From NCBI RefSeq assembly GCF_001435995.1, contig NZ_AYYQ01000031.1:1-64000 (forward strand): DNA of 64,000 nucleotides, read 5' to 3'. Shown here piece after piece: positions 1 through 64,000 of the stretch (the first letter of the stretch is position 1; every line of letters begins with the position of its first letter). The translations under genes were made by a program, and so were the position numbers. The notes under the pieces are model-generated. The model was not told the DNA's origin. It did not search any database and was given only the letters and a program-made list of their open reading frames with translations. The DNA is from Apilactobacillus ozensis DSM 23829 = JCM 17196 (GTDB lineage: Bacteria; Bacillota; Bacilli; Lactobacillales; Lactobacillaceae).

Positions 1-53
1 AGAAAAACTAGGATACCAATCTCCAAATCAATATTTGGGATTAATATCCTAGT
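1..53 (-). terminator. Terminator after the carA*/carB* operon
   Basis: Read on the minus strand, a long imperfect hairpin (arms about 8-29 and 32-53, starting ACTAGGATA and ending TATCCTAGT, with G-U pairs in the middle) is followed directly by TTTTTCT at 7-1. It lies about 43 bases after the carB-like stop codon. This fits an intrinsic terminator ending the ebsA-fhs-lspA-rluD-pyrR-carA-carB transcript. Confidence 0.7.
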
Positions 54-96
54 AAATGTTGTCCAACTTTTGGGGTTCACATCAGATTTGCTTTTT

Positions 97-2598
97 TTAT
101 TTAATTTCATTAAAAGAAATTCTAGCCCCTACTTCTTGGGAGCTATCACCATATTTTTTATTAATACGTAACTGTTTGAATGGAAAATTAGCTTGCATAT
201 TAAATACTTTGCTAACTTTTAAATTGTTAATATTATTTTTCAATTCCAATTCGTCTAACTTATTAGTATAAAATTTTACTAACTCACGAATCCAATTAAT
301 ACCAGTAGCATGACTCATGAAAATAGTCTCTGTTAATCTAAGTGGACGAATTCCTACGTATTCAGACATTCCATCTTCTTTATTAAATAAAATCTGCACT
401 AAGCCAATCCAATTCGACTTAGAAATGCAATTTTTGGATATTTTGATGTCTTTAGCCAGTTGATCATCATTAATAAAGAATGGTATCTGATAGTTGGTAA
501 TAAAATTAATATCACCATTGGATTTATTATTAATTAACTTTTCAGTAGTGATAAAGTAACTACTTTGCTGTGTAACAAAAAAGTTAAGAGCATATGTCAC
601 CTTTTTAGGTAACATTACACCAGTTTCTTGGTCTGGTGGTAGTATTTGGACATTTAAATTTTGATTCTTTTTAATTTCTTTCATCAAGTAGTGACGATTT
701 CCCGGAACGAACACTCTAACTGGTTTTTCAGTTCTGATAATATTTAAAATGTCACCTAGCTGAATTGGCTCGATATAACGTTTATCGCTCAGATTAGGAT
801 TTAGAGATAATGAATTTGGATTATTATTTATAATAATAGTTTTATATCCCACTTCTCTTAATTGAATTAAAATTTCTGCGGTATAATAATCAGCTGCCGT
901 ATTAGGGCCCAATTTATTACCCCCACGACCAATTACTAAAGCCGTTTTACTTGAGAATTGACTAGATTCATTTTCAATTTCATAACTACTATAAAAAGAA
1001 AGAATATTTTCGTCGAATTCACCAGCTGAAGGCTCAATCATTTTGTACGTTGGAACAGACTTTGCTTGCATAGATAATTTCTTAATATAATCAATTGGTA
1101 CATCCCAAGTTTCAGACATCATCCCATCTCCAAAACCATTTTGATGAGCTGCTTCAATTGTTTCTAATTTTAAGGGATGATTAATGATTTTTTCTTCAGT
1201 AATTAAAAGTTGCTTTAATTTATAAAAATAAAATTGGTCGATTTTAGTTAATTCAGTTAAATCTTCAACTTGATACCCTCGACGAATAGCTTCAATTAAA
1301 ACTAAAAATCGATTTATTTGGGGATGAATCAATTGACTAATTAATTCATCATTAGAAATCTCACGCATGCTAGGTAAAATATCTTTAGGACTAAACTGCG
1401 AACTACGCAACGCTTTAAGCATTGCTTCTTCTACACTACGCCCGACACCAATAGTCGAACCAACTGACTTCATGATAGTATTTAAATGTTCATCCGCATT
1501 TTTTACATTTTCAAATGGCCAAACAGGCATTTTAACCACAACATGGTCAATTGTAGGCTCCATAATTGCCGTTAAACGGTGGTATTCTGCTGGTAATTCA
1601 ACTTTCCTTAAATTAACGCCTAAATACAACAGTGTGGTTACATATTGTAAGGGGTATCCGGTAGCTCTTTCGACCAATGCCATATTACGATTATAATTTA
1701 AATTTATTTTAGTAATGAAATAATTACCGTCACTAGAGTCTAAAGCAAATTCTACATGACAAGACCCCACTACTTGTAAAAATTCCATTATTTTAAACGT
1801 AGCATTACGAAGAGCCTGATACTCAGGGTCAGTTAATGTTTGAATTGGTGCTACGACAATGGAATCGCCTGAATGAATACCAACTGGGTCAATATCTTCT
1901 AAACCAGATATCAGTATCTTAGTATCTTCACTGTCACGCACACCAACCATTTCAATTTGTTTATATCCTACAACACTTTTTTCAATAGCACATTTATTGA
2001 CAGATGAATTATTAAATCCATCAACCAAAGCATCGGATAATGATTCTGAATTTTGACATATTTGTCTATGGGTATTTTCATGTGCAGCAATTGACTTAAC
2101 AATAACTGGAAACCCAATTTCTCTAACAATGGAGAAAGCTTCATGTTCAGAAGAAACAATATCAGATGGAACCACTGGTTCATTAACAGTCCTTATCACT
2201 TTTTTTATATGGTATGGATTATTAATCATTTTAAGTGCTTTATCATTCATACCCAGCAGCTGAACGTTATGATCCTTCAAAAAACCGCTTGTAACCAGGC
2301 TTTGGGCTACGTTAATGGCCTTTAACCCACCTAATGTTGCAATGATAGCATCAGGCTTTACGTTTTCTATAATTTTTTTAACATTTTTGACATTAACTTC
2401 AATTGTATATACATATTTATTTTTAATAGCACTAGCAGTTAATGAGAAGGGATTATTATCAATAATAAAAGTTTTAATATGATGCTTTTGAAAAAGTAAG
2501 GCCGTTTCAAATGATGCATTATCTAATTCGTTTTCTTGTCCAATTTTAGAAGGACCACCGCCTAAAATTAATACTTTTTTTATATCTTTATTTAACAT
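97..2598 (-). CDS. Diverged, shortened carbamoyl-phosphate synthase large-subunit-like protein (probable pseudoenzyme)
   Basis: 833 aa, against about 1,060 for normal CarB. The first half is clearly CarB: an N-terminal subdomain (GGGPSKIG at 13-20), GIHSGDSIVVAP at 240-251 and ATGYP near 312. However, the ATP-lid loop normally containing TMGGSGGG is replaced by AAHENTHR (171-178), and the catalytic E-x-N-P-R is K-x-N-L-N (297-301). The second half (from 551) keeps only the N-terminal subdomain and a remnant. The second ATP-grasp core and the C-terminal MGS-like allosteric domain are missing, so about 280 residues stand where about 520 are expected. The frame is uninterrupted. The ribosome binding site AAAGGAGATAA overlaps the end of the carA-like gene, which suggests translational coupling. 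Known CarB makes carbamoyl phosphate from bicarbonate, ammonia and 2 ATP; I infer this protein cannot. Another role, perhaps regulatory, is possible. The homology is certain; the function is unknown. Confidence 0.85.
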   Translation of the reverse strand: MLNKDIKKVLILGGGPSKIGQENELDNASFETALLFQKHHIKTFIIDNNPFSLTASAIKNKYVYTIEVNVKNVKKIIENVKPDAIIATLGGLKAINVAQSLVTSGFLKDHNVQLLGMNDKALKMINNPYHIKKVIRTVNEPVVPSDIVSSEHEAFSIVREIGFPVIVKSIAAHENTHRQICQNSESLSDALVDGFNNSSVNKCAIEKSVVGYKQIEMVGVRDSEDTKILISGLEDIDPVGIHSGDSIVVAPIQTLTDPEYQALRNATFKIMEFLQVVGSCHVEFALDSSDGNYFITKINLNYNRNMALVERATGYPLQYVTTLLYLGVNLRKVELPAEYHRLTAIMEPTIDHVVVKMPVWPFENVKNADEHLNTIMKSVGSTIGVGRSVEEAMLKALRSSQFSPKDILPSMREISNDELISQLIHPQINRFLVLIEAIRRGYQVEDLTELTKIDQFYFYKLKQLLITEEKIINHPLKLETIEAAHQNGFGDGMMSETWDVPIDYIKKLSMQAKSVPTYKMIEPSAGEFDENILSFYSSYEIENESSQFSSKTALVIGRGGNKLGPNTAADYYTAEILIQLREVGYKTIIINNNPNSLSLNPNLSDKRYIEPIQLGDILNIIRTEKPVRVFVPGNRHYLMKEIKKNQNLNVQILPPDQETGVMLPKKVTYALNFFVTQQSSYFITTEKLINNKSNGDINFITNYQIPFFINDDQLAKDIKISKNCISKSNWIGLVQILFNKEDGMSEYVGIRPLRLTETIFMSHATGINWIRELVKFYTNKLDELELKNNINNLKVSKVFNMQANFPFKQLRINKKYGDSSQEVGARISFNEIK

Positions 2599-2605
2599 TT
2601 TAGAG

Positions 2606-3679
2606 TTATCTCCTTTGTGAGCTAACGTTTTCTAAAAATTCATCGTATAAATCAACACTATCAATAGGACCAGGACCACCATCTGGCGAAAACTGAATAG
2701 AAAACGAAGGATAATCACGATGTCTAATACCTTGCACAGTTTTATTAATCAAATCAACATATGTCACAATCAGATTATCATGACTAATTGATTTAGGGTC
2801 AACTGCATATCCTTGACTTTGTGAAGCGTAAATCACTTTATTTGTAATGATTTGTTTAATGGGATGATTACTTCCATGATGTTCAATGTCCATTTGATAA
2901 ATTTTGGCACCATTAGCCAAGGCAAATAATTCATGGCCTAACCCCATACCAAAAATAGGAACACTTTTTTGAATTGTACGAATCATATCTAACACTGATT
3001 CCGGCAAATTAAGTGGTGAACCTGGCCCAGTAGATAGTACAATTCCATCAGGATCTAAGTCCATAATTTCTTTACTGCTAGTATTCCAAGGCATAACTGT
3101 AACATTACAATGACGTTCTGAAAGTTGTCTTAAAATGCTATATTTTAGGCCAAAGTCAATGACAATAATATTATATCCATCCCCAGGATTAGGAAAAGGA
3201 GCTTTTGTAGAAACTTGATCTACTTGTTGATTAGTTAAAACTGAAGCGTTTAACTGGTCATAAGCGTGTTCATCATCCATATCTACAATGCTACCTTTCA
3301 TGGAGCCTTTGATTCTAATGTGACGAGCTAATTCTCTAGTATCAATCCCAGCAATTCCAGGAATGTTATTTTGCTTCAAAAACTTATCGATTGACAAGTT
3401 TCCTAAACGATTAGTAGAAATATTAGAATATTCTTTTGCAATTACGCCTTTAGCGTTAGTTACGATTGATTCAAAGCTCTTATGATTAATACCAGTATTT
3501 CCAATTGATGGCTGAGTAAAAACAATAATTTGATTGTGGTATATCTGGTTAGTAATAACCTCTTGATATCCTAACATATTTGAATTTATGATTACTTCTC
3601 CTGTTGTAGTAGCTTCTGAACCAAAGCTTACACCTTTATATGAAGCGCCATCTTCTAATATTAAATAACGAGTTGTCAT
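2606..3679 (-). CDS. Diverged carbamoyl-phosphate synthase small-subunit-like protein lacking the glutaminase triad
   Basis: 357 aa, near the usual CarA length. The N-terminal CarA domain (about 1-150, including MLGYQEV near 35 and GNTGIN) and a C-terminal class I glutamine amidotransferase fold (about 168-350) are recognisable. The nucleophile elbow, normally GICLGHQ, reads GMGLGHE: the catalytic Cys is Gly246 (codon at 2942-2944, GGG). The other two triad residues, His and Glu in QFHPE, are Ser331 and Asp333 (QFSPD). All three catalytic residues are therefore gone while the surrounding fold motifs (STGPGSP, GSNHPI, PGPID) remain. An AAGGAG site precedes the ATG. It lies 42 bases after pyrR and directly before the carB-like gene. 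I infer it cannot hydrolyse glutamine. It may still bind its partner or a ligand. Confidence 0.87.
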   Translation of the reverse strand: MTTRYLILEDGASYKGVSFGSEATTTGEVIINSNMLGYQEVITNQIYHNQIIVFTQPSIGNTGINHKSFESIVTNAKGVIAKEYSNISTNRLGNLSIDKFLKQNNIPGIAGIDTRELARHIRIKGSMKGSIVDMDDEHAYDQLNASVLTNQQVDQVSTKAPFPNPGDGYNIIVIDFGLKYSILRQLSERHCNVTVMPWNTSSKEIMDLDPDGIVLSTGPGSPLNLPESVLDMIRTIQKSVPIFGMGLGHELFALANGAKIYQMDIEHHGSNHPIKQIITNKVIYASQSQGYAVDPKSISHDNLIVTYVDLINKTVQGIRHRDYPSFSIQFSPDGGPGPIDSVDLYDEFLENVSSQRR

Positions 3680-3721
3680 TACTATTCAGCCTATCTCCTT
3701 AATGAATTTAAATTGATAACT

Positions 3722-5190
<1,469 letters not shown>

Positions 5191-5206
5191 ATATTATATA
5201 TCCATC

Positions 5207-5659
5207 CTAGTTATTTTCTTCTTTTATAAATCCAATAAAAATAAATACAAAGCCTACCGTCAAACAAGCATCCGCAAAGTTAAAAATTGGAAAATTAATA
5301 AAGTTTAGTTGAAACATGTCTACTACAAAGCTATGGAAGATTCGGTCAATAAAATTACCAATTGTGCCAGCTAAAACTATTGATAAGCCTAGTTGGAGCA
5401 TTAAATTATGCTTCGATTTAATCCAAAAATAGATAATCGCTACGATTGCTAAAACACTGATAACATAAAAAAACACTTGTTTACCTTCTAATATGCTCCA
5501 AGCAGCTCCAGTATTTTGTAAATACGTTAGTGAAACGCCTGGTATAAAAGAAATCGATGTTCCTAGATCTATATTGTTAACTATCCAAAATTTAATCAAC
5601 TGGTCAATTCCAATTAAAGCTATACATAAAAAAATTAACAAAATTGGCATTAAATTCAA
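5207..5659 (-). CDS. lspA: Lipoprotein signal peptidase (signal peptidase II)
   Basis: 150 aa with four hydrophobic segments (about 5-25, 62-82, 88-105, 125-146), as in LspA. It cleaves prolipoprotein signal peptides before the lipid-modified cysteine in the membrane. The NTGAAWSILEG motif (49-59) and the two catalytic aspartates, in VVDM (Asp114) and NFAD (Asp130), are present. It lies 8 bases after fhs and is presumably in the same transcript. Confidence 0.96.
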   Translation of the reverse strand: MNLMPILLIFLCIALIGIDQLIKFWIVNNIDLGTSISFIPGVSLTYLQNTGAAWSILEGKQVFFYVISVLAIVAIIYFWIKSKHNLMLQLGLSIVLAGTIGNFIDRIFHSFVVDMFQLNFINFPIFNFADACLTVGFVFIFIGFIKEENN

Positions 5660-5667
5660 TTCTCCTC

Positions 5668-7326
5668 TTAAAATAAACCAGTTATTTTACCATCATTATC
5701 GATATCCATATCTAACGCAGCAGGATGACTTGGTAAACCAGGCATAGTTAATACTTTACCTGTCAATGCAACAATGAATCCAGCCCCTAATTTAGGCTGA
5801 AATTCTCTAACATGAATTGTAAAGTCATTAGGAGCACCTAATTTTTTAGCATCATCAGTAAATGAATATTGATTTTTAGCTACACAAATTGGCAATTTAT
5901 TCCAGCCACGTTTGCGATAATTTTTTAGTTGACGTTGGGCTTTACCACTTAATTCAACTTTATTACCACCATAAATGTTAGTAACAATTTTAGTTAGCTT
6001 GTCCAAAATATCATCATCTTGATTATAAAGAGGCTTGAACTCAGCTTTTTGATCACAAGTATTTACTAGTTCACTAGCCAATTCAGTTGCACCAGCGCCA
6101 CCCTTAGCCCAAACATCAGCTAAGATGCCTTTGACGTTATGTTCAGATATATAATCTTTTAAGGCTTGTATTTCTGATGGAGTATCGCTAACAAATTTAT
6201 TGATAGCTACTACTACTGGCTTTCCATATTGTTTCATATTTTCAATATGACGACCTAAGTTATCAGCACCTTTTTTCAATGCTGTAACATTTTCTTTATC
6301 TAGTTCGTCTTTGCTTACGCCACCATTTAATTTTAAAGCTCTGACAGTTGCTACGATGACAACACTATCAGGCATTTTACCAATTTTAGGTGCGGTAATG
6401 TCTAAGAATTTTTCACCACCTAAATCAGCCCCAAAACCAGCTTCAGTAATAGTATAATCAGCTGATTTTAATGCTGCTTTAGTTGCTAAAATACTATTAC
6501 AGCCATGAGCAATGTTGGCAAATGGTCCACCATGTACAAAAGCAGGTGTATGTTCCAAGGTCTGTACTAAGTTAGGTTTTAAGGCATCTTTTAATAGTAA
6601 AGCTAAAGCACCAGTCACACCTAAATCTTTAACGGTTACCGGTTGTTTATCGTAGGTATAGCCTATTAAAATTTTACTAATTCTTTGTTTTAAATCTGAT
6701 AAATTTTTACTTAGGCATAAAATAGCCATTAATTCACTAGCAACCGTAATATCAAAGCCATCTTGTCTAGGAGTACCTGAGGTTCTGCCACCTAATCCAA
6801 TGACTACTTGTCTTAGTTCACGGTCATTTATATCTAACACTCTTTTCCAAGTGATTTGACGAGGATCTAAATTTAGTTTGTTACCATGTTGAATGTGATT
6901 ATCAATTAAAGCAGATAAGGTATTATGTGCCTCGGTCAGAGCTGAAAAATCTCCTGTAAAGAAAAGATTAATGTCTTCCATTGGTGCAACTTGAGCATAT
7001 CCACCACCAGTTGCGCCACCTTTAATACCCATTACTGGTCCTAAGGAAGGTTCTCTTAAGGCAATTGCACATTTTTTATTAATATGTTTAAATGCATCCC
7101 CCAAACCAATTGTTAAAGTTGTTTTACCCTCACCAGCTGCAGTTGGATTAATTGAGGTAACTAGAATCAATTTATGATTAGCTGGAATGTCAGCATCACT
7201 ATAATCAACTTTAGCTTTATAGTTACCATATTGTTCCAAATCTTCATTTTCAATTCCAATTTGATTAGCAACCTTAGTTATATGTTCGAGATTAGCATTT
7301 TGTGAAATTTCAATATCTGTTTTCAT
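5668..7326 (-). CDS. fhs: Formate-tetrahydrofolate ligase
   Basis: 552 aa, the normal length. It makes 10-formyl-THF from formate, THF and ATP, feeding purine synthesis and initiator tRNA formylation (fmt is at 53517). A P-loop-like GEGKTT is near 66-71, and the [33 protein letters not shown] and [10 protein letters not shown] blocks are all intact. It follows the ebsA-like gene by 29 bases and leads into lspA. Confidence 0.97.
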
Positions 7327-7355
7327 TAATAATCCACTCCCCTTTACTGAATAAT

Positions 7356-7736
7356 TTACTTGATTAGAGCCAATATTTCAATAATAGAATTCGATGGGAG
7401 TAAATATTCGTGCTTTTTTCCTTTAAACACGAACGAAATCTTTCTTTTCGATGCATTTAAATCGGTTATTTCGTCTAATTTCATTTGATGCCCTTGTGGA
7501 TTTAAGATAGTACTAATAATCAAGAAGTTATCATTAATACTTATTTTTCTGAAAAAAATTCCACACCAGGTAAAAAAAACAAAAGCAATGAAAAACATTA
7601 GTGTAATCCATTGAAAATGGGTTACTTCAAGCCAAAAAATTAGTCCAATAAAAAATAAAACAACTACCCAGCTCCAATATATGAGCGAAGTAAGTAAATC
7701 TGGCTGATATAAAAAACTTCTTTTTTGCGGTATCAT
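7356..7736 (-). CDS. EbsA-like small membrane protein
   Basis: 126 aa. Two adjacent transmembrane segments (about 17-40 and 43-62) are followed by a roughly 60-residue cytoplasmic PH-like tail ending [14 protein letters not shown]. This matches the EbsA-type proteins of lactobacilli and enterococci, which usually sit beside an RNase HI-like gene as here. No biochemical function is established that I know of. It is divergent from the RNase HI-like gene with a 38-base gap. A TATAAT (7788-7783, minus) inside the neighbour's start region could be its -10 element and would drive the whole fhs-to-carB transcript. Confidence 0.7.
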
Positions 7737-7774
7737 ATTTTACATTACACATCCTTTCGATTGGAGATATTAAC

Positions 7775-8164
7775 ATGATTAAATTATACACCGATGCAGC
7801 TACTATGAATATTTCTGGAAAAAGTGCGGCTGGTATTTTAATTATTATAGATGGTAAACAACACCAAATAAAAGCCCCATTAGAAGCTACAGATAATCAT
7901 TCAGCTGAATTTGAAGCTTGTAGCTTAGGATTTAAACTATTAGATCAATACCGTTCATCTAAAGAAATCGTTTGCTATTATACTGATAGTAAAATTGTCT
8001 ATCAAAGTTTAGAAAAAAACTATGCCAAACACTATCAGTCACAAGTAGATGCAATCAAATTATCTCAAGCAAAATATCAAATAGTTATTAATAATTGGAT
8101 TCCTGATAAAAAAAATGAAGGTGCCCACAAATTAGCACAGCAGGCCCTTCATAAATTTTACTAA
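7775..8164 (+). CDS. RNase HI-like protein (YpdQ type)
   Basis: 129 aa RNase H fold: YTDAA at the start (Asp6), FEAC near 48-51 (Glu), YYTDSK near 69-74 (Asp) and NEGAHKLAQQAL near the C-terminus. In active RNase HI the last motif carries a fourth catalytic Asp (the D of ADELA); here it is His. The substrate-binding basic protrusion is also short. It resembles the YpdQ-type proteins, for which RNase H activity is doubtful. The start is ATG with GGAG 9 bases upstream. Its stop overlaps the 3' end of the convergent oxidoreductase by 4 bases. Confidence 0.85.
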   Translation: MIKLYTDAATMNISGKSAAGILIIIDGKQHQIKAPLEATDNHSAEFEACSLGFKLLDQYRSSKEIVCYYTDSKIVYQSLEKNYAKHYQSQVDAIKLSQAKYQIVINNWIPDKKNEGAHKLAQQALHKFY

Positions 8165-9282
8165 TTATTTTTTTTAATATAGTTATTAATTGGTTTTCTA
8201 AGCTCTTCTAAATTGTCTCGATTAATTCCTAGAGCAATTTCAGATAATATTTTACCCATGATTGGACCGGTTGTTAGTCCAGATGAGCCTAATCCGCCCC
8301 CAACTAGGATGTTATCATAATCAGGAACACTGCCAAAGTAAGGTGCAAAATCAGAAGTATATGCTCTAGTCCCTATTTTCACCTTAATGATATTTTCTTC
8401 ACTAATATTATCAACAACGTTTTTAGCGCTATTTAATAAATCATCAATAATTTCATGACTTGGTTCTAAATCAAAACCTTTGTCATTTTCATGGGTAGCC
8501 CCAATTATTACTCGACCATTACTAAATGGGATGAAATCACGTTCACCTTCAGGCATGAGTACAGGCATATCTTGAGTTTCTTGATTATAGTCAGTATTTA
8601 AGGACAACTCTATAAGTTGTCCTTTTTGTGGCCTTACATCCACTTCAAATGGCAAATTGGACAAAGTTTCTTTCATCCAAGCTCCAGTGGTTACAATAAT
8701 TTTATCATAATGTTGGACATTACCATTTCCGTCAATTATATTGCCATCTATATTAATGCTTACTCTTTGTGAAACTACATTTAAATTAACCTTTTTAGCA
8801 ATATTAATTAATTTATTAACGTATTTATCGCCATCAATTTTAGCTCCGCCAGATACAAAAACACCTGGTAATGCATGACTTATAATAGGGATGCATTGTT
8901 TAACTTCATCGTCAGTTAATTTGATTACTTGCCCCATTGTTTTAGCCTCAGCATGCCTGCTAACCGCTAAATCATACAATTCATTGACATCTTCAATATT
9001 ATCTCTAGTGACAATAGTTCCACTTTGATTATATATATCGCTAGACATATTAGTTTCTTGAGCGATATCAAATAAAGTTTTAGCACCATAACGGGCCAAG
9101 TTATACCATTTTTTATTTCTACGTTTAGAAAGCCATGGAGATATAATTCCAGCAGCGGCTTTAGTAGCTTGACCGACTCCATAATCATACATAGTAACCT
9201 GAACGTCGTCGCTTACTTTACTTAGATAATATGCACAAGTAGACCCTACTATGCCGCCACCAATAATTGCTACTTTTTTCAT
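8161..9282 (-). CDS. FAD-dependent amino-acid oxidase/dehydrogenase (DadA/ThiO family)
   Basis: 373 aa. An N-terminal dinucleotide-binding motif GGGIVGSTCAYYL (8-20), RPQKGQLIEL mid-protein and a C-terminal second FAD contact (VGGGLGSSGLTTGP near 327-340) identify the DAO family (D-amino-acid dehydrogenase, glycine oxidase). The substrate cannot be fixed from sequence. No thi genes are adjacent, so a ThiO role is unsupported. A GTG-type overlap with the neighbours is absent; only the 3' end overlaps the convergent gene. Confidence 0.85.
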   Translation of the reverse strand: MKKVAIIGGGIVGSTCAYYLSKVSDDVQVTMYDYGVGQATKAAAGIISPWLSKRRNKKWYNLARYGAKTLFDIAQETNMSSDIYNQSGTIVTRDNIEDVNELYDLAVSRHAEAKTMGQVIKLTDDEVKQCIPIISHALPGVFVSGGAKIDGDKYVNKLINIAKKVNLNVVSQRVSINIDGNIIDGNGNVQHYDKIIVTTGAWMKETLSNLPFEVDVRPQKGQLIELSLNTDYNQETQDMPVLMPEGERDFIPFSNGRVIIGATHENDKGFDLEPSHEIIDDLLNSAKNVVDNISEENIIKVKIGTRAYTSDFAPYFGSVPDYDNILVGGGLGSSGLTTGPIMGKILSEIALGINRDNLEELRKPINNYIKKNN

Positions 9283-9291
9283 AAAAACACC

Positions 9292-10422
9292 CTATCTAAT
9301 CTTTTTTCCCCAATATTGGAAATAATCTGTTCTTAAGTATCCATTATATAGCTTACGTTTTTTTGTAACTTTTTGACCATAAAATTTTTCAAATTCTAAA
9401 TCGCTAGTTAAAAAGTATTTTGACCAACTAGTAAGTGGCTTAAAGACTTTACCTAAATCTTTATATAATTTTTCAACACTTCTTTTGTCTTCCAAACGTT
9501 CACCATAAGGTGGATTGGAAACCACAACACCATTAATTTTATCAGTCTTAAAATCTTGAACTGCTAGTTGTTTAAATTGAATATCATGAAGTAAACCAGC
9601 TTCTTGAGCATTTATTTTAGCAACATCAATCATATTACCGTCAACATCATAAGCCATAATGTCAACTTCTTTATCATAGTCAGCCTTTAAATCAGCTTCG
9701 TCACGAATTTTTTGTGATAAATCAGCATCTACCCAATCCCATTTTTCACAAGCAAAGTCGCGATTAAATCCAGGTGCAATATTTCTAGCCATCATAGCCG
9801 CTTCGATTGGTAAAGTACCAGAACCACACATAGGATCTAAGAAAGACATATCTGGATACCAATTAGTAAGCATAATTAAGGCAGCTGCCATATTTTCTTT
9901 TAAAGGAGCAGGTCCCTTTGCAACACGATAGCCACGTTTGAATAAACTGTCACCAGTAGTATCTAAAGTTACTATTACATGGTCTTTGTTAATCATTGTT
10001 TCTAATTGATACATGTTACCAGTTTCTGGAAGTCTAGTTCTACGATGATAGAAGTCACTTAATTTACTAACTACTGCTTTTTTAGCAATTGATTGAACAT
10101 CAGGAACACTATGTAGTTTAGAGTTATGTGATCTTCCGTTCATAGGGAATTCTGCATCCATAGGCAATATTTTTTCCCATGGTAGAGCTTTTACTTTTTC
10201 GAATAATTCGTCAAAGGTGTATGCATCAAACTCGCCAACAATAATTTTAATGCGGTCAGCCGTTCTTAACCATAAATTAGCTTTGATTACATCCTCGATT
10301 GTACCTTCAAAACGAACTCTTCCATTTTCGACGTTAGTTTCATATCCTAAGTCTCTCAGTTCTTGACCAACAATACTTTCAATTCCGGCAGCAGCAGTTG
10401 CCATTAACTTAAATTTTTCCAT
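9292..10422 (-). CDS. THUMP-domain 23S rRNA guanine-N2 methyltransferase (RlmL/YpsC family)
   Basis: 376 aa from the ATG at 10422, which has AGGAG 5 bases upstream. An open frame continues upstream to 10521, but that stretch overlaps the rnpB terminator and 3' end and is unlikely to be translated. The THUMP domain covers about 50-155. The SAM-binding LDPMCGSGT is near 194 and the catalytic NPPYGERL near 305. The family methylates a guanine in 23S rRNA. The neighbourhood rnpB-gpsB-ypsA is the same as around ypsC in Bacillus. Confidence 0.93.
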   Translation of the reverse strand: MEKFKLMATAAAGIESIVGQELRDLGYETNVENGRVRFEGTIEDVIKANLWLRTADRIKIIVGEFDAYTFDELFEKVKALPWEKILPMDAEFPMNGRSHNSKLHSVPDVQSIAKKAVVSKLSDFYHRRTRLPETGNMYQLETMINKDHVIVTLDTTGDSLFKRGYRVAKGPAPLKENMAAALIMLTNWYPDMSFLDPMCGSGTLPIEAAMMARNIAPGFNRDFACEKWDWVDADLSQKIRDEADLKADYDKEVDIMAYDVDGNMIDVAKINAQEAGLLHDIQFKQLAVQDFKTDKINGVVVSNPPYGERLEDKRSVEKLYKDLGKVFKPLTSWSKYFLTSDLEFEKFYGQKVTKKRKLYNGYLRTDYFQYWGKKIR

Positions 10423-10456
10423 TTTTCTCCTTTTTGATACGTTAGTTTTATTTGTA

Positions 10457-10486
10457 TAAAAAAAGAGTGGAAGAAAACTTCCACTC
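10457..10486 (-). terminator. rnpB terminator
   Basis: On the minus strand, GAGTGGAAG-TTTT-CTTCCACTC (10486-10465) is followed by a T-run down to 10457. It lies 14 bases after the RNase P RNA 3' end and separates it from the methyltransferase gene. Confidence 0.85.
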
Positions 10487-10499
10487 AATTCCCTGAAAA

Positions 10500-10893
10500 G
10501 GTGTAAATTCTTGTAAGCCATGTTTTGTGCTTAAATAAGAACTCAGGACGTTAATATTTAAGTAGTAATCATCTATCTGAGAGATATTTATATCTCCCCC
10601 CCACACTTAGTTCAATTCCCGTGTGTGAAGCTCCCCTACCAAAGTTTGGGTTTCCCGCTCGAGGGGTTTACCGCGTTCCACCAGTAAAGTTTCCTAAACT
10701 GTATCGTCACTGTGGCACTTTCAGAAATACTCAGGCATAGAAAACCTTAGCCCTTTTTTTCGCCATAACTATCAAAGATAGCTCCTCAGCTTATTTTTTC
10801 GCCAAGCACGAACACTACAAACATCTCAGTTTGTGCGAGAGTGGACTTTCCTCAGCTAACATAAGTTAGCCGCGATTACTCGGAATTTACACC
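10500..10893 (-). ncRNA. rnpB: RNase P RNA (class B)
   Basis: About 394 nt. The 5' end GGTGTAAATTC (10893-10883) pairs perfectly with the 3' end GAATTTACACC (10510-10500), forming the terminal P1 helix. The universally conserved GAGGAAAGTCC follows 40 bases in (around 10855), and ACAAAACATGGCTTA precedes the 3' strand. These are RNase P RNA signatures. It is the catalytic subunit that removes tRNA 5' leaders. It starts 9 bases after the gpsB stop, so its promoter must overlap gpsB or it is cut from a gpsB transcript. A TATTAA near 10910-10905 is a possible -10. Confidence 0.96.
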
Positions 10894-10902
10894 AGTAAAA
10901 AT

Positions 10903-11271
10903 TTAATAGCGATTCATATTATCTGAACCACCAAAAACTTTACGTTCAAGATTAGATAAACGTTTTAAAATATCAACATTGTCATTGATATTGGTATTTT
11001 GCTCGCTATAATTTGGTGTAGCAGAGTAATTATAACTTTCTCTACTACCACTAGCGTTTTGAGCAGAAGCTAATTGATTATTTAAATCTGTAATTCTGCT
11101 TTTTAACTGGTTATTTTCATTTTTTAAGTTTTGTAATACGTTATCAAAATTTTCATAGTCTTTGATAACTTCATCTAAAAAATTGTCGACCTCTGCTGGA
11201 TCGTAACCACGCATTTTTTGTTTAAACTCTTTTTGCAAAATATTTGTAGGATTAAGTTGCATATTGTTCAT
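10903..11271 (-). CDS. gpsB: GpsB cell-division adaptor
   Basis: 122 aa. The DivIVA-like N-terminus (about 5-65) has the RGYDPAEVDNFLDEVIKDYE signature and a coiled coil. A low-complexity Ser/Asn/Tyr linker (about 70-98) leads to a short C-terminal helix (LKRLSNLERKVFG), as in GpsB. It links division, penicillin-binding proteins and the Ser/Thr kinase (see prkC at 49953 and PBP1A at 12621). GAGGTG lies 8 bases before the first ATG; the second ATG, three codons in, is also possible. Confidence 0.95.
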   Translation of the reverse strand: MNNMQLNPTNILQKEFKQKMRGYDPAEVDNFLDEVIKDYENFDNVLQNLKNENNQLKSRITDLNNQLASAQNASGSRESYNYSATPNYSEQNTNINDNVDILKRLSNLERKVFGGSDNMNRY

Positions 11272-11309
11272 AGTTTACACCTCGTAACTCGTTATTACGA
11301 ACAAATATT

Positions 11310-11338
11310 ATTATATCAAAAACTTATAATAAATCCAA
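11310..11338 (-). promoter_or_regulatory. gpsB promoter
   Basis: Minus strand: TTGGAT (-35), a 17-base spacer, TATAAT (-10). It lies between ypsA and gpsB, so gpsB (and probably rnpB) has its own start. A small inverted repeat (CGTAA/TTACG) lies in the 5' leader. Confidence 0.8.
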
Positions 11339-11346
11339 TGATTTTT

Positions 11347-11907
11347 TCAATATTCTTTATATTGAATCTCGTTGGCTAACTCTTGTAACTCATAAAAATC
11401 TATAATCTCATAGTCATAGCTAGGATTTTGTTTATTATATTCAATTATTTTATTTAAGTCGTATTGACTTTTACCTAAGTGTTCTGAATCGTATATTAAT
11501 AAAGCTTTATCTGTATGCTTAAGCATAAATTTTTGATAATTTTTAAATTGAATTGGGGACTTGTAGCCATCTTGCGAAAGAGATAAATGAAAATCAGCTT
11601 CATTCAATAATTTAAATAGGTTTTCTTTATTGTTTTCCTTCCAAGCATTTCCAAAATCTTCAAATGGCAAGATAATTGCATTTTTAATCATCTGGTCTTC
11701 ATAATTATTTTTTAAATCACAAACGACTTCACTTGCCCACTGTTCCACTCCGAGATTTCCGCCGCTAATCACCCACTCTAAGCCATCTTCTACGTACTCC
11801 AATATTTTTCGCTTAATTATTTGTTTTATTATTTTTACTTTTGCATCATCATTTTTAAAAATACCTAATTCATAGTTTCTGTATCCTGTAATCCATATTC
11901 TGTTCAA
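11347..11907 (-). CDS. ypsA: YpsA family protein (DUF1273, SLOG superfamily)
   Basis: 186 aa. The N-terminal MNRIWITGYRNYELGIF, WVISGGNLGVEQWASEV (about 44-60) and LLIYDSEHLGKSQY patterns match the YpsA/DUF1273 family. It has a Rossmann-like SLOG fold thought to bind a nucleotide-type ligand. In Bacillus and Staphylococcus YpsA is linked to cell division, and it sits next to gpsB there as here. The ligand and biochemical function are unknown. Confidence 0.9.
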   Translation of the reverse strand: MNRIWITGYRNYELGIFKNDDAKVKIIKQIIKRKILEYVEDGLEWVISGGNLGVEQWASEVVCDLKNNYEDQMIKNAIILPFEDFGNAWKENNKENLFKLLNEADFHLSLSQDGYKSPIQFKNYQKFMLKHTDKALLIYDSEHLGKSQYDLNKIIEYNKQNPSYDYEIIDFYELQELANEIQYKEY

Positions 11908-12001
11908 TAGATTTTCCCCCCTTGATTGTTAATTTCTGTTCTTATTAAAATGTTATAATATGTTGTTGGTATATTCTATTTTTTAATATGAGGTGTTGCT
12001 G

Positions 12002-12619
12002 GTGAAATTTAATTATCCTAATGGTAGTAATTTTGTCAATCATAAGGGAAATATGCATGATAGAAATAATCATTTTACTAGGTATGGCGATAGAGGAATG
12101 ACCTTAGAGCATGAGATTAACGAAAGTAATCAATACTATCTAAGTAAAGGGATGGCCGTAATACATAAAAAACCAACCCCTATTCAAATTGTCAAAGTTG
12201 ATTATCCCAAAAGAAGTGCTGCTATGATAAAAGAAGCCTATTTTAGAAAAGCTTCTACAACCGACTATAACGGTGTATACGATGGGTACTATATCGATTT
12301 TGATGCTAAAGAAACTAAAAATAAAACATCTTTTCCACTTAGTAATTTTCATCAGCATCAAATTGATCATATGAAAGCTTGTGTTGAACAGGGAGGAATT
12401 TGTTTTGCCTTAATTAAATTCACGTTAACCAATGAAATATACGTATTAGAAAGTAATGATTTATTTTATTATTGGGATGAACAATTTAAAGGTGGCAAAA
12501 AATCAATTTCAAAGCCAACTATTGACAAATTGGGTTATAAAATAGATTATAGCCTTAATCCCATAATTCCATATTTAAATGCTGTACGCAAAATTATTTT
12601 AAAGTACAAGGAGATTTGA
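12002..12619 (+). CDS. recU: Holliday junction resolvase RecU
   Basis: 205 aa from the GTG at 12002, with GAGGTG 6 bases upstream; a GTG nine bases earlier would overlap that site. RecU-type nuclease residues are present: GMTLEHEINE near 35-44, YNGVYDGYYIDFDAKET near 86-102 (the catalytic Asp and E-x-K) and FHQHQIDHM near 113-121. It resolves recombination intermediates. A TATAAT at 11954-11959 is the likely -10 element. The stop is 1 base from the PBP start, the classic recU-pbp1A operon. Confidence 0.95.
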   Translation: MKFNYPNGSNFVNHKGNMHDRNNHFTRYGDRGMTLEHEINESNQYYLSKGMAVIHKKPTPIQIVKVDYPKRSAAMIKEAYFRKASTTDYNGVYDGYYIDFDAKETKNKTSFPLSNFHQHQIDHMKACVEQGGICFALIKFTLTNEIYVLESNDLFYYWDEQFKGGKKSISKPTIDKLGYKIDYSLNPIIPYLNAVRKIILKYKEI

Positions 12620-12620
12620 A

Positions 12621-14957
12621 ATGTCAAAGAATATTTCTATAGATACTTCTGATGGAAGTTCATCTAATTCTAGAGTCGATAAGAATAAAAACAAATATAA
12701 AAAAGGTAGATTTCCAGTTAAAAAGACCATATTAGGAATTTTAGCTTTTATATCATTAATGATTATTTTAGGAACTGGATTGTTTGCTTATTTTGCATCA
12801 ACTTCGCCACAAATAACCTACCAATCTTTATCTAGTGATAATTCTACTAAAATATATGACGATAAAAAACATGTTATTTCAAGATTAGGTGCTCAAAACA
12901 GAGACTATGTTAAGAATAATAAGATACCTACACAGTTAAAACAAGCTGTTACTTCTATTGAAGATCGCAGATTTTATAAACATAAAGGAGTTGACCCGAT
13001 TGGAATTTTAGGTGCAGCCGCTTCAAACGTTACCGGTTCTTCTTTAGGATTACAAGGTGGGAGTACTCTAACTCAACAATTAGTTAAGTTATCAGTATTC
13101 TCAACTGCTTATTCTGATCGAACTTTAAAACGCAAGTCACAAGAAGCTTGGTTAGCACTTAAAGTAGAAAGAACCTACTCTAAGGATAAAATACTAGAAT
13201 TTTATATTAATAAAGTTTACATGGGTAATAATGTTTATGGGATGCAAACAGCTGCTGAATATTATTATGGGAAACCATTATCTAAATTATCATTACCTGA
13301 ATTAGCGTTATTGGCAGGTATGCCACAATCACCATCAGGATATAACCCTTATTTATATCCTGAATACGCTACACAGAGGAGAAACCAAGTTCTAAATGCC
13401 ATGGTTAGAACTAAAACTATTAGTAGTGAGCAAGCTCAAAAAGCTAAGAGCGTCAGCGTCAAAAAAGGATTAACTAAAACTCATAAGAAAACAGAGTTGA
13501 GTACTGTAAAGCAAAAATATATCGACTCATACTTAAAACAAGTAATTCAAGAATTAAAATCTAAAGGTCTTAAAACTAATAGTGGACTTAAAGTTTATAC
13601 TAACTTAGATTTATCAGCGCAAAAGCACTTATATAAACTAGCAAATAATAGTCCTGAAGTTGGTTTTCCTAATAACCGTATGCAAATTGGTGCTACTTTA
13701 GTAGATTCACAAACTGGAAAAGTTAAGGCTATGCTAGGTAGTAGAAAAAATAATAAAGTAGCTTTTGGTTTGAATCGAGCTGTTCAAACCGACCGTTCAA
13801 GTGGTTCAACCATGAAACCATTAATGGATTACGGTCCAGCAATAGAGTATTTGAAATATCCTACTTATCAATTAGTTAATGATACTCCATACACTTATCC
13901 AGGAACATCTACTTCTCTTAAGGATTTTGATTATAAGTATCAAGGAACTATTACTATGCATAAAGCATTGATTGAATCTAGAAATATTCCTGCAATTAGA
14001 ACCTTACAGAATGTCGGTATCAATAAAGCAACAGAGTTTTTAAGTAACTTAGGAATAACTTTTAATGATACTCCTAACTTACAAAATGGTATTGGTGCTT
14101 ATATATCTTCCGAACAAGAAGCTGCGGCATATGCTGCATTCGCTAATAGTGGTACTTATCATAAACCATACTTGATTAATAAGATAACTTTCCCAGATGG
14201 TAAATCTACAAATTATGAAACTAAACCGGTAACTGCCATGTCTCCAGAAACTGCTTTTATGATTACTTCAATGTTAAAAGGTGTTATGAATAATCAAATG
14301 GGTTCAGGTACAGAAGCTAAAGTACCAGGACTATACGAAGCTGGTAAGACTGGTTCTACACAGTATCCTGATAATAGTTATAAGGGAGTGCTTCCTGGAT
14401 ACGCTGCTATGGATAGTTGGTTTACTGGATACACTAAAAACTATTCATTGTCTATTTGGACTGGTTATGATCGTCCAATGGAAGTTGGCAATTATCTTTC
14501 CGCAAATGATTTATCTATTGCACAAAAAATATACAAATATGAAATGCAGTACATTTCACAGAATTTAAGTAATGAAGATTGGGTTAAGCCAGCCAATTTA
14601 ACTCAGGTAAGTAATAATGGTTTAACAGATTATTATATTAATGGGTATTCAGCCATTCAACCAGATAAAACTTCTGGAGGATTTAGTTCATCAGCTATTT
14701 ATAATAATCAACCATCCACTAGTTCTGGAAATCAATCCAGGTATGCATCATCAGCTGAATCTAATAATCAAAGAAATAGCAGTTCAAGTGCTCCATCACA
14801 AGAATCTTCTTCTGATAAACATGAATCAGCTAATAGTTCTTCTCAAGAATCATCTGAATCTTCTGCTAACAGTTCTAGTTCCAGTGTTTCTAATACTTCT
14901 AGCAGTTCTATTCAATCAAATAATTCTTCAGAAAGTTCTTCTAATTCTAGTAATTAA
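12621..14957 (+). CDS. pbp1A: Class A penicillin-binding protein 1A
   Basis: 778 aa. A basic cytoplasmic tail and one transmembrane segment (about 37-61) lead to the GT51 glycosyltransferase (EDRRFYKHKGVDP near 113, GGSTLTQQL near 149). The transpeptidase has STMK near 394 (nucleophile Ser), SRN near 453 and KTG near 575. The last roughly 90 residues are a Ser/Asn-rich low-complexity tail with many SS repeats, probably spanning the wall. It polymerises and crosslinks peptidoglycan. It is translationally close to recU. Confidence 0.97.
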   Translation: MSKNISIDTSDGSSSNSRVDKNKNKYKKGRFPVKKTILGILAFISLMIILGTGLFAYFASTSPQITYQSLSSDNSTKIYDDKKHVISRLGAQNRDYVKNNKIPTQLKQAVTSIEDRRFYKHKGVDPIGILGAAASNVTGSSLGLQGGSTLTQQLVKLSVFSTAYSDRTLKRKSQEAWLALKVERTYSKDKILEFYINKVYMGNNVYGMQTAAEYYYGKPLSKLSLPELALLAGMPQSPSGYNPYLYPEYATQRRNQVLNAMVRTKTISSEQAQKAKSVSVKKGLTKTHKKTELSTVKQKYIDSYLKQVIQELKSKGLKTNSGLKVYTNLDLSAQKHLYKLANNSPEVGFPNNRMQIGATLVDSQTGKVKAMLGSRKNNKVAFGLNRAVQTDRSSGSTMKPLMDYGPAIEYLKYPTYQLVNDTPYTYPGTSTSLKDFDYKYQGTITMHKALIESRNIPAIRTLQNVGINKATEFLSNLGITFNDTPNLQNGIGAYISSEQEAAAYAAFANSGTYHKPYLINKITFPDGKSTNYETKPVTAMSPETAFMITSMLKGVMNNQMGSGTEAKVPGLYEAGKTGSTQYPDNSYKGVLPGYAAMDSWFTGYTKNYSLSIWTGYDRPMEVGNYLSANDLSIAQKIYKYEMQYISQNLSNEDWVKPANLTQVSNNGLTDYYINGYSAIQPDKTSGGFSSSAIYNNQPSTSSGNQSRYASSAESNNQRNSSSSAPSQESSSDKHESANSSSQESSESSANSSSSSVSNTSSSSIQSNNSSESSSNSSN

Positions 14958-14990
14958 AGTAATAAAATTTAATATGATATAAAAAACCAA

Positions 14991-15033
14991 TAATTAATGC
15001 CCGTTGAAATTAAACTTCAACGGGCATTAATTA
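14991..15033. terminator. Bidirectional terminator between pbp1A and dnaD
   Basis: A near-perfect 18-bp stem (TAATTAATGCCCGTTGAA / TTCAACGGGCATTAATTA) with a 7-base loop lies between two convergent genes. On the minus strand it is followed at a short distance by TTTTTT, so it can end transcription from both sides. Confidence 0.8.
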
Positions 15034-15119
15034 TATATATAATAAATAAATTGGAAAACATTATCTTTTATACTTATTTTTTTATTTTATTTATTTTTAG
15101 TTAATGTAACTTAGCACTA

Positions 15120-15845
15120 TTAATCCAGTTTAAATATTGGTATTTCTGGACCTTTTTCTGTATGATTTTTATTTGAATTGCCCTGATAATTTCCTTTATA
15201 ACGCTGCTTACGGTTTACTTCAACTTCGTATGGTGTTCTAATATTAGATTTTTCCCAATTTAATAAAATTCTATCCATATATTTCAAACTTCTAACTTGG
15301 TTCAACACTGATTCTTTTAAAGCTAATAAAATCATTTCAAAGCTATAATTATCACTATCCATCCATTGACTAATTGTTTCCAACTCAATTGGTGATAAAG
15401 ATCTTCCAAATTCTTGCTCTATCTTTTGAAAAACGTCTTTGCGTTCTAAATTATCATTTTTTGTATCAATAACTCTATTATGCTTTTCTTCAGAAATGTT
15501 TTCATTTACTTTTTCATAATCTAAATTTGATAACTTTTCATACAACAAAGAAAAATCATAAACATCAGAACTTTTCCCATTAGGCAAGTTTATAGTTTTA
15601 ATTTGCATGAATTTATTTTTTATTAAATTATGTAACGATTCATATATATTATTTTTATTTAAACCTGTATTGTGAGCTATTAAACCTATATCTGGAAATC
15701 TGTTTCCCGTATCAATAAATCTTTTGATTTGTAAATATATTATGAATTCTTCATTACTCATCCCTATTTCAGTATATTTTGATAATAATAAATTAGGAAT
15801 ACTTGTATTCCCTTCTGATATTAAATTTTTAGCAAAATTGTCCAT
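15120..15845 (-). CDS. dnaD: DnaD replication initiation protein
   Basis: 241 aa. The N-terminal winged-helix part (about 1-110) and C-terminal DnaB_2/DnaD domain (about 135-205) are followed by the IRTPYEVE region typical of the YxxxIxxxW tail, and then a basic C-terminus. DnaD helps load the replicative helicase at oriC and PriA-dependent restart sites (priA is at 54489). AAGGAG is 8 bases upstream. An nth gene, usually directly downstream of dnaD, is absent. Confidence 0.92.
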   Translation of the reverse strand: MDNFAKNLISEGNTSIPNLLLSKYTEIGMSNEEFIIYLQIKRFIDTGNRFPDIGLIAHNTGLNKNNIYESLHNLIKNKFMQIKTINLPNGKSSDVYDFSLLYEKLSNLDYEKVNENISEEKHNRVIDTKNDNLERKDVFQKIEQEFGRSLSPIELETISQWMDSDNYSFEMILLALKESVLNQVRSLKYMDRILLNWEKSNIRTPYEVEVNRKQRYKGNYQGNSNKNHTEKGPEIPIFKLD

Positions 15846-15871
15846 AGTATAATTCTCCTTATAAATTAAAT

Positions 15872-15901
15872 AAAAAGTCAGCAGTTGATTGCTGACTTTT
15901 T
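15872..15901 (-). terminator. Terminator after ypmB
   Basis: AAAAAGTCAGCA-GTTGAT-TGCTGACTTTTT is a symmetric hairpin whose stem overlaps the ypmB stop codon. It separates the dinG-ypmB unit from dnaD, both read on the minus strand. Confidence 0.8.
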
Positions 15902-16403
15902 ATATATTAGCTATTAATTGTAAAGATTTCCCATTTTTATATGATAAAGTCTCATAGCATAACTTATTTTTATTGTTGAAATAACTTACAATCCAAACAG
16001 GCTTATTATTAAAGATAGACGGAACTGCTTTTATTATTTTTTTAACATCTCCACTTTGCTTAACCAAAGCAATGGCAGTATTTTTATTAATGCCATCCTT
16101 TTGACCAACAACTAAAACATGCCCATTTTTCTTGGATATAATAACAAAAACAGATTCATTATCACTATTAACTCCTGAAACTGTGTAATAAGTATTTGTC
16201 AAATTAGAAATATAGAAATCATCAACTTTTTTAATATTAGCATATTTACGTGAAATATTAATAGCATCCTTTTTGACAGACTTAATTGGCTTATCTGCTA
16301 ATATGAAAAAAGCAAAAGTAGCAACTACAAATAAAAATACACAAAGGCATAGCCACTTTATCCATTTTTTTGACTTACGCTTTCTAGAAAATTCTCTTCT
16401 CAT
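15900..16403 (-). CDS. YpmB-like membrane-anchored PepSY/DUF5590 protein
   Basis: 167 aa. A very basic N-terminus (RREFSRKRKSKK) and one transmembrane helix (about 18-36) precede an extracytoplasmic domain of about 125 residues with two PepSY-like repeats. This matches YpmB, which accompanies dinG in Bacilli. The function is not established. It lies 19 bases after the dinG-like gene and shares its transcript. Confidence 0.8.
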   Translation of the reverse strand: MRREFSRKRKSKKWIKWLCLCVFLFVVATFAFFILADKPIKSVKKDAINISRKYANIKKVDDFYISNLTNTYYTVSGVNSDNESVFVIISKKNGHVLVVGQKDGINKNTAIALVKQSGDVKKIIKAVPSIFNNKPVWIVSYFNNKNKLCYETLSYKNGKSLQLIANI

Positions 16404-16422
16404 TTTTTAATGTCTCCTCAAG

Positions 16423-18963
16423 TTAATTCTCTATGTAAGAATTAACAGTTTTAAAATTAGGAATATATTTTTGAAAAAATTTACTGAAGTTAATATTAGA
16501 ATTAATATCATCCCATACGATTACAGTTCCATTGGGATTAGTGTTAATAAAATGCATTATATTATTGTATAAGTGTAGCGTATATCTAGCAACGTTGACA
16601 CTATTTTCCTTTAAATAATTATTTTTAAAATAGTCAGAAATACTATCAATAATCAATATATCAGCGTTATTTTCAGAACTTAGCATATGTTCTAAACGGC
16701 TGTTGCCAATAGTCACAAACCTGGAATGATTAGACATCTTTTTTAAAATTTTATAATTATTACCAGTTATATCACGTGCATAAATAGAATATAAATCCGA
16801 CAGTTCTGAATCATGCAATCCTAAAAAGTATTTTTCAGTGCTACAAGTAGAATCAGTCAACACAAAAGTTTTAAAATCGGTTTCTTCAGTCAATTTATTA
16901 ATAAACTTAACCTTACTACCACTATCATTATAACCCTTAAATACTAGAAATTTATTATCACCAGAAAACTTATTCTTAAAAATCATTTTTTTAACGCGCT
17001 TACCATTCAACTCAAGCTGTTTATATACATAATCATAACAACTAGCAATTAGCCAATCACAATCAATAAATGCTACATTTTTATAATTATCATATATTTT
17101 TTGTTTAATTAAGCCACTGGAACTAATCATCTCTGTTTCAAATATAGCGTTGTCTATATTTTTATCCTTATTAACCGTTAGCATACATTGAAATACATCT
17201 TCATATTCTCCTAATAGTTTTCTGATTTTTCTAATTTTACCAATAAATTCAGATAAATCCATAAAATTACAAATAAATTTATTCATAATTACACTATTAC
17301 TTTTAACATTAAATGTTTTATTCGCAACGTATGACATTAACTCTTCAATTTCATTAATCGTAGCTTTATAGTCATTAAAAAAATTAATTAATGATCTATT
17401 AGAAAAAATACACTTATAACCATCTTCATTAGCAATTAAGTTACTTTTAGTTATAAATAATTTCTTAAATGCAGTAAAAACAATTTCAAAATTACGATTA
17501 ATTTTTTTGATACCTTTATCAATAACTCTGATGTTCGAAATATATTTAGAATTTTTAAAAACATCGTATAGATTTGTATAATGTGTTTGATGTAAGTCGC
17601 TTTGAACTTTTCTAATTAATGTAAATACATAATTAAATTGAAAATTAGCACTTAAATTATTTAAAAAGGTAGCATTGAAATTAGTAGCATTATTTATAAC
17701 TAAATTATAATTTTTTGAACCTATCGTTTCTAATAACTGATCACGATTATTAATTAAATATTCGTGACTAATTAAAACAACATTTGACTGTTTCAATTTT
17801 CGATCAAAATTTTTTAAATAGTAATTTCCATTAGCGTAGTTGCTACTGATTTCTCTGAAATAATCTATGTCATTGTAATTAGCATTAATTTCACTAAGTA
17901 ACCCTGTCTTGGTAACAGTCAGCCAAACTAAAACCTGGCATTTAATAAATTTGGTCTTCTTAGATTTACTATCGTATTTTAAGCTACTTTTAAATTTGTA
18001 CAAATCAATATATTCACTAGGCGAATGTAGAGAAACGATATTAGCAGGCAGATTCAATTGTAAAATTTGTTTTTGTAATAATTTAATATTGTTAGTGGAA
18101 AAAACTACTTTATTACCGTAAATAATGGGTTGCAAAACTTTATCGTAGTCAACTGAATCTGCATCAATTAATATTTGATTACGATTGATATTCTTTAAAA
18201 TTGAGCTTTCTAAAGAATTATCTTGCTGACTAACTTTATCTGTATAGGTCTTTTTACACTTATCAAATTTATCACGACTATTATTAAATGAATTATCAAC
18301 TTTTTGTAAGTAAAATCCATTTTTTACACATAAATTATTATTGCAACTTTTTTCAAAATCTTTATAACTTTCAAAAAAATCTAGCGTATTCATTGGTAAA
18401 CTTGGCTTAATTTTTAAAATTCCACTAATTACTGATTTAGGAAGCTTTCTAGCGTAGTTAGATAATAAAATAAATATCTTAGCAGTCGCAAAAGCATCGC
18501 TAGCTGATGAATGTGGATGTTTATGAACTATTCCCAAAGTATTGCTTAAGTCTCTAAGCCGATAACTTTCCATCGTTGGCATTAAAATTTGGCTTAAAGT
18601 TACCGTATCGTATCCCTTTACGTCTAGAGGCTTATATCCTACCCTAGCAAATTCCTTATTTAAAAATGGTAAATCAAAATTAATGTTATGTGCTATAAAA
18701 GTAGTACCATTCAACATTTCATATATTTTATGTGCCACATCTTCAAAAGAAACTGCTGTTGATACTTTATCATTATCAATACCAGTTAAATCAGTTATCC
18801 TACTAGGAATTGACATCTGCGGATTTATATATACATTATAAGAATCCGTAATTTTGTTATTTTTAATAAATGTACAACTAAACTGTATTATTCTATTTGC
18901 ATCTTCAGACATGTCACTGCCTGTAGTTTCTATATCAACTACCGAAAAAATAGAATTTTTCAT
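16423..18963 (-). CDS. DinG-like protein: intact DEDDh exonuclease domain fused to a degenerate helicase
   Basis: 846 aa from the ATG at 18963, with GGTG 7 bases upstream (TTG/GTG codons just before it are alternatives). The N-terminal 170 residues are a DnaQ/epsilon-type exonuclease with all motifs: DIETTG, HNINFD and HSSASD. The rest aligns in size with the DinG/XPD helicase, but the ATPase motifs are gone. The Walker A position reads DSVDYDK (269-275) instead of GTGTGKT. The DEAH box reads NNAT (424-427). The C-terminal QGxGRLIR arginine motif is not present. In Firmicute DinG the exonuclease is active and the helicase binds ATP; here I predict a working 3'-5' nuclease with a structural, ATP-independent C-terminal part. 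The frame is fully open, arguing against simple decay. It is co-transcribed with ypmB. Confidence 0.85.
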   Translation of the reverse strand: MKNSIFSVVDIETTGSDMSEDANRIIQFSCTFIKNNKITDSYNVYINPQMSIPSRITDLTGIDNDKVSTAVSFEDVAHKIYEMLNGTTFIAHNINFDLPFLNKEFARVGYKPLDVKGYDTVTLSQILMPTMESYRLRDLSNTLGIVHKHPHSSASDAFATAKIFILLSNYARKLPKSVISGILKIKPSLPMNTLDFFESYKDFEKSCNNNLCVKNGFYLQKVDNSFNNSRDKFDKCKKTYTDKVSQQDNSLESSILKNINRNQILIDADSVDYDKVLQPIIYGNKVVFSTNNIKLLQKQILQLNLPANIVSLHSPSEYIDLYKFKSSLKYDSKSKKTKFIKCQVLVWLTVTKTGLLSEINANYNDIDYFREISSNYANGNYYLKNFDRKLKQSNVVLISHEYLINNRDQLLETIGSKNYNLVINNATNFNATFLNNLSANFQFNYVFTLIRKVQSDLHQTHYTNLYDVFKNSKYISNIRVIDKGIKKINRNFEIVFTAFKKLFITKSNLIANEDGYKCIFSNRSLINFFNDYKATINEIEELMSYVANKTFNVKSNSVIMNKFICNFMDLSEFIGKIRKIRKLLGEYEDVFQCMLTVNKDKNIDNAIFETEMISSSGLIKQKIYDNYKNVAFIDCDWLIASCYDYVYKQLELNGKRVKKMIFKNKFSGDNKFLVFKGYNDSGSKVKFINKLTEETDFKTFVLTDSTCSTEKYFLGLHDSELSDLYSIYARDITGNNYKILKKMSNHSRFVTIGNSRLEHMLSSENNADILIIDSISDYFKNNYLKENSVNVARYTLHLYNNIMHFINTNPNGTVIVWDDINSNINFSKFFQKYIPNFKTVNSYIEN

Positions 18964-19135
18964 TATTTTCACCAAACTTTTATAAATTAATCATACATAC
19001 GTATTATGTAAGCTTACTTAAAATAATACCATGCATATACAATTTAAGCATATCTTGAAGTTTAAAGTTAGTACTACTTTTATTGTGTATAATATATGAT
19101 AGTATTTAACATGGCTAGGAAGTGAAAAAGAAACA

Positions 19136-20080
19136 TTGAAAAAATCTAATATTGGTATGAGTCATGCCAAAATAATCTTGATGGGTGAACATAGTGTCGT
19201 GTATAATAAACCGGCTATCGCCCTACCTGTTACATCGGTTGCTCTAAGAGTAGAAATTGAACCGAATATTGAAAACAGCATATTGATTGATAGTGATTAT
19301 TACCGCGGTAAATTAAATAATGTACCAGTTAATATGTTAGGTGTAAAAAAACTAATACATCAAACTTTAAAAAAAATCGATAAAGAAAACGAACATTTTA
19401 AGATGTTCGTTAAAAGCGATATCCCATCTGAAAGAGGCATGGGCTCTTCAGCTGCTACTGCTATTGGTATTATAAAAGCCATCTGTAATTATTTTAATCA
19501 ACCTATTAATCGTGAGGAACTCCTAAAGCTAAGCGATGTTGAAGAAAAAATAACCCATGGTAATCCATCCGGCTTAGATGCTGCTACTGTGAGTTCTAAT
19601 TATCCAATTTGGTTCATTCATGGTAAAAAAAATGAACAGATTCCATTTAATATAAATGGATATTTAATTATTGCTGACAGTGGAATCCGCGGCAGAACTG
19701 ATATTGCAGTTAACTATGTCAGAGAACTAGTCAATAATAAAAATAAAGTGGCCATTGATTCAATTAATAATCTAGGCAAAGCCACCATTGAAGCTAAGGA
19801 ATGCTTAGCAAAAGGTAATATTAAAAAATTAGGGAACTTAATGAATTTTGCACATACACAACTACAAAATATTCAAGTTAGTCACCCACTAGTAGATAAA
19901 ATGGTGTCAACAGCTAAATTCAGTGGTGCGCTAGGTGCTAAATTAACTGGCAGTGGACTTGGTGGTTGTGTAATTTCAATCGCTGACAGTTTAGATACGA
20001 CTAATAAAATAATAAATAATTTAAAAAAACAAGGTATATCAGATATATGGACTCAACAACTAGGTTCAATAAATAAGTAA
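19136..20080 (+). CDS. mvk: Mevalonate kinase
   Basis: 314 aa, GHMP kinase family: GEHSVVY near 18-24, the ATP loop ERGMGSSAATA near 97-107 and a C-terminal GAKLTGSGLGGC. It phosphorylates mevalonate. The start is TTG, with AGGAAG 13 bases upstream; no ATG lies in frame before residue 8 and that one lacks a ribosome binding site. A TATAAT at 19088-19093 is the probable -10 with a weak -35. It is the first gene of the mevalonate operon. Confidence 0.95.
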   Translation: MKKSNIGMSHAKIILMGEHSVVYNKPAIALPVTSVALRVEIEPNIENSILIDSDYYRGKLNNVPVNMLGVKKLIHQTLKKIDKENEHFKMFVKSDIPSERGMGSSAATAIGIIKAICNYFNQPINREELLKLSDVEEKITHGNPSGLDAATVSSNYPIWFIHGKKNEQIPFNINGYLIIADSGIRGRTDIAVNYVRELVNNKNKVAIDSINNLGKATIEAKECLAKGNIKKLGNLMNFAHTQLQNIQVSHPLVDKMVSTAKFSGALGAKLTGSGLGGCVISIADSLDTTNKIINNLKKQGISDIWTQQLGSINK

Positions 20081-20095
20081 AGGATTGAATTTTTT

Positions 20096-21076
20096 ATGCA
20101 TTTATCGAATGGTTTCATTACAGCAAGAGCACATACGAACATAGCTTTAATAAAATATTGGGGTAAAAAAAATGACGATTTAATCATCCCTAACAACAAC
20201 AGTTTATCACTTACTTTAGATGAATTTTATACTGACACTAGCGTTAAGTTTAGTAACGAATTATCTAAAGATTCCATTTTTTTAGATGACGTAGACATTT
20301 CAAATTCTACGAAAATTGTAAACTTTTTAGATATAATTAGGGAAAAAGCTAGTATTAGTGAATATGCCTACGTTAAAAGTTACAACAACGTACCTACATC
20401 AGCTGGTTTAGCTTCATCTGCTTCTGGTTTTGCCGCCCTAGCTGCCGCAGCCAGTAAAGCAGCTGGATTACAACTAACTTCAAAGGAACTTTCGAAGTTA
20501 GCTCGTAGAGGTTCGGGTTCTGCAACTAGATCAATTTTTGGTGGTTTTGCTGAATGGATTAAAGGTAATACTGATAACGACTCATATGGTGTTGAAATTG
20601 AAAATCCAGTTACAATGGACATAAACATGATTGCAGTAGTTTTAAATGATCAACCTAAAAAAATTAGTAGTCGTGTTGGTATGAAACGTTCCGTAGAAAC
20701 ATCCCCCTACTACAATGCATGGGTGAAACAATGTGAAGTTGATTTAATTAAAGCAAAAACAGCAATTAAAGAAAATGATTTTAATACTCTAGGTAAAATA
20801 TCTGAAAGTAACGCAATGCGCATGCACGCCTTAACAATGAGTGCTGAACCCGCATTTATGTATTTCAATAACGATAGCATTCAAGTCATTAATTCTGTAA
20901 AAACACTAAGAGAAAACGGTGTTGAATGTTATTTCACTATGGATGCTGGTCCTAATGTAAAAATAATTTGTAAATCTAAAGACATTAAAAAAATTAAAGC
21001 AGCACTAACCAAAACGTTTAACGACGAACAAATTGTCGTTTCAAAACCTGGATGCGGTGTTCAATTTATTAATTAA
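20096..21076 (+). CDS. mvaD: Diphosphomevalonate decarboxylase
   Basis: 326 aa. ALIKYWGKK near 17-25, the GHMP loop TSAGLASSASGFAALA near 101-116, RRGSGSATRSIFGGFAEW near 139-156 and a catalytic Asp in TMDAGPN near 282 are all as in active MvaD. It converts diphosphomevalonate to IPP with ATP. It is 15 bases after mvk; a TTG and ATG in the gap leave ATG 20096 as the natural start. Confidence 0.96.
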   Translation: MHLSNGFITARAHTNIALIKYWGKKNDDLIIPNNNSLSLTLDEFYTDTSVKFSNELSKDSIFLDDVDISNSTKIVNFLDIIREKASISEYAYVKSYNNVPTSAGLASSASGFAALAAAASKAAGLQLTSKELSKLARRGSGSATRSIFGGFAEWIKGNTDNDSYGVEIENPVTMDINMIAVVLNDQPKKISSRVGMKRSVETSPYYNAWVKQCEVDLIKAKTAIKENDFNTLGKISESNAMRMHALTMSAEPAFMYFNNDSIQVINSVKTLRENGVECYFTMDAGPNVKIICKSKDIKKIKAALTKTFNDEQIVVSKPGCGVQFIN

Positions 21077-21101
21077 TTTTATCTTGAAGGGAAATGATTC
21101 T

Positions 21102-22178
21102 TTGATTTCGGTGAAAGCACCAGGTAAATTATATATTGCCGGAGAATATGCAGTAGTTGAAAAAGGTACTCCATCAATAATAGTCGCCTTAAATCAATTT
21201 ATAACGGTAAACATTGAAAAAAGTAATGACTACGGAAGTATTGTATCTAAACAATACAGTGAAAATTCAATCTATTGGAAAAGAATTGACAATAAAATAA
21301 TTTTTGATAATCGTGATAATCCTTTTCATTATATATTGGCTGCTATTAACATTGTTGAAACCTATGCTCAGTCTATATCTAAAAAACTAGTGACTTACCA
21401 TTTAAAAGTTGATAGTGAACTAGATAACTCCGATGGTAAAAAATATGGTTTAGGTTCTTCGGCAGCTGTCACAGTCGCTACAGTTAAGGCTTTATGTCAA
21501 CTATATGATATTAACGTCTCTAAAGATGAGTTATTCAAACTGTCGGCTATTGCACATTTAGATGTACAAGGAAATGGATCACTGGGTGACATCGCTGCTA
21601 GTGTTTATGGTGGCTGGATTGCATATGAAGCTTTTGATAGAGAATGGCTTAAACAGATGCGTTCTCAAATGTCGATCAAAGATTTGATAAATCATAAATG
21701 GCCATTTTTAAGAATTGAGCCACTTACGCCACCTAAAAATTTAAAATTACTTATTGGTTGGACTGGTTCACCAGCTTCAACTTCACAATTGGTCGATAAA
21801 GTTTCTTCTGAAAAATCAAATAAAGAAGCTGAATATCAATCATTTATACAAGATAGCAAGGCTTGTATAAAAAGAATGATTAGTGGCTTTTACAATGAAA
21901 GTTTAGAAACTATCCAAAAGGAAATTATTGTAAATCGAAAACTACTTCATAAGCTATGCAACATTACCAATGTAATAATTGAAACCCCATCGTTAAAAAA
22001 ACTATGTGATATTGCTATAAAAAATGGTGGAGCTGCTAAATCATCAGGTGCTGGTGGTGGTGATTGTGGAATCGCTATTGTAAACAGTGACAACAATGAT
22101 ATTCAAAAGATCTTAAATGAGTGGGAAAATAATCAAATTAAGCAATTAAACCTCGACATTCATAAGAATCAATTTTAG
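21102..22178 (+). CDS. mvaK2: Phosphomevalonate kinase
   Basis: 358 aa from a TTG at 21102 with GAAGGG 10 bases upstream. The frame is open back into mvaD, but the GHMP N-terminus ISVKAPGKLYIAGEYAVVE begins just here. GLGSSAAVTVA near 122-132 and AKSSGAGGGDCGIA near 321-334 are the ATP- and substrate-binding loops. It makes diphosphomevalonate for MvaD. It is the second gene in this operon with a TTG start. Confidence 0.95.
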   Translation: MISVKAPGKLYIAGEYAVVEKGTPSIIVALNQFITVNIEKSNDYGSIVSKQYSENSIYWKRIDNKIIFDNRDNPFHYILAAINIVETYAQSISKKLVTYHLKVDSELDNSDGKKYGLGSSAAVTVATVKALCQLYDINVSKDELFKLSAIAHLDVQGNGSLGDIAASVYGGWIAYEAFDREWLKQMRSQMSIKDLINHKWPFLRIEPLTPPKNLKLLIGWTGSPASTSQLVDKVSSEKSNKEAEYQSFIQDSKACIKRMISGFYNESLETIQKEIIVNRKLLHKLCNITNVIIETPSLKKLCDIAIKNGGAAKSSGAGGGDCGIAIVNSDNNDIQKILNEWENNQIKQLNLDIHKNQF

Positions 22179-22199
22179 TTAAATTACAAAGGAGCTATT

Positions 22200-23237
22200 A
22201 TGAATAGTCAACATGCACAAAGAAAAAATGAACACATCTCTTTAGCTGAAAAATTTCATAAAGAAAATAGTATGGCTGACTTTGATAAAATACGTTTTAT
22301 ACATCAAAGCTTACCTGAAATTAGTGTAAAAGATGTCAGTATGCAAACTAAATTAGGCAATATTTCTTTGCCATGTCCATTTTATATTGAAGCTATGACT
22401 GGCGGTAGCAAACTAGCTGGAGAATTAAATGAAAAGTTAGCTAGAATTGCTAATAAATGTAATTTAGCAATTGCTAGTGGGTCAGAAAGTATTGCTATTA
22501 AAGATGCTTCAACCGTTCAATCTTTCGCTAATCTTAGAAAGTTTAACCCTAATGGTATTATCATTGCCAATATGGGAGCTTCACATTCAGTGAATAACGC
22601 TAAAAAGGCTATTGAAATAATTAATGCTGATGCTATTGAAATTCATGTCAATACTGTTCAAGAAATTGTAATGCCTGAAGGAAACCGTAATTTTAAATGG
22701 TTAGACAATATTAAAAATATCGTTGAAGCAGTAAACATACCGGTAATTGTAAAAGAAGTTGGTTTTGGAATGGATAAATCCACTATCCAACAACTAAAAA
22801 ATATCGGTGTTGAGTACATTAATATCAGTGGTCGCGGTGGAACTAATTTTGTTCAAATTGAAAACTTTCGTCGAGAACATAAAGAATTAAACTATTTAGA
22901 TTCATGGGGACAAAGTACCGTAGAGTCATTATTAGAAGCTTACCAATATCGAAATGATTTAAATATAATCGCTTCTGGAGGCATCAAAAACGCTTTAGAT
23001 ATCGTTAAATGTATTGCATTGGGAGCTAAGGCAGTCGGGGTTGCCGGACCGATTCTTCATTCTGTACTAAAAAATGGTGAAACAGATACCATTGAAATGA
23101 TTCAAGAATGGCAACAAGGAATTGTGAAAATTATGACTATCTTAGGTTGTACTTCTTTGTCAGACTTACGAAATAAAAAACTGATACTAAGCACAGACAT
23201 GCTAAACTATATTCATCAACGAAATATTGAATACTAA
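22200..23237 (+). CDS. fni: Type 2 isopentenyl-diphosphate delta-isomerase
   Basis: 345 aa FMN-dependent TIM-barrel enzyme: RKNEHI at 8-13, IEAMTGGS near 65-72, the HVNTVQEIVMPEGNR region near 149-163, SGRGGTNF near 211-218 and ASGGIKNALD near 263-272. It interconverts IPP and DMAPP, completing the operon. AAGGAGCT lies just upstream of the ATG. Confidence 0.96.
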   Translation: MNSQHAQRKNEHISLAEKFHKENSMADFDKIRFIHQSLPEISVKDVSMQTKLGNISLPCPFYIEAMTGGSKLAGELNEKLARIANKCNLAIASGSESIAIKDASTVQSFANLRKFNPNGIIIANMGASHSVNNAKKAIEIINADAIEIHVNTVQEIVMPEGNRNFKWLDNIKNIVEAVNIPVIVKEVGFGMDKSTIQQLKNIGVEYINISGRGGTNFVQIENFRREHKELNYLDSWGQSTVESLLEAYQYRNDLNIIASGGIKNALDIVKCIALGAKAVGVAGPILHSVLKNGETDTIEMIQEWQQGIVKIMTILGCTSLSDLRNKKLILSTDMLNYIHQRNIEY

Positions 23238-23265
23238 AAAGAGAACTCAAACGAGTTCTCTTTTT
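23236..23265. terminator. Bidirectional terminator, fni / RsmF-like gene
   Basis: AAAAAGAGAACTC-AAAC-GAGTTCTCTTTTT, a perfect stem with A- and T-runs on both sides, lies between the two convergent genes and overlaps both stop regions. Confidence 0.9.
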
Positions 23266-24607
23266 ATAAATTAAAACGTAGTCCCTTAGGGAAAAAGTTT
23301 TTAATAGTTCCATTAACAATCTTACCAAAACCAACTGCCTGATTTTCGCAAATTAATTGATACCATCCCTTCTCTAGGTTGTTAGAGCATTGAATAGTAT
23401 CACCATGTACGTATTTTTTCCATTCTTCTAAACTAATCTCAACTTTATTTTTAATTTGACTAGAATGTAAAGCCAATGCTAATGCATAACTTGGTTCAAA
23501 ACGATTCTTTTTGAACGTACCCAAAAGTAACCCTGGACGCATTACCTTTAATCCTTTTAATTGTGGAATTCCATCTTCATATGAAAATAATTGATCGCCA
23601 AACGTAAGTAAATGCTTAGGATTAAAATCATTTAAGTTTTCATCTTTAAAACTATTCCATAATTTTCGCTGTTCTACAGATAAGTTATCAACCTGTTGTT
23701 TTATCTTTTTAGCCTTACCTTCGCCTTTACTAATCAGTTTTGCAATAAAATGGCCTTCTCCATCGAAATGATGTGGGAAAAGTCTTATAGTTCCAGATAA
23801 TGATTCATATTGCTTAGAAGTCCATTCTGGATGTCCTGAATCCATTCCTGAATATTTTTTAATGGGTACAACTTCTAAGTTATAATTATCCAACAACCAT
23901 TCAATAATTTGCTCATCTTCTTCTGGAGCAAAGGTACAAGTGGAATATATAATTTGACCACCTGGTTTTAATGTTTTCATAGCCATTTTAAGAATATCTT
24001 TTTGACGATTTGCACACTCTTCTACATATGCCTGTGACCAATAGTTAGTAGCATCCGGATTTTTTCTAAACATTCCTTCACCAGAGCAAGGTGCATCTAT
24101 AGCAATTTTATCAAAATACCTAGGAAAATACTTTGATATCATCTTAGGAGTTTCATTTAAGATTAACGCATTTTCAATACCAAAACGCTCTACGTTTTCA
24201 ACTAAAATTTTGGCTCTTTTTTTATCAATTTCGTTTGTAACTAAAACGCCCTCGTTTTTCATGTAACTGGCAATGTGTGTTGTTTTACCACCTGGTGCTG
24301 CACATAAATCTAATATTTTTTCACCTGGATGTGCATCTACCACTTCACCCACATACATAGCACTCGGCTCTTGGGAATAAATTACTCCGCTTTGATGATC
24401 TACAGACTTTCCGTTAACTGCACCAAAGTAACCGTAAGAGCAATATTTTATTGGATGATTCAAATCTTCTGCTTGCGGCAAATTTTCTTTTAAAGGGTTG
24501 ACTCTAAAACCTTGTTTAACTGGCTTATCAAATCCATCAAAAAAAGAATTTGCATCATTCCCTAAAAGTTTTTTATATTTTTCGATAAATTCACTAGGAA
24601 GTTTCAA
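23264..24607 (-). CDS. RsmF-like 16S rRNA cytosine-C5 methyltransferase (RsmB/NOP family)
   Basis: 447 aa. The SAM motif DLCAAPGGKTTH is near 100-111, the catalytic Cys pair in DAPCSGEGMF and YSTCTFAPEEDEQ. A C-terminal region of about 150 residues (PUA-like, ending IKNFFPKGLRFNL) is typical of the RsmF/YebU group. It methylates a cytosine in rRNA; the precise site is inferred only by family. AGGAGCTT lies before the ATG. Confidence 0.92.
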   Translation of the reverse strand: MKLPSEFIEKYKKLLGNDANSFFDGFDKPVKQGFRVNPLKENLPQAEDLNHPIKYCSYGYFGAVNGKSVDHQSGVIYSQEPSAMYVGEVVDAHPGEKILDLCAAPGGKTTHIASYMKNEGVLVTNEIDKKRAKILVENVERFGIENALILNETPKMISKYFPRYFDKIAIDAPCSGEGMFRKNPDATNYWSQAYVEECANRQKDILKMAMKTLKPGGQIIYSTCTFAPEEDEQIIEWLLDNYNLEVVPIKKYSGMDSGHPEWTSKQYESLSGTIRLFPHHFDGEGHFIAKLISKGEGKAKKIKQQVDNLSVEQRKLWNSFKDENLNDFNPKHLLTFGDQLFSYEDGIPQLKGLKVMRPGLLLGTFKKNRFEPSYALALALHSSQIKNKVEISLEEWKKYVHGDTIQCSNNLEKGWYQLICENQAVGFGKIVNGTIKNFFPKGLRFNL

Positions 24608-24638
24608 GAATGTAAGCTCCTTTTATATATTTAAATAT

Positions 24639-24667
24639 TTGACTAAAAATATGTTTTTAGTTAGTAT
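24639..24667 (+). promoter_or_regulatory. Promoter of the HAD phosphatase gene
   Basis: TTGACT, a 17-base spacer, TAGTAT. A transcript would start near 24674. Only AAGGGGGAT (24691-24699) follows before the coding sequence, with no ATG, GTG or TTG in frame. This bears on the start codon of the next gene. Confidence 0.6.
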
Positions 24668-24705
24668 TATTAACATTATACTGCGATTATAAGGGGGATA
24701 AAAAC

Positions 24706-25518
24706 ATCGAAAGCCGAAAATTAATTGCCATTGATTTAGATGGTACAACTTTAAATAGTGAATCCAAACTAACTAATCGAACAATTAAGGCCATCAATAA
24801 GCTAAATGATACTAAACATATTGTTACAATTGTAACTGGTCGTCCTACCAGATTGGTTACTGACATTTATAATCAACTAGACTTAGATACACCTATGATT
24901 AATTTTAATGGAAGCTTAGGCTTTAACCCTAACAAGAAATGGCAATACGAATATAAATATAACATTGATCGAGATATTGCTCTACATTTCGTTAATCATA
25001 GTGAAGAATTAGGAATTAATCTGATTACAGCGGAAGATAGAGATCTATTTTTAGCTAATCGACCAGCTGCCCATGAAGCTTTAGGTTTTTTCCCTACTAA
25101 GTTAGAGAACAAAAATATCTTAAATAACGATAGCTTAAAAACTAATCCAATTTGTCTAACATTAGAAGTAAAACCTGAAAAAGAACAATCTTTTATAAAT
25201 TATGTAAAAGATAAATTTAATAATAAACTACAAATTTCACCTTGGGGTGGTCCTAATAGTATTATAGAAATTGCAGCCGGTGGCGTTAATAAAGTTACTG
25301 GCATCAAGAAATTGGCAGACTTTTATAATATCGAACAAAAGGATGTAATTGCTTTTGGCGATGAATTTAATGACCAAGAAATGATTGAGTACGCTGGATT
25401 TGGTGTCGCAATGAAAAATGGTCAACCTAAAGTTAAAGCTATCGCCGACGACGTAACAGACTTAGATAATAATCACGATGGATTAGCCGACTATCTTGAA
25501 AATCATTTTAAAATTTAA
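24706..25518 (+). CDS. Cof-type HAD-IIB sugar-phosphate phosphatase with an apparent ATC start
   Basis: 270 aa. The nucleophile motif I DLDGT is at 10-14, motif II TGRP near 46-49 and the motif III/IV GDEFNDQEMI near 215-224, a complete Cof/YidA-type HAD phosphatase. The first ATG in frame (24853) would remove motif I. Between the upstream stop (24658) and motif I there is no ATG, GTG, TTG or CTG in frame. The best-placed codon is ATC at 24706, 8 bases after GGGGG. Residues from there (IESRKLIAIDLDG) fit the family N-terminus. Either AUC is used as a start or a base differs from the true genome. The substrate is unknown. Confidence 0.85.
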   Translation: MESRKLIAIDLDGTTLNSESKLTNRTIKAINKLNDTKHIVTIVTGRPTRLVTDIYNQLDLDTPMINFNGSLGFNPNKKWQYEYKYNIDRDIALHFVNHSEELGINLITAEDRDLFLANRPAAHEALGFFPTKLENKNILNNDSLKTNPICLTLEVKPEKEQSFINYVKDKFNNKLQISPWGGPNSIIEIAAGGVNKVTGIKKLADFYNIEQKDVIAFGDEFNDQEMIEYAGFGVAMKNGQPKVKAIADDVTDLDNNHDGLADYLENHFKI

Positions 25519-25526
25519 TAAATAAT

Positions 25527-25566
25527 AAAAAGCACTCAGTGAAAATAAATTATTCATGAGTGCTTT

Positions 25567-25567
<1 letters not shown>
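25527..25567. terminator. Bidirectional terminator, HAD gene / glpK
   Basis: AAAAAGCACTCA and TGAGTGCTTTTT form a 12-bp stem with an AT-rich loop of 17 bases between the convergent HAD and glpK genes. Confidence 0.85.
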
Positions 25568-27072
<1,505 letters not shown>

Positions 27073-27089
27073 TCAGTTCTTCTCTATTT

Positions 27090-27278
27090 CTAATTTTCTT
27101 CACTCTTTAGTTTACCGCCAACACTATATCTATCTTTACGCATTTCATTTAAAATAACGTGAATATGCTCTTCTGGTGCTCCGGTATCTTTAGACACGAC
27201 AGTTGTTATGTCTTTTACTAAATTTTTTAATTGTTCTTCACTACGTCCTTCAATTAAATTAACATTTATAATTGGCAT
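27090..27278 (-). CDS. 4-oxalocrotonate tautomerase family protein
   Basis: 62 aa. After Met removal, Pro1 ([13 protein letters not shown]) is the catalytic base; basic residues (Arg11, Arg near 39) fit the small tautomerase fold, which assembles as a hexamer. The physiological substrate in lactobacilli is unknown. AAGGAG is 7 bases before the ATG, and it lies directly behind a strong promoter. It shares a transcript with glpK. Confidence 0.92.
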
Positions 27279-27312
27279 AATTTAAACTCCTTAATAATAA
27301 ATTAATAGTTTG

Positions 27313-27341
27313 ATTATACTTGAAAACTATCAGCACTTCAA
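27313..27341 (-). promoter_or_regulatory. Promoter of tautomerase-glpK
   Basis: Minus strand: TTGAAG, a 17-base spacer, perfect TATAAT, about 35 bases before the tautomerase ATG. No clear catabolite-response element is visible next to it. Confidence 0.85.
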
Positions 27342-27406
27342 TTTAAAAACCAAAACACATGTTATATTATATATAATAAATAAGTATAAAGAAATGAAGT
27401 GATTTT

Positions 27407-28822
27407 TTGAATAAATATTCTGCATGTACAAGTATTATAATCGGTAAAAAAGCATCGAAAGATGGTTCAATTATGATTGGAAGAAATGAAGACTGCAAGG
27501 CATCCTGGCCCAAGCACTTTGTTATTCATCATAAAAAAAGTTTTGAAAAAGAAAATATTTTCAAGTCTAATGACAATAATTTCAAAATTAAATTACCGCT
27601 AACCAGATATAAATACTCAGCAACCCCTGAATGGACTACCAAATATGGCGTGTTCGAAGAAAATGGCTTTAACGAATTTGGTGTCGCTATGAGTGCTACT
27701 GAAAGTGCCTATGCTAATCAACAAGTGTTAGGGTATGATCCATTAGTAGAAGACGGAATTGGTGAAGAGGCAATGGTTACCGTTGTATTACCTTATGTCA
27801 AAAATGCTCGCGAAGGTGTTCAAAGATTAGGTGACATTGTTACTAAATACGGTACTTGCGAGTCTAATGGTATCTTATTCGCTGATAAAAATGAAGCATG
27901 GTACATGGAAACTGGTTCAGGTCACCATTGGGTTGCTCAAAGAATTCCCGAAGACTCATATGCTGTTATTGCTAATCAATTATCTATTGAGGAAATTGAT
28001 TTTAATGATAAAGAAAACTATATGTACTCTGAAGATATATATGATTTTGTGAAAAATAATCATTTAATTGTATCTAAAGATGGTAAATTAAACTTTAGAG
28101 ATACATTTGGTATTCGAGATGTTTCTGACACTAAATATAATAATCCACGAGTATGGTACGGACAAAAAATGTTTAACCCCGAAATAAAGCAACATCCAAC
28201 TGACCATAATCTTCCATTTATCAGAAAAGCCTCTAAACTACTTTCTATAGATGATGCCAAAAGCTTTCTGTCTTCACACTTTCAAGAAACTGAATATGAC
28301 CCTGTGGGCGATGGAGATAAAAATACCAAAAAAATGTTTAGACCTGTTAGTTTAGCAAAAACCCAAGAAGCACATATACTACAAATCAATCCCAATTTAC
28401 CAATGGAAATCGGTTGCTTACAATGGATTGCTATGGGTGTAGCATCTCAAAGTGTATTTGTACCCTTCTATCAAGGTATTAATGACACTCCTGAAGCATA
28501 TAAAAATGGTGAAATTAATTATAGTCCTGACTCAGCATATTGGATTTTTAAATTAGCTGGGGTTTTAGTAGATGCTCACTATAAATACTTTGTATCTGAT
28601 TTAGAAGCTCTACAAACAAAACTTAATATATCAATTAAAAACAATATGCTTGATATTGAAAATAAATATTTAGGCAAAAAGCTCGATAATGATTGGCTCA
28701 CTGAACAAAATAAAATTTTAGCTAACAAGATTTTAAACGAATACAAAGAATTTTCATATAAATTAATATCTAAATCTACTGATTTTTCACCTTTAAACTA
28801 TAAACAAAATTTAGACTTATAA
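27407..28822 (+). CDS. C69-family dipeptidase (PepD-like)
   Basis: 471 aa. The N-terminal nucleophile candidate is Cys6 in SACTSIIIGKKASKDGS, followed by GRNEDC (family GRNED). Mid-protein ESNGILFADKNEAWYMETG and HHWVA match PepD. These are broad-specificity N-terminal-nucleophile dipeptidases acting in the cytoplasm. The start is TTG at 27407; the only nearby ATG is out of frame. TATAAT at 27372-27377 is a likely -10. The ribosome binding site (GAAGTGA) is weak. Confidence 0.92.
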   Translation: MNKYSACTSIIIGKKASKDGSIMIGRNEDCKASWPKHFVIHHKKSFEKENIFKSNDNNFKIKLPLTRYKYSATPEWTTKYGVFEENGFNEFGVAMSATESAYANQQVLGYDPLVEDGIGEEAMVTVVLPYVKNAREGVQRLGDIVTKYGTCESNGILFADKNEAWYMETGSGHHWVAQRIPEDSYAVIANQLSIEEIDFNDKENYMYSEDIYDFVKNNHLIVSKDGKLNFRDTFGIRDVSDTKYNNPRVWYGQKMFNPEIKQHPTDHNLPFIRKASKLLSIDDAKSFLSSHFQETEYDPVGDGDKNTKKMFRPVSLAKTQEAHILQINPNLPMEIGCLQWIAMGVASQSVFVPFYQGINDTPEAYKNGEINYSPDSAYWIFKLAGVLVDAHYKYFVSDLEALQTKLNISIKNNMLDIENKYLGKKLDNDWLTEQNKILANKILNEYKEFSYKLISKSTDFSPLNYKQNLDL

Positions 28823-28833
28823 TATTTCAAAAT

Positions 28834-28869
28834 AAAAAAGGAACCAACATAAAATGTTGGTTCCTTTTT
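28834..28869. terminator. Bidirectional terminator, pepD / rplS
   Basis: AAAAAAGGAACCAACAT-AAA-ATGTTGGTTCCTTTTT, a long perfect stem between convergent pepD and rplS. Confidence 0.9.
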
Positions 28870-28876
28870 CGTTTTA

Positions 28877-29233
28877 TTAACGACGACGTGATTCTTTGAT
28901 ACGTGCAGCCTTACCACTACGGTCACGTAAGTAGTAAAGTTTAGAACGACGAACACTACCACGACGAATTACAGTAATGCTTGCAATTCTTGGTGAATGT
29001 AATGGGAAAATACGTTCCACACCAACACCAGAACTAATCTTACGTACAGTATAAGTAGCTTGAATACCTGTACCATGACGTTTGATTACAACACCTTCAA
29101 AGTTTTGAAGACGTTCATTTTTACCTTCAACAACCTTAACAGCAACACGAACAGTGTCACCAGCTCTAAATTCAGGAACATCATTTTTTAATTGTTCCTC
29201 GTTAATCTTTGCGATTAAATTATTTTGACGCAT
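28877..29233 (-). CDS. rplS: 50S ribosomal protein L19
   Basis: 118 aa, full length. [25 protein letters not shown] and FPLHSPRI are standard L19 blocks, with a basic C-terminus (RIKESRRR). It sits at the 30S/50S interface. It is the last gene of the rpsP-rimM-trmD-rplS series but has its own promoter and a 117-base leader. Confidence 0.98.
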
Positions 29234-29319
29234 AACGAAATCTTCCTTTCAACTAGCACTCATGTCGATGAATATAACAGCGGAATACCGTTTTTTTTAG
29301 CTTAAATAAGCCATTAATA

Positions 29320-29348
29320 ATATTATCACAGAGAAATTAAGTTGTAAA
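29320..29348 (-). promoter_or_regulatory. rplS promoter
   Basis: Minus strand: TTTACA, a 17-base spacer, TAATAT, right after the trmD stop. The leader that follows contains GGCTTA/TAAGCT, an A-run and a short CGG/CCG stem; no known L19 leader motif could be assigned with confidence. Confidence 0.65.
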
Positions 29349-29350
29349 GT

Positions 29351-30109
29351 TTATTTATTATTCTCTTCTTCAATCCTGACATCTGCTAATAAATGTTTCT
29401 GAGTAGAAGTTAATCGATCATGATTAATTAAATCTGGTCTTCTAATATATGTTTTACGAAGAGCTTCTTTTTGTCTCCACAAATCAATTTTTTGATGATT
29501 ACCACTAATTAAAACATCTGGAACTTTACGGCCTCTAAAATCGGCCGGTCTAGTATATTGTGGATATTCAAGTAGTCCACTAGAATAAGAATCTCCAGGA
29601 GCTGATTCTTTATTACCTAAAACGCCTGAAAGTAATCTAACGGTAGAATCAATCATCACCATCGCCGGAAGCTCACCACCAGTTAATACAAAATCACCTA
29701 GTGAATATTCATCCGTAACCAATTCTTTAATTCTTTCGTCATACCCTTCATAATGCCCACAGATAAATGTTAAATGGTCTTCTTTAGATAGTTTTTCTGC
29801 TTCTGATTGATTAAAAGTTTTACCAGCAGGATCTAGTAGAATAACTTTACCACGACCAATTCCCTGCTCAGCAGCTTTTTGCTCTACATGACTTAAAGCA
29901 TCAAAAATTGGTTGTGGTTGTAAAAGCATTCCAGCTCCACCACCAAATGGATAATCATCAACGTTATTATGTTTATTAGTAGAAAAATCTCTAAAGTTGG
30001 TAATATTAATGTCTAGTAATCCTTTATCTACTGCTTTACCAACAATCGAATCGCCTAAAGGGCCTTTAAACATATCGGGAAATAGACTTAAAACATCAAT
30101 TTTCATCAT
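29351..30109 (-). CDS. trmD: tRNA (guanine-N1)-methyltransferase TrmD
   Basis: 252 aa. The knotted SPOUT signatures are present: FPFGGGAGM (near 53), [11 protein letters not shown] (near 116) and [17 protein letters not shown] (near 130-146). It makes m1G37 in tRNAs. The start ATGATG overlaps the rimM 3' end by 14 bases, and its GGAGGG site lies inside rimM, so translation is coupled. Confidence 0.97.
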
Positions 30110-30620
30110 CTAAACCCTCCATTAATTCGACAATTACCTTTTCATTGTCTAAATCAACTTCTTTTATTACCTGATCAATTTTAGGTAATAATAAGTCTTT
30201 TTTATTATCTCTTCCAACTACCCAAACATCGTTAGGACCTAAAGACATAATATCTTTAATTGTGCCTAAATGATTTTTATCTATATCATAAACATCTAAT
30301 CCAATGATTTGATGATAATAATATTCGCCAGGTTTTAAATCATCATTAGAAAGTTCATTGTCAGAAATCTTTAATTGTGATGGCTTTAAATATTCAATGT
30401 CATTAATGCTAGGTTTACCTTTAAAGTGTAATAAAATAAAATTTTTATGTTTTCTAAATCCATCAATTTCTAACTTTTCGTTTTGACCATTAGCTAGAAA
30501 AGCATAAACTGTACTTCCTACTTTAAAACGTTTTTCTGGGAAGTCAGTAACCGAATTCACTCTAACTTCACCCTTTAAACCTTGAGTGTTTACAATTTTA
30601 CCTATATTATAAAAATTCAT
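30096..30620 (-). CDS. rimM: 16S rRNA processing protein RimM
   Basis: 174 aa. An N-terminal RimM barrel ([15 protein letters not shown] at 7-21) and a C-terminal PRC-barrel domain (about 95-170, [15 protein letters not shown]). It binds S19 and helps mature the 30S head. The upstream gap carries a hairpin after khpA. Confidence 0.96.
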
Positions 30621-30645
30621 TACATAACACTCCTAACTAAAATAA

Positions 30646-30689
30646 AAGAACTCTTAAATAAAACCCAAAGGTTTAATTTAAGAGTTCTT
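30646..30689 (-). terminator. Hairpin between khpA and rimM (partial terminator or attenuator)
   Basis: A 14-bp stem (AAGAACTCTTAAAT / ATTTAAGAGTTCTT) starts inside the last codons of khpA, includes its stop, and is followed on the minus strand by TTTATTTTAG, a broken T-run. It could reduce read-through from rpsP-khpA into rimM-trmD. Confidence 0.65.
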
Positions 30690-30935
30690 ATTTTTACTAT
30701 CTTCGATAACTAACCTTACCTTTTTATTTCCAGAGACACGAGCACTGTAAACAATTGTTCTAATCGTTTGGGCGATATGTCCTTTTTTACCAATTACTCT
30801 ACCAACATCTTTGACGTTAGTATGCAAATGATATTCATAAAAGCGGCTTGATTCACTATGAGAAATAGTAACATCATCTGGATGTTTTACCAGTGGTTTT
30901 ACAATTGTTTTAATAAGCTCATCAAAATTAGTCAT
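30678..30935 (-). CDS. khpA: KhpA, KH-domain RNA-binding protein
   Basis: 85 aa from the ATG at 30935; a GTG three codons upstream is the alternative, and neither has a strong ribosome binding site. The KH motif is VGRVIGKKGHIAQTIR (near 41-56). KhpA pairs with KhpB/Jag and affects cell size and division in streptococci and lactobacilli. The position rpsP-khpA-rimM is universal in Firmicutes. Confidence 0.94.
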   Translation of the reverse strand: MTNFDELIKTIVKPLVKHPDDVTISHSESSRFYEYHLHTNVKDVGRVIGKKGHIAQTIRTIVYSARVSGNKKVRLVIEDSKNKNS

Positions 30936-30951
30936 AAACAACACTTATCAC

Positions 30952-31227
30952 TTATTTTTTAGCGTATTTAGCTTCGTGATATTTTTTCATGATACCAGCT
31001 TCAGATAATAAGTTACGAACAGTATCTGAAGGTTGAGCACCCTTGTTTAACCAGTTGAAAATATCTTCTTCTTGAAGGTTAACAGTGCTTGGTTGAGTTA
31101 AAGGATTGTAAGTACCAACCTTTTCAATAAAACGACCATCACGAGGACTACGTGAGTCAGCAACTACGACACGGTAGAAAGGACGTTTTTTTGAACCCAT
31201 ACGTTTCAAGCGAATTTTAACAGACAC
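30952..31227 (-). CDS. rpsP: 30S ribosomal protein S16
   Basis: 91 aa from a GTG at 31227 ([18 protein letters not shown]), with AGGAGG 8 bases upstream; an open frame three codons longer overlaps that site. [16 protein letters not shown] is the standard S16 block. It has its own promoter, downstream of the inserted MoxR-VWA module. Confidence 0.98.
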
Positions 31228-31262
31228 ATTGAACACCTCCTGTATATTTATTAACGATAACT

Positions 31263-31291
31263 AATATAACAGTTATTTAAGTGCTTGTAAA
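31263..31291 (-). promoter_or_regulatory. rpsP promoter with overlapping inverted repeat
   Basis: Minus strand: TTTACA, a 17-base spacer, TATATT. The -35 element is one half of a perfect 7-bp inverted repeat, TGTAAAG-8 bases-CTTTACA (31286-31307), which could be an operator or a weak terminator of the upstream 98-aa gene. Confidence 0.7.
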
Positions 31292-31329
31292 GGTTTTTTT
31301 CTTTACACCATTAAATTATTGGAAAAAAT

Positions 31330-31626
31330 TCATTTAAAACTAATTAACAACAAGTTTTTAGCAGCATCTTCTAAAAAAGAATCATTTTTGACGATAAACT
31401 TATGAACGGAAGCATAATTGCTAAAATCTAGTTTACTACCAATAATTTTAGCATTAAAAATTTGTTTAGCTAAATCAATATTTTGCACGCTGATTTTACG
31501 TTTATATATTGGATTAGCATCATAAATATCATCCCAATTATCTTTTAAAACAGCTACAGCTAACTTAATATTAATATCATTGTTTAATAACATGTTGATA
31601 ATAGAAGGATTTAATAAGTTTTTCAA
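31330..31626 (-). CDS. 98-aa protein of unknown function, third gene of the MoxR-VWA cassette
   Basis: 98 aa, not recognised. It is rich in Asn, Ile, Lys and Leu, has no signal peptide or membrane helix, and is predicted helical, with a conserved-looking AVAVLKDNWDDIYDANPIYKRK core. The start is TTG at 31626, preceded by a very strong AAAGGAGG 8 bases upstream, so it is probably translated well. It follows the VWA gene by 41 bases and ends before the rpsP promoter. The position suggests a partner or substrate of the MoxR-VWA pair; this is inference only. Confidence 0.7.
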   Translation of the reverse strand: MKNLLNPSIINMLLNNDINIKLAVAVLKDNWDDIYDANPIYKRKISVQNIDLAKQIFNAKIIGSKLDFSNYASVHKFIVKNDSFLEDAAKNLLLISFK

Positions 31627-31667
31627 ATCTCGTACCTCCTTTAAAATATCTTTTTTGCATTATTAAA

Positions 31668-32936
31668 TTACTTTTTATTGATTGAAATTGTTTTGGCAAT
31701 AATTTTTTCATTTAGAGAAAATTCATCCAAATGTCCGGTGATTACCCAAAAAGTATTATAGCAGTTATACTGATTAACTTTTGGCTCACCCTTACCATCA
31801 GTTAAAACTACCGAAATATCATCATTTTTATTATACAAATGCAAGAAGTCAAAGATGGATTGAAATGTAGTTCCCCCACTACCAATTTTTTCAAACTTTA
31901 CATCATTATAATTATTAAGTTTATAGGCACTGTCAACATGTACTTTTGTGTCAAATGGATATACATATACTGGAAAATGATACTTTTTTAAAAATTTTTG
32001 AAGCTGTTGTAATAAAAAACTTACTTCATAACTAGTCATTGAACCCGAGTTATCTATGAAAATATTTATTTTTTTAACATAGTTAGAAATTTTACCCGGC
32101 AAATCCATCCGATACGGCTGTCTTCGATCAAAACGAGAATATGAATTTTGATTTGAAAAATTAATATTTCCAGAACCTAACTGCAAAAAGCTTTTCCAAT
32201 CAATATCACGGTCATTATCCGTATAAAATCTATCGATAAACAATTTTAAATTATTATTAATAACTCCTCTGTTTTTAATACTAGTATCTGACATGGCATC
32301 TTTTACTATTTTTTTAATAATTGAAGTTTTTAATATATCTTCATTATGATTATGTTTCCACCCTTCATGATCATCATTAATCGAATTAGAACTATCTTGT
32401 TGTGAATTAGAATTCCCAGCAGATTTAAAATAGTCATTTTGCATTAATAAAGAAATATAACGACTAGAATCAGCAAAATGTGGTAAATGCAAATCGTATT
32501 TAAAATTTAATTTGTCAACAGAAATCGCATCTGATGGTAATTTATCAAGATACTGATTAATAGCAATATCACATGCAACATTAACAATCTTATTGTCTGA
32601 ACTATATCTAATTGGATGTAGCCACGCAATATGCATTGCTAAATGCTTTAACATAAAATAAAGTTCACCATCGGAAGTGACATAACTTATAAATGTTTTG
32701 GGATTAAAAGCTAGCATCAAATCATTTTGTTGCCATGTCAATGCTAATGGACTTTTAATATCTGGATTACATAATTTATTAATTTTAATTAATATATTTC
32801 CATAAAAAGAATCGTTAGTATTTAACATATTAATAATTCCATAATTAATAATTTCAAGTACTCTAGAATTTGGAACTTCTGAATATTTTCTAGAACGTAG
32901 ATTAAAAATTTCCTGATTTAAATTGATTTTAATCAC
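31668..32936 (-). CDS. DUF2201-like / VWA-domain protein, putative partner of the MoxR ATPase
   Basis: 422 aa. The N-terminal part (about 30-140) resembles the DUF2201 putative metallopeptidase: HLAMHIAWLH (98-107) then NVACDIAINQYL. The family motif is HExxH...H; here the Glu is Leu99, so hydrolysis is unlikely. The C-terminal VWA domain (about 288-420) has an intact MIDAS: DNSGSM (Asp295, Ser297, Ser299), GSGGTTF near 358 and LTDGKG near 384. A Ser/Asn/Gln-rich linker lies near 170-190. The GTG start overlaps the moxR stop (GTGA), so the pair is translationally coupled. MoxR-VWA pairs act as metal-dependent chaperone or remodelling machines; the target is unknown. Confidence 0.8.
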   Translation of the reverse strand: MIKINLNQEIFNLRSRKYSEVPNSRVLEIINYGIINMLNTNDSFYGNILIKINKLCNPDIKSPLALTWQQNDLMLAFNPKTFISYVTSDGELYFMLKHLAMHIAWLHPIRYSSDNKIVNVACDIAINQYLDKLPSDAISVDKLNFKYDLHLPHFADSSRYISLLMQNDYFKSAGNSNSQQDSSNSINDDHEGWKHNHNEDILKTSIIKKIVKDAMSDTSIKNRGVINNNLKLFIDRFYTDNDRDIDWKSFLQLGSGNINFSNQNSYSRFDRRQPYRMDLPGKISNYVKKINIFIDNSGSMTSYEVSFLLQQLQKFLKKYHFPVYVYPFDTKVHVDSAYKLNNYNDVKFEKIGSGGTTFQSIFDFLHLYNKNDDISVVLTDGKGEPKVNQYNCYNTFWVITGHLDEFSLNEKIIAKTISINKK

Positions 32937-34081
32937 CTAAATTCAATAAATGCAATTTCCTGAATTTTATTGTATAAATTGGAATATTCGATATCTTCAG
33001 TTGATTTAAAAGCACTAAAAACTTTACTTATAAATTTAGTTTGATTATTTAATTTTAAGACTAACGAATATTGACCATCTGGACTAACTAAGTTAATTAA
33101 CAATAATATTTTTCTAGCTATAGTTGAACTTAGTTTGTTTTCTGAATCTATTTGACTGATTAAATTAAATAATACTTTATTTTTAGCCACTTCATCTAAA
33201 CTATTAAAACTATTTTTTAAATCAATGTCACTGTCATTTAAAAAATCATCCAAGTTTAGAGTAAGCCTATTTTTGTTTAAAAAAGCAATAAAATCATGTG
33301 CTACTAATACTCCTAAATCTCCAGCTATAATATTTTCAGTAAGCTTAGTATGAACCAAATTTTCTTTTTCTAATTGCTTCAAATTATCTGAAACTCGATG
33401 CCAAGCTCTTGGTGTGGGATGTAAGTCTTCTGAATGACTTTGTATTAACATATCCGGATTATTACCTAAATAATTAATAATCATTGGATGTATTTCAGCA
33501 CTATCTGCCCATTTCAACCATTCGTCAGTATTAGTATCCATAATAATTCTAGTAGTACGATCTTTGATTGCATCATCACTATCGGAAACACTATAGTTAC
33601 TACGTTCAAATCCTGACATCGTTGAATCTGGATTTTCAGCAATGATTATTTTTACTTGTCTAGGTAACTTTAAAGAATTTACTTGTCTTTGTAATACAAC
33701 ATTCATAAGTTCACTTTGTACAGCCTGACTTCCACGATTAAACTCATCTAAGAACCAATATATATCATCATTTGGATGCGATTGAGCATAAGTAATAATT
33801 TCTATCAAAGTATGGGAATATCCATATTGAACATCTGCTAGCTTACCGTACTGTTCAGTTTGAATAAATGAGTCACTGGTTAGTGGTGGTACTGGAATCG
33901 ATAAATCACCCTTTTCTGACAAACTCACTACTGTGGTAAATAATTTAGCATGACACTTATTAGCCAATTCTTGAACCAAAGCGGATTTACCAATTCCAGC
34001 ATTTCCGACAATGTTTGGCACGTTATTCCCATTCAATATAATTTGAACAGCTTTTAAAGTTTCGTTATAAGTTAATCCCAT
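32933..34081 (-). CDS. MoxR-family AAA+ ATPase
   Basis: 382 aa. Walker A GNAGIGKS at 26-33, Walker B FLDEFNRG near 110-117 and ENPDST (sensor 1 region) near 150-155. TPRAWHRVSDNL near 224 is a typical MoxR sensor-2 segment. A strong AGGAGG lies 7 bases before the ATG. The gene starts right after the ffh terminator and is inserted between ffh and rpsP, which are usually adjacent. A TATAAT at 34108-34103 (minus) might serve as a -10 but has no good -35. Intact, so presumably an active ATPase that works with the VWA protein. Confidence 0.88.
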   Translation of the reverse strand: MGLTYNETLKAVQIILNGNNVPNIVGNAGIGKSALVQELANKCHAKLFTTVVSLSEKGDLSIPVPPLTSDSFIQTEQYGKLADVQYGYSHTLIEIITYAQSHPNDDIYWFLDEFNRGSQAVQSELMNVVLQRQVNSLKLPRQVKIIIAENPDSTMSGFERSNYSVSDSDDAIKDRTTRIIMDTNTDEWLKWADSAEIHPMIINYLGNNPDMLIQSHSEDLHPTPRAWHRVSDNLKQLEKENLVHTKLTENIIAGDLGVLVAHDFIAFLNKNRLTLNLDDFLNDSDIDLKNSFNSLDEVAKNKVLFNLISQIDSENKLSSTIARKILLLINLVSPDGQYSLVLKLNNQTKFISKVFSAFKSTEDIEYSNLYNKIQEIAFIEFR

Positions 34082-34112
34082 TTACAAACCTCCTACATAA
34101 TGATTATAAAAA

Positions 34113-34146
34113 AGGTCTGACTAACATATTAAAAGTAGTCAAACCT
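34113..34146 (-). terminator. Terminator after ffh
   Basis: Minus strand: AGGTTTGACTAC-loop-GTTAGTCAGACCT followed by TTTTTT, just past the ffh stop. It cuts the smc-ftsY-ylxM-ffh transcript off from the MoxR-VWA genes. Confidence 0.8.
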
Positions 34147-34153
34147 AAAAAAA

Positions 34154-35596
34154 CTATTTACGACGTTTCTTATTACGACGACGTTTGTTTTTGCGCATCT
34201 TTCTGCTCATACGTTTCATAGCTAATTGTGACATTTTACCACCTAAGCCTGAACCCATCCCACTTTGGCTTAACATATTTTCCATACCTGACATGTTACC
34301 GTTAGACATTTTATTCATCATTTTTTTCATTGAATTAAATTGTTTAATCATACGGTTAACTTCTTGAATTGGACGTCCAGATCCTCTGGAAATACGACGT
34401 CTTCTAGATGGATTTAAAACATCTGGATTAGTTCTTTCTTCATTGGTCATAGAATAAATAATAGCTTTAATGTGCTCTAAGTCTTTAGGATCCATGTTAA
34501 CATTTTTTAAAGCAGGATTATTAGCCATCCCTGGAATCATTTTCATAATGTCTTCCAACGGACCCATTTTTTGAATTTGCTGAAGTTGATCTAAGAAATC
34601 GTCAAAGTCGAATGTATTTTCACGCATTTTTTCAGTTAACTTTTGCGCTTGCTTTTCGTCATAATCCTGTTGAGTCTTTTCAATTAATGACAGAATATCT
34701 CCCATTCCTAGAATACGAGAAGCCATTCTATCAGGATGAAAGACATCTAAAGCGGTCATCTTTTCACCTTGACCAACAAACTTAATTGGTTTGTTGGTTA
34801 CATCACGAATTGATAGCGCTGCACCACCACGAGTGTCACCATCCAACTTAGTTAATACCACTCCGGTAATATCTAAAGCATCGTTAAATCCTTCAGCTGT
34901 TTCTACAGCATTTTGACCAGTCATCGCATCTACAACTAATAGAATTTCATCTGGCTTAGCATATGCTTTAATATCCTTTAGTTCGTTCATCAATTTTTCA
35001 TCAATTTGTAAACGACCAGCTGTATCAATAAGAACATAGTCATTATGGTTTTCTTTAGCTTGTGCCAAACCAGCTTTAACAATTTCTAAAGGTTCAACAT
35101 CGGTGCCCATTTGGAAAACAGGTACATCAATTTGTTTACCTACTTGTTCTAATTGGTCAATCGCGGCAGGACGGTATATATCTGCAGCTATCATAAGTGG
35201 TCTAGCATTATCATCTTTTTTGAGCTTTAATGCTAATTTACCAGCAGTGGTAGTTTTACCAGCACCTTGTAGACCAGCCATCATGATGATAGTTGGTATT
35301 TTATCAGATTTATTCAAAGGAACGTCAGTTTCACCCATTGTCTTAGTTAATTCTTCATTAACAATTTTAACAATTTGCTGAGCTGGGTTTAAACCTTCCA
35401 GCACATCTGCTCCCTTAGCTCTTTCTCGTATGTTTTTAACAAATTTTCTAACAACTGTAAAGTTAACGTCAGCCTCTAATAAAGCTAGGCGAATTTCTCG
35501 CATAGTTTCTCTTAAATCAGATTCTGAAACCTTCCCTTTACCTCTTAAAGAACGCATCGCTTTTTGTAGTCTTTCAGTTAAGCCTTCAAAAGCCAT
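34154..35596 (-). CDS. ffh: Signal recognition particle protein Ffh
   Basis: 480 aa. The N domain (1-90), the G domain with GLQGAGKTTT (near 104-113), DTAGRLQ and TKLDGDTRGGAAL, and the methionine-rich M domain (about 300-480) end in a strongly basic tail (KRMSRKMRKNKRRRNKKRRK). It targets nascent membrane proteins together with 4.5S RNA and FtsY (35973). It is 14 bases after ylxM. Confidence 0.98.
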   Translation of the reverse strand: MAFEGLTERLQKAMRSLRGKGKVSESDLRETMREIRLALLEADVNFTVVRKFVKNIRERAKGADVLEGLNPAQQIVKIVNEELTKTMGETDVPLNKSDKIPTIIMMAGLQGAGKTTTAGKLALKLKKDDNARPLMIAADIYRPAAIDQLEQVGKQIDVPVFQMGTDVEPLEIVKAGLAQAKENHNDYVLIDTAGRLQIDEKLMNELKDIKAYAKPDEILLVVDAMTGQNAVETAEGFNDALDITGVVLTKLDGDTRGGAALSIRDVTNKPIKFVGQGEKMTALDVFHPDRMASRILGMGDILSLIEKTQQDYDEKQAQKLTEKMRENTFDFDDFLDQLQQIQKMGPLEDIMKMIPGMANNPALKNVNMDPKDLEHIKAIIYSMTNEERTNPDVLNPSRRRRISRGSGRPIQEVNRMIKQFNSMKKMMNKMSNGNMSGMENMLSQSGMGSGLGGKMSQLAMKRMSRKMRKNKRRRNKKRRK

Positions 35597-35610
35597 TCAT
35601 TTCACCACTT

Positions 35611-35952
35611 TCAAATTTCTTCTATATTTTCTAAATTGTCAACTAAAGTCAATAAATTATTATCATCGGGATAATGATTATTAACATAATCTCTAATTGC
35701 ATCAGTTTTTTTATTTCTAATAACAAAATTACTGTAAAGGTGTAACTCTTTTTCATAATTTTCTAGAATAACTTCGGTTCTACGAATATTATCATAAACT
35801 GCTTGCCTGCTCACGTCAAAGTCTTCAGAAATTTCTCCTAAAGAAAAATCATCAGCATAATAAAGCTGCATATAATTCTCTTGTTTTTTAGTCAACAATG
35901 GTCGATAAAATTCGAATAAAGAATTAATTCGATAATTTTTTTCTATTTCCAT
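35611..35952 (-). CDS. ylxM: YlxM-family DNA-binding/SRP accessory protein
   Basis: 113 aa. A sigma-70 region 4-like helix-turn-helix ([21 protein letters not shown] near 33-53) and a C-terminal coiled tail are typical. In streptococci YlxM modulates SRP activity. The ftsY-ylxM-ffh order is standard. Confidence 0.94.
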
Positions 35953-35972
35953 AGATTCTCCTGATAATAAAA

Positions 35973-37382
35973 TTAGTCTACCAAATCTTTAAATAGACCA
36001 TATACATACTCACTAGGGTTAAATTTACTTAAATCAGTAACTTTTTCACCTAATCCAACATATTTAACTGGTAAATGCAATTCATTTCTGATGGCCAAAA
36101 TAATGCCACCCTTAGCGGTACCATCCAGTTTAGTTAACACTATTCCAGTAACGTCAGTGACTTGTTTAAATAGTTTAGCTTGATTAAGTGCATTTTGACC
36201 AGTAGTTGCATCTAAAGTTAATAATACTTCATGTGGAGCTTCAGGAATTTCTCTAGTTAAAACTTTTTTCATTTTAGCTAATTCATTCATTAAGTTAACT
36301 TTATTTTGTAAACGTCCAGCTGTATCGACAAATAAGATATCATAATTATCTTTTTTAGCTTTTTGAACGGCTTCATATACAACTGCAGCAGGATCGCTGC
36401 CTTCTTCTTTTTTAACAATATCAACACCATCACGTTGAGCCCAAACGTCTAATTGTTGAATGGCACCAGCTCTGAAAGTATCTGCGGCAGCTAAAAGCAC
36501 TTTTTTACCCTGGTCTTTATATAACTTAGCCATTTTACCGATTGTAGTTGTCTTACCTACTCCATTAACTCCAACAAACATAATGACACTTAAACCATCA
36601 GATACTAAATTGATACTGTTATTTTCTCCGTTACCAGCTTCATCGTAAATATCAATCATTTTTTTAATGATTACATTTTTAACGGCTTCTGAGTCTTTAG
36701 CATTTTGTAATTTTACTTCATCACGTAGCTCATCAGTTAATTTAACGGCCATATCAAATCCAACATCGGACTCAATTAATGTATCTTCTAAGTCTTCAAA
36801 AAATTCTTCGTCAACACTTCTAAAGTTAGCAAACAATCGGTTAATCTTATCCATGAATGAAGAACGTGTTTTCTCCAATCCTTTATCGTACTTATCTTCT
36901 TCATTTTCTGAGTATTCAATGCTATTTACATCATTTGATGATTCTTCCTCAACTGAATTCTCATCATCCGATAAATCACTATCGGTTGAATGCTCTTTAG
37001 TTTGAGATTCTTCAACCTCAGCAGCTTTTTCATTTTCTCTTTTTTCAATGTTTTCTTCGTTAACTTTAATATCAGCAGATTCTTGTTCAGTAAGCTGATT
37101 TGATTGGACAGCAGTTTCATCGTCAATTTCTTCATTGACTGAGGCTTGGTTGTCTAAAATTGAACTAGTTTCTTTTTCCTCTTTAGAATCTAAATCTTGT
37201 TCGGATTCTTCATTCTTTAATGGCTCTTGAACTTTATCCTTTGAAATTTCGTCTTTAACTTCATCGTTAACGTTATTTTCAGCAGAATTTAATTTTTTAC
37301 TTTCAACATTTTCAGAATGTTGTTTTTCTTCACTAACTTTATCCTTATGTTTTTTTCTTTTAAATATATCAAATAATCCCAT
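35973..37382 (-). CDS. ftsY: SRP receptor FtsY
   Basis: 469 aa. A very acidic, Glu/Ser/Asn-rich A domain (about 15-168) precedes the NG domain (about 170-469): [13 protein letters not shown] near 272-284, DTAGRLQNK near 355 and [10 protein letters not shown] near 418. It docks Ffh-ribosome complexes at the membrane. The A domain is long for a Firmicute FtsY and low-complexity. It follows smc by 3 bases. Confidence 0.97.
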
Positions 37383-37385
37383 ATA

Positions 37386-40300
37386 CTATTTCTCCTTTTT
37401 ATTAGCTATGCTATTAAAGTCCACTGACACTAATTTAGAAATTCCTGATTTTTGCATTGTAATACCATTTAAAGTATCAGCATACATCATAGTTTCTTTA
37501 CGATGCGTGATAACTATAAATTGTGTTTTATCTTTTAACTTGCAAATGTATTGGGCAAAACAATTAACATTACTAGAATCTAAAAATGACTCAGCTTCAT
37601 CTAAAATACAAAATGGTACTGCTTTAACTCTTAACACCGCAAATAATAAAGCAATTGCAGCTAAAGATTTTTCTCCACCCGAAAGCAAGTTAATATTGCG
37701 GTATTTTTTGCCAGGCGGTTGCACCATAATGTCTATTCCAGTACTTAACATATTATCAGGTTCAGTTAATAATAGTTTAGCTTTTCCGCCACCAAACATT
37801 TCTCTAAAGACATTTGAAAAAGATTCATTTAGTTCATCAAAGTTATTTTTAAACCGAATTACAACTTCTTTATCAATCTTGGACATGGTTGATTTTAGTT
37901 GATTTCGTGAGACTTTCAAATCATTTGATTGTTCTTTTAAAAATTTGAAACGTTCTAAAACATTTTTATATTCTTGAATCGAATGTATATTAACTGGACC
38001 AAGCTGATTTAATTCAGCTTTAATATTTTTAATTTTTAGCTCTAATAATTTTAAGTCAATTTGTTCAGCATCATCGATTGGTAGTTTTAGGTTATATTTG
38101 ACGGATAAAATATGTTTGCTTTTTGATAATTGGTTATTTAAGTTATTATGATTCAATTCCAACTTGTTTAAGTTAATATTATTGTTAAAAAGCAAGTCAT
38201 TTAGTTTAGCCAGTTTTGCATTTTCGTCCGACAAATTATGATTCAACATATTTAAATCATTGATGCATTCATTAATATTAGTATTAACTAACTCGATTTC
38301 CTGAACAACCTTTTTTAATTTTTCGTCATTATAATTAGAACTTAAGCTTATTTTCTTACTTAACTCATCTCTATCACTAGTAACTTCCAAAATGTTTTGC
38401 TCAATATTTTTTAACTGGGCTATAAGTTGTGTTTGTTGTTCCTTATGATTAATAATTTTTTCGCGATATATTAGTTCATCTGACTTTGAATTACTTATAC
38501 TGTCATATAACTCCTTACGCTTAGAAGTAATTGAGCTTAACTTTTGATTCAACTCTTTTATTGCTGAATCTTTAGAATTAAGTTTGTCTTCATAAAAATG
38601 CATTTTAGAATTATTACTTAACCTAAGTTTAGATTTCAAATCATTATTTAAACGTTTAATAGACAATTTCGTTGCATCTACATCACGATTTAAATTTTGC
38701 ATTAAGTCATTTGTGTTTTTTATGCTAGCTTTAGTAGTAATAATTTTTTTGGAAATTTTATTAGATAGTTCGCGATGGCTAATAATTGATTTTTCATTAT
38801 TTTTCAAATCTTTATTTAAGTTAGTGATACTTGATTCATAGTTCAACATTTTATTTTCAGCGGCACTAACTTCTTTTTCACCATTGTTAATCTTATATTT
38901 TAAATCCAGCAGACTATTATTTTCGTGCTTAACACGTCCACCAGTAATCGATCCACCCGTATTAATTATTTCTCCATTTATAGTAACTATCTTATATCGA
39001 TAACTAATTATCCGGCCGATTTTAGTAGCACTATCTACATTGTTGACAATCAATATATTACCTAATAAATATTGCTTAACTAAGTTTAAACTCTTGGGCA
39101 TAGAAACTAAATCAGCTGCCATCCCTACAAATCCAGGCACGTCAGCTATTTTACTCATTGTTTGCGAATCTACACGATGTTTTTTTAACTCATCTTTAGG
39201 TAAAAAAGTAGTTCTGCCTAATTTTTTTTTAGTTAAAAAGTCAATCGCAGCTTTGGCACTATTAGCATTTTCAACAATTATATTTCTCATTTTATTGTTT
39301 AGTGAATTGTTAATAGCTCTCACATATTTTGTGTCTACATTTATAAAATCAGCTACTATACCAATGATGCCGTTTAAATCATTGTTTTTAATTAAATGTT
39401 TAGCAATGTTTTTTAAATGACTTGCATTCGCCTGTAAATTCTCTAAATTACTTTTTTTACTTTGAAAAACTTTAATTGAATTATACCAATTATCTTTAGT
39501 TGTATTTATTTTGGAGTCAATTTCAGAGTTTAACTGGTTTAAAGCTGTTATTTCCCTGTTAAATACCTTAACTTTACTTTCGCATTTTTCTAAATTATCT
39601 TTATCATGACTTAAAAGATGACTTAGTTTATCATGCTTAGCAAGCATGTCAGCTAAATTCTTACGTTTTTCAGAAATGATTTGTTCTGTTTTTTGATAGT
39701 CTTTAGTTAAATACTTATACTCATTTTTTGAATCCGTTATCTGATTAGTTATTTTAAAATAATCATTCTTTAGGTTCTCACGTTTTTGTTGTAATATACT
39801 TATTTCGTCATCTAATGAGTGAAGTTGTTGTTGCATATCTTGTAAATTATTTTTATTAATTAATTTATTTAAATTACTAATATCATTAGAATGAATTTCA
39901 ATGTTTTTAGTTATTTGTTCTTTTTCTTTTTTATTTTTAGTTAAAGTGACATTAAACTTTTTAATTTGTTCTTTACTGAACTTAATTTCTTGTTGTGACA
40001 AATTATTTTGCCCCAAGATAATCTCTTTTTGCTTAGATAAAGATAGTAATTGTTTTTGTAAAGCATATCGCTCGCTAGCTTTTACATTTAAAGCACTCTG
40101 ATTATTATCTATATTTGATTTAGTGCTATTTATAGTTTGTTTTAAATTTTCAATTTTCAAGTTCAATTGAGATATTGCTAAATCGCTTTTTTTAACATTA
40201 GCTAAAATCTCATTATGTTTAGCAAACAAAAACTTTTTATCCAACAATGACAACCGTTTTTTTAACTCTAAATAATTACTAGCATGTTTACTTTGTTCTT

Positions 40301-40916
40301 GTAGCGATTCAACTTGTTTTTTTAATTCCAAAATAATGTCATTAATTCTAATTAAATTGTTTTTATTTTCATTTAATTTAGCATTGGTTTCTTGCTTTTT
40401 GTTTTTATACTTATATATTCCAGCAAGCGTCTCAACGATATATCGTCTATCTTCGGGTTTACTATTAAAAATATTCTCTACATTTCCTTGAGAAATAATA
40501 GAAAAGGACCCCTGTCCAATTCCAGAATCCATAAATAAATTATTGATGTCTTTTAAGCGGCATAATTTACCGTTTATATAATAATTATTTTCACCATTTT
40601 TAAATATCTCTCTAGAAATAGAAAGTTCAGTATAATCTATGTCAATATAACGGTCAGAATTATCAAAAGTTAATTTTACAATTGCTCGATTAAGTGAATG
40701 ATGTCCATCGGAACCTGAAAAAATAATATCTGACATTTTCTCACCACGTAAGCTTTTAGCTGATTTTTCACCCAAAACCCATCTAATTGCTTCAATGATG
40801 TTACTTTTGCCACTACCATTAGGGCCAACAATTTCAGTTAACCCCTTATGAAAATTAAATTCAGTTTTTTGAGCAAAAGATTTAAAACCGATTAGCTCGA
40901 GTGACTCTAATCTCAC
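37386..40916 (-). CDS. smc: Chromosome segregation ATPase SMC
   Basis: 1,176 aa, normal length. Walker A GPNGSGKSNI at 32-41, Q-loop near 145, two long coiled coils (about 170-500 and 670-1,020), a hinge (about 510-660, with GRTTFLP and GGSITGG), the ABC signature LLSGGEKSLAA near 1,080 and Walker B FCILDEAESFLD. It is the core of the condensin complex; ScpA and ScpB are not in this window. Confidence 0.98.
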   Translation of the reverse strand: MRLESLELIGFKSFAQKTEFNFHKGLTEIVGPNGSGKSNIIEAIRWVLGEKSAKSLRGEKMSDIIFSGSDGHHSLNRAIVKLTFDNSDRYIDIDYTELSISREIFKNGENNYYINGKLCRLKDINNLFMDSGIGQGSFSIISQGNVENIFNSKPEDRRYIVETLAGIYKYKNKKQETNAKLNENKNNLIRINDIILELKKQVESLQEQSKHASNYLELKKRLSLLDKKFLFAKHNEILANVKKSDLAISQLNLKIENLKQTINSTKSNIDNNQSALNVKASERYALQKQLLSLSKQKEIILGQNNLSQQEIKFSKEQIKKFNVTLTKNKKEKEQITKNIEIHSNDISNLNKLINKNNLQDMQQQLHSLDDEISILQQKRENLKNDYFKITNQITDSKNEYKYLTKDYQKTEQIISEKRKNLADMLAKHDKLSHLLSHDKDNLEKCESKVKVFNREITALNQLNSEIDSKINTTKDNWYNSIKVFQSKKSNLENLQANASHLKNIAKHLIKNNDLNGIIGIVADFINVDTKYVRAINNSLNNKMRNIIVENANSAKAAIDFLTKKKLGRTTFLPKDELKKHRVDSQTMSKIADVPGFVGMAADLVSMPKSLNLVKQYLLGNILIVNNVDSATKIGRIISYRYKIVTINGEIINTGGSITGGRVKHENNSLLDLKYKINNGEKEVSAAENKMLNYESSITNLNKDLKNNEKSIISHRELSNKISKKIITTKASIKNTNDLMQNLNRDVDATKLSIKRLNNDLKSKLRLSNNSKMHFYEDKLNSKDSAIKELNQKLSSITSKRKELYDSISNSKSDELIYREKIINHKEQQTQLIAQLKNIEQNILEVTSDRDELSKKISLSSNYNDEKLKKVVQEIELVNTNINECINDLNMLNHNLSDENAKLAKLNDLLFNNNINLNKLELNHNNLNNQLSKSKHILSVKYNLKLPIDDAEQIDLKLLELKIKNIKAELNQLGPVNIHSIQEYKNVLERFKFLKEQSNDLKVSRNQLKSTMSKIDKEVVIRFKNNFDELNESFSNVFREMFGGGKAKLLLTEPDNMLSTGIDIMVQPPGKKYRNINLLSGGEKSLAAIALLFAVLRVKAVPFCILDEAESFLDSSNVNCFAQYICKLKDKTQFIVITHRKETMMYADTLNGITMQKSGISKLVSVDFNSIANKKEK

Positions 40917-40935
40917 AGTGATTGCTCCATTCTAA

Positions 40936-41625
40936 CTATAAATATTTCTTTAAAGCTACTTTAGCAGCACCTTGTTCAGCATTTTTCTTAGAATGACCAG
41001 TTCCAATACCGCATTCTTCGCCATCGATACTTACTGAAACTTTGAACTTACGATCGTTATCTGGACCATTTTCATCTAGCAAATGATATTCAATATCCAC
41101 TGGACCATTTTGCTGAGCCAATTCTTGCAACTCTGTTTTATGGTCAAAGAATTCATCAAACCAACCTTCATCTAGTTTAGGGAAAATTACTTGATGACAA
41201 AATCTAATTACTGGTTCCATCCCTTGATCTAAATATACAGCGCCAATAAAAGATTCAAAAATATCACATAACAGAGAATCACGCTCTCTAGCGTGAGCTT
41301 TTTCTTCACCTTTACCGAGTCGAATGTACTTGTCAAAATGACATTCTCTGGCAAAACTACTAAAACTATGTTCATTGACCATGGCAGCTCTTAACCTAGT
41401 TAATCTTCCTTGGGGAAGTTTAGGATAACGCTTAAAAATATATTCTGAAACGACTAATTCATATACAGCATCGCCTAAAAATTCTATTCTTTCGTAAAAT
41501 TTTAAATTTTCTTTGGGATGTTCATTAACGTATGAAGCTTGCGTAAAAGCCTCATCCAAAAGGCTTTCATCATTAAATTCTATATTAAATTTATCTTTTA
41601 ATAATTTATCAAATTCTGCAATCAA
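40936..41625 (-). CDS. rnc: Ribonuclease III
   Basis: 229 aa. The RNase III signature ERIEFLGDAVYELVVSEYIF is near 45-64, with the second acidic cluster DIFESFIGAVYLDQG near 120-134, and a C-terminal double-stranded RNA-binding domain (about 158-228, GTGHSKKNAEQGAA). It processes rRNA precursors and structured mRNAs. It lies upstream of smc by 19 bases. Confidence 0.97.
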   Translation of the reverse strand: MIAEFDKLLKDKFNIEFNDESLLDEAFTQASYVNEHPKENLKFYERIEFLGDAVYELVVSEYIFKRYPKLPQGRLTRLRAAMVNEHSFSSFARECHFDKYIRLGKGEEKAHARERDSLLCDIFESFIGAVYLDQGMEPVIRFCHQVIFPKLDEGWFDEFFDHKTELQELAQQNGPVDIEYHLLDENGPDNDRKFKVSVSIDGEECGIGTGHSKKNAEQGAAKVALKKYL

Positions 41626-41658
41626 GTTCTATTTTCCTCCAAGGTATATTTTATGAAT

Positions 41659-41692
41659 AAAAAGCGATTACCATCTAGATAATCGCTTTTTT
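41659..41692 (-). terminator. Terminator after acpP
   Basis: AAAAAGCGATTA-9 bases-TAATCGCTTTTTT. On the minus strand it immediately follows the acpP stop and precedes rnc. Confidence 0.85.
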
Positions 41693-41693
41693 G

Positions 41694-41942
41694 TTATTTA
41701 TTGTCTGCATTAGCAATAACGAAATCAGCGGCTTCATCGATTGTTTGTATCTTTTCAGCAGCTTCATCAGAAATTTCTGCACCAAATTCATTTTCTAGTG
41801 ATAAAACAAATTCAACAAAATCAATTGAATCAGCGTCTAAATCATTTTGAAAATTAAGCTTACCGTTAACTTTGTCGCGATTAACACTAAATTGGTCGGC
41901 AACCATATCACAAATTTTAGTTAAAACTTCTTCTTTTGTCAT
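41694..41942 (-). CDS. acpP: Acyl carrier protein
   Basis: 82 aa from the ATG at 41942 (GTGAGGA site upstream); a GTG five codons earlier overlaps that site. The phosphopantetheine Ser is in DADSIDFVEFV (near 36-46). It carries acyl groups for fatty-acid and phospholipid synthesis and works with PlsX, the next gene upstream. Confidence 0.96.
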   Translation of the reverse strand: MTKEEVLTKICDMVADQFSVNRDKVNGKLNFQNDLDADSIDFVEFVLSLENEFGAEISDEAAEKIQTIDEAADFVIANADNK

Positions 41943-41996
41943 AATTGAATTCCTCACTATGTCATAATTTAATTTATAAGTTAATTATATCAAATT

Positions 41997-43037
41997 TTAG
42001 TTATTTTTGGCATCTCGTTTAATATCGTCCATCTGTTGAGCATGAGCATTAAAATATTCAACGACATCATCAATAATATGTGAATCAATCATTGTTTTAA
42101 TTTGATAGATAGTGTTTTTAATTGTGTTAGCTTTACTACTACCATGGGCTTTAATTACAGGGGCTTTAGTTCCCATTAACACTGCACCACCATATTGTGA
42201 ATAATCCATTTCTTTAGCAATTTTTTTAAAGGTAGGTTTAAGCATTAAAGCACCTAATTTTGATTTAGCACCACCTTGCATAATTTCACCCTTAATTAAA
42301 TCTAATACTGATAAGGCAGTTCCTTCAATTGCTTTTAAGGCTGCATTTCCAGTAAATCCATCAGTGATAACAACATCAGCAGCACCATTCAATAATTCTC
42401 TGGACTCAACATTCCCCACAAAATTCAAATCACTATTTTTAGCAAACAATTCATTGGCAGCTTTGTGCAATTTGTCACCCTTATCAGCTTCAGTCCCATT
42501 ATTTAATAAACCAATTCTAGGGTTATCAATATGACGAACGTTTTCAGCATAATATTTACCCATAAATGCATATTGATATAAATTAAATAATTTGGATTCA
42601 GCATTGGCACCTACGTCTAGCATTACAAAATTATCATGTTCAGGATCATTTACGATTGGTAACGTAGTGGCTAATCCTGGACGGTCAATACCTTTAATTC
42701 TACCAATAATAAATAGTCCGGCTGCTAAAATAGCTCCAGTATTACCAGCTGAGAAAAATGCATCCGCTTTTTTATCTTTTACTGCTTGTGCTGCCATATC
42801 CAAACTAGAATTTTTCTTCTTCATTACGGCTTTAACTGGTTCTTCACCCATCTCAATAATTTCATCAGCTTGAACTAATTCAATTCTTTCATTACTTTGT
42901 AACAGTGGCTTAATTTTATCAATTTGTCCGTATAATTGAAATTCAATATCACTGTAAGCATTTCTGGCTTGTTCTACTCCTTTAACAACCTCATTTGGTG
43001 CATAGTCTCCACCCATTGCATCAATAGCAATTTTCAT
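41997..43037 (-). CDS. plsX: Phosphate acyltransferase PlsX
   Basis: 346 aa. IAIDAMGGDYAP at 3-14, SAGNTGA near 96-102 and DGFTGNAALKA near 225-235. It converts acyl-ACP to acyl-phosphate, the first committed step of Gram-positive phospholipid synthesis. plsX-acpP is the usual pair. Confidence 0.97.
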   Translation of the reverse strand: MKIAIDAMGGDYAPNEVVKGVEQARNAYSDIEFQLYGQIDKIKPLLQSNERIELVQADEIIEMGEEPVKAVMKKKNSSLDMAAQAVKDKKADAFFSAGNTGAILAAGLFIIGRIKGIDRPGLATTLPIVNDPEHDNFVMLDVGANAESKLFNLYQYAFMGKYYAENVRHIDNPRIGLLNNGTEADKGDKLHKAANELFAKNSDLNFVGNVESRELLNGAADVVITDGFTGNAALKAIEGTALSVLDLIKGEIMQGGAKSKLGALMLKPTFKKIAKEMDYSQYGGAVLMGTKAPVIKAHGSSKANTIKNTIYQIKTMIDSHIIDDVVEYFNAHAQQMDDIKRDAKNN

Positions 43038-43051
43038 TTTAAAAATCCTCT

Positions 43052-45082
43052 CTAATCTAAAATCTTTTCTGAAAAACTTTTTTCAATAAATATAGCTAAA
43101 TTCTTATTTTCTGGTCTTTTTTGCCAATCATTATTAGAAACAATTTGAATTGCTTCTTGCTGTGCAATGTTAAGCATCGTCATATCTCTAATTGGATCGC
43201 CAACTTTAAATTCTGGAACTCCTGATTGTTTATTACCCACTATATCACCAGGACCTCTTAATTCTAAATCCCTTTGAGAAATAACAAATCCATCATTGCT
43301 ATCAACCATTACATTCATGCGTTTAGCACCCAACTCATTTTTTGGGTTTGCAACTAATATACAATAAGACTGCCTTTTTCCTCTACCCACACGGCCTCTT
43401 AACTGATGTAATTGTGCCAATCCAAAATGTTCAGCATCAAATATAATCATAACAGTCGCGTTAGAAACATCAACTCCAACTTCAATCACAGTTGTAGAAA
43501 CTAATATTTGAAATTGGTTATTCTTAAAATCACTCATTACAGAATTTTTTTCACTATCTTTCATTCTACCATGTAGAATACCAACTTTATAATCAGGTTC
43601 AAAAGTCTCTGTAAATTGTTGATAGATATACTCAGCATTTCTCATATTTAACGTTTCAGAATCTTCAATCAAAGGTGTCACAATGTATATCTGTTCGCCG
43701 CTTTTTAATCTTTGTTGTAAAAAAGGTAAAATTGATTGAAATTGATTATTTCGTATCCAAGTCGTTTTAATTGGCATTCTGCCAGCTGGTAATTCATCAA
43801 TGATTGAAACATCCATTTCACCATAAGCGGTGATTGCTAAAGTTCTTGGAATTGGAGTCGCTGTCATTGATAAAACATTGGGATGATTTCCCTTATTTCT
43901 TAGCTGTCTTCTTTGATTTACCCCAAAACGATGTTGCTCATCAATAATAATCAAACCTAAATTATTGTAGATAACATTATCTTGAATTAAAGCATGCGTT
44001 CCAATCAATATGTCAATATCACCATTCGATAAACCATCTAACAAAGAAATTTTAGGCTTAGGCTTCGTATTGCCGGTTAATAAAGCTACATTGATTCCAA
44101 GCGGCTCAAATAAGCTAGCCAACTTATTAGCATGTTGTTCAGCTAAAACTTCAGTTGGAACCATTAAGGATACTTGATAGCCGTCATTAATGGCCGCATA
44201 CATAGCCACAGCTGCAACTGCCGTCTTCCCGGAACCAACATCCCCCTGCAGCAGCCTATTCATTTGTTTGTCATCATGCATATCAAATAATATTTCATTA
44301 ACCACTTTTACTTGAGCACTAGTCAATTTAAACGGTAATTTGTCGATAAAACTGTTAACATCATCTTTATTATATTTAATCGAAATACCACTACTAAAAT
44401 CATTTTTCTTAATACTTTGCAACTTCATTTGAAATAAAAAAAATTCATTAAATTTTGCAGTTCGTAAAGCCAGATATGCTTCTTGTTTAGATTTAGGAAA
44501 ATGCATCCAATTAATTACATCTACTAAATTCAATAACTTATACTTTTGAATGAGCGTTGATGGTACGACGTTTTGAATCAAATCACGGTATTGTTCAAAA
44601 GCTAAATGAATTAATTTTATAAGTTCTTTTTGACCAATATTTTTATTAACTGAATAAATAGGTTGCATAGAGTTTAAAGCTTCACTATTGGATAAAATTT
44701 TAATGCCAGCTAATGATTTCTTTATATTATTAAACTTTCCATACACTAAAATTATTTCGCCAACTTTGACATTTTTTTTAAGCCAAGGTTGATTAAAAAA
44801 ACTAACTGGCACTACATTATTTTCTACTAGCAAACGTAAATTTAAAATACTTTTTTTCCTACCTAAAAAGTTAACAGTTGGCTCAAGTGCCACTTGACCC
44901 TTTAAAATGACTTTTTCTTGGTCTTTGATTTCATTTAAAGGCTTTATTTGTAAGTTTTCATATCTAAAAGGGAAATAATTTAAGAGGCTATTAATATTAT
45001 CTATACCTAGTTGATTTAAATATTCAGCCTTCTTAGGTCCAACACCTGGCAAATTTAATACCGAGTCATTAAGACTTTTCAA
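43052..45082 (-). CDS. recG: ATP-dependent DNA helicase RecG
   Basis: 676 aa. An N-terminal wedge/OB domain (about 1-240) and helicase motifs: GDVGSGKTAVA near 281, DEQHRFG near 376, TATPIPRT near 405 and QLRGRVGRG near 564. It remodels stalled replication forks. It is 14 bases upstream of plsX and is separated from the fakA-like gene by a terminator. Confidence 0.97.
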   Translation of the reverse strand: MKSLNDSVLNLPGVGPKKAEYLNQLGIDNINSLLNYFPFRYENLQIKPLNEIKDQEKVILKGQVALEPTVNFLGRKKSILNLRLLVENNVVPVSFFNQPWLKKNVKVGEIILVYGKFNNIKKSLAGIKILSNSEALNSMQPIYSVNKNIGQKELIKLIHLAFEQYRDLIQNVVPSTLIQKYKLLNLVDVINWMHFPKSKQEAYLALRTAKFNEFFLFQMKLQSIKKNDFSSGISIKYNKDDVNSFIDKLPFKLTSAQVKVVNEILFDMHDDKQMNRLLQGDVGSGKTAVAAVAMYAAINDGYQVSLMVPTEVLAEQHANKLASLFEPLGINVALLTGNTKPKPKISLLDGLSNGDIDILIGTHALIQDNVIYNNLGLIIIDEQHRFGVNQRRQLRNKGNHPNVLSMTATPIPRTLAITAYGEMDVSIIDELPAGRMPIKTTWIRNNQFQSILPFLQQRLKSGEQIYIVTPLIEDSETLNMRNAEYIYQQFTETFEPDYKVGILHGRMKDSEKNSVMSDFKNNQFQILVSTTVIEVGVDVSNATVMIIFDAEHFGLAQLHQLRGRVGRGKRQSYCILVANPKNELGAKRMNVMVDSNDGFVISQRDLELRGPGDIVGNKQSGVPEFKVGDPIRDMTMLNIAQQEAIQIVSNNDWQKRPENKNLAIFIEKSFSEKILD

Positions 45083-45112
45083 ATTAATTCCCCCTAATAA
45101 AATAAATAAAAG

Positions 45113-45136
45113 AAAAACCGGAGATTGCTCTCCGAT
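45113..45136 (-). terminator. Terminator after the fakA-like gene
   Basis: Minus strand: CGGAGA-GCAA-TCTCCG followed by GTTTTTC, just past the stop codon and before recG. Confidence 0.8.
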
Positions 45137-45139
45137 TTA

Positions 45140-46825
45140 TTATTCAACTGAAATTAAAAATGGATAAACAGGTTGCCCACCATTATGAATTTCTATCTCT
45201 AAATCTTCATCTAATTGTTGAACAGCTGCCTTAATTTTATTGGCCGTATCTTGATTGCCTTGTTCTCCATAAATAATAGTTACAATTTCACTATCTTCGT
45301 CTAGCATAGACTTAACCATATTAGTAGCAGTATCAATTAAATCTGTTCCGTTAACTTTGATTTTACCATCAACAATTCCAATAAAATCATCTTTCTTTAT
45401 TGATAGATTGCTAATTGTGGTATCCCTAACCGCATTGGTTAGTTCACCACTTTTAACTGTATCCAACATTTCCTCCATAACATTACAATTTTCATCTATT
45501 GTTTGTTCTGGATTAAATGAAATAATAGCAGTCATTCCCTGGGCAAGGGTTTTACTATGAACTATTTTAGTAGGAACATCGGCTACTTTTGCAGCTGCTT
45601 CCGCTGCCATGAATATATTTCCATTGTTAGGTAACAAAATTACGGATTTAGCATTACTACCATTAATTGCGTTTAATAAGTCTTCCGTACTAGGGTTCAT
45701 TGTTTGACCACCCTTAATCAGGTCCGTTGCCCCTAGATTCTTAAACAATTCACCTAAACCGTCACCAGAGGTTACAGCAATAATTGCGACATCTTTAGGA
45801 GTTTCGTCAGCAGCAGGTTCTGGCTTATCATCTTGTTCAATGATATCTTCTTGTTGCATACGCATGTTATCGACTTTAATGTTTGATAAATCTCCAAATT
45901 TTTGAGCCCAAGATAAAACTTTACCTGGAAATTCAGTATGCACATGTACCTTAACAATTTCATCATCATTAATTACTAGTAAAGAATCGCCTAATTTACT
46001 TAGATAGTCGTAGAAAAAATCATAATCAAATTCATGTTCTACTTGCTTACCTTTGCCAATTCTAACCATAACTTGAGTACAGTATCCATAAACTATGTCA
46101 TTCGGATCTAATTTACCCTGTACGCTTTCACGGCCTTGTTCATGACTAGCATCAATCATTTCATTCATTTCATGGTTATTAGGTTGATGAGGCTCATTAT
46201 TAGCGTCAAAACGATTATTTAGAATATCAGCGAATGCTTTAATAACAAATACTAATCCTTGTCCACCTGAGTCAACTACTCCAACTTGTTTTAGTACTGG
46301 AAGTAATTCAGTAGTTGATTTTAAAGCAACTTCTGCTGATTCATAACATTTATCCATTAGTACAGCGATGTCTTCTGTGTCATTGCAATCTTTAGCAACC
46401 TGGCCAATTCCTTTAATTACAGTTAGAATTGTTCCTTCAGTAGGCTTCATAACTGAACCGTAGGCAACTTTTGCACTATTTAAAAATGCTTCTGTGACAT
46501 CAGAGACATTTAAAGTTTTTTTACCTTCAACTGATTTAGAAAATCCTCTAAATATTTGTGATAAGATGACTCCAGAGTTACCTCTAGCACCCATTAATAA
46601 TCCCTTAGCAAGTGATTGAGCTAAATCACCAACAGAGTTACTATCGTCTTTAGCAACGTATTTTGCACCGCTTTCAAAAGACATGCTCATATTGGTACCA
46701 GTATCACCATCTGGCACAGGAAAAACATTTAGTGAATTAATAAACTCAACGTTTTGTTTTAAGTTATGAGCAGCAGCTTGAACCATTTCATTAAATTCAA
46801 CGTTAGTTATCTGCTTAACTACCAA
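45140..46825 (-). CDS. DhaK/DhaL-domain protein, YloV/FakA-like fatty acid kinase
   Basis: 561 aa. The N-terminal DhaL (DAK2) ATP-binding domain has PVPDGDTGTNMSMS (37-50), GARGNSGVILSQ near 88 and the C-terminal EDD-type dimer half. FakA uses this domain to phosphorylate fatty acids held by FakB; no fakB is seen in the window. The start is TTG at 46825 with GGAGG 9 bases upstream. yloU-yloV is the standard pair. Confidence 0.92.
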   Translation of the reverse strand: MVVKQITNVEFNEMVQAAAHNLKQNVEFINSLNVFPVPDGDTGTNMSMSFESGAKYVAKDDSNSVGDLAQSLAKGLLMGARGNSGVILSQIFRGFSKSVEGKKTLNVSDVTEAFLNSAKVAYGSVMKPTEGTILTVIKGIGQVAKDCNDTEDIAVLMDKCYESAEVALKSTTELLPVLKQVGVVDSGGQGLVFVIKAFADILNNRFDANNEPHQPNNHEMNEMIDASHEQGRESVQGKLDPNDIVYGYCTQVMVRIGKGKQVEHEFDYDFFYDYLSKLGDSLLVINDDEIVKVHVHTEFPGKVLSWAQKFGDLSNIKVDNMRMQQEDIIEQDDKPEPAADETPKDVAIIAVTSGDGLGELFKNLGATDLIKGGQTMNPSTEDLLNAINGSNAKSVILLPNNGNIFMAAEAAAKVADVPTKIVHSKTLAQGMTAIISFNPEQTIDENCNVMEEMLDTVKSGELTNAVRDTTISNLSIKKDDFIGIVDGKIKVNGTDLIDTATNMVKSMLDEDSEIVTIIYGEQGNQDTANKIKAAVQQLDEDLEIEIHNGGQPVYPFLISVE

Positions 46826-46841
46826 TTTATAAGTCCTCCAA

Positions 46842-47207
46842 TTATTCGTTAATAACTTTTACTCCCTGAACAATAACGTTCACAGAACTGGCTTTAATGC
46901 CCAACATAGTTTCTAGATTATATTTTACTTTTGATTGTACACTACGACTTACTTCGGATATTTTTATACCATATATAACTATTACATTAACTTCAATAAA
47001 TATTTCATTATTATGGTTTTGTTTAACAACTACACCCTTAGAATAATTATCTTTACCTAAAATAACATTAACATTATCTCTAATTTGATTTTTACTGGCC
47101 ATACCTACAATTCCGTAGTTATTAGTAACTGCACCACCAACAACTGTAGATATAACATCATTTTTAATATCAACAATTCCATATTTAGTTTTAATTTTAA
47201 CAGCCAT
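46842..47207 (-). CDS. Asp23/Gls24 family envelope-stress protein (YloU)
   Basis: 121 aa. IKTKYGIVDIKNDVISTVVGGAV and YSKGVVVKQNHN match the Asp23/Gls24 domain. Family members associate with the membrane under stress or with cell-wall homeostasis. AAGGAG lies before the ATG. It is the first gene of the leftward yloU-fakA unit. Confidence 0.93.
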   Translation of the reverse strand: MAVKIKTKYGIVDIKNDVISTVVGGAVTNNYGIVGMASKNQIRDNVNVILGKDNYSKGVVVKQNHNNEIFIEVNVIVIYGIKISEVSRSVQSKVKYNLETMLGIKASSVNVIVQGVKVINE

Positions 47208-47283
47208 ATAATTAAGCCTCCTTAAATTAGAAGATCTACGCAGTATCGGTATATAATATTACCACAACATCAAAAAAAGCTAA

Positions 47284-47331
47284 AGTATTGATACTACAAT
47301 AATTGTAAAGGTGTCAAGTATTATTACTTGA
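47284..47331. promoter_or_regulatory. Cluster of three inverted repeats between yloU and rpmB
   Basis: Three palindromes lie in tandem: AGTATTGATACT (47284-47295), ACAATAATTGT (47296-47306) and TCAAGTA-TTAT-TACTTGA (47314-47331). They sit in the 231-base gap between the divergent genes, just upstream of the rpmB -35. They may bind a regulator; none matches a site I can name. Confidence 0.4.
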
Positions 47332-47341
47332 AAGAAAAATA

Positions 47342-47370
47342 TTGCAAAATCACAATTAGTATGCTAAATT
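47342..47370 (+). promoter_or_regulatory. rpmB promoter
   Basis: TTGCAA, a 17-base spacer ending TGC (extended -10) and TAAATT. The transcript would carry a roughly 60-base leader with AAAGGAGG before the ATG. Confidence 0.6.
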
Positions 47371-47438
47371 ATTAGAGTGAGATTTAATATAAAAGCAGCG
47401 CTTTTTAAGCAATAAGATTACAAAGGAGGAATTTACCA

Positions 47439-47624
47439 ATGGCTAAAGATTTCATTAACGGTAAAAGAACTCATTATGGTAACAAACGTTCCCATGCTTT
47501 GAATTCTTCACGTCGTAGCTGGAAGCCAAACTTACAAAAAGTTCGCATTTTAGTTGACGGAAAACCTAAGAAAGTTTGGGTTAGTACCCGTACATTAAAA
47601 TCAGGTAAAGTAACACGTGCCTAA
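47439..47624 (+). CDS. rpmB: 50S ribosomal protein L28
   Basis: 61 aa, the usual Firmicute length. It is very basic, and the [18 protein letters not shown] block and [11 protein letters not shown] end match L28. A strong AAAGGAGGA ribosome binding site. No zinc-binding CxxC is seen. It is the only rightward gene in the right third of the window. Confidence 0.98.
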
Positions 47625-47633
47625 TTTAATTAA

Positions 47634-47671
47634 TAAAAAAGACTCGATTATTAAATAATCGAGTCTTTTTT
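47634..47671. terminator. Bidirectional terminator, rpmB / thiN
   Basis: AAAAAAGACTCGATTATT and AATAATCGAGTCTTTTTT form an almost loop-free perfect stem between the convergent genes. Confidence 0.9.
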
Positions 47672-47673
47672 AT

Positions 47674-48318
47674 TTAGTCATTACTTTGAATTACACATAA
47701 AAGGCCATTGTCAAAGTTGAAATGACCAACATTGCCAACAAATTCATTACTAGAGAAAGATATTGGATAGTTAACATGATAATCATCCAAAGTATATTTC
47801 TCATCATTCAACGTTAAGTTCATTTCATTTAAAGGTATAAATGCTAAATATTTTTTATCATTAATTTTGTTTAGAGTGTAGCTTCCGGGTAAAAAATATC
47901 TAATATCATTTTGAAGATCTATTATTCTAACCTTAGGAGCAATTGTTTTAAATTCACTCGACAAAAACATCAAAAAGTTGGTAAAAAAGTGATCAAGTCG
48001 ACCACCCGTAGCGCCATAAACATTAATAACATCAGCATTAAATTGTTCACCAGCCACCTTAATACCTAGTTGAGAATCTGTATAGTCCTTTATAGGATCA
48101 AAATAACTAATATTATCAACTTTAGCTTGTACCAACTCTAACTCGTTTTTTTTCAATGAATCAAAATCGCCAATTGCTATAGCAGGCTTAATACCATTTT
48201 CAATTAGTCTAAGGCTTCCACGATCAACACCAATCCACGTTTCAGACTTTTTATTAATTAATAAATGGTCAGGCCATAAATTTGTCGGGCCACCTAGCAG
48301 AACATTAACTACTTTCAT
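47674..48318 (-). CDS. thiN: Thiamine pyrophosphokinase
   Basis: 214 aa. VDRGSLRLIENGIKPAIAIGDFDS (in part: GDFDS near 51-55), DYTDSQLG near 79-86 and YGATGGRLDHFF near 101-112 are the catalytic blocks. It makes thiamine diphosphate from thiamine and ATP. It is 2 bases after rpe. Confidence 0.95.
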   Translation of the reverse strand: MKVVNVLLGGPTNLWPDHLLINKKSETWIGVDRGSLRLIENGIKPAIAIGDFDSLKKNELELVQAKVDNISYFDPIKDYTDSQLGIKVAGEQFNADVINVYGATGGRLDHFFTNFLMFLSSEFKTIAPKVRIIDLQNDIRYFLPGSYTLNKINDKKYLAFIPLNEMNLTLNDEKYTLDDYHVNYPISFSSNEFVGNVGHFNFDNGLLCVIQSND

Positions 48319-48320
48319 AA

Positions 48321-48971
48321 TTATTTAGTAGCTTGTTTGATAGCTTCAATTCTTTCAGAAGGATTGTCAGCATTAAATACATATGAACCAGCTACCGCTA
48401 CCGTTGCACCAGCTTCGTATGCAGACTTAACAGTTTCATTGTTTACTCCACCATCAATTTCAATATCAAAATTACAACCATTAGCCTTCTTTAAATCATC
48501 CAGTTGTTTAATTTTCTTAACAGTTTCAGGTAGGAACTTTTGGCCACCGAAACCTGGATTTACTGTCATAACTAATACTTGGTCTACCATGTAAAGTACA
48601 GGTTTAATTGCTTCAACCGGAGTTCCTGGGTTAATAACTACTTCAGCTTTAACACCCTTATTCTTAATCATTTGTAGCGCTCTGTGAATATGTGGAGTAG
48701 CTTCTACATGCACTCCAATTAAATCAGCACCAGCATCAGCAAAGTCATTAATATATCTTTCTGGATTTTGAACCATCATATGAACATCTAAAATCAAATT
48801 AGAAATTGGACGAATTGCTTTAACCCAGCCTGGACCATATGAAATTGATGGAACAAATGAGCCATCCATAATATCAATATGTAGATATTCTGAATCCTTT
48901 TCTATTTTTTCGATGTCTCTTTGTAAATTTACATAATCTGCACTTAAAATTGATGGAGCTAATTTTATCAT
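48321..48971 (-). CDS. rpe: Ribulose-phosphate 3-epimerase
   Basis: 216 aa TIM barrel: KLAPSILSADY at 3-13, HIDIMDGSFVPSI near 32-44, LDVHMMV near 62-68, VNPGFGGQKFLP near 136-147 and IDGGVN near 171-176. It interconverts ribulose-5-P and xylulose-5-P; the latter feeds the phosphoketolase pathway in heterofermenters. It lies between rsgA and thiN. Confidence 0.98.
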   Translation of the reverse strand: MIKLAPSILSADYVNLQRDIEKIEKDSEYLHIDIMDGSFVPSISYGPGWVKAIRPISNLILDVHMMVQNPERYINDFADAGADLIGVHVEATPHIHRALQMIKNKGVKAEVVINPGTPVEAIKPVLYMVDQVLVMTVNPGFGGQKFLPETVKKIKQLDDLKKANGCNFDIEIDGGVNNETVKSAYEAGATVAVAGSYVFNADNPSERIEAIKQATK

Positions 48972-48981
48972 TTCTAATTCC

Positions 48982-49875
48982 TCACTTTTTATTATAAATA
49001 GGTTTTCTGTCTTTTATTATATTATATAAATTTAAATAATTGTCATATCTAGTCTGTTCAATCAAACCATCAGACAACAATTCTTTTATTTTACAATTAG
49101 GTTCATTGATGTGCACACAACCTCTAAATTTACATTCATGAGCATTGTTTTTAAATTCTGGAAAATAATTTCTTAAATATTGTGCATCTATATTTAATAC
49201 ATCATACGAAGAAAATCCTGGTGTATCAGCTACCAACCCGCCATTAACTTTCATAAGGCTTACTTTCCTAGTGGTGTGTTTACCTCTATTCAAAACTTTA
49301 GAAATTTCGCCAGTTTGCAATTGTAAGCCTGGAGAAATTTGATTTAGCAACGTTGACTTACCAGCCCCAGTTTGCCCCATGAAAACAGTCTCTTTATTCT
49401 TCAAAATTTCATGGAATAATGAATCTAATTTCTCTTTATCCATTAAACTTGGCAGAATAGTTTGATATCCAATTTTCTCATAACTTTGTTGAATTTTCTT
49501 GAAATTTTCCATTTTAGAATCATCTAATAAGTCCAACTTTGTAAAGTAAATAATGGGCTTAATGTTATTTATTTCTAACGAAACTAATTGCCTGTCTAAA
49601 AGGTTATATGAAAAATCAGGTTCAACCGCCGAAGTCACTAACAAAGCCTGGTCGATGTTAGCTATTGGAGGTCTGACCAATGAATTTCGTCTTGGCAATA
49701 CGTTAAGTAAATACCCTTCATTTTCATTGGTAGTTTGAAATTCAACATCATCACCAACTGTAGGCGTTATCTTCTTCTTACGAAAGTTTCCGCGAGCCCT
49801 AGTTCTGTATATCTTTTCATCACATAAAACATCATAAAAACCACTTAGTGATTGATAAATTTTACCTTTTTTCAA
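48982..49875 (-). CDS. rsgA: Ribosome small-subunit GTPase RsgA
   Basis: 297 aa from a TTG at 49875 with GAGAGGTGA directly upstream; a TTG 5 codons earlier overlaps that site. OB domain (1-65), circularly permuted GTPase (TKLDLL, GQTGAGKSTLLN near 165-176, DTPGFSSY) and a C-terminal zinc site (HECKFRGCVH...NC). It helps 30S maturation. It follows prkC. Confidence 0.96.
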   Translation of the reverse strand: MKKGKIYQSLSGFYDVLCDEKIYRTRARGNFRKKKITPTVGDDVEFQTTNENEGYLLNVLPRRNSLVRPPIANIDQALLVTSAVEPDFSYNLLDRQLVSLEINNIKPIIYFTKLDLLDDSKMENFKKIQQSYEKIGYQTILPSLMDKEKLDSLFHEILKNKETVFMGQTGAGKSTLLNQISPGLQLQTGEISKVLNRGKHTTRKVSLMKVNGGLVADTPGFSSYDVLNIDAQYLRNYFPEFKNNAHECKFRGCVHINEPNCKIKELLSDGLIEQTRYDNYLNLYNIIKDRKPIYNKK

Positions 49876-49952
49876 TAAATCACCTCTCAAGTTTCATATA
49901 TTTCAACTATCATTATAAAAGAAATGTTACATAAATTCATTATTAAACACAC

Positions 49953-51434
49953 TTACATCATAGATGAACTTTTTTTAGCCACTATAAAAACCATAGTTTT
50001 ATTAAAGTCCGCTACAGGGGTATTAGGATTAATGCTTTGTTTTACAATTTTATTTATTCCAATATCACTATTGTAATCATAGAATATTTTAACTTTAAAA
50101 CCCATTTGCTTTAGTTCTTTTTTAGCAAAAATTATGTTTTCACCAACATAATTTTTAACGCTTATAGTTTTAGGACCGCTACTAACAATCAACTTAACCC
50201 CTGAATTATTAAAAATAGACTTTCCATTTCCTGGATTAGTCTTTATCACATGGTTATATTCAACAGAACTATCTCTTTTATACTCTATTTTGCTGACAAA
50301 TAAGTGCTTACGTTTAATTAATTTTTCAGCATGATTTTTAGTCAGGTTATTAACATTGGGAACATTGACTCTAGAAAAGAAAAAGAAAAATATAAAGCAT
50401 TCAATTATTGCTATGAAACAAATTAAAGAACCGTAAATAAATATTAATTTTTTACGACGATTATTATCATGAGATTTTTTTTCGCCGGCATGCTGAGTAT
50501 CGTTACTTTTAATGCCAATATCATCTAAATTAAGTACCTTAGTAGCATCATCTTCTTCATCGTAATCACTATTTTTGTCTAAACTATTTATAACCTTTTT
50601 TTCGTGTCTACGAAAAGCCGACAGCGATGACTTTACATCGTTATACATATCGTGTACTGAGTTATATCTACACTCTTGTTGTTTAGCAGTGGCTTTTAAA
50701 ACTACATTTTCTAATGACTGTGGAATTTTGTTATTTAATCCTTTTGGTGATGGGATTGGAGTATGCGAATGTTGCAATGCGATAGAAACTGCTGTATCCC
50801 CATGGAAGGGTACATCTCCAGTTAAAAGCTCATATAATATGATTCCTAAAGAATAAATATCTGATTTTTTAGTAGCCATCTCACCCATCGCTTGTTCAGG
50901 TGATAAGTAATGAATAGATCCAACAATAGAGTTAGTTTGAGTCATTGAATATTTGGATAAAACTACTGCTATCCCAAAATCAGTTATTTTAACATGGCCT
51001 TTTTTATCGATTAAAATATTTTGCGGCTTTAAATCTCGATGAATAATGTTATGAGAGTGCGCTTCTCTAACTGCTAATAAAATTTGGCGCATAATTTTAA
51101 CAATTCGACTATTGCTTATGGGGTAATTTTTTTTGATATATTCTTTTAAGTTCATACCATCAACATATTCCATAACAATATATTGAATTCCCTCACTTTT
51201 ACCGATGTCAAAAACTTGTACTACGTGAGAGTCATGTAATTTAGTAATTGCTAGTTGCTCATATTTAAAATGTTTTTTAGCTCGAGGATTATCACGGAAA
51301 TCTAATCGTAATGTTTTGATAGCGACTTTACGGTGTTTTAACAAATCATCAGCTAAATAAACATCTGCCATGCCACCTTCGCCAATACAGGAAATAATTC
51401 GATAGCGTGAGTCTAAAATATATCCCTTACGCAT
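49953..51434 (-). CDS. prkC: Membrane Ser/Thr protein kinase with PASTA repeats
   Basis: 493 aa from the ATG at 51434, with GGGGAG 8 bases upstream; the frame extends 10 codons further. The kinase domain (about 1-270) has GEGGMADVYLADD near 13-25, the catalytic HRDLKPQN near 126-133, DFG and SPEQAMG. One transmembrane helix is near 328-350. Only two extracellular PASTA repeats follow (about 352-420 and 421-490), fewer than the three to five common in the family. It senses wall fragments and controls division and wall synthesis (with GpsB). It overlaps the phosphatase gene by 8 bases. Confidence 0.95.
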   Translation of the reverse strand: MRKGYILDSRYRIISCIGEGGMADVYLADDLLKHRKVAIKTLRLDFRDNPRAKKHFKYEQLAITKLHDSHVVQVFDIGKSEGIQYIVMEYVDGMNLKEYIKKNYPISNSRIVKIMRQILLAVREAHSHNIIHRDLKPQNILIDKKGHVKITDFGIAVVLSKYSMTQTNSIVGSIHYLSPEQAMGEMATKKSDIYSLGIILYELLTGDVPFHGDTAVSIALQHSHTPIPSPKGLNNKIPQSLENVVLKATAKQQECRYNSVHDMYNDVKSSLSAFRRHEKKVINSLDKNSDYDEEDDATKVLNLDDIGIKSNDTQHAGEKKSHDNNRRKKLIFIYGSLICFIAIIECFIFFFFFSRVNVPNVNNLTKNHAEKLIKRKHLFVSKIEYKRDSSVEYNHVIKTNPGNGKSIFNNSGVKLIVSSGPKTISVKNYVGENIIFAKKELKQMGFKVKIFYDYNSDIGINKIVKQSINPNTPVADFNKTMVFIVAKKSSSMM

Positions 51435-52176
51435 CTTGTAATCTCCCCTTTTCATTATGAACAATCAAAACACTAATGTTGTCGGTTCCACCATTAGTGT
51501 TGGCTGAATTCACCAACTGCTCACACTTTTCCGAAACACCTATTTTTAGAGCAAGTTGCTTCTTTATCTCGCTATCGGATAACATGTTAGTTAACCCGTC
51601 GCTACAAATTAATACTTGGTCCTCTAAATTAAATGGAAAATCTCTAATTTTAACTTCTGAATCATTTGATATACCTAGACTTTTAACGATTACATTTTTT
51701 AGTGGCGACTTAATAGCATCTTGCGGTGTTAATTCACCACTTTTTACTAGCTCATTAACATAGGAATGATCTTCAGTTAACTGAATAAATTTATTGCCAT
51801 GCATTAAATATCCACGACTATCACCTAAGTTAGTTATCAAAAAACGATTGTTAAATATAATAGTTGCAACCACGGTAGTTCCCATATTTTTGAGACTATC
51901 AAATTTCTTAGAAGTATTTAGAATTTGAGCATTAGCTAAATCTATTTGTGAACGTAGCCAGCTGTATGCACTATCGTAATCCTCAAAATCAGTATGTTTA
52001 AATTCTTCGCCCATATTTAAAACCGCCATTTTAGAAGCTACTTCTCCACCGCGATTTCCACCAATGCCATCAGCCAATAATCCCAGCTTAATGTTTTTCT
52101 TATTAGTAAAAACACCTACATAATCTTCATTATTACTTCTTACTTTACCTGTAATAGACTTATAAGCAACTCTCAT
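51427..52176 (-). CDS. prpC: PP2C-family Ser/Thr phosphatase
   Basis: 249 aa. The metal-binding motifs RSNNEDYVG (13-21), LLADGIGGNRGGE (33-45), NLGDSRGYLMHG near 134 and GGTDNISVLIV near 229 are complete. It dephosphorylates PrkC and its substrates. prpC-prkC is the universal pair. Confidence 0.97.
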   Translation of the reverse strand: MRVAYKSITGKVRSNNEDYVGVFTNKKNIKLGLLADGIGGNRGGEVASKMAVLNMGEEFKHTDFEDYDSAYSWLRSQIDLANAQILNTSKKFDSLKNMGTTVVATIIFNNRFLITNLGDSRGYLMHGNKFIQLTEDHSYVNELVKSGELTPQDAIKSPLKNVIVKSLGISNDSEVKIRDFPFNLEDQVLICSDGLTNMLSDSEIKKQLALKIGVSEKCEQLVNSANTNGGTDNISVLIVHNEKGRLQDA

Positions 52177-52192
52177 AAACAGCCATTCCCAA

Positions 52193-53527
52193 CTATATCT
52201 TTCTTAGTTTGCATACAAAGAAGCCATCAGAATTAAAATCATCTGGAAAAACTCGCAACCATTTTTCTTGATTTTTATTATTGATAATTAAATGTTTATC
52301 AGTTTGTAAAAGCTCAAATTCAGGATGCTTTTCCAAAAATGCGTTTACAACATCTACGTTTTCTTGATTCAAAATAGTACAAGTACTGTAAATTAAAACA
52401 CCCTTGTGTTTTAACTTACAAGCTACTGCATTTAAAATATCTAATTGAATCGAAGCTAAATGTTTAACATCTGATAACTGCTTTTCATATCTAATTTCTG
52501 GTTTTCTTCTGATTAATCCAATTCCAGAACATGGTGCATCGATTAAAATTTTGTCAAAATATTCATCATCAAATTCTTTGTCAATTTTACGAGCATCTAG
52601 AGCTTTAGTCTGCACAACTGCATCTACATGCATACGTTTAGCATTTTCTTTAACTTTAACTAAACGTTTTTCATGTAAATCAAAAGCATATATTTTACCG
52701 CCCAACTTATTATCTAATTGTTCTGCGATTTGAATGGTTTTACCGCCTGGTGCAGAACAAGCATCCAGTACACAGTCGGATGGTTTAAATTGCATTGAAT
52801 CAACTGGCAACATCGCACTTTCGTCTTGAATAGTAATTTTGCCGTTTTTAAATAGTTCACTTTTAGCAGCTGATTTTTTGCTGACCAGTAATCCATTGTT
52901 AGAAACTATACTGTCTTCTACTTCATAGCCTTCGCTTTCCAATTCATTTTTAATAGTATTTTTATCCGTTAGAGTACTATTAAAGCGTACTGACTGTTTT
53001 GATGGGGAATTAATACTTTCTAAAATAGAAATAGTCTTATCTAATCCTAACTGCTGAGTAAGTTCATTTATGATCCATTCAGCAACGCTATACTTAATAG
53101 ATAATTTTTTAACATTATCTTTAATTTTATCAAAACTTGGTAAGCCCTTATTAATAACTGCATGTAAGACTCCTGTAACCATCTTACGAATTCCAGCGTG
53201 TCCTAATTGCTTAGCTATATTGATACTTTCATTCAAAATAGCTCGATTAGGAATTTTATCTAAATATTCCATTTGATAAATTGCCGAATACAATAATTCC
53301 CTTACCCACGCATCTAACTTATTTTGATTACTTACAAACGCATCTAAATAAAATTCTAAAGTTAATCGATGTTGAACAACTCCGTACACAATGTTGGTCA
53401 TTAATCTAATATCAAGATTACTCATATTACTGTTATTAATAACTTGATTCAACTGTAAATTAGAATAAGCACCATTTGAAATTTTACTTAAAGTTTTAAC
53501 TGCTAATAGTCTTGGATTATTCTGCAT
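52193..53527 (-). CDS. rsmB: 16S rRNA m5C967 methyltransferase RsmB
   Basis: 444 aa from the ATG at 53527; a TTG two codons upstream is possible. The NusB-like N-terminal domain (about 5-130) and methyltransferase domain: CSAPGGKTIQ near 257, DAPCSGIG near 325 and STCTIL near 380 with the two catalytic cysteines. It overlaps the end of fmt by 11 bases. The standard order is priA-fmt-rsmB-prpC-prkC-rsgA. Confidence 0.96.
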   Translation of the reverse strand: MQNNPRLLAVKTLSKISNGAYSNLQLNQVINNSNMSNLDIRLMTNIVYGVVQHRLTLEFYLDAFVSNQNKLDAWVRELLYSAIYQMEYLDKIPNRAILNESINIAKQLGHAGIRKMVTGVLHAVINKGLPSFDKIKDNVKKLSIKYSVAEWIINELTQQLGLDKTISILESINSPSKQSVRFNSTLTDKNTIKNELESEGYEVEDSIVSNNGLLVSKKSAAKSELFKNGKITIQDESAMLPVDSMQFKPSDCVLDACSAPGGKTIQIAEQLDNKLGGKIYAFDLHEKRLVKVKENAKRMHVDAVVQTKALDARKIDKEFDDEYFDKILIDAPCSGIGLIRRKPEIRYEKQLSDVKHLASIQLDILNAVACKLKHKGVLIYSTCTILNQENVDVVNAFLEKHPEFELLQTDKHLIINNKNQEKWLRVFPDDFNSDGFFVCKLRKI

Positions 53528-54473
53528 TATCAATTACCATATCCCCAACTTTTATATTTTTTCCAACTCCATTTAAGTAATCCGTAATAGACTGCTTAGG
53601 TTTACCAGATGGTTGTAGTTCTAAAATTGCAATAACATCAGAGTTACCCGTAGCAATTTCCAACGCATGCTTAGTTTTGTTGACCACCATTCCCGGTTTC
53701 ATTTCTGTATTAGTAGCTAAAGGTTTAGTCTTTAATATTTTAGTTCTTTTACCAAGCATAGTAGTATATGCTACTGGATCTGGTCTTAATGCTCTAACTT
53801 TACAATCAATTTCAAAAGCGGTTTTACTAAAATCAAGTAATTCTTGTTCTCTAGTAATATTAGGTGAAAAAACAACTTTATTTTCATCTTGAACAATGGG
53901 TTTAACACTGTCATTCTCAATTTTTGGTAAAGTTTCAAGTAATAAATCACGACCAACTAAGCTAAGTTTTTCAAACATAGAAGCTGTATCGTCATCTGGT
54001 TCAATTTTTATTTCTTTTTGTGCTAAAACATCCCCTGCATCCATTTTTTTAACCATATACATAATAGATACACCCGTTTTTTCATCGCCATTCATGATTG
54101 AATATTGAACCGGTGCGCCACCTCTGTATTTAGGTAATAATGAACCGTGCACATTCACAGCAGCAATGTTAGCAGCATTTAAAAGTTTAACTGGTAAAAA
54201 TTGGCCAAAAGCTGCCGTTATAATAAAATCTGGTGATAACTCAACAATCTTATCCATTTCTGGGCTACCACTGATTTTCTCAGGCTGTAAAACTGGAATG
54301 TCTAATTCTAAAGCGGTTTCTTTCACCGGTGATGGCTTTAATTTTCGCTTTCTACCAAATGGTCGATCAGGTTGTGTAACTACATATTTAACATCATATT
54401 CGGCATTTTCAACTAAACTCTTTAAAATTGGAACTGCAAAGCCTGGAGTTCCCATAAAAACAATAGATTTCAT
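53517..54473 (-). CDS. fmt: Methionyl-tRNA formyltransferase
   Basis: 318 aa. The formyl-THF binding HGSLLPKYRGGAPVQYS block near 111-127 with the catalytic His/Asp region (MDAGDVLAQ) and the C-terminal OB domain. It formylates initiator Met-tRNA using the 10-formyl-THF made by Fhs (5668). It is 15 bases after priA. Confidence 0.97.
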   Translation of the reverse strand: MKSIVFMGTPGFAVPILKSLVENAEYDVKYVVTQPDRPFGRKRKLKPSPVKETALELDIPVLQPEKISGSPEMDKIVELSPDFIITAAFGQFLPVKLLNAANIAAVNVHGSLLPKYRGGAPVQYSIMNGDEKTGVSIMYMVKKMDAGDVLAQKEIKIEPDDDTASMFEKLSLVGRDLLLETLPKIENDSVKPIVQDENKVVFSPNITREQELLDFSKTAFEIDCKVRALRPDPVAYTTMLGKRTKILKTKPLATNTEMKPGMVVNKTKHALEIATGNSDVIAILELQPSGKPKQSITDYLNGVGKNIKVGDMVIDNAE

Positions 54474-54488
54474 TTTTTTAATTCCTTC

Positions 54489-56909
54489 CTACATAAAACT
54501 TAATGGTTCTGAATCAATATTTACATATAAGCCTTTTTGGGCATCTTTTTGATAGTAATTTAAAATAAACTCCAAACATTCATGCATCTTAGGCTCATTT
54601 TTATATTTAATAATAATTTGATAATAATATTGATTTTTAATTTTAGCAATACTACTAGGTGATGGGCCTAAGAAGATGGCATTACTATTTAGTCTAGCCT
54701 TTAAATACCTACTAATTTCAAGTATTTTGCTGGCTACCTGTTGCTCTTGATTCCCATTAGCAGTAATTTTAATCGTAAAATAATAGGGTGGATAATTCAT
54801 TGAATGTCTAATACCCATTTCCTTAACATAGAATTGCTCATAGTTTTGCGATTTAGCTAACTGAATTGCATAATTATCCGGATTAAAAGTTTGAATATAT
54901 ACTTGCCCAGATTTTTCAGCTCGTCCAGCTCTCCCACTCACTTGCGTTAATAACTGAAAAGTTCGTTCACTTGCTCTAAAGTCTGGTAAATCAAGTGAAG
55001 TGTCTGCATTCAAGACTCCCACTAAAGTTACATCTGGAAAATCCAATCCTTTAGCAATCATTTGTGTACCTAATAAAATGTTAGCTTCATGATTCCCAAA
55101 ACGGCGTAATAATTTTTCATGTGCCCCTTTTTTACGAGTAGTATCAACATCCATACGAAGTACCTTAGCTTCTGGAATTAGTTTTAGTAACTCTTTTTGT
55201 GCTTTTTGTGTACCTGTACCATAATACCTAATTTTTCGACTTCTACAATTTGCACAAATTTTAGGAATGGCCTCTTCATGTCCACAGTAGTGACATTTCA
55301 TGCTAAAAGTATCCATGTGCAAAGTTAAAGATATATCACAATTAGGACATTTCAAAACAAAGCCACAATCCCTGCACATTACAAATGATGAAAAGCCACG
55401 ACGATTTAACATTAAAACGACTTGTTCATTATTTAAAATTCTTTGTTTAATTGCATTTATTAATGGTGCTGAAAAATCTTCTTGACCTGAGTTAGCTAAT
55501 TCTTCACGCATATCAACAATACTTACTGCTGGCAGTTTTTGATTATTAATTCGATGGGGTAATTTTATTAAATCATAAACATGCTTGGAAGCTCGTGCTC
55601 GTGATTCCAACGATGGAGTTGCACTACCTAATATAACTGGACAATTATTGTATTTAGCTCGCCATTTAGCTACTTCTCGCGTTTGATAGCGTGGATTGTC
55701 ATCTTGTTTATAACTAGGGTCATGTTCTTCATCCATTATGATTACACCAATGTTTTGTAAAGGGGCAAAAATAGCTGAGCGAGCCCCAACTACAACTTGA
55801 GCTTTTCCCTCATGAATTCTTCGCCATTCATCATATCGTTCACCCTTTGATAAACCGCTGTGTAAAACCGCAACTAATTCACCAAATCTCCCTTTTACTC
55901 GATTGACAATTTGTGGTGTTAAAGATATCTCAGGAACTAACATTAAAGCGTTTCTACCGTCAACCAACGCTTTTTGTATAGTTTGTAAATAAACTTCTGT
56001 TTTACCAGAACCAGTAACTCCTTCTAGCAAAAAGACTTTATTTTCATGTTTTTTAACTGATTTAGCAACTGTGTTTACCGCAACAAATTGATCATCATTT
56101 AACTTTAGTGGATAATTTCTAGTCACCGGTCTCTTATACGGATTACGATATATTTCTACTTGCTTTTTAGTTATCCATTGATTTTTAATAGCCGTATTAA
56201 TTGTAGAATTCGATATTTTATATTTTTTAGTCAATTCAGTTTGCTTAATATTTAAACTTTTTTCATCCAATAAGACTTTTAATAACCTTAGTTGGTTAGT
56301 AGAATTCTTGCGTAATTTAGGAATTATATCTTTGATTTGTTCATCGGTAATGTTTTTTTCTATAAATAATTCTTTTTTTGAAATAGCTTTATCATTAACC
56401 AAATATTCTAAAGATACCTGATTATTTTTCTTGAGCTGCATTAATTTATTAACCAAATGCTTGTCCGAATCAATATCGTCAAAATCAATTGATTTTGATT
56501 TTTTAAATAGTTGCAAAATCTCAGCATCATTTATATTATCATCGATTAGATTAACAACTCGTTTATATTTGACGTGCATGGCACTAGGTAGCATTGTATC
56601 AATACAATTTATACGAAAAGAATAAGTTGTTTGAGCTAACCATTTTGATAATTTTAAAAGTTCATCGTTTAAAACGGCGTTCAAATCCATCACTTTAGAT
56701 ATTTCCTTTAATTTAAAATTATCTGGCAAACTGAACTTTTCAACAATGCTTACGATAATTCCCTGAACTTTTCTAGCACCACGACCAAAAGGTACTGCCA
56801 CCCGTGAACCCACGCTAATTTGATTTTCTAAATCTTTTGGAATCATGTATGTGTAAGGCTTGTCTGTTTGCATCGTTGGAACATCAACTATTATTTCGGC
56901 TAGTTTCAA
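54489..56909 (-). CDS. priA: Primosomal helicase PriA
   Basis: 806 aa. A 3' DNA-binding domain, a winged helix, helicase motifs (GVTGSGKTEVYL near 292, DEEHDPSYKQ near 388, SGRAGRAEK near 688) and the zinc ribbon with eight cysteines (CRDCG, CPNC, CHYC, CANC) near 511-552. It restarts collapsed replication forks together with DnaD. Confidence 0.97.
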   Translation of the reverse strand: MKLAEIIVDVPTMQTDKPYTYMIPKDLENQISVGSRVAVPFGRGARKVQGIIVSIVEKFSLPDNFKLKEISKVMDLNAVLNDELLKLSKWLAQTTYSFRINCIDTMLPSAMHVKYKRVVNLIDDNINDAEILQLFKKSKSIDFDDIDSDKHLVNKLMQLKKNNQVSLEYLVNDKAISKKELFIEKNITDEQIKDIIPKLRKNSTNQLRLLKVLLDEKSLNIKQTELTKKYKISNSTINTAIKNQWITKKQVEIYRNPYKRPVTRNYPLKLNDDQFVAVNTVAKSVKKHENKVFLLEGVTGSGKTEVYLQTIQKALVDGRNALMLVPEISLTPQIVNRVKGRFGELVAVLHSGLSKGERYDEWRRIHEGKAQVVVGARSAIFAPLQNIGVIIMDEEHDPSYKQDDNPRYQTREVAKWRAKYNNCPVILGSATPSLESRARASKHVYDLIKLPHRINNQKLPAVSIVDMREELANSGQEDFSAPLINAIKQRILNNEQVVLMLNRRGFSSFVMCRDCGFVLKCPNCDISLTLHMDTFSMKCHYCGHEEAIPKICANCRSRKIRYYGTGTQKAQKELLKLIPEAKVLRMDVDTTRKKGAHEKLLRRFGNHEANILLGTQMIAKGLDFPDVTLVGVLNADTSLDLPDFRASERTFQLLTQVSGRAGRAEKSGQVYIQTFNPDNYAIQLAKSQNYEQFYVKEMGIRHSMNYPPYYFTIKITANGNQEQQVASKILEISRYLKARLNSNAIFLGPSPSSIAKIKNQYYYQIIIKYKNEPKMHECLEFILNYYQKDAQKGLYVNIDSEPLSFM

Positions 56910-56921
56910 TCTTTAACCACC

Positions 56922-58121
56922 TTACTTGTTAATCTTTTTACATATTATTTGAACGATTTGATCAGCTATTTCTTCTTTAGTAGACTTTTGTATAGCTATT
57001 TTTGTATTATCATCATTAATAACCGTTACTTGATTAAAGTCACTATTAAATCCAACGTCTTCTCTGGAAACATCATTTGCAATTAATAAATCTAATTTTT
57101 TAGTTCTTAATTTTTTACTTGCGTTATCAATTAAGTTTTCAGTTTCTGCAGCAAAACCAACTGTTATTTGATGATTTTGCTTGATTTTAGCAACTTCTTT
57201 TAATATGTCATGTGTCTTAATCAGATGTAGTTCAAAGTCGTCTGATGATGTTTTTTTAATTTTTTGATTAGCTACCTTAGCAACTTTAAAATCTGACACT
57301 GCCGCCGACATTATTAAACCATCGGCTTTTTTAAAATGATTTAAGACCGCTTTTTCCATGTCAGAACTAGATTGCACTGGTACATATTTAACTGCTTTTG
57401 GAATTTCTAAACTAGTAGGGGCACTAATTAAAGTTACATCACACCCTTGTTTAATAAGTGATCTTGCTATGGCATACCCCATTTTACCAGAAGATTTATT
57501 AGTTATATATCTTACCGGATCAATTGGTTCTCTAGTTCCACCAGCAGTCACCACGAAGTGTTTACCATTTAATTTATGATTATTTTTATTACCAATTATA
57601 AACTCTAAGATGGCCTCAGGCTCTGGCATTCTACCCTTTCCACTGTAGCCTTCAGCTAATTCACCACTATCCGGAGAAATAACTATATTTCCATCCTTTT
57701 TTAACTGCTTAATATTTCTAACAGTTGCCGGATTAAACCACATATTATCATTCATCGCAGGCACAATAATCTTTTTACCTTTGGTTGCTAAAAGAGTACT
57801 AGAAGCCGCATCATCAGCAATTCCATTAGCCATCTTAGCAATAAAATTAGCTGAAGCTGGTGCAATAATTGATAAATCAGCCCACTGGCCAATTTCAATA
57901 TGATTTATTTCTTCAGGCGTAAATTCTTGAGTTAACTCCGTATAGACTTTATTTTTTGATAAAGTTTGAAATGCTAATGCTGAAACGAACATTTGTGCAT
58001 TTTTAGTCATAATGACTTTTACATTAGCACCATTTTTTTTCAAAAGTCGCAGTAGTGATAACGACTTATAATTTGAAATACTACCACATACGTATAAAGC
58101 TACGTTCAAGTTTTTTAACAT
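56922..58121 (-). CDS. coaBC: Bifunctional phosphopantothenoylcysteine decarboxylase / synthetase
   Basis: 399 aa. The CoaC flavoprotein half (1-180) has VPAMNDNMW near 125-133 and GYSGKGRMPEPEAI. The CoaB half (about 186-399) has TAGGTREPIDPVRYITNKSSG and AAVSDFKV. It performs two steps of coenzyme A synthesis. It lies upstream of priA by 12 bases. Confidence 0.96.
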   Translation of the reverse strand: MLKNLNVALYVCGSISNYKSLSLLRLLKKNGANVKVIMTKNAQMFVSALAFQTLSKNKVYTELTQEFTPEEINHIEIGQWADLSIIAPASANFIAKMANGIADDAASSTLLATKGKKIIVPAMNDNMWFNPATVRNIKQLKKDGNIVISPDSGELAEGYSGKGRMPEPEAILEFIIGNKNNHKLNGKHFVVTAGGTREPIDPVRYITNKSSGKMGYAIARSLIKQGCDVTLISAPTSLEIPKAVKYVPVQSSSDMEKAVLNHFKKADGLIMSAAVSDFKVAKVANQKIKKTSSDDFELHLIKTHDILKEVAKIKQNHQITVGFAAETENLIDNASKKLRTKKLDLLIANDVSREDVGFNSDFNQVTVINDDNTKIAIQKSTKEEIADQIVQIICKKINK

Positions 58122-58161
58122 TTAAACCACCTCTTTGAGAAGTTGATAATTCAATAATAAC

Positions 58162-58192
58162 AAAAAAGTCTTTGCAGAATAGCAAAGACTTT
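58162..58192 (-). terminator. Terminator after rpoZ
   Basis: Minus strand: AAAGTCTTTGC-TATTCT-GCAAAGACTTTTTTG, about 10 bases after the rpoZ stop. It isolates gmk-rpoZ from coaBC. Confidence 0.88.
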
Positions 58193-58203
58193 AAAACAAA
58201 CAA

Positions 58204-58404
58204 TTAATCTTTTGACTCAATTTTAACAACGCCAGCAGCAATTTCTTCAAATGCTTTTCCGACAGTTTTTTGTGATTTGTAGTTAGATAACAATGGTTTA
58301 GCTCCTGCATCTAATTCATGAGCACGCTTACTAGCAAGCATAATCAATGAATAACGAGAGTTTACCTTTTCTAATAACTTATCAACAGATGGGTATAGTA
58401 ACAT
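58204..58404 (-). CDS. rpoZ: RNA polymerase omega subunit
   Basis: 66 aa, the short Firmicute form. [27 protein letters not shown] at the start and [13 protein letters not shown] are the core. The start codon shares bases with the gmk stop (1-base overlap). It stabilises the beta-prime subunit. Confidence 0.95.
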
Positions 58405-59021
58405 TAATCTTCATCTCCTAACATAGACAAATAATCGGGCATAACACGATTTACTTTTAATCTTTCACTATTAACAATCGTCTTAATTCTCTTAACAGCA
58501 TTTTCTACTTTATCGTTTAAAACTGCGTAGTCATAGTTACGCATCATTTTGATTTCAACTGCTGCTTTTTTGATACGTTTGTTAATAACATCCATATCAT
58601 CAGTACCTCTACCAATAAGACGATTCTTCAATGAAATGAGGTCAGGTGGAGTTAGAAATACAAAAACTGCTTCTGGTGAATTAGCTCTAACTTGCATTGC
58701 ACCATTAACTTCAATTTCTAAGAAAACATCACGACCTGAATCCAAAGTTTCATTTACATATTTTAATGGGGTTCCATAATAATTGTCAACATACTTAGCA
58801 TATTCTAGCATGTCTCCGTTTTTGATGTTTTCTTCAAATTCTTCTTTAGAAACAAAGAAGTAATCTTTACCATTCACTTCGCCTTCGCGAGGCTTTCTAG
58901 TTGTCATGGAAATTGAATATTGGAAATCAACATCAGGTTCATTGAATAAAGCCTTTCTAACTGTCCCTTTACCAACTCCAGAAGGTCCAGATAGTACAAT
59001 TAACATTCCTCTTTTTGCCAT
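58404..59021 (-). CDS. gmk: Guanylate kinase
   Basis: 205 aa. The P-loop [13 protein letters not shown] at 9-21, [19 protein letters not shown] near 38-56 and a lid with RGTDD near 138. It phosphorylates GMP. It has its own promoter. Confidence 0.98.
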
Positions 59022-59061
59022 TATAAAATCCCTTCAAATCATAAAATTATTAATAGTGTTA

Positions 59062-59090
59062 ATTATGTTATATTTATCTAAATTAATCAA
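59062..59090 (-). promoter_or_regulatory. gmk-rpoZ promoter
   Basis: Minus strand: TTGATT, a 17-base spacer, CATAAT, directly after the recN stop. Confidence 0.75.
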
Positions 59091-59096
59091 ATTTTT

Positions 59097-60794
59097 TTAA
59101 TGCGATTTAGCTTGATTAGCTAGTTTTAATAACTCTTTAGCATGGTCAATCGTAAGTTCCGTAATTTTAGTTCCGGCTAACATTCTAGCTAATTCCTTGA
59201 TTCTATCGTCATCATTTAATCGTAAAACATTAGTTTCAGTGCTATTTTCAGTTGATGATTTTTTGATAAAGTAGTGATGGTCTGCCATAGAAGCAACTTG
59301 TGGCAAATGAGTTATACATAAAACCTGTGCATGTCTAGCAATTTGACTAATTTTTTCAGCAATGGCTTGTGCCACTCTTCCAGAGACTCCAGTATCAACT
59401 TCATCAAAAATGATTGATGTGACGTTTTGATTAGCTGCAAAAATAGTTTTTAAAGCCAACATAATTCTTGATAGTTCTCCGCCAGAAGCAATTTTAGCTA
59501 ATGGTTGAAGATTTTCTCCTGGATTAGTACGAATATAAAATTCGATTTTAACATTTCCATAGCTTCTAAAATCATTTTCAGGTAATTTTTGAAAATGTAC
59601 GCTAAATATAGATTTAGACATGTATAAATCAGCAAGTTGACTGTGTACAGCTTTTTCTAATGATTCAGCGGTACTTGCCCTAATACTATTTAACTCTTCA
59701 CTAGCGGTCATTAGTTTTTCTTTAGTTGCATTTAATTCTTCCTCAAGATGATTACTATCTCCTTGATTTAAAAGCATTTCATCTAACTCTTTTTTAGATT
59801 TATGATAATAATCAATAATTTCAGCTACAGAGTTTCCATACTTGTGTTTTAAAACATTGATCAAGTTAAGCCGTTGTTCAATTTCATTAAGTCTATTCTC
59901 ATCGAATTCTTGTAAGTCTAACTGACTAGATATACTGTTTGAAGCATCTTGCAGTGAATAATAAGCATTATTAATGCTGTCTGATATATCTTGAAAACTA
60001 CTATCCAAATTTTCGATGTCTTTGATGGAATTTTTAGCTTCACCAATCATATCAATAGGAATAATTGAATCGTCACCATTAAGAATACTAAAAGTTTTAC
60101 TCAAAGCATCTACTATTTTTTGATAATTTCTAAGATAATCACGTTCATTCAACAATTCCTGTTCTTCATTATCATTAGTTAAATTAGCTTTTTCGATTTC
60201 ATCAGTTTGAAATTTAAGCATATCAATTCTTTGTGTCCATTCATATTGATTATCACGCTTTTTTTGGACCATATGGTTTAACTTAGTATATTTCAAGTAA
60301 TAGGTTCGATATTTATTCAAAACTGGTGTGATTTTAGAACTATTAAAAGCATCTAACAAGTGAACATGTTTATCAGTATTCATTAATTCTTGATGCTCAT
60401 TTTGGCCTTGAATATCAACTATGGTATTTCCAATTGCTTTTAAGTTAGTGGTATTAACTAAAATTCCATTTACCCGACAAACATTACGTCCATTGCGATA
60501 AATTTCTCGTTGAATAATAACACTACCATCATCATGATTAATACCTAAATCATCAAGTGTGGTGTAAGTCGGATTACTATCATCGAATGAGAACAATCCC
60601 TGAATATTTAGTTTTTTAGCTCCGTTACGTATAAACGTCTGAGAACCTCGACCTCCAGCTAGTAAACTAACTGCATCAATTATTATAGACTTACCCGCAC
60701 CGGTTTCACCTGTTAAAACAGTCATCCCATCTGAAAAATTCAAATCAAGATGCTCAATAATTGCTAGATTATCAATAGATAGTTCCTGTAACAA
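59097..60794 (-). CDS. recN: DNA repair protein RecN
   Basis: 565 aa from the TTG at 60794 with AGAGGTG 6 bases upstream; the frame begins three codons earlier at a GTG inside that site. Walker A GETGAGKS near 28-35, a long coiled coil (about 155-370), SGGELSRIMLALK signature near 427-439 and DEVDTGVSG. It is an SMC-like protein in double-strand break repair. Confidence 0.96.
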   Translation of the reverse strand: MLQELSIDNLAIIEHLDLNFSDGMTVLTGETGAGKSIIIDAVSLLAGGRGSQTFIRNGAKKLNIQGLFSFDDSNPTYTTLDDLGINHDDGSVIIQREIYRNGRNVCRVNGILVNTTNLKAIGNTIVDIQGQNEHQELMNTDKHVHLLDAFNSSKITPVLNKYRTYYLKYTKLNHMVQKKRDNQYEWTQRIDMLKFQTDEIEKANLTNDNEEQELLNERDYLRNYQKIVDALSKTFSILNGDDSIIPIDMIGEAKNSIKDIENLDSSFQDISDSINNAYYSLQDASNSISSQLDLQEFDENRLNEIEQRLNLINVLKHKYGNSVAEIIDYYHKSKKELDEMLLNQGDSNHLEEELNATKEKLMTASEELNSIRASTAESLEKAVHSQLADLYMSKSIFSVHFQKLPENDFRSYGNVKIEFYIRTNPGENLQPLAKIASGGELSRIMLALKTIFAANQNVTSIIFDEVDTGVSGRVAQAIAEKISQIARHAQVLCITHLPQVASMADHHYFIKKSSTENSTETNVLRLNDDDRIKELARMLAGTKITELTIDHAKELLKLANQAKSH

Positions 60795-60828
60795 AGATAT
60801 CACCTCTTAAAAGTCTACAGCACCGTCC

Positions 60829-61635
60829 CTAAAGTGAATTATCAGCATTTTGTATTACTTGATCAATCGAAATACTCTTGTTTTTAACAGGTTCATCTAC
60901 TGACCTCAAATGAACTAAAAATTCTATATTCCCTTCCCCACCCTTAATAGGAGAGAAATCAAGTCCTTCAACGCTATAACCATTATCTAGGGCAAAACTA
61001 ATAATATCTTCAAGCACTTCTTTATGTACTTTATGATCTCTTACAATACCATGCTTACCAACTTTCTCCTTACCAGCTTCAAATTGTGGCTTAATTAAAG
61101 CAACCACTTCACCGTTATTAGCAATAATTTGTTTTAGTGGTGGAAGGATTAAGTGTAAAGAAATAAAAGAGACATCGATTGACGCAAATAATGGTTGGCC
61201 TTGAGTAAAATCAATCAATTTACTATATCTAAAATTATTATGTTCCATGACCACTACTCGTGGATCATTTCTTAATTTCCAAACCAATTGATTACTACCA
61301 ACATCTAATGCGTAGCTTAATTTAGCACCATTTTGAAGCATCACATCAGTAAATCCACCCGTAGAAGATCCAATATCTAAAACGGTTTTATTACTAACGT
61401 TAATGTCAAAAACTTTCAAAGCCTTAGCTAACTTTAATCCGCCTCGGCTTACGTATGGCATTGGTTTACCTTTTAAATGTAATTCCGTATCTTCAGGTAT
61501 TTTAACACCTGGTTTATCTAATCTTTCTTCATTTTTACCTAATATTTCACCAGCCATAACTGCTCGTTTTGCCTTTTCACGTGTATCAAAAAGACCCTGT
61601 TGAACTAGTAAAACATCAACTCTTTGTTTCTTCAT
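60829..61635 (-). CDS. TlyA/YqxC-family rRNA methyltransferase (S4 + FtsJ domains)
   Basis: 268 aa. An S4 domain (about 2-65) is followed by an FtsJ-like methyltransferase with SRGGLKLAKAL, LDIGSSTGGFTDVML near 91-105 and ALIKPQFEAG near 181-190. The family 2'-O-methylates rRNA (TlyA) or is called hemolysin-like. Its location between ispA and recN is standard. The target is not proven here. Confidence 0.94.
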   Translation of the reverse strand: MKKQRVDVLLVQQGLFDTREKAKRAVMAGEILGKNEERLDKPGVKIPEDTELHLKGKPMPYVSRGGLKLAKALKVFDINVSNKTVLDIGSSTGGFTDVMLQNGAKLSYALDVGSNQLVWKLRNDPRVVVMEHNNFRYSKLIDFTQGQPLFASIDVSFISLHLILPPLKQIIANNGEVVALIKPQFEAGKEKVGKHGIVRDHKVHKEVLEDIISFALDNGYSVEGLDFSPIKGGEGNIEFLVHLRSVDEPVKNKSISIDQVIQNADNSL

Positions 61636-61654
61636 TAGTGTTCCCCTAATATTA

Positions 61655-62542
61655 TTAAATTTTAAAATATGAAAAAAACGATTCTAGAATAGAAGTATCC
61701 AAATTATACTCTGAGTTAGCTATTTCTAACTGCTTTTGACCATGTAATATTGTTTCTTTTAATTTTTTAGTAGCTTCTTTTAATCCTAAAAGATTAGGAT
61801 AAGTATTTTTATTAGCATCTTGATCTACTGGTTTACCTATTGCTCTTGCTGTAGCTGTGCGATCTAAAATATCATCATAAATTTGAAAAGCTAAACCGAA
61901 ATCATCAGCAAATGATAATAACAAATTATTCAATTTTTCTGAATCAGAAGCGATTATTAAACCAGCCGATACCGCATAATGAATTAATGCACCGGTTTTA
62001 TTAGCATGTAAATTTTCTAACTGTGACAATTTTAAGGTTTGATGCTCATATTCAATATCACTAGCTTGTCCTGCAACCATCCCAGATGGGCCAGCTGCTT
62101 TGGAAAGACTATTAACTAAAGCAATTCTTTTATCAGCAGATAAATCATTATCAGCTAACCATTGAAAAGCAAGCGTTAAGAGTCCGTCTCCAGCTAAGGT
62201 GGCCATCCCTGGACCAAAGATTCTGTGGTTAGTAGGTTTATTCCTACGCAAATCATCGTTATCCATGGCTGGCAAATCATCATGAATTAAAGAATACGTG
62301 TGTAATAATTCTACCGCACAGGCAACTTGTAAATAGTCATGATTTAATTCAACTTTAAAAGCTTGCAAAGTAGCTATAGTTAACATTGGACGCAGTCTTT
62401 TACCGCCCGCTAACAAAGAATATTTCATTGAATCGTTTAATGTTTGTTGACTAACGTATTTAGAAATATTTTGATTTAAAAAATTATTTATTTTACCAAT
62501 GTTAGCTTGCTCAAAACTTTTGAGCACTTCACTATTAAACAT
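61655..62542 (-). CDS. ispA: Farnesyl/geranylgeranyl diphosphate synthase
   Basis: 295 aa from the ATG at 62542, which overlaps the xseB stop by 8 bases; a GTG five codons upstream is the alternative. Both Asp-rich motifs are intact: DDLPAMDNDD near 89-98 and DDILD near 217-221; GGKRLRP is near 47. It elongates IPP/DMAPP made by the mevalonate operon (19136-23237). Confidence 0.96.
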   Translation of the reverse strand: MFNSEVLKSFEQANIGKINNFLNQNISKYVSQQTLNDSMKYSLLAGGKRLRPMLTIATLQAFKVELNHDYLQVACAVELLHTYSLIHDDLPAMDNDDLRRNKPTNHRIFGPGMATLAGDGLLTLAFQWLADNDLSADKRIALVNSLSKAAGPSGMVAGQASDIEYEHQTLKLSQLENLHANKTGALIHYAVSAGLIIASDSEKLNNLLLSFADDFGLAFQIYDDILDRTATARAIGKPVDQDANKNTYPNLLGLKEATKKLKETILHGQKQLEIANSEYNLDTSILESFFSYFKI

Positions 62543-62777
62543 TTTGTGAATCTTCACTTTCTACATTTTCAAAAGGATGTTCTTTTCCGTCATCTTTTAC
62601 TACTTTAGCTAAAGTATTTTCAGCATTCTTTAAAGTTTGTTGAAGCTTTTTGCTTAATTCAACACCATCTTTAAATTTATCCAAAGCTTCTTCTAAAGGT
62701 ACATCGCCTCGTTCTAAATCATTAACAATTTTTTCTAAATTTTGCATATTTTGTTCAAAACTAACTTGTTCAGCCAT
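62535..62777 (-). CDS. xseB: Exonuclease VII small subunit
   Basis: 80 aa from the ATG at 62777, with AGGAGC 6 bases upstream; the frame is open 7 codons further but those overlap xseA and lack a ribosome binding site. The short helical-hairpin signature FEQNMQNLEKIVNDLE is near 6-21. It has an acidic C-terminus. It partners XseA. Confidence 0.95.
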   Translation of the reverse strand: MAEQVSFEQNMQNLEKIVNDLERGDVPLEEALDKFKDGVELSKKLQQTLKNAENTLAKVVKDDGKEHPFENVESEDSQNV

Positions 62778-62778
62778 T

Positions 62779-64000
62779 TTATTGCTCCTTTTTGTCAACA
62801 GATTTTACTTCTGCATATGCAGAACCATCGATAAAATTAAGTTTAATTTCATCATTATTATTAACTTCATCAACCTTTTTAATCACTTTTTGACTATCAG
62901 TAGAAGTTACATAGGCATACCCTCTACTCATTGTTTTTAGAGGACTTAAGTGTTCTAAAGATGAAACCATTTTTTGCATATTACCCTTCTTATCAGACAG
63001 AATTGTTTGCATAGAACGAATAATATTTTCCAAATTAACATCAACTGATTTTCTAGCATCTATCAATGATTGCATTGGTGAATTAATTTTTAGACGATAA
63101 CTGTAATCAGTTAATAACTTGTTACTATTGTTTATTTTATCTTTCATAATAGTGTTCAAGTTATTAGAAAGGCCATCTAGTTGCTGCAAATAAGCTTCAT
63201 AGAGTCTTTCTGGTTGTTTAAAAATGTAAGATTGATTTAATTTATTTAAGCCTTGACGTTTAATGGCAATACTATTATTAAAAGCATTAACTATTCTAGC
63301 ATAATATTCGTTAATATTATTAATTTCATCCGTTAAAACTGGTACGGCTAATTCAGCAGCCGCTGTAGGAGTTGCTGCTCGTACATCTGCAACCAAATCA
63401 GCAATCGTTGTATCAGTTTCATGACCTACCGAAGAAATAATAGGAATTTGGCTATCATAAATTGCTCTAGCAACTATTTCCTCATTAAATGGCCACAAGT
63501 CTTCAATCGATCCACCACCACGACCAATAATTAGTGTGTCAAAGTTACCGTCATGATTAACTTGCTCTATTTGATCAGCAATACTTTTAGCTGCTTCTTG
63601 TCCTTGTACCACTGCTGGGTATAAAACAATCTGTGCAATTGGATATCTACGTCTAGTAGTAGTTATTATATCTCTAATAACCGCTCCGCTAGGTGATGTT
63701 ACCACAGCAATTCTTTTTGGATACTTTGGTAATCGTTTTTTAGTAGCATTAAATAAGCCTTCCTTAGAAAGCTTATTTTTTAATTGCTCGTAGGCTTGAT
63801 ATAATTGTCCAACGCCATCTGGCTCCATATGATTAACATATATCTGATAGCTACCACTACGCTCATATAAAGATATTCTTCCGGTAACAAGAACTTTCAT
63901 ACCTTCTTCAGGTTGAAATTTAACTTTAGCAAAAGCTGATTTAAACATGATAGCACTAATTTTAGAGTTATCATCCTTAATACTAAAATATTGGTGGCTA
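62779..64000 (-). CDS. xseA: Exonuclease VII large subunit (5' end beyond the window)
   Basis: The visible 407 residues run from the window edge to the stop at 62779, starting within the OB domain (HQYFSIKDDNSKISAIMF). The GRGGGSIEDLWPFNEE catalytic block and SVGHETDTTIADLVADVRAATPTAAAE follow, then a coiled C-terminus. The frame is open through 64000, so the ATG at 63948 is internal. The true start is outside the window. It degrades single-stranded DNA together with XseB, whose ATG lies 2 bases from the xseA stop. Confidence 0.96.
   Translation of the reverse strand, partial: SHQYFSIKDDNSKISAIMFKSAFAKVKFQPEEGMKVLVTGRISLYERSGSYQIYVNHMEPDGVGQLYQAYEQLKNKLSKEGLFNATKKRLPKYPKRIAVVTSPSGAVIRDIITTTRRRYPIAQIVLYPAVVQGQEAAKSIADQIEQVNHDGNFDTLIIGRGGGSIEDLWPFNEEIVARAIYDSQIPIISSVGHETDTTIADLVADVRAATPTAAAELAVPVLTDEINNINEYYARIVNAFNNSIAIKRQGLNKLNQSYIFKQPERLYEAYLQQLDGLSNNLNTIMKDKINNSNKLLTDYSYRLKINSPMQSLIDARKSVDVNLENIIRSMQTILSDKKGNMQKMVSSLEHLSPLKTMSRGYAYVTSTDSQKVIKKVDEVNNNDEIKLNFIDGSAYAEVKSVDKKEQ

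Follow-up and report, generated by a model that had tools for sequence, protein, structure and literature searches.

A review names Cys-269 and His-353 as essential in CarA, the glutaminase subunit of Escherichia coli carbamoyl-phosphate synthase (CPSase) (PMC6245113). Vertebrate CPS1 carries Ser where the catalytic Cys would be and works with free ammonia (PMC4655335). L. plantarum PyrR2 is listed as lp_1782 in PMC7911632, and a citing sentence reports that PyrR2 mediates a response of the pyr operon to inorganic carbon (PMC3582564). Here we analyze a pair of carA- and carB-like genes, carA2 and carB2, that lies beside a pyrR gene in Apilactobacillus ozensis. Among open-licence papers, judged by title or the start of the abstract, we found no description of this pair as inactive. 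The operon name used in the main PyrR2 paper (Arsene-Ploetze 2006), which reportedly carries "Aa1Ab1", suggests that its authors were aware of a second copy.

The carA2-carB2 locus and its glutaminase residues

The window, a 64,000-nucleotide stretch that begins at the first position of an A. ozensis contig, comes from a genome of 1.48 Mb in 36 contigs. Open reading frames at its left end give the minus-strand gene order fhs-lspA-rluD-pyrR-carA2-carB2. The carA2 gene (2606..3679, minus strand) encodes a CarA-like pseudo-glutaminase of 357 aa, and carB2 (97..2598, minus strand) encodes a CarB-like pseudo-synthase of 833 aa that lacks the C-terminal domain. As the first-pass annotation of this DNA had it, the carA2 frame is open over 357 codons and is preceded by a good ribosome-binding site, AAGGAG (3695..3700, minus strand); carB2 has the same site (2610..2615, minus strand), both being read from the sequence. 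Upstream, all on the minus strand, lie pyrR (3722..4255), which matches the NCBIfam PyrR model and whose place on the carA2-adjacent branch of the PyrR tree suggests the PyrR2 type, and the syntenic markers rluD (4276..5190), lspA (5207..5659) and fhs (5668..7326). A second, canonical set, pyrB-pyrC-carA-carB-pyrD, is encoded ~70 kb away in the same genome; the annotation had mentioned neither this operon nor the truncation and catalytic losses of CarB2.

CarA2 contains both the CPSase small-chain domain (PF00988, 144.9 bits) and the class-I GATase domain (PF00117, 128 bits), and it scores above the cut-offs of both CarA equivalog models, TIGR01368 included. Alignment to E. coli CarA shows that the two essential residues are absent: catalytic Cys269 corresponds to Gly246 (codon GGG, 2942..2944, minus strand) and catalytic His353 to Ser331 (TCG, 2687..2689, minus strand). 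Near the nucleophile, Gln273 is replaced by Glu250 (GAA, 2930..2932, minus strand), and Glu355 aligns with Asp333 (GAT, 2681..2683, minus strand). The annotation had counted all three residues of the catalytic triad as replaced. Loss of the Cys and His stands, but loss of the third residue is rejected, since Asp at 355 is the normal state in intact CarAs: all 23 wide-locus CarA rows with both Cys and His have it, the working copy of the same genome among them, as do 13/13 CarA loci examined in other families of the order. The triad losses are therefore two, not three. The predicted structure of CarA2 is poor (pLDDT 64), too low for detail.

Distribution of the pair and the state of CarB2

In a tree of 80 CarA rows, CarA2 falls in a main clade of 47 (SH-aLRT 99), every row of which has Gly at the position of Cys269; the clade was defined on the whole CarA sequence, with nine near-duplicate genus rows left out of the CarA trees. 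Main-clade loci come from 21 Lactobacillaceae genera and usually have the order lspA-rluD-pyrR-carA2-carB2, with carB2 adjoining carA2 in 56/56. Gly269 is present in all 56 main-clade wide loci, Glu273 in 53 and His353 in none. Across all 88 wide-locus CarA rows, 64 have Gly269 and lack His353, of which 56 belong to the main clade and 8 come from outlying genera, where they occupy this same locus; the remaining 24 keep Cys, 23 of these with His. Because the same change recurs across many assemblies and genera, we rejected sequencing error or local decay as its source. As to one origin or two, an AU test, run without two very long rows (L151, L152), did not reject a single group made up of the main clade and the outlying Cys-to-Gly rows (p 0.279).

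CarA2 is present in 16/16 Apilactobacillus genomes at 78-100% identity, always with Gly and Ser at the two sites. The nearest named record, among 80 named loci that are the best 80 of 219, is that of A. xinyiensis F575-4, whose CarA2 is 98% identical. The scan behind these 80 loci started from the peptide GLGHELFA plus another pattern, so their invariant Gly269 and Glu273 (80/80) hold partly by construction; Asp355 is also found in all of them, and position 353 is Phe in 51 and Ser in 29. Counts free of motif seeding are those from whole-genome protein searches, and they matter for CarB2 position 169, where Lys occurs in 79/79 named loci yet is not general (Arg in 13 and Lys in 43 of the 56 main-clade rows, against Arg169 of E. 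coli CarB). Beyond the family, 13/13 loci read out of a draw of 118 genomes from the order were canonical.

Several other CPSase genes in the family depart from the standard form. In Secundilactobacillus similis JCM 2765 (L241:3746-5996), carB2 is in three overlapping pieces, through an assembly error or a broken gene. Locus L129 (genome G047, genus g33) encodes another CPSase pair, possibly a separate degraded one, in which Cys is kept, His is replaced by Leu and Glu by Asn, and CarB is full-length with several site losses. A third CarA-CarB (CarB 1019 aa) lies beside an OTCase-like gene at L156 and L157 (G005 and G004), with further copies in G006 and G008. At L149 (G043), the frame for canonical CarB is in two parts, of 853 and 207 aa.

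CarB2 has 833 aa compared with ~1060 for full CarB. It scores 531.6 bits against TIGR01369, whose cut-off is 1027, with its best stretch running over positions 3-636 of the model's 1052, and its score against NF003671 (514.4 bits) is below that model's cut-off of 599. Main-clade CarB2 lengths range from 813 to 901, the shortest ending at a contig end. The oligomerisation domain (PF02787) is retained, and the predicted structure (pLDDT 81, pTM 0.85) superimposes on residues 1-923 of E. coli CarB with Z 38.4 and rmsd 3.3 over 814 residues at 26% identity.

We compared CarB2 site residues in E. coli numbering. Glu299, a metal ligand, is Lys in 51 and Arg in 5 of the 56 main-clade rows (Lys297 in the window; codon 1708..1710, minus strand), and none of the 56 keeps Arg303, the counterpart of a residue that contacts bicarbonate in biotin carboxylase. 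Arg129 is mostly Pro, with Arg remaining in L136. His243 is kept in 52/56 and Gly241 in 55/56, and at position 215 Glu stands in 40 rows and Gln in the other 16, these being the 16 Apilactobacillus rows, the window included. At site 2, six positions between 675 and 754 have no aligned residue in 56/56. CarB2 therefore departs from CarB both in its length and in its two ATP-grasp sites and, on its sequence, looks catalytically dead as well, with residues gone from both ATP sites. The first-pass conclusion that normal CPSase activity is beyond the pair, drawn from CarA2, appears all the stronger with the sites of CarB2 lost too.

The precedent of CPS1, with Ser for Cys, raises the alternative of an ammonia-dependent CPSase, and a few outlying same-locus relatives do keep a full-length CarB. 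Outlying genera show intermediate states: L137 has a full-length CarB with most site residues, and L163 has site 1 intact and site 2 lost. In the main clade, however, the site-2 gaps and the Glu299 to Lys/Arg replacement are found in 56/56 CarB2 rows, and the pair is kept in genomes without aspartate carbamoyltransferase (ATCase). This alternative is very unlikely, and we rejected it on the loss of synthase-site residues in CarB2.

It is also unlikely that a remodelled CarB2 pocket carries out a new reaction and that CarA2 serves it as a structural subunit. CarB2 does retain the first ATP-grasp fold and several pocket residues, and Lys297 and Arg178 of CarB2 and Glu250 of CarA2 are highly conserved over 136 rows, in which genomes overlap, 80 rows come from the motif-seeded scan and the "pseudo" label of wide-locus CarAs was set by the absence of Cys269 itself. 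Replacement of Glu299 and Arg303 in 56/56 rows and of Arg129 in nearly all should nevertheless abolish ATP-Mg chemistry, and the second site is partly deleted.

Selection, retention and the link to PyrR

In genera g12, g13, g25, g30 and g31, an intact rluD-pyrR-pyrB-pyrC-carA-carB operon occupies the same place. CarA2 is 51-56% identical to the CarAs of these operons versus 40% to the canonical CarA of its own genome. The pair is probably a remnant of the ancestral lspA-rluD-pyrR-...-carA-carB operon, its carA-carB having stayed in place once a working pyr operon stood elsewhere.

Within Apilactobacillus, the dN/dS of CarA2 is 0.00-0.085 (NG86, own script; listed pairs with dS under 1.3), and that of CarB2 reaches 0.14 in the same pairs. 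Over 91 pairs with both proteins, mean identity is 88.3% for CarA2 versus 77.2% for canonical CarA; for comparison, it is 77.5% for CarB2, 85.7% for PyrR (78 pairs) and 85.7% for RluD. The frames of the pair are open in nearly all listed family matches. The dN/dS comparison proposed with the first-pass annotation thus gave purifying selection and not a ratio near 1. A decaying pseudogene pair, not yet erased, could explain the single broken cases, carB2 of S. similis in three pieces and carB2 of genome G297 with a stop, but is extremely unlikely: with CarA2 dN/dS at 0.00-0.09, identity above that of working CarA and frames open nearly everywhere among the listed matches, the selection and open-frame results refute it.

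To follow the pair through loss of the pathway, we used ATCase (TIGR00670), which is over cut-off in 331/397 family genomes. The 66 genomes without an over-cut-off ATCase (45 in main-clade genera, 21 in others) comprise 29 without any ATCase match, 9 of them named by elimination, and 37 with weaker matches only. CarB2 is retained in 45/45 of the ATCase-less main-clade genomes, 5 of which are <90% complete or >5% contaminated, and in 41 there is no further CarB at 1e-60. Of the remaining four, G071 and G265 have an intact second CarB, and G387 and G297 have broken pieces; CarB2 itself is broken by a stop in G297 and runs off the contig in G265. Gly269 was read directly in 31/45, CarA2 in the other 14 being assigned from match strength, and the order pyrR-carA2-carB2 was read in 20/20 loci taken from the 45 genomes. 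The one-contig Apilactobacillus genome G003 has no PyrB, canonical CarA or CarB and keeps pyrR-carA2-carB2. As read from these genomes, the pair outlives working CPSase and ATCase in many lactic acid bacteria. As it is kept after the working enzyme and pathway are lost, it has probably turned to another use, most likely as a regulator. Together, the low dN/dS, the all-Gly clade and retention without ATCase or another CarB strongly support the earlier suggestion of repurposing over random decay.

The retained PF02787 domain and the match of the CarB2 fold to CarB would also fit a scaffold or dominant regulator that joins a working CarA-CarB oligomer. This is quite unlikely, since 41/45 ATCase-less main-clade genomes, G003 included, have no other CarB at 1e-60 for it to join; a partner of working CPSase is largely refuted as the general role.

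PyrR is present in 45/45 ATCase-less main-clade genomes and directly upstream of the pair in 44 (the exception is G279). In a PyrR tree from which nine loci were left out and in which some genomes are present twice, the 53 PyrRs encoded directly before carA2, that of the window included, are all set off by a single branch (support 78) from pyrB-adjacent PyrRs, and 0/500 shuffles gave a value as low. At that support of only 78, the linked PyrR groups with the PyrR of the Lactiplantibacillus carA2 locus, the putative PyrR2; the PyrRs of the outlying loci L137 and L163, whose pyrR genes are not directly adjacent to carA2, fall outside it. Both PyrR types occur in 8/8 genomes of genus g38, probably Lactiplantibacillus, where the carA2 and pyrB loci have different PyrRs, that of carA2 lying upstream of it; for this reason lp_1782 (PyrR2) is probably the carA2-linked PyrR of L. 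plantarum. A structural or regulatory subunit beside PyrR, as the first reading of the locus had proposed, is plausible given this linkage and the single branch that holds most linked PyrRs.

Genera g3 and g6 differ in having no pyrR at the locus of the pair in 6/6 wide loci. In the CarA tree these six rows group together as one clade, a single lineage in two genera, and PyrR is encoded elsewhere in 12/12 of their genomes tested, with one ~8-12 kb from the pair in G141 and G090. As this lineage keeps the pair with no pyrR at the locus, the linked PyrR cannot be the pair's only partner. The same lineage favours a pair that serves some other process independently of PyrR, its place beside pyrR being inherited synteny, as does the order rluD-pyrR-...-carA-carB in intact operons of other genera. 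Against such independence stand PyrR in all 45 ATCase-less genomes, directly upstream in 44, and the separate branch formed by most linked PyrRs; we regard it as improbable.

Searches for a PyrR-binding RNA element at the locus of the pair found none in L047, L058 and L105 (E 0.5) and none at gathering threshold at L163. In L137 one element scored over threshold, just upstream of pyrR. Weaker matches, below the gathering threshold of 54 bits, precede pyrB in L153 (12164-12303, minus strand; 39.8 bits) and L158 (4142-4260, plus strand; 43.2 bits), which suggests an action in trans on the pyr operon by the PyrR encoded beside carA2. In two outlying genera, an NCS2 uracil-permease-like gene lies between pyrR and carA2 (L137:4000-5331, plus strand; L163:7164-8537, minus strand), above the NCS2 cut-off and just below that of the uracil permease model, and this gene ties the locus of the pair to uracil uptake. 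In Apilactobacillus micheneri Hlig3 (L052/L187, G007), pyrR is split over two frames, and carA2 and carB2 are intact.

Proposed role and relation to known systems

An enzyme fold that is under selection without its catalytic residues is what the sequences and the CarB2 model give, and on these grounds CarA2-CarB2 is a pseudoenzyme pair under strong selection. With catalysis apparently lost, we infer that the pair acts as a regulatory pseudoenzyme. Our main reading, to which we assign a probability of about 0.5, is that an old, dead CPSase pair has been kept as a non-enzymatic complex, which works with PyrR as a sensor or regulatory partner. The ligand of CarA2-CarB2 would be a small molecule; an adenine nucleotide bound without magnesium is one candidate, proposed because His243 and Gly241 mostly stay and the metal ligand is now Lys or Arg. 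The complex would hand the ligand signal to PyrR, which would then set pyrimidine synthesis or uracil uptake. Counting against the ligand pocket, it is not fully kept, Glu215 being Gln in Apilactobacillus. Direct sensing of bicarbonate by the pair is possible and doubtful, because Arg303 is lost in 56/56. More tentatively, and somewhat improbably, the whole dead CPSase could be the sensor of a PyrR2-CarA2-CarB2 unit that reads bicarbonate-linked or adenylate status and acts on pyrimidine genes or uracil uptake. If so, the unit could be the missing input for the inorganic-carbon response of PyrR2 and for the CO2 dependence of lactobacilli.

Lactobacilli of these genera are used in food and silage. 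As CarA2 passes the CarA equivalog cut-offs, automatic annotation may credit the inactive protein with carbamoyl-phosphate synthesis across lactobacilli genera. A two-subunit enzyme retained whole as a pseudoenzyme after loss of its pathway would be a clear case of change from enzyme to regulator, and the pair could be tested as an explanation of the inorganic-carbon response of PyrR2.

E. coli CarAB has the same two-subunit domain plan as the pair, the CarB2 model following CarB residues 1-923 and CarA2 having both CarA domains. It differs from the pair in that CarA2 is without the catalytic Cys and His, and CarB2 has degraded sites and no C-terminal domain. The canonical pyr-operon CarA-CarB of Lactobacillaceae is homologous to the pair, with intact operons at the same place in other genera, but Cys, His, a full CarB and intact sites are kept there. 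The glutaminase domain of CPS1 likewise lacks the catalytic Cys (Ser294 in human), whereas CPS1 phosphorylates bicarbonate and carbamate (PMC4655335) and CarB2 has lost residues of both sites. L. plantarum PyrR2 (lp_1782) resembles the PyrR of this locus in its probable linkage to carA2, and the inorganic-carbon role is reported, in the citing sentence, for PyrR2 and not for the pair.
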